From NCBI GenBank assembly GCA_022562855.1, contig JADFON010000013.1, positions 1-13,891 of the forward strand: a stretch of DNA of 13,891 nucleotides. Reading direction: 5' to 3'. Source of the stretch: Candidatus Zhuqueibacterota bacterium (GTDB lineage: Bacteria > SM23-31). Both the position numbers and the translations under genes were made by a program. Below the pieces are notes generated by a model. The model worked only from the letters and a program-made list of their open reading frames with translations. It made no database searches and had not been told where the DNA came from. Position 1 is the stretch's first letter, and each line of letters starts with the position of its first letter. Below, piece by piece: positions 1 through 13,891 of this stretch.

Positions 1-75
1 TTCAGCAATTACCGTTTAACGCATTAGTTATTTAATTCTCTGGTTTTCCATTTTTGCTTCAACAAATATTGTTTG

Positions 76-1335
76 ATGCCAGCAAGTAAATCCTCATCGA
101 TCATTCCTGATAATAGTCACGAAATATTCAATTTATATTTTCCATCCGGGTTAAAATGTACCGTCAGTCCCGGTCGGTCAAAAGAAGAAAAACTTATAGC
201 CATTACTTCGAAACTGGTTTATCCGGGATTAGTTATTACTCCCGATGACGACCAGGTCCGGTTTATATCCGAATGCCTTGAAAAAACAAAGGTCATTTGT
301 GTTTCCGTCTGCCTCGACAATGATCCGGAAGAGAATCTTGAAATAATTAATTCCTTTATTTCGGGCAAAGCAGACGTACTATTAATCGACAGCTCAACCG
401 CTGAAAATTTGCCGGAATTTTCATGTAATTATATTATCCATTGGATGTTGCCGGTTTCGGTTAAAGACTATGTAAGAGATTTTCGTTTTTTGAAAAAGTC
501 ATCAATGGAAAAATATGCAGTTTTATTATACGACCCGGCGGACAGGTATTTCCAGGAAAACATCATTTCCCTGCGGTACGGCTCCTCGAAGGATATACAA
601 AGGCGGATGCTCGCAGACCTGGACGAAATGGAGGAATACACTCAAACTTCCTTGTGCCGAATACACTTTCTGCACAAGGCGCTCGGAGTAGAAGAACCGT
701 TAAAAGAATGCGGAAATTGTGATAATTGTAGAAAATCTCTTGCAAAACAATCGCTCGGAGATAATGACAGGGAAACCTTCACTATACTTTTAACGTGCAT
801 AACGGAAACGAGAGAAAAGTTTGGTGTTCAAACACTATCCGACGTTATCAAGGGAACAAAATCCGGTCGAATCACTGAATATCGATTAGACCGTGCGACC
901 ACATTTGGCACGCTTCGAGACCTGAAACGAAAGGATATTAAGAAACTCTTTGACCGGCTTATCCATCTTGGATATTGTAAACGTACATCAGGCACGTATC
1001 CGTCACTTTATTTAACCTCTTTGGGGAAAAGATTTACCGGTAATATACCTTTTCAGGTGCTTGAGTTACCGAAAAAAATGTCGGTAAACCAGGACGAACA
1101 TTTAGATATGGTTTTGTTTGAAGCAGTAAGGAACTATCGAAGAGGGGAGGCAAAACTTCTCAATATATCCGCTTTTATGGTGTTTCCGGACCGGGTATTG
1201 AAAGAAATCGTAAAACTACAGCCTCAAACTCAAAAGGAATTAAAAACTGTAAAAGGGTTTGGAGAAAAATCGTGGGATTTATGCGGAGAAGGATTGTTGA
1301 AAGTTGTACGAAGGCATAGAGCGGAAACGATATAA
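76..1335 (+). CDS. RecQ-like protein lacking an active helicase core (degenerate RecA2, zinc, winged helix, HRDC)
   Basis: The protein aligns by eye to the C-terminal two thirds of RecQ DNA helicases. Residues about 35-165 follow the second RecA-like domain (ending with a LLYDPAD segment like E. coli RecQ's FYDPAD), but motif V (normally ATxAFGMGI) reads IDSSTAENL and motif VI (QExGRAGRDG) is replaced by VRDFRFLKKSS, so the arginine finger is gone. The first RecA domain with Walker A and DEAH boxes is absent. The rest is well kept: four zinc-ligand cysteines (C194, C212, C215, C218; ECGNCDNC), an RQC winged helix (about 228-325) and an HRDC domain (about 343-418, with VKGFGEKSWDLCGEGLL). This suggests DNA binding without ATP-driven unwinding. 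ATG 76 is chosen; TTG 73 is the alternative. An in-frame stop at 25-27 and no RecQ-like residues in any frame of bases 1-72 argue against a recent local frameshift. No clear Shine-Dalgarno is seen. It could be a decayed gene, but the long open frame says otherwise. Confidence 0.85.
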   Translation: MPASKSSSIIPDNSHEIFNLYFPSGLKCTVSPGRSKEEKLIAITSKLVYPGLVITPDDDQVRFISECLEKTKVICVSVCLDNDPEENLEIINSFISGKADVLLIDSSTAENLPEFSCNYIIHWMLPVSVKDYVRDFRFLKKSSMEKYAVLLYDPADRYFQENIISLRYGSSKDIQRRMLADLDEMEEYTQTSLCRIHFLHKALGVEEPLKECGNCDNCRKSLAKQSLGDNDRETFTILLTCITETREKFGVQTLSDVIKGTKSGRITEYRLDRATTFGTLRDLKRKDIKKLFDRLIHLGYCKRTSGTYPSLYLTSLGKRFTGNIPFQVLELPKKMSVNQDEHLDMVLFEAVRNYRRGEAKLLNISAFMVFPDRVLKEIVKLQPQTQKELKTVKGFGEKSWDLCGEGLLKVVRRHRAETI

Positions 1336-1360
1336 ATCCCGGCAATATCCGCCAACTCAA

Positions 1361-1720
1361 TTATCTTCGTACTCTCGACGCTCCGCCTGCAGGAGTTCTT
1401 GTCGGTTCATCGTCCCATAATAATTTTCGCTTAATGGGACTTGGTAAATTCAAAGAGTAAATCGATCCGAAAAGGTCGTCCACAGTTGAAATTTTCTTAC
1501 GTATAACAATGTTCCTGAGATAGATCACTTCCTTTTGGCTCATCTTTTTCTCTTTGCATAATTGGGTAAACCAAGCCCATTTTTTGCTGTCGGTGTAATA
1601 AAGATACGACTTGTAAGCAATGAAAATTGCGACTGCCGCTAAAATAAGGTAAACAAAAATATCAATAAAAAGAGAACCGGATCCACCGCCAATTTGAAAA
1701 TCTCTAAAGTTACCTCCCAC
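1361..1720 (-). CDS. small single-pass membrane protein, function unknown
   Basis: This is a 119-residue protein with a Gly-rich N-terminus, one strongly hydrophobic segment at about 17-41, then a basic cytoplasmic-looking region (KKWAWFTQLCKEKKMSQKE) and a short Arg-rich tail. The start is GTG 1720, supported by a perfect AGGAGG about 8 nt upstream. The pattern of one helix, then a charged helical stretch with 'S-x-K-E-V-x-x-L' and a 'DDLFGSIYSLNLP' segment resembles, from memory, the N-terminal part of membrane-anchored PilZ-type proteins found near flagellar genes. No PilZ domain follows here, so that link is weak. It converges on the RecQ-like gene with only 25 bp between stops and no visible terminator. 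The coding call is good; the function is unknown. Confidence 0.72.
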   Translation of the reverse strand: MGGNFRDFQIGGGSGSLFIDIFVYLILAAVAIFIAYKSYLYYTDSKKWAWFTQLCKEKKMSQKEVIYLRNIVIRKKISTVDDLFGSIYSLNLPSPIKRKLLWDDEPTRTPAGGASRVRR

Positions 1721-1738
1721 TATATTACCCTCCTGTTT

Positions 1739-1778
1739 ATAAAACGAGTTGCTTTTATAAAAAGTTCAATAAAACGAG
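1739..1778. repeat. pair of 10-bp direct repeats upstream of the small membrane-protein gene
   Basis: ATAAAACGAG occurs at 1739-1748 and again at 1769-1778, exactly 30 bp apart (about three helical turns). The first copy lies just upstream of the AGGAGG of the gene that starts at 1720. The spacing would suit a dimeric regulator, but no known operator is recognised. Confidence 0.4.
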
Positions 1779-1957
1779 GGAGAATACCACATAACCCTGA
1801 ATTTCAACGTATAAATCACTATTAGTATTGTTTTAAATAAAATCAATGCGAAGCGGATTATAGGTTAATGTAATATAAAAATAACCATAAGTCAAAATAA
1901 TCTTAAAAATTTTTGAAAATAAGAAATATTGTAATAACCCGGTTTTAATTGATATAA

Positions 1958-1990
1958 CAAAAAAAAGCCGGAGATTTGCAGCCTCCGGCT
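1958..1990 (-). terminator. intrinsic terminator of the lipoprotein gene pair
   Basis: The perfect 8-bp stem AGCCGGAG (1966-1973) / CTCCGGCT (1983-1990) has a 9-nt loop. Read on the minus strand the stem is followed at once by eight T residues (1959-1966, overlapping the base of the stem). It lies 54 bp past the stop of the Cys/His-rich lipoprotein gene and ends that transcription unit. Confidence 0.85.
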
Positions 1991-2043
1991 CTGTCACTGT
2001 ACGTGGGTTCGGCAGTTTCATACAGTGGTTAGTTTTTACCGTA

Positions 2044-3099
2044 TTAGTTTTTCTTTTTTACGACCTTTCTTTTTGGAGTATTCTTTTTTACGGGTTGTTT
2101 TGCTTTGCTGCTTCCTCCGGAATTTTTGGATTTACCGCCTGATCTTGTCTCCGTTTTTGTGCTTGTTTCACGCGAACGGCTTTTCGTTTTAGAGAAAATA
2201 GAACCTATGCGGGACAGAAACGAACTACCTTTGTCCCTCCTGTTTTTATTTTTCTCTACACGAGCAGTCCGGTTTCCTGTCGATGATCCTTTTTCAACTG
2301 TTACCGGTCTTCTTTCAGTAATCCGTTCTTTAGCTTGAGTTCCGGTTCTTGCAGCCTCCCGACTGTTACTTCCCCCATTTCTTGAATCAATACCCGGATT
2401 TTTCTTCGTCTGAGTATCCTTCGTTACGGTTCTCCTGCGGTTTTCAGGTTTATTAACATTTCCGCTGTCTTTTTGAAGCGGGCTGCGTGTCTTTTCCAGA
2501 TCGCCGCTTTTCTTGACTGTTTCAGGTTTGAAAGTGTACCGGTTTTCCTCTTTCCCCCTGTAACGGACGCGTTCATTTGTGGCATTCCCAAGCCCGTTTC
2601 TTTGAAACTCCCTTTTTTTCCTCTCAACTTCGTAAGAAATGTACCTTCCGTCATTCTTGAACCGGTACCTGCTCACAACGGGTACATAAATCGGTTCATA
2701 TGCCCAGTTAAAACAGTGGTGCATATAATGATCGAACACATAAAAACCGTAATGATTTCTCACAATAGGTGCGCAATAACAATGATTTGCATAGCATCTT
2801 GGATGCCAGATATGGCAGAAATCACACCAATAGCAATATACTCCTCCAAGTACTATGGTCGTTCCTATCCATATTTCTGTGCTTGTTGTGGCTACGACGC
2901 CCCTTGAATTGTCATAGGTATCGATATACGTATTTATCTTTTGATTAGACCTGTCCCTTGAGGGACGGCTTACGCCATCGGTAATGACTGTTTTTTGAGA
3001 GATAACAACGCCACGGCGATATTGGAGGTAGGCGGTGTTACAACCGGAAACCAAAATCAACAGGGCTAATAGACCCGCAAATAATCTGTAATTTCTCAT
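2044..3099 (-). CDS. Cys/His-rich lipoprotein with highly basic disordered C-terminal half
   Basis: Start ATG 3099 is chosen over the longer frame (to 3129): it gives a proper lipoprotein signal (MRNYRLFAG, hydrophobic core, lipobox LVSGC with Cys20) and has GAAGGGG 7 nt upstream. The 351-residue protein has three parts: residues 21-80, polar; about 80-130, a hydrophobic stretch followed by a dense cluster of cysteines (89, 92, 95, 102, 107, 109, 129) mixed with His, Trp and Tyr; and from about 150 to the end, a low-complexity region very rich in Lys, Arg, Ser and Thr ending KKNTPKRKVVKKKN. The cluster could bind a metal or form disulfides outside the membrane; the basic tail could bind polyanions such as LPS, peptidoglycan or DNA. 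I do not recognise the family. It follows the FN3 lipoprotein gene by 74 bp and probably shares its transcript, which ends at the terminator 54 bp downstream. Confidence 0.8.
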   Translation of the reverse strand: MRNYRLFAGLLALLILVSGCNTAYLQYRRGVVISQKTVITDGVSRPSRDRSNQKINTYIDTYDNSRGVVATTSTEIWIGTTIVLGGVYCYWCDFCHIWHPRCYANHCYCAPIVRNHYGFYVFDHYMHHCFNWAYEPIYVPVVSRYRFKNDGRYISYEVERKKREFQRNGLGNATNERVRYRGKEENRYTFKPETVKKSGDLEKTRSPLQKDSGNVNKPENRRRTVTKDTQTKKNPGIDSRNGGSNSREAARTGTQAKERITERRPVTVEKGSSTGNRTARVEKNKNRRDKGSSFLSRIGSIFSKTKSRSRETSTKTETRSGGKSKNSGGSSKAKQPVKKNTPKRKVVKKKN

Positions 3100-3173
3100 T
3101 ATTTTACCCCTTCGATTGATGATATACATGCATAATACTTCATGGTTTGCTCATTCAAATATATAGTCGGTGA

Positions 3174-4025
3174 TTATTTTTTGATTTTTGGCAAATGAAT
3201 CATCAGTTTTCTCTCCTTTTCTTGTTTAAATTTTTCCCCTGCAGAAATCTTTAGCTGTGGATTTCCCGCTTCTGTCTGGTACGCCCAGTCAAAAACAACT
3301 CTGTCGTTGTAGACCTCTTCAATCCTAATAGTGACAAAGTGATTGTCATATGTCCAGATTATATAAGAATAATCCTCAAAAAGCTGTATATATCCTTCCT
3401 TCGCCCATTCTGTCGTTTCCGGAAAAACATAATCAACGTCGGATAACTTGTCTGTAGGACCGAAAAGGGCAATATCGGTGTCGATATCAAAAGCGTTTAG
3501 AAAAAGGACACCTTCAAAATTATCGATGTAAATATCGTTTGAAAGGTTGTCAAGAGACTGTACCATGTAATTGTCATAATCGCTGAAATCCACCGCACAC
3601 CTATCCGAATTAGTATTCAAGGAGTCGTAGAAAAGTGCATGAACCGTCAAATCATACCCTTCCGGTCTCGGTGTATCCCAGATAGTTTCATAGCTCAAAT
3701 CGCTTTCATTTCCAACAAAATCAATTGCCGCTACAGCCATGTATTGTGTTACCCCGTTCAGGAAATAAAATGTGTAATATGTCTCTGCAGTAATACCGAC
3801 AAGCGAGTAAACGCCGAACTCCTCGTCACTTGTATAAAGAGCGAATTCTTTCAGATCGGGTTCAGGGTTAAGCGCCCAATACAGGGTAACTTCTCCATCA
3901 CCTGAAATACTGTACAGCCCTGAAGGCGCGGAAGGAGGATTATCGATTGGAGCTGTTCCGTGGTTATTACAACCCGCAATCAGAATTGCAATGATTATTG
4001 TCATAAAGGCTGTTGTATTTTTCAT
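3174..4025 (-). CDS. lipoprotein with a fibronectin type III domain
   Basis: Start ATG 4025 is chosen because it gives a clean lipoprotein signal peptide (MKNTTAFMTIIIAILIAGC, Cys19 lipidated) preceded by AAGGAG at 7 nt spacing; the open frame further upstream is probably untranslated. Residues about 31-117 form an FN3 domain: PSAPSGL, a GDGEVTLYW strand, LKEFALYTS, YYTFYFLNG and YMAVAAIDFVGNES are its usual landmarks. Residues 125-283 form a beta-rich C-terminal region with many Tyr and Trp (GYIQLFEDYSYIIWTYDNH), similar in style to ligand- or surface-binding domains of FCB-group lipoproteins. The expected location is the inner or outer membrane, facing the periplasm or the exterior. It is the first gene of a likely two-gene unit with the Cys/His-rich lipoprotein. 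A perfect 12-bp palindrome, CTTGTTAACAAG (4039-4050), sits just upstream of its ribosome site. Its specific function is unknown. Confidence 0.85.
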   Translation of the reverse strand: MKNTTAFMTIIIAILIAGCNNHGTAPIDNPPSAPSGLYSISGDGEVTLYWALNPEPDLKEFALYTSDEEFGVYSLVGITAETYYTFYFLNGVTQYMAVAAIDFVGNESDLSYETIWDTPRPEGYDLTVHALFYDSLNTNSDRCAVDFSDYDNYMVQSLDNLSNDIYIDNFEGVLFLNAFDIDTDIALFGPTDKLSDVDYVFPETTEWAKEGYIQLFEDYSYIIWTYDNHFVTIRIEEVYNDRVVFDWAYQTEAGNPQLKISAGEKFKQEKERKLMIHLPKIKK

Positions 4026-4038
4026 CTCTCCGCTCCTT

Positions 4039-4177
4039 CTTGTTAACAAGTCTGATAAACTATAGCGCAAAACCTGTACCAGCTTTTGCCCGTGCTTAAA
4101 TATCCTGATTTGCATCCGGTGCTTTTCAAGAGTGTTGCAAATATACACAGTTTGTGACGTAGCCATCACTACGTGAC
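4039..4177. promoter_or_regulatory. two palindromes in the divergent lipoprotein/fliD intergenic region
   Basis: CTTGTTAACAAG (4039-4050) is a perfect 12-bp palindrome in the leader of the minus-strand lipoprotein gene. Further up, GTGACGTAG (4154-4162) and CTACGTGAC (4169-4177) form a 9-bp inverted repeat with one mismatch and a 6-nt spacer. Neither is followed by a T-run, so operator sites are more likely than terminators. The regulator is unknown. The rest of the 341-base gap (4026-4366) holds the sigma-28-like promoter and the fliD leader. Confidence 0.35.
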
Positions 4178-4261
4178 TGTTGTAATCATTGTCATGCCGG
4201 AATAATAAGTGAAATGATACGGTTATTTATAGTTTTGATATTGAAAAAGGAATCTAAATAC

Positions 4262-4289
4262 TAAAGAGGCAGGCGCAAGTTACCGATAA
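4262..4289 (+). promoter_or_regulatory. sigma-28 (FliA)-type flagellar promoter for fliD
   Basis: TAAA (4262-4265), a 16-nt gap, then ACCGATAA (4282-4289). The flagellar sigma factor consensus is TAAA, 15 nt, GCCGATAA, so the -10 matches at 7 of 8 positions and the spacing is off by one. It lies 77 nt upstream of the fliD start and on its strand. Late flagellar genes such as fliD are typically read by this sigma factor. Confidence 0.7.
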
Positions 4290-4366
4290 TAAAAGAGGTT
4301 AATGATATTCATGCGGCTCGGCAGGACTTGAGTTAACTATGGCAGCGAATACAGAGGAGGCAAATC

Positions 4367-5836
4367 TTGGCAGAGATTTCCCAGTTAAACAACAGCCTAG
4401 GCAGCGTCGATACATTAGTCCAGCGGTTTATAGCTCAGGAACGCGGTCCGATAAATGACCTTGAGAAATCTAAAAAAGAACTACAGAGAAGACAGAACGT
4501 ATATACTGACCTCAAATCAACTCTCAAATCCTTAAACGATCTTGTCAAAGATTTTACACGCGTAGGAACCTTAAACAACCTGCTGACAAAAACAGCCGTT
4601 TCAAGTAATGAGCGTTATTTCTCCGTTACCGCTACAAGCGGCGCCGTAATAGGAAACCATTCCATAAAAGTAGACCGTCTCGCTTCGTCGGACACCGGGG
4701 TTTCTGCTCGATTTGGCGATACGGGAAATGACCTTGCATCTTCATTGTCAGGGACTCAGGAATTTACCCTTGCAATTGGTGGAGGCACATCGGTAACGAT
4801 CAGTGTCAATATCGATGGAGCAGACACCAACAAAGAGGTAATGAACAAAGTTCGTGACGCGATAAACGATGCAGGTCTGGAAGTAAACGCTTCTATAATA
4901 AAGGATACAAACACTACTTCAAGGCTTGTGATAAAAAGTAAAGCAACCGGCTCTACTAATTACCTGGACTTGGTAGAAGTTGGGGGTTCCACAATTCTCA
5001 GGGACCTGGGATACATCAAAAATAATGGCAGCCGGGAATTATATTCCGGTACCGCCGGTGGTTTCCTGGTTCAGGATTTTGCAGAACTTGACGCAAAGCT
5101 GACGATAGACGGTATCGAAATAATAAAAGATACAAACGAAATAACCGATGTTTTTGAAGGTCTTTCGATAAAACTGCTTCAGGCGCAAGACGCGGACGAT
5201 ACTGCGCTGACATTATCGGTTGAACAAGACTCGGAAAATACAAAAGTTGAAATCGAGAAATTTATTGAAAAATATAACAAAGTAATAAAATACCTTAATG
5301 AAAAGACAAAAGTCGATCCGGTAAATTTTGTAAGAGGAGACCTTTCCGGAGATGTAATTATCAGAGGTTTAAGACTCAGTCTGAGAACAATCGTCGCTAC
5401 GGGTGTGCCAAGTCAGGAACAGGGGGGGCTGCAGTTTCTTTCACAAATTGGCATCAAAGCTGATCGGGACGGTACAATTTCCATATCGGATAGAGATAAA
5501 TTCGATGAGGCTTTAAATGGCAATCTTGAACAGGTTACCAATCTTTTTACCTCGGAAAACGGGATTGGGCAGGGGATCAATTCCCTGCTTAAAGGATTTG
5601 TATCTTTCGGGGGAGCGGTAGACAGAACCAAAAAAAGTATAACCAGACGCATCAGTAGTATCGATGTACGGATAAAGAATTTCGAAGCCAGGCTGCTTAT
5701 CCGTGAGTTGAGTCTGAGGAGAAGATTTACCGATTTGCAGAGAGCCCTCAACCTGCTCAATTCACAGCAAGCGTTGTTACAAAATCAATTTACGAGGTTT
5801 CAATCTTTTGGTGGGTCGTTTGGAGGCCGGTTCTAA
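4367..5836 (+). CDS. fliD: flagellar hook-associated protein 2 (filament cap, FliD)
   Basis: FliD forms the cap at the tip of the growing flagellar filament and helps exported flagellin fold into place. Residues about 12-107 match the FliD N-terminal domain (SVDTLVQRFIAQERGPINDL, and GNHSIKVDRLAS at its end). A variable middle follows, then the C-terminal domain at about 238-472 (IEKFIEKYNKVIKYLNEKT, GLQFLSQIGIKADRDGTISI, LFTSENGIGQGINSLLKGF) ending in a coiled-coil helix with LNLLNSQQALLQNQF. The start is TTG 4367, with AGAGGAGG 6 nt upstream; the ATG at 4339 is in another frame. At 489 residues the length is normal. There is no signal peptide, as expected for type III export. The Gly/Phe-rich tail (FQSFGGSFGGRF) is an oddity. 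No fliS, flagellin or other flagellar gene is adjacent; the gene has its own sigma-28-like promoter and terminator and looks like a single-gene unit. Confidence 0.95.
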   Translation: MAEISQLNNSLGSVDTLVQRFIAQERGPINDLEKSKKELQRRQNVYTDLKSTLKSLNDLVKDFTRVGTLNNLLTKTAVSSNERYFSVTATSGAVIGNHSIKVDRLASSDTGVSARFGDTGNDLASSLSGTQEFTLAIGGGTSVTISVNIDGADTNKEVMNKVRDAINDAGLEVNASIIKDTNTTSRLVIKSKATGSTNYLDLVEVGGSTILRDLGYIKNNGSRELYSGTAGGFLVQDFAELDAKLTIDGIEIIKDTNEITDVFEGLSIKLLQAQDADDTALTLSVEQDSENTKVEIEKFIEKYNKVIKYLNEKTKVDPVNFVRGDLSGDVIIRGLRLSLRTIVATGVPSQEQGGLQFLSQIGIKADRDGTISISDRDKFDEALNGNLEQVTNLFTSENGIGQGINSLLKGFVSFGGAVDRTKKSITRRISSIDVRIKNFEARLLIRELSLRRRFTDLQRALNLLNSQQALLQNQFTRFQSFGGSFGGRF

Positions 5837-5911
5837 GCATGTCTGAATTTATTTTCCCATAGGGACCACTCACGTGGCAAGATAAGAAAATGTTTTTTCC
5901 TCCTCGCTAAG

Positions 5912-5950
5912 TCCCGCGGACGCTTTTATATTGTTCGCGGGATTTTTATT
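5912..5950 (+). terminator. intrinsic terminator of fliD
   Basis: TCCCGCGGAC (5912-5921) pairs with GTTCGCGGGA (5933-5942), a 10-bp stem with one G-T pair and an 11-nt loop, followed by TTTTTATTT. It lies about 75 bp after the fliD stop. It has no T-run on the opposite strand, so it should not stop transcription arriving from the amidase gene, which ends at 5952. Confidence 0.85.
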
Positions 5951-5951
5951 T

Positions 5952-7664
5952 CTACAAAGCAGGATGTTTTGTATGATGGTCGGTTGCATTCTGGAACGCC
6001 CTGGCAACCGTTATCATTTCCGCGTCTTTAAACAGGTTCCCGTTAATTCTCAATCCGGTAGGCAAACCGTTTATAAATCCGTGGGGAATTGTCATAGCCG
6101 GATGTCCGGTATGGTTTGTTATACTTGTCGACCCTCCGATATAGACATCGATATCCTTCAGAGCTTTGCTAAAATCCTGCATTAGTATTGTCCTTACGCG
6201 GTTAGCCTGTATATATTCCACCCCAGGAGTAAATCTCCGGACCCTGAACCGGTACGGACGGTTGCTGTTTGACATCGAATCGATCTCGCCGCTGCGGACG
6301 ATGTCGTCGAATACCGCCGCACCCTCGATATGAAGAACAAAGCCTAAATTGCCGGCTGATATGCTTTGTGGAAATTCGAGGGGAATAAGCTCAATCCCAA
6401 GGGAACGAAAAACTTCAATAGCGGAATTATCGATCTGTCTTTGTTCCCCGGCGCGTCTTCTCCCTTCATCGGTTTGAGCCCTGCTTTCCCGTTCAAAAGA
6501 CGATTTGACGTATCCGACACGGATCTTTGTCAAATCATCGGCGGGATGCCAGTTGAACGGTCTGTTAACGACCGCGGTATCGTAACCGTCCGGACCGTAG
6601 ATGGCATTGAGGACGATAGCGCAATCTTCGGCGGAACGGCATATTGGCCCCACTTTATCCATTGTCCAGCTCAAAGGCATGACGCCGTGCCGGCTGACCA
6701 TTCCGAATGTCGGTCTCAACCCGGTTACACCGCACCGGGAGGAAGGAGATATGATCGATCCCTGAGTTTCCGTACCGATGGAGAAACCGACCAGTCCTGC
6801 GGCGGTTGCCGATCCCGGACCGGCGGACGAACCGCCCGAACCCTGCTCCGTATTCCAGGGGTTTCTCGTCTTGCCGCCAAACCATGTATCGCCTGTCGCA
6901 AGCCCCCCGGAGGTCAGCTTCGCAACAAGTACGGCTCCTGCATTTGTCAGCCGTTTATAGACCGTCGCATCTGTGTCGATAACCTGGTTTTTGTATGGTT
7001 CAGCGCCCCATGTTGTCCGGTATCCTTTTACCGCTATGAGGTCTTTTACGCCCCAGGGGATGCCGTGCAGCGGTCCCTTGTAATTGCCTGCCGAGATTTC
7101 CTCGTCCGCTTTGCTTGCTTGCTCAAGAGCAAGTTTCTCAGTAAGGGTTATAACACATTTTAGTTTCGGGTCGTACTGCTTCAAGCGGGATAAGTATATC
7201 TTTGTAAGGTCTGTCGAGGTCACCTGGCGTGTTTTGATTAGGGCGCTTAAATATGTAACGGACAAAAAGGCAAGCTCTTCTTCGGTATTCGGCATAGTCA
7301 CCGAAACGCTGCTTGTTATTGACGGGTTTCGTTCCGGTTCTATTTCTTCAAATCCGGGAGGGACCGGGTTAAATACAAAACAGGGGGCAACACTTGCGTC
7401 GAGTTTCATTGCACGGATGTTTTGATAGTTGGTCCTGAGCCTGTTCAAATCCCGCACAAACCTTTCCCGCATATCTTCCGGGAACGATAATCCGGCGATT
7501 TTTTCAGCAGCGATAACCATATCGACCGTGATTTCGTCCGCATCCTGTGCAACTGCGACTAAGGTTCCCGGCAAAAGGGTAGCGCCGAGACCTATGGACG
7601 AAAAATAAGCCATGAACTTTCTTCTGTTCATGGCTAATTTTTTAGAGCTCACTTTTTTTGTCAT
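5952..7664 (-). CDS. Tat-exported amidase-signature family hydrolase (copy 1)
   Basis: This is an amidase-signature enzyme, a family that hydrolyses amide bonds (relatives include GatA, peptide amidases and aryl acylamidases). The catalytic triad is visible: Lys207 (GIPWGVKDL), cis-Ser279 (GSGGSSAGPGSA) and nucleophile Ser303 (GTETQGSIISP), with the family's usual 24-residue gap between the two serines. The N-terminus has a twin-arginine signal (NRRKFM, then a hydrophobic stretch to about residue 38, VAVAQDA), so it should be exported folded. ATG 7664 has AAGG 7 nt upstream; Met12 would also keep the signal. Residues 42-130 precede the amidase fold as an extra N-terminal region of unknown role. 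It lies downstream of a closely related paralogue on the same strand, 218 bp away, and the two probably arose by tandem duplication. The substrate cannot be told. Unlike GatA, there are no gatB/gatC neighbours, and the export signal rules out tRNA amidation. Confidence 0.92.
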   Translation of the reverse strand: MTKKVSSKKLAMNRRKFMAYFSSIGLGATLLPGTLVAVAQDADEITVDMVIAAEKIAGLSFPEDMRERFVRDLNRLRTNYQNIRAMKLDASVAPCFVFNPVPPGFEEIEPERNPSITSSVSVTMPNTEEELAFLSVTYLSALIKTRQVTSTDLTKIYLSRLKQYDPKLKCVITLTEKLALEQASKADEEISAGNYKGPLHGIPWGVKDLIAVKGYRTTWGAEPYKNQVIDTDATVYKRLTNAGAVLVAKLTSGGLATGDTWFGGKTRNPWNTEQGSGGSSAGPGSATAAGLVGFSIGTETQGSIISPSSRCGVTGLRPTFGMVSRHGVMPLSWTMDKVGPICRSAEDCAIVLNAIYGPDGYDTAVVNRPFNWHPADDLTKIRVGYVKSSFERESRAQTDEGRRRAGEQRQIDNSAIEVFRSLGIELIPLEFPQSISAGNLGFVLHIEGAAVFDDIVRSGEIDSMSNSNRPYRFRVRRFTPGVEYIQANRVRTILMQDFSKALKDIDVYIGGSTSITNHTGHPAMTIPHGFINGLPTGLRINGNLFKDAEMITVARAFQNATDHHTKHPAL

Positions 7665-7845
7665 TCATTATCCTTTTAAAATAAGTATATACAATTTATT
7701 ACCTCAGAGACCGCAAAGAAAGAGAATTAGTGTATAATGCAAAGTGAAGAGATGCCATAATTTTCAAGATATGCATTGTGCTTTTTGAGATTTGTTTTTT
7801 AATTAAATCTCTGTGTACTCTGCTCATTTTTTATATTCTTAGCGT

Positions 7846-7875
7846 TACGAATAAAGCGTTATGTTAGTATTCGTA
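7846..7875. repeat. 8-bp inverted repeat between the two amidase genes
   Basis: TACGAATA (7846-7853) and TATTCGTA (7868-7875) can form a weak stem with a 14-nt loop just past the stop of the upstream amidase gene. No T-run follows on the minus strand, so it is at best a weak transcript end or processing site. The rest of this 218-base gap is AT-rich with nothing else recognised. Confidence 0.25.
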
Positions 7876-7882
7876 TCCTTAA

Positions 7883-9688
7883 TTACGGCAGGTCCGGGTG
7901 TTTCAAATGGTGATCGGTGTTGTTTTGGAACGCATGAGCCAGTAGTAATATCTCTGTTTCTCCGAATAATTTTCCGGTAAACTGCATGCTTGCCGGCAGA
8001 CCTTGCGCAGTAAAACCGTTGACCACGTTTATCTCCGGATGCCCGGTGAGATTTGTCAGACTCAGGCTGCTGCCGATAAACATGTCGTAATCGGACATAA
8101 ATTCGTTAAACTCTTCAATAATACGCGATCTAAGACGGTTTGCCTGAATATACTCTACTGCGGGAACAAACCTGGCTCGTCTGAATGAAGCGCCCCAACT
8201 GCTTCTTTCGGGTTCACCGTTCATAAGATCGTCACGGTTGTTTCTCGTTAGTTCGTCGAATGCCGCAGCGGCTTCTGTGGTCAAAATGAAACTTATTGCG
8301 CTGGTTGGCAGATCGGGTAATTCAATTGGTTTCAGGTCGACTCCAAGAGAGAGCAATACATTCAAGGCTGCGTCATCGCGTTCTTTTACTGCTTGCCGGC
8401 TCTCGCCGCCGCCTCTTCCACCACGTCCTCCTCTACCTCCGCGACCGCCTCTGCCACCGCGTCCACCCCTTCCCGTAGTTTCGGGAATATCACTTAAATC
8501 CCGGAAGTACCTGTTTTTCAAATATCCCACCCGTAATTTTCGTACGTCTGCGTTTGCATCCCAGTTAAACGGTACATCGATGATTGCGTTATCTTTACCG
8601 TCCGGTCCATAGATGGCATTAAATACCAACGCACAGTCTTCCGCAGACCGGCACATGGGTCCTATTTTGTCCATTGTCCAGCTTAGCGCCATTGCCCCGG
8701 CACGGCTGACACGGCCGAACGTGGGTCGTAAACCGATGACGCCATTCCTTCTGGACGGCGATATTATTGAGCCTTGTGTTTCGGTGCCGATGGCGAAACC
8801 GACAAGCCCTGCCGCAGTGGCAGAACCCGGACCCGCAGAAGAACCGCTGGAGCCGCTTTCCATATCCCATGGATTTCTTGTTCTTCCGCCAAACCACCTG
8901 TCACCCTGGGCTAATGCGCCCATACTCAATTTTGCGACCAGGACAGCGCCTGCTTCGGTCAACTTTGTGTACACAGCTGCATCTGCGTCTATTACCTGGT
9001 CTTTGTACGCTGACGACCCCCAGGTTGTCCGGTATCCTCTGACTGCCAGTAGATCTTTGGCGCCCCAGGGAATTCCATGCAGGGGTCCCCGGTAAATACC
9101 GGCGGCAATCTCTTCATCCGCTTTTTTGGCTTGTCTGAGCGCCAGGTCATCGGTAAAAGAAACGACGCAAAATAACTGCGGGTTGTATTTTCTTAATCTC
9201 GAAAGATATAATTTGGTCAGGTCGGTTGAAGTGATTTCACGATTCTTGATCAGTTTGGCAAGATGCGTGACCGGCAGAAACGCAAGGTCTTTGTCCGTAG
9301 CCGGTTTCGACACCTCAACATCGCTCATGATAAACGGTTTTCTCGCTGTCGGCAGTTTGTATCCCGGCGGAAGCGGATTAAAGACAATTGCTGACAGCGT
9401 ACTGTTTCCCAGGTTTGCTTCCCTGATTTGCTCGTACTGCCTGAGATAACTCCGGTTACCGTTGAGGCTTTCTACAATCTCTTCCATTTCTTCCTGAGTC
9501 ATCGTTAGACCGGCGATTTTAGCGGCTGCGTTTACCATTTCTACGGTAATTTCACTTGCATCTTGCGCAACAGCGGTCAAAGCGCCCGGTAAAAGGGTAG
9601 CGCCCAGACCGATTGCTGAGAAGTACTTTACAAAACGACGTCTGTTCAATGAAAATCGTTTTGATTCGGTGGTGTTATTGTCTGCCAT
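7883..9688 (-). CDS. Tat-exported amidase-signature family hydrolase with RGG-repeat insert (copy 2)
   Basis: A paralogue of the downstream amidase, sharing the same architecture: a twin-arginine signal (SLNRRRFVKYF, then a hydrophobic run to AVAQDA), an N-terminal extra region, and the amidase fold with Lys211 (GIPWGAKDL), cis-Ser283 (GSSGSSAGPGSA) and nucleophile Ser307 (GTETQGSIISP). ATG 9688 has AAAGG 7 nt upstream. Residues 406-428 are a pure Gly/Arg tract: seven RGG units placed between the catalytic core and the C-terminal part, where the paralogue has a short, unrelated Arg-rich polar linker. Codons in the tract vary (Arg as AGG, CGC, AGA and CGT; Gly as GGT, GGA and GGC), so it is not a fresh slippage product. 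A sigma-70-like promoter lies just upstream. The substrate is unknown; the location is expected to be periplasmic or membrane-attached through an uncleaved signal. Confidence 0.92.
   Translation of the reverse strand: MADNNTTESKRFSLNRRRFVKYFSAIGLGATLLPGALTAVAQDASEITVEMVNAAAKIAGLTMTQEEMEEIVESLNGNRSYLRQYEQIREANLGNSTLSAIVFNPLPPGYKLPTARKPFIMSDVEVSKPATDKDLAFLPVTHLAKLIKNREITSTDLTKLYLSRLRKYNPQLFCVVSFTDDLALRQAKKADEEIAAGIYRGPLHGIPWGAKDLLAVRGYRTTWGSSAYKDQVIDADAAVYTKLTEAGAVLVAKLSMGALAQGDRWFGGRTRNPWDMESGSSGSSAGPGSATAAGLVGFAIGTETQGSIISPSRRNGVIGLRPTFGRVSRAGAMALSWTMDKIGPMCRSAEDCALVFNAIYGPDGKDNAIIDVPFNWDANADVRKLRVGYLKNRYFRDLSDIPETTGRGGRGGRGGRGGRGGRGGRGGGESRQAVKERDDAALNVLLSLGVDLKPIELPDLPTSAISFILTTEAAAAFDELTRNNRDDLMNGEPERSSWGASFRRARFVPAVEYIQANRLRSRIIEEFNEFMSDYDMFIGSSLSLTNLTGHPEINVVNGFTAQGLPASMQFTGKLFGETEILLLAHAFQNNTDHHLKHPDLP
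8405..8473 (-). repeat. tandem RGG-coding repeat inside the amidase gene
   Basis: These 69 bases encode G, then seven Arg-Gly-Gly units, then G (residues 406-428). The 9-base units differ mainly at synonymous positions, so the protein repeat is better kept than the DNA repeat. Confidence 0.9.
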
Positions 9689-9735
9689 GATTGTACCTTT
9701 CGGTTAAACACAGTTTTTTCTTGTCTAATTGAATA

Positions 9736-9765
9736 ATTCTAATCGGAAGATAATACCTTTGACAA
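9736..9765 (-). promoter_or_regulatory. sigma-70-type promoter for amidase copy 2
   Basis: On the minus strand, TTGTCA (9760-9765) and TAGAAT (9736-9741) are separated by 18 nt; each box matches the consensus at five of six positions. The start point would fall near 9729, giving a leader of about 40 nt to the ATG at 9688. The -35 overlaps a TTGACA on the plus strand (9759-9764), so divergent transcripts could compete here. Confidence 0.5.
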
Positions 9766-9828
9766 ATACTACGTGCGCGACATTAAAAAAATATAGTATC
9801 ATTAAAACGGTTTGCTGCTCAGTAGAAG

Positions 9829-9846
9829 CTGTCAATATACGGTGAA
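9829..9846 (+). promoter_or_regulatory. possible Pho-box-like direct repeat upstream of the Pit operon
   Basis: CTGTCAA, TATA, CGGTGAA: two 7-bp half-sites with the 4-bp spacing of PhoB sites (model CTGTCAT, 4 nt, CTGTCAT). The first half matches 6 of 7 positions and the second only 4 of 7. A loose promoter (TTGAGA 9854-9859, 19 nt, TACAAT 9879-9884) lies just downstream. It is interesting mainly because phosphate genes follow. The remainder of the 384-base gap (9689-10072) is AT-rich. Confidence 0.22.
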
Positions 9847-9918
9847 TTACAAATTGAGAACCAAATTCAGATATGCGGTACAATATAGAATCTATACCAT
9901 CAAATGCAAGGATTATTC

Positions 9919-9990
9919 ATGTTGAAATTACAACAAAAAAAGCATAAATTTATAAATAAATCTTGCTCAAAAAAATATTTTACAATCTAA
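9919..9990 (+). CDS. possible 23-residue Lys-rich small ORF in the Pit operon leader
   Basis: ATG 9919 opens a 23-codon frame (MLKLQQKKHKFINKSC, ending in YFTI) with AAGGA 7 nt upstream. It ends 82 bp before the DUF47 gene. It may be a leader peptide or chance, since the region is rich in A and Lys codons come cheaply there. Confidence 0.2.
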   Translation: MLKLQQKKHKFINKSCSKKYFTI

Positions 9991-10072
9991 TCCGAAAAAT
10001 CAATTGAAATTAAATAAAATAAGCGGTAAATTTTGTTTCATTTTTTGTCTGGAGCTAAACAAGGAGACATAA

Positions 10073-10744
10073 ATGGAAACTATTGGAATGCTCTTTGGAA
10101 AATCACCGTTTGGTCCTCTCCAGGAGCACATGGTGGTTGTAAAAGAATGTGTTGACCTGATCATCCCGTTTTTTGAATCGGTAATAAAGAAAGATAAGAG
10201 TTCTGTTCAAGCGATTGCAGAGAATATATTTAGTCTTGAAGATAAAGCCGACGATATAAAAAACGATTTGCGCGATCACCTCCCTCGTACGTTGTTTATG
10301 CCGGTAGACAGAAACAATCTTCTCGAAATTCTCGATGTTCAGGATTCCATCGCCGATACCGCGCAGGATATCAGTACGTTATTCACGCTTCGTCCGATTG
10401 CCATACCTGATGGAGTAATAAATGATTTGAGGGAATTTGTCGACAGTTCGGTCAAGGTCTGCCACATGGCGGCGGAAATATCTGTCCGGTTCGACAAATT
10501 GCTCGACTCATCCTTTCTTGGTACGGAAGCCGAAAGTGTCCTGGGAATGATAAAAGAACTTAACATTCTTGAAAGAGAAAACGATAAAGCAGGATTGAAA
10601 TTGGCGAAACAAATATTCAGCATTGAGAAAGACCTTCAGCCTGTAGATGTTTTCTTGTGGTTCAAACTTAACGGTCTTATCGGCGATCTGGCAGATTACG
10701 CCCAGAAAATGGCTAACCGTATGCGCTTAGTTATTGCAAAGTAG
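10073..10744 (+). CDS. DUF47 / PhoU-like Pit accessory protein
   Basis: This 223-residue all-helical protein belongs to the DUF47 (TIGR00153) family, distant relatives of PhoU that are usually encoded just before a Pit transporter and are thought to control it. The family landmarks are present: an E-x-x-x-D metal-binding motif (E56-D60 in LEDKADDIK), PVDRNNLLEILDVQDSIADTAQD at about 77-99, and the second-half helix with NILERENDKAG. The start is ATG 10073, with AAGGAG 6 nt upstream, the best ribosome site in the window. It is cytoplasmic with no membrane segment. The stop is 21 nt before the transporter start, so the two are co-transcribed and presumably work together on phosphate uptake. Confidence 0.92.
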   Translation: METIGMLFGKSPFGPLQEHMVVVKECVDLIIPFFESVIKKDKSSVQAIAENIFSLEDKADDIKNDLRDHLPRTLFMPVDRNNLLEILDVQDSIADTAQDISTLFTLRPIAIPDGVINDLREFVDSSVKVCHMAAEISVRFDKLLDSSFLGTEAESVLGMIKELNILERENDKAGLKLAKQIFSIEKDLQPVDVFLWFKLNGLIGDLADYAQKMANRMRLVIAK

Positions 10745-10765
10745 CTGTGGTACATTAGAAGAAAA

Positions 10766-12187
10766 ATGCTAAATATCGATTTTATCTTATTGAGTATAAC
10801 AATCCCCATAGGTTTCTACATGGCGTGGAATATCGGGGCAAATGATGTAGCCAATGCCATGGGAACATCTGTCGGTTCCGGCGCTTTGACGTTGAAGCAG
10901 GCTGTTATCGCCGCAGCAATTTTTGAATTCGCCGGGGCGTTTTTTGTCGGCGCAAATGTTACCGACACCGTTCGAAAAGGACTGTTCAATCCCGAGATAT
11001 TTTCTTCCGACCTTTACGGTCTCGTATTCGGGATGATGGCTGCGCTGCTTGCCGCCGGAGTATGGCTGCAACTCGCTACGTATTTTGGTTTACCGGTATC
11101 CACGACACATTCTATTGTAGGTGCGGTTGTCGGCTTTGTCCTGATATTAAAGGGATATGATGCAATAAGCTGGGCTAAAGTAGGCAATGTTGTAGCAAGC
11201 TGGTTTGTATCACCCCTCATGAGCGGTGTAATTTCGTTCACGATATTTACCATAATACGAAGGAAGATATTTTATTCCCGCGACCCGATGCGGGCTACAA
11301 AACAGGCATTTCCGTATCTTGTGTTCAGTGTATTTGTTGCTCTTACTCTTGTCATAGTGTTTAAAGGTCTGTCAAATCTGAATTTAGATCTCGATTTAAA
11401 GGATTCATTGATTACAGCCGGTGTAATAGGTCTTACAGCCGCGTTAATAAGTCTCGTGTATTTGAAAAAGTACTTTCCCGAAAGTAATGAAATATCAACC
11501 GAGCTTGAGCAAGTACCGAAGATTCTGGGTTCTTTTTCCGATAAAACAAACGATAAATTGAAAAAGAGGATATCCGCAATCGATAATGACGTCAAAAGGA
11601 TAATTCTCGATATAAAAAAAGATATGTCTGCAAAGTACGGACGCGCCATACGTGAAGAGGGATTCATGTATGCTGAAAAAATATTCGCAAAACTGCAGAT
11701 CTTGAGCGCTTGCTTTGTTGCTTTTAGCCACGGGGCTAATGACGTCGCCAACGCAATCGGTCCTCTTGCCGCAATTATAGAAATTTTAAGGACAAAATCG
11801 GTGGCTATGACCGTTGCAGTACCGCTTTGGGTGCTTGCACTGGGGGGAATAGGGATCGTTGTCGGACTGGCAACGTGGGGGTTTAAAGTGATATTCACAA
11901 TCGGAAGTAAGATAACGGATTTGACGCCGACACGGGGTTTCTCTGCTGAATTTGGAGCCGCGATAACCATTGCAATTGCTTCAAAAATGGGTCTTCCAAT
12001 TTCTACCACTCACACACTTGTAGGGGCGGTTCTCGGGGTTGGCTTCGCAAGAGGTGTTCGGTCAATAAATCTTAAAGTTCTAAAACAGATAGCGGCATCC
12101 TGGTTTGTAACCCTGCCGGCAAGCGCCGTATTAACCATCATCTTTATGTATTTGCTCCGGTTTATATTTGGGGGCTATGTTTATTAA
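10766..12187 (+). CDS. pit: Pit-family inorganic phosphate transporter
   Basis: This is a low-affinity phosphate permease of the PHO4/Pit family in the cytoplasmic membrane, which moves phosphate, usually as a neutral metal-phosphate complex, with a cation. The internal duplication typical of the family is plain: GANDVANA at 24-31 and again at 323-330, and G-L-P-V/I-S-T-T-H at 109-115 and 410-416. Between the halves is a charged cytoplasmic loop (about 235-310, Lys/Glu/Asp-rich). Length (473 residues) and helix pattern are normal for the larger bacterial Pit proteins. ATG 10766 has only a weak ribosome site (TTAGAAGAAAA), suggesting translational coupling to the DUF47 gene 21 nt upstream. The stop codon overlaps the left direct repeat of the element at 12184-12412, so that element may sit exactly at the gene's 3' end and replace its original terminator. 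Confidence 0.95.
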   Translation: MLNIDFILLSITIPIGFYMAWNIGANDVANAMGTSVGSGALTLKQAVIAAAIFEFAGAFFVGANVTDTVRKGLFNPEIFSSDLYGLVFGMMAALLAAGVWLQLATYFGLPVSTTHSIVGAVVGFVLILKGYDAISWAKVGNVVASWFVSPLMSGVISFTIFTIIRRKIFYSRDPMRATKQAFPYLVFSVFVALTLVIVFKGLSNLNLDLDLKDSLITAGVIGLTAALISLVYLKKYFPESNEISTELEQVPKILGSFSDKTNDKLKKRISAIDNDVKRIILDIKKDMSAKYGRAIREEGFMYAEKIFAKLQILSACFVAFSHGANDVANAIGPLAAIIEILRTKSVAMTVAVPLWVLALGGIGIVVGLATWGFKVIFTIGSKITDLTPTRGFSAEFGAAITIAIASKMGLPISTTHTLVGAVLGVGFARGVRSINLKVLKQIAASWFVTLPASAVLTIIFMYLLRFIFGGYVY

Positions 12188-12269
12188 CACATTCGCGTTG
12201 TGCTATTAGAGTGAGTTTTTTCAAAACGACACAGGTTGTTTAATAACATACTGTTAGATTTGATAGTGG

Positions 12270-12339
12270 TGTCATTTCGAGCGAAGTCGAGAAATCTTTG
12301 AAGCGAGATTTCTTCCCATAATGCGGGATCGAAATGACA
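12270..12339. repeat. REP-like palindromic hairpin (CATTTCGAGCGAAG type)
   Basis: TGTCATTTCGA (12270-12280) pairs with TCGAAATGACA (12329-12339), and inside it AGAAATCT (12290-12297) pairs with AGATTTCT (12306-12313), giving a two-stage hairpin of 70 nt. From memory, repeats with the core GTCATTTCGAGCGAAG are dispersed between genes in many bacterial genomes. No T-run follows closely, so it may protect or process RNA ends rather than terminate. Confidence 0.65.
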
Positions 12340-12386
12340 TGATGAGTCATTATAAACCCTTATAAAATTGTTCGTCTTTAATCAAT

Positions 12387-12392
12387 TATAAT
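12387..12392 (+). promoter_or_regulatory. candidate -10 box for mgtE at the element's right end
   Basis: A perfect TATAAT (12387-12392) overlaps the right inverted repeat of the 12184-12412 element, 58 bp before the mgtE start. The -35 region at normal spacing (AAAATT or AAATTG) is poor. If it works, the element supplies the mgtE promoter. Confidence 0.3.
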
Positions 12393-12450
12393 AGCACAAC
12401 GGGTTAACACATGTAATTTCATTTATTATCAACCGATATTACCGTAAATT

Positions 12451-13830
12451 ATGCCAGTTCAGATGCAAAAAAATGCCGAAACCGTCAAACGGCTTATCAG
12501 GCGGGAGGCGTATTCTAACCTGAGTAAGATTCTAAAAAAAACCCACCCTGCCGACATCGCCTATTTTTACCGGTTTTTTACTCCCCAGGAGCGGGCAAAA
12601 CTTTTTAGCCTGCTTCAGGAAGATATCGATAAAACCGCCGAAGTACTTGCAAACATGGAATTTATCGATGTCGCACAGCTTCTGGAAACGATACAACCGG
12701 AAAAAATAACCAAAATTCTTCAAAAAATGCCCCCTGATGACCGTGTGGATGTTATCGGAAATCTTTCCGAGGAAATCGCCGACGCGGTTATGCAGTTGAT
12801 GAAGGCGACAGAAACGGCAGAAGTAGAGGATCTTCTCGGTTATGACGAGAATACCGCCGGCGGTATAATGAACACCGAATACCTTGCCTTAAACGAGGAA
12901 CTGACAACAAAGGATGCTATTGAAGTCTTACATCGTTCACCCGATGTTGAAATGTTTTTTTATCTCTATGTTGTCGATGACCGGAACCATCTTGTTGGTG
13001 TAATTTCACTGCGGCAGCTTATAGTCAAACCCGGAAATACTAAATTAGAAAGTATCATGGAGACCGAAGTCATAAGCGTCCATACTAATACCGACCAGGA
13101 AGAGGTAGCGCAGCAGGTCGCCCGGTACAATATCCTTGCCATACCCGTTGTCACCGACGACAACAAACTTGTCGGCGTAGTATCGGTCGACGATACAATC
13201 GATGTATTACGGGACGAAGCGACGGAAGACTTTTTGAAAATGGCGGGTACGGGCACAGAGGAAATTATCGAACAATCGGTCTTTTCCAGTCTAAAGGTCA
13301 GGTCGCCGTGGCTGCTGGCGAGTCTTGCGGGGGGTCTCATTGCCGCCAACGTCATACATAGTTTCGAGTCTTTATTAGAGCAAATAATATTATTATCGGC
13401 GTTTCTGCCGGTAATAATAGGTATGGGCGGAAATGTCGGTATTCAGTCTACAACATTGATGGTACGCGGTCTTGCGACCGGGCGTATAGATATAAAACAC
13501 ATTGGGAAAGTACTGGTCAAAGAGATTAAAGTCGGATTTGCCCTGGGTCTGTGCTATGGGATCCTACTAAGTGTTTTAGCCCTCATATTGGCTAATGTAG
13601 GTTTGTTAACTTCGGATTCTAATACAGGTATTCCTCTTATCGGACTGATCGTCGGTCTCGGAATTTTTTCATCCATGTTTATCGCGACGACAGTAGGTAC
13701 ATTTATACCGCTCTTTTTTGCAAAATTAAAAATTGATCCCGCATTAGCCTCCGGTCCTTTTGTTACAACCGCAATCGACATCCTCGGCGTGGGCTCTTAC
13801 CTTATCATAGCCTCCTCTTTGATAAACTAA
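12451..13830 (+). CDS. mgtE: MgtE-family magnesium transporter
   Basis: MgtE is a Mg2+ channel gated by intracellular Mg2+. All parts are present: the N-terminal superhelical domain (about 20-130, with HPADIAYFY and MPPDDRVDVIGNL), two CBS domains (about 138-200, starting after GGIMNTEYLAL, and 202-262, starting with IMETEVISV), a connecting helix with FLKMAGTGTEE, and five membrane helices from about 285 to 456. Pore signatures are intact: PVIIGMGGNVGIQSTTLMVRG (about 320-340) and DPALASGPF with TTAIDILG, where D443 corresponds to the pore aspartate of Thermus MgtE. The 459-residue length is typical. ATG 12451 lacks a clear Shine-Dalgarno; Met5 is the alternative. No M-box magnesium riboswitch is seen upstream. 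It follows pit on the same strand but is separated by the repeat element, so it is probably its own unit. Mg uptake complements Pit, which carries metal-phosphate. Confidence 0.96.
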   Translation: MPVQMQKNAETVKRLIRREAYSNLSKILKKTHPADIAYFYRFFTPQERAKLFSLLQEDIDKTAEVLANMEFIDVAQLLETIQPEKITKILQKMPPDDRVDVIGNLSEEIADAVMQLMKATETAEVEDLLGYDENTAGGIMNTEYLALNEELTTKDAIEVLHRSPDVEMFFYLYVVDDRNHLVGVISLRQLIVKPGNTKLESIMETEVISVHTNTDQEEVAQQVARYNILAIPVVTDDNKLVGVVSVDDTIDVLRDEATEDFLKMAGTGTEEIIEQSVFSSLKVRSPWLLASLAGGLIAANVIHSFESLLEQIILLSAFLPVIIGMGGNVGIQSTTLMVRGLATGRIDIKHIGKVLVKEIKVGFALGLCYGILLSVLALILANVGLLTSDSNTGIPLIGLIVGLGIFSSMFIATTVGTFIPLFFAKLKIDPALASGPFVTTAIDILGVGSYLIIASSLIN

Positions 13831-13865
13831 TCCAAATGGAAGTAAAACAAAATAAGTAATTCGTT

Positions 13866-13891
13866 ATGTCTCGTGTTGCTATAATAGATGT
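13866..13891 (+). CDS. possible start of the next gene, cut by the window end
   Basis: ATG 13866 opens MSRVAIID with no stop before the window ends. The hydrophobic first strand (VAII) is typical of a folded protein start, but only eight codons are visible and no Shine-Dalgarno precedes it. No family can be assigned. Confidence 0.3.

Follow-up and report, generated by a model that had tools for sequence, protein, structure and literature searches.

An SF2 helicase that lacks Walker A, DEAH and its arginine fingers is not expected to show ATP-driven translocation. The work of the RecQ accessory domains has so far been approached through truncated E. coli and human constructs and through helicase-dead RECQL4 mice. 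The HRDC domain senses DNA geometry (PMC6773442, PMC4464074), and an alanine mutant of Y555 in the HRDC of E. coli RecQ loses ssDNA binding (PMC4464074). ATP-independent function in the RecQ family has precedents in Recql4 K525A mice (PMC6636780) and in a helicase-less RECQL4 fragment (PMC13076768).

We analyzed a 13,891-nucleotide stretch of DNA (henceforth the window) that makes up an entire contig (G000:C367) of a fragmented 2.5-Mb genome, 80% complete. It carries a RecQ-like gene whose ATG lies 75 bases from the contig start and whose product has lost its helicase motor. We consider it likely that the gene encodes a conserved, phylum-specific RecQ pseudohelicase that binds DNA independently of ATP at forks, junctions or single/double-strand boundaries. 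A phylum-specific bacterial RecQ pseudohelicase of this form is apparently undescribed: a literature search, which reached few subscription journals and is weak evidence, returned no paper on RQC-minor, a RecQ pseudohelicase or an HRDC pseudo-helicase.

Domain content and predicted structure

The gene and its surroundings have the following features (coordinates within the window):

76 to 1335, forward strand: motorless RecQ-like gene, 419 aa, ATG at 76, stop at 1333-1335
151 to 540, forward strand: RecA2-like remnant, aa ~26-155, predicted alpha/beta fold, motifs V and VI replaced
541 to 732, forward strand: RecQ zinc-binding domain, aa 156-219, with Cys 194, 212, 215 and 218
787 to 1038, forward strand: RQC winged-helix domain, aa 238-321, basic
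1111 to 1308, forward strand: HRDC domain, aa 346-411, basic
1361 to 1720, reverse strand: small membrane protein, convergent, 119 aa, without Pfam match

The open reading frame has no internal stops, and a TTG at 73 is a possible alternative start. Further along the window, ORF 2044-3129 encodes a 361-aa lipoprotein-like protein without Pfam match that has a Cys/His/Trp/Tyr-rich stretch and a long Arg/Lys/Ser-rich tail. Two tandem paralogous Amidase-family genes (5952-7664 and 7883-9688) both have twin-arginine-like N-termini (AMNRRKFMAYF and SLNRRRFVKYF), and the second contains a glycine/arginine-rich insert of the GRGGRGG type, with a DNA repeat at 8409-8461.

The original prediction, made from the sequence alone, described zinc, winged-helix and HRDC regions in the order of RecQ with the zinc cysteines kept. 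Pfam matches above the curated cut-offs agree with it: RecQ_Zn_bind at residues 156-219 (PF16124; E 1e-7; 32.8 bits against 25), RQC at 238-321 (PF09382; E 5e-18; 65.5 bits against 23) and HRDC at 346-411 (PF00570; E 2e-14; 53.7 bits against 23.8) follow one another as in RecQ, and all four zinc cysteines (C194, C212, C215 and C218) are present. The prediction also held that the first RecA domain is missing and that motifs V and VI of the second have been replaced. This is what we found. Neither DEAD nor Helicase_C matched the window protein in Pfam, the RecA1 domain with motifs 0-III (Walker A, DEAH) is absent, and the motif alignment showed that RecA2 motifs V and VI, with their arginine fingers, are replaced in the window protein and in its four relatives described below. 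In the window protein, motif V reads LLIDSSTAENLPEF (canonical ATxAFGMGIDKP) and motif VI reads YVRDFRFLKKSS (canonical YYQExGRAGRDG), and motif IV residues are partly retained in the RecA2 remnant. With its arginine fingers gone and neither Walker A nor DEAH present, this protein is not expected to translocate with ATP.

Whole-protein comparisons gave the same picture. Alignment to the NCBIfam recQ model TIGR01389 (591 positions) began only at position 292, and the score of 148.5 bits did not reach the family cut-off of 640.2. With phmmer, the RecQ catalytic cores 1oyw, 4tmu and 4q47 were matched from about residue 113 on. The AlphaFold model, computed from a 12-row alignment of the window protein and RecQs from related loci, has a mean pLDDT of 82.7 and comprises a RecA2-like alpha/beta domain, a Zn domain, a winged helix and an HRDC domain, in keeping with the domain reading; its pTM of 0.52 makes the mutual placement of the domains uncertain. 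In Foldseek and VIA-align comparisons, the best PDB matches of the model were RecQ cores. It aligned with 4tmu at Z 26 over 298 residues with an rmsd of 9 Å, a value probably due to differing domain placement, and with RECQ1 at about 2 Å over 190-200 residues (RecA2 and Zn).

The retained domains bear features relevant to ligand binding. The pI is 4.9 for aa 1-155 (RecA2), 9.8 for aa 225-328 (RQC) and 9.7 for aa 343-419 (HRDC). HRDC residue F367 aligns with E. coli Y555, the ssDNA-binding position, which is F in every related protein that reaches the HRDC and also in some intact RecQs. The position of E. coli R425 in the RQC, which we take to be part of the SSB-binding site of E. coli RecQ, is glutamate in 5/5 motorless proteins, and that of R499 is K/R in those that cover it. 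Since some RQC contact positions, R425 among them, have changed, partner or DNA contacts may differ.

The charge reversal at R425, with a basic residue kept at R499, would also suit a protein-binding or regulatory platform for SSB, RNA polymerase or a replication factor, in which DNA binding is secondary or lost. The RecQ winged helix also mediates protein contacts (PMC4464074), and the RecA2 fold has been retained despite the dead motor. We regard such a platform as unlikely, since both RQC and HRDC remain basic and an aromatic residue is kept at the ssDNA-binding position of the HRDC.

Orthologues, gene neighborhood and integrity of the gene

We searched six genomes of the phylum (G000-G005), all incomplete, and found the motorless gene in five. 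No copy was found in G003 (same class, 83% complete), so the gene may be dispensable. The copies in G001 and G002 belong to the same family as the window gene, and those in G004 and G005 to a sister family. The G002 orthologue is complete, lies on a 97-kb contig and has the same short form (421 aa); the G001 orthologue, also short, runs for 282 aa until the contig ends, after the start of the RQC. Orthologues of this form thus exist, and they share a neighborhood. In both genomes the order is PilZ protein, M48-like protease and motorless RecQ; the last two lie 133 bp apart in G001 and 660 bp apart in G002, where the gap contains a short peroxiredoxin-like ORF. The M48 neighbor was not found in the 80% complete G000. 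A 55% identical orthologue of the small membrane protein at 1361-1720 adjoins the motorless gene in G002. In the sister family, the G005 version is complete and full-length (586 aa) and the G004 gene is in two pieces on contigs C148 and C296. An ECF sigma factor-like divergent gene lies beside the start in both G004 (C296) and G005, and the two G004 pieces are therefore better taken as one gene.

The gene begins 75 bases from a contig end in a fragmented genome, as might be expected of an assembly artefact or a decaying pseudogene, that is, a truncated recQ fragment being lost. A RecA1 coding region directly upstream in another frame would have meant a frameshift, and we found none. All three forward frames of the window contain stops within bases 17-35, and therefore no upstream coding region reads into the gene. 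Nor did we recognize a RecA1 remnant between the M48 gene and the orthologue, across 133 bp in G001 and 660 bp in G002. Several further observations speak against decay or artefact: the open frame, the recurrence of the short form across three genera, in proteins 36-49% identical to that of the window, the mid-contig position of one copy (97 kb) and a codon pattern of purifying selection. The gene at 76-1335 is not a pseudogene, and we consider decay or misassembly very improbable.

Other candidates were rejected. Upstream of the G002 gene, tblastn gave a weak RecA1 match (E 0.11). We treated it as chance, since a stop interrupts it and it resembles the end of the adjoining peroxiredoxin-like ORF. 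That ORF (L034, 9271-9525), which lies between the M48 and motorless RecQ genes, is short and apparently truncated. The other TIGR01389 and TIGR00614 matches in G000, considered as a free-standing RecA1 partner, comprise frames that look like a DEAD-box helicase and UvrB, and one frame of 1124 aa. PADLOC DpdF models (Dpd defence system) match the window protein through generic RecQ similarity; NCBIfam DpdF does not match it, no dpd set surrounds the gene, and those window neighbors that Pfam recognizes have flagellar, amidase and transport functions. Viral contigs searched with the clade alignment contained no clade relative, and a viral origin is thus unsupported.

We assessed how unusual the protein is outside the phylum. 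The RQC domain was found in 77 of 386 genomes. Of 76 loci examined outside the phylum, 75 had a usable ORF, and all 75 of these RQC proteins keep motifs I, II and VI. The sole exceptions in the motif alignment are the four clade members included in it; RQC-only frames, e.g., G170:C98 (201 aa), are outside the scope of this comparison. A scan of the genome collection with the window protein, designed for close relatives and with near genomes left out, returned one intact RecQ only.

Selection and probable stepwise motor loss

In an unrooted tree built on the region from RecA2 to HRDC, the five motorless proteins form one clade (support 100/99) in which the short trio is nested (100/100). The clade sample is five sequences, of which one is without its C-terminus and one is spread over two contigs. 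In every pair, differences are most frequent at third, then first, then second codon positions. The dN/dS ratio is ~0.13 for G004/G005, the only pair for which it is given, as dS is saturated for pairs involving short forms. Judged by these codon patterns, the five clade members evolve under purifying selection.

Measured as sequence identity, domain conservation in the clade is inverted relative to normal RecQs, with Zn, RQC and HRDC highest and RecA1 lowest. Identities for RecA1, RecA2, Zn, RQC and HRDC are 43, 57, 75, 70 and 76% for G004/G005; for the window protein and G002 they are 27% (RecA2), 32% (Zn), 36% (RQC) and 51% (HRDC). The corresponding values for the intact pair G027/G057 are 52, 53, 28, 30 and 37%, and other intact RecQ pairs vary, some being flat. 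For the intact phylum pair G001/G004 they are 84, 80, 77, 74 and 52%, the fourth figure being that of a phosphoribosyltransferase insert. The original prediction had argued that retention of the DNA-binding half was selective and not random decay; purifying selection together with the inverted conservation supports that view.

The sister family retains a degenerate motor, as shown by comparison with intact RecQs and E. coli RecQ. Motif I reads MPPSDIKYLCF in G005 and MPPSKDKYICF in the N-terminal piece of G004 (intact MPTGGGKSLCY), so that the lysine is retained in both and the glycines and the next serine are lost. In G005, TESD stands in place of DEAH (motif II), the aromatic-rich loop is deleted, VSNP replaces TATA (motif III), TTREFYRNLIRPD replaces ATxAFGMGIDKPD (motif V), and ETCAAGIDG replaces ETGRAGRDG (motif VI), with the loss of both GRAGRD arginines. 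G004 resembles G005, with degenerate motifs I, II, III, V and VI and the same loop deletion. The window's family has no RecA1 left, and its motifs IV-VI have drifted beyond the G004/G005 state.

These data suggest that a branch of RecQ probably became an ATP-independent binder of DNA structures stepwise, losing the motor motifs and loop first and RecA1 second, as selection shifted to the Zn-RQC-HRDC part. An ancestral full-length RecQ would have lost ATP binding, ATP hydrolysis and the loop that couples ATP to DNA, a state that G004 and G005 would still represent. The whole RecA1 domain would then have been lost in the window's family. The tree being unrooted, the order of motifs first and domain second is the simplest reading of the sequences.

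Function and comparison with known systems

We also considered the intact RecQ of the phylum, found in G001 (845 aa; L027 382-2919, G001:C83) and G004 (839 aa; L022 226-2745, G004:C124). In the G001 copy, which was the one scanned, Pfam matched DEAD, Helicase_C, Zn, PRTase and HRDC, and RQC had no match. Both proteins have a ComF-like phosphoribosyltransferase insert at the usual place of the RQC and a C-terminal HRDC, and an Asp takes the place of the fourth zinc cysteine (CGKCDND).

The intact RqlH-like RecQ, without a recognizable RQC, and the motorless protein look complementary, and the two co-occur in G001 and G004. The motorless protein could accordingly be an accessory subunit that lends its winged helix and HRDC in trans to a separate RecQ motor. 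We find this improbable. The two genes are not neighbors, and G000, G002 and G005 (80, 76 and 70% complete) yielded no intact RecQ; the chance of missing all three would be ~0.014 were an intact RecQ universal. Overall, four of the six phylum genomes (G000, G002, G003 and G005), all incomplete, gave none; therefore a general obligate pairing with an intact RecQ is unlikely. Thus a separate full-length recQ, which the original prediction had suggested looking for, is present in G001 and G004 and was not found in the 80% complete genome of the window itself. The two roles it had proposed, structure-specific binding and partnership with another helicase, stand as plausible readings; a pairing in which an intact RecQ is obligatory lacks support, given the four incomplete genomes without a match.

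On our preferred reading of a pseudohelicase that binds DNA, ATP hydrolysis and DNA unwinding would have been lost in the motorless protein. The basic winged helix and HRDC would hold single/double-strand junctions, forks or D-loops without ATP, and the DNA-bound protein would protect these structures, or recruit or restrain another repair or recombination enzyme. What is left of the RecA2 fold would act as a scaffold or protein-contact surface. If this is true, the phylum holds a bacterial line of RecQ pseudohelicases with an intermediate stage still living, and a direct test of the RecQ accessory domains without the motor becomes possible.

We compared the window protein with described systems. 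Vertebrate RECQL4 (PMC6636780, PMC13076768) is alike in having an essential role without ATP hydrolysis. It differs in that its wild-type motor is intact and replication can be sustained by an N-terminal fragment that lacks the helicase part, and it has no relation to the motorless clade past RecQ ancestry. RQC-minor-1 and RQC-minor-2 (NF041107 and NF041108), named as DNA-binding in NCBIfam, also have an RQC-type winged helix outside an intact motor, but the window protein scores below their cut-offs (24.9 against 115 and 26.3 against 300 bits), and the alignment is confined to the RQC stretch. RqlH-type RecQ with a phosphoribosyltransferase domain (PMC4670107) is resembled by the intact RecQs of G001 and G004, which have an HRDC; these keep the motor and lack the RQC, the reverse of the window protein. 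Bacterial RecQ (E. coli RecQ; TIGR01389; 1oyw and 4tmu) shares with the window protein the RecA2-like fold, the four-Cys Zn domain, the RQC, the HRDC and their order, whereas the window protein has no RecA1 and has lost motifs V and VI, and in the sister-family copies motifs I, II and III are degenerate and the aromatic-rich loop is missing.
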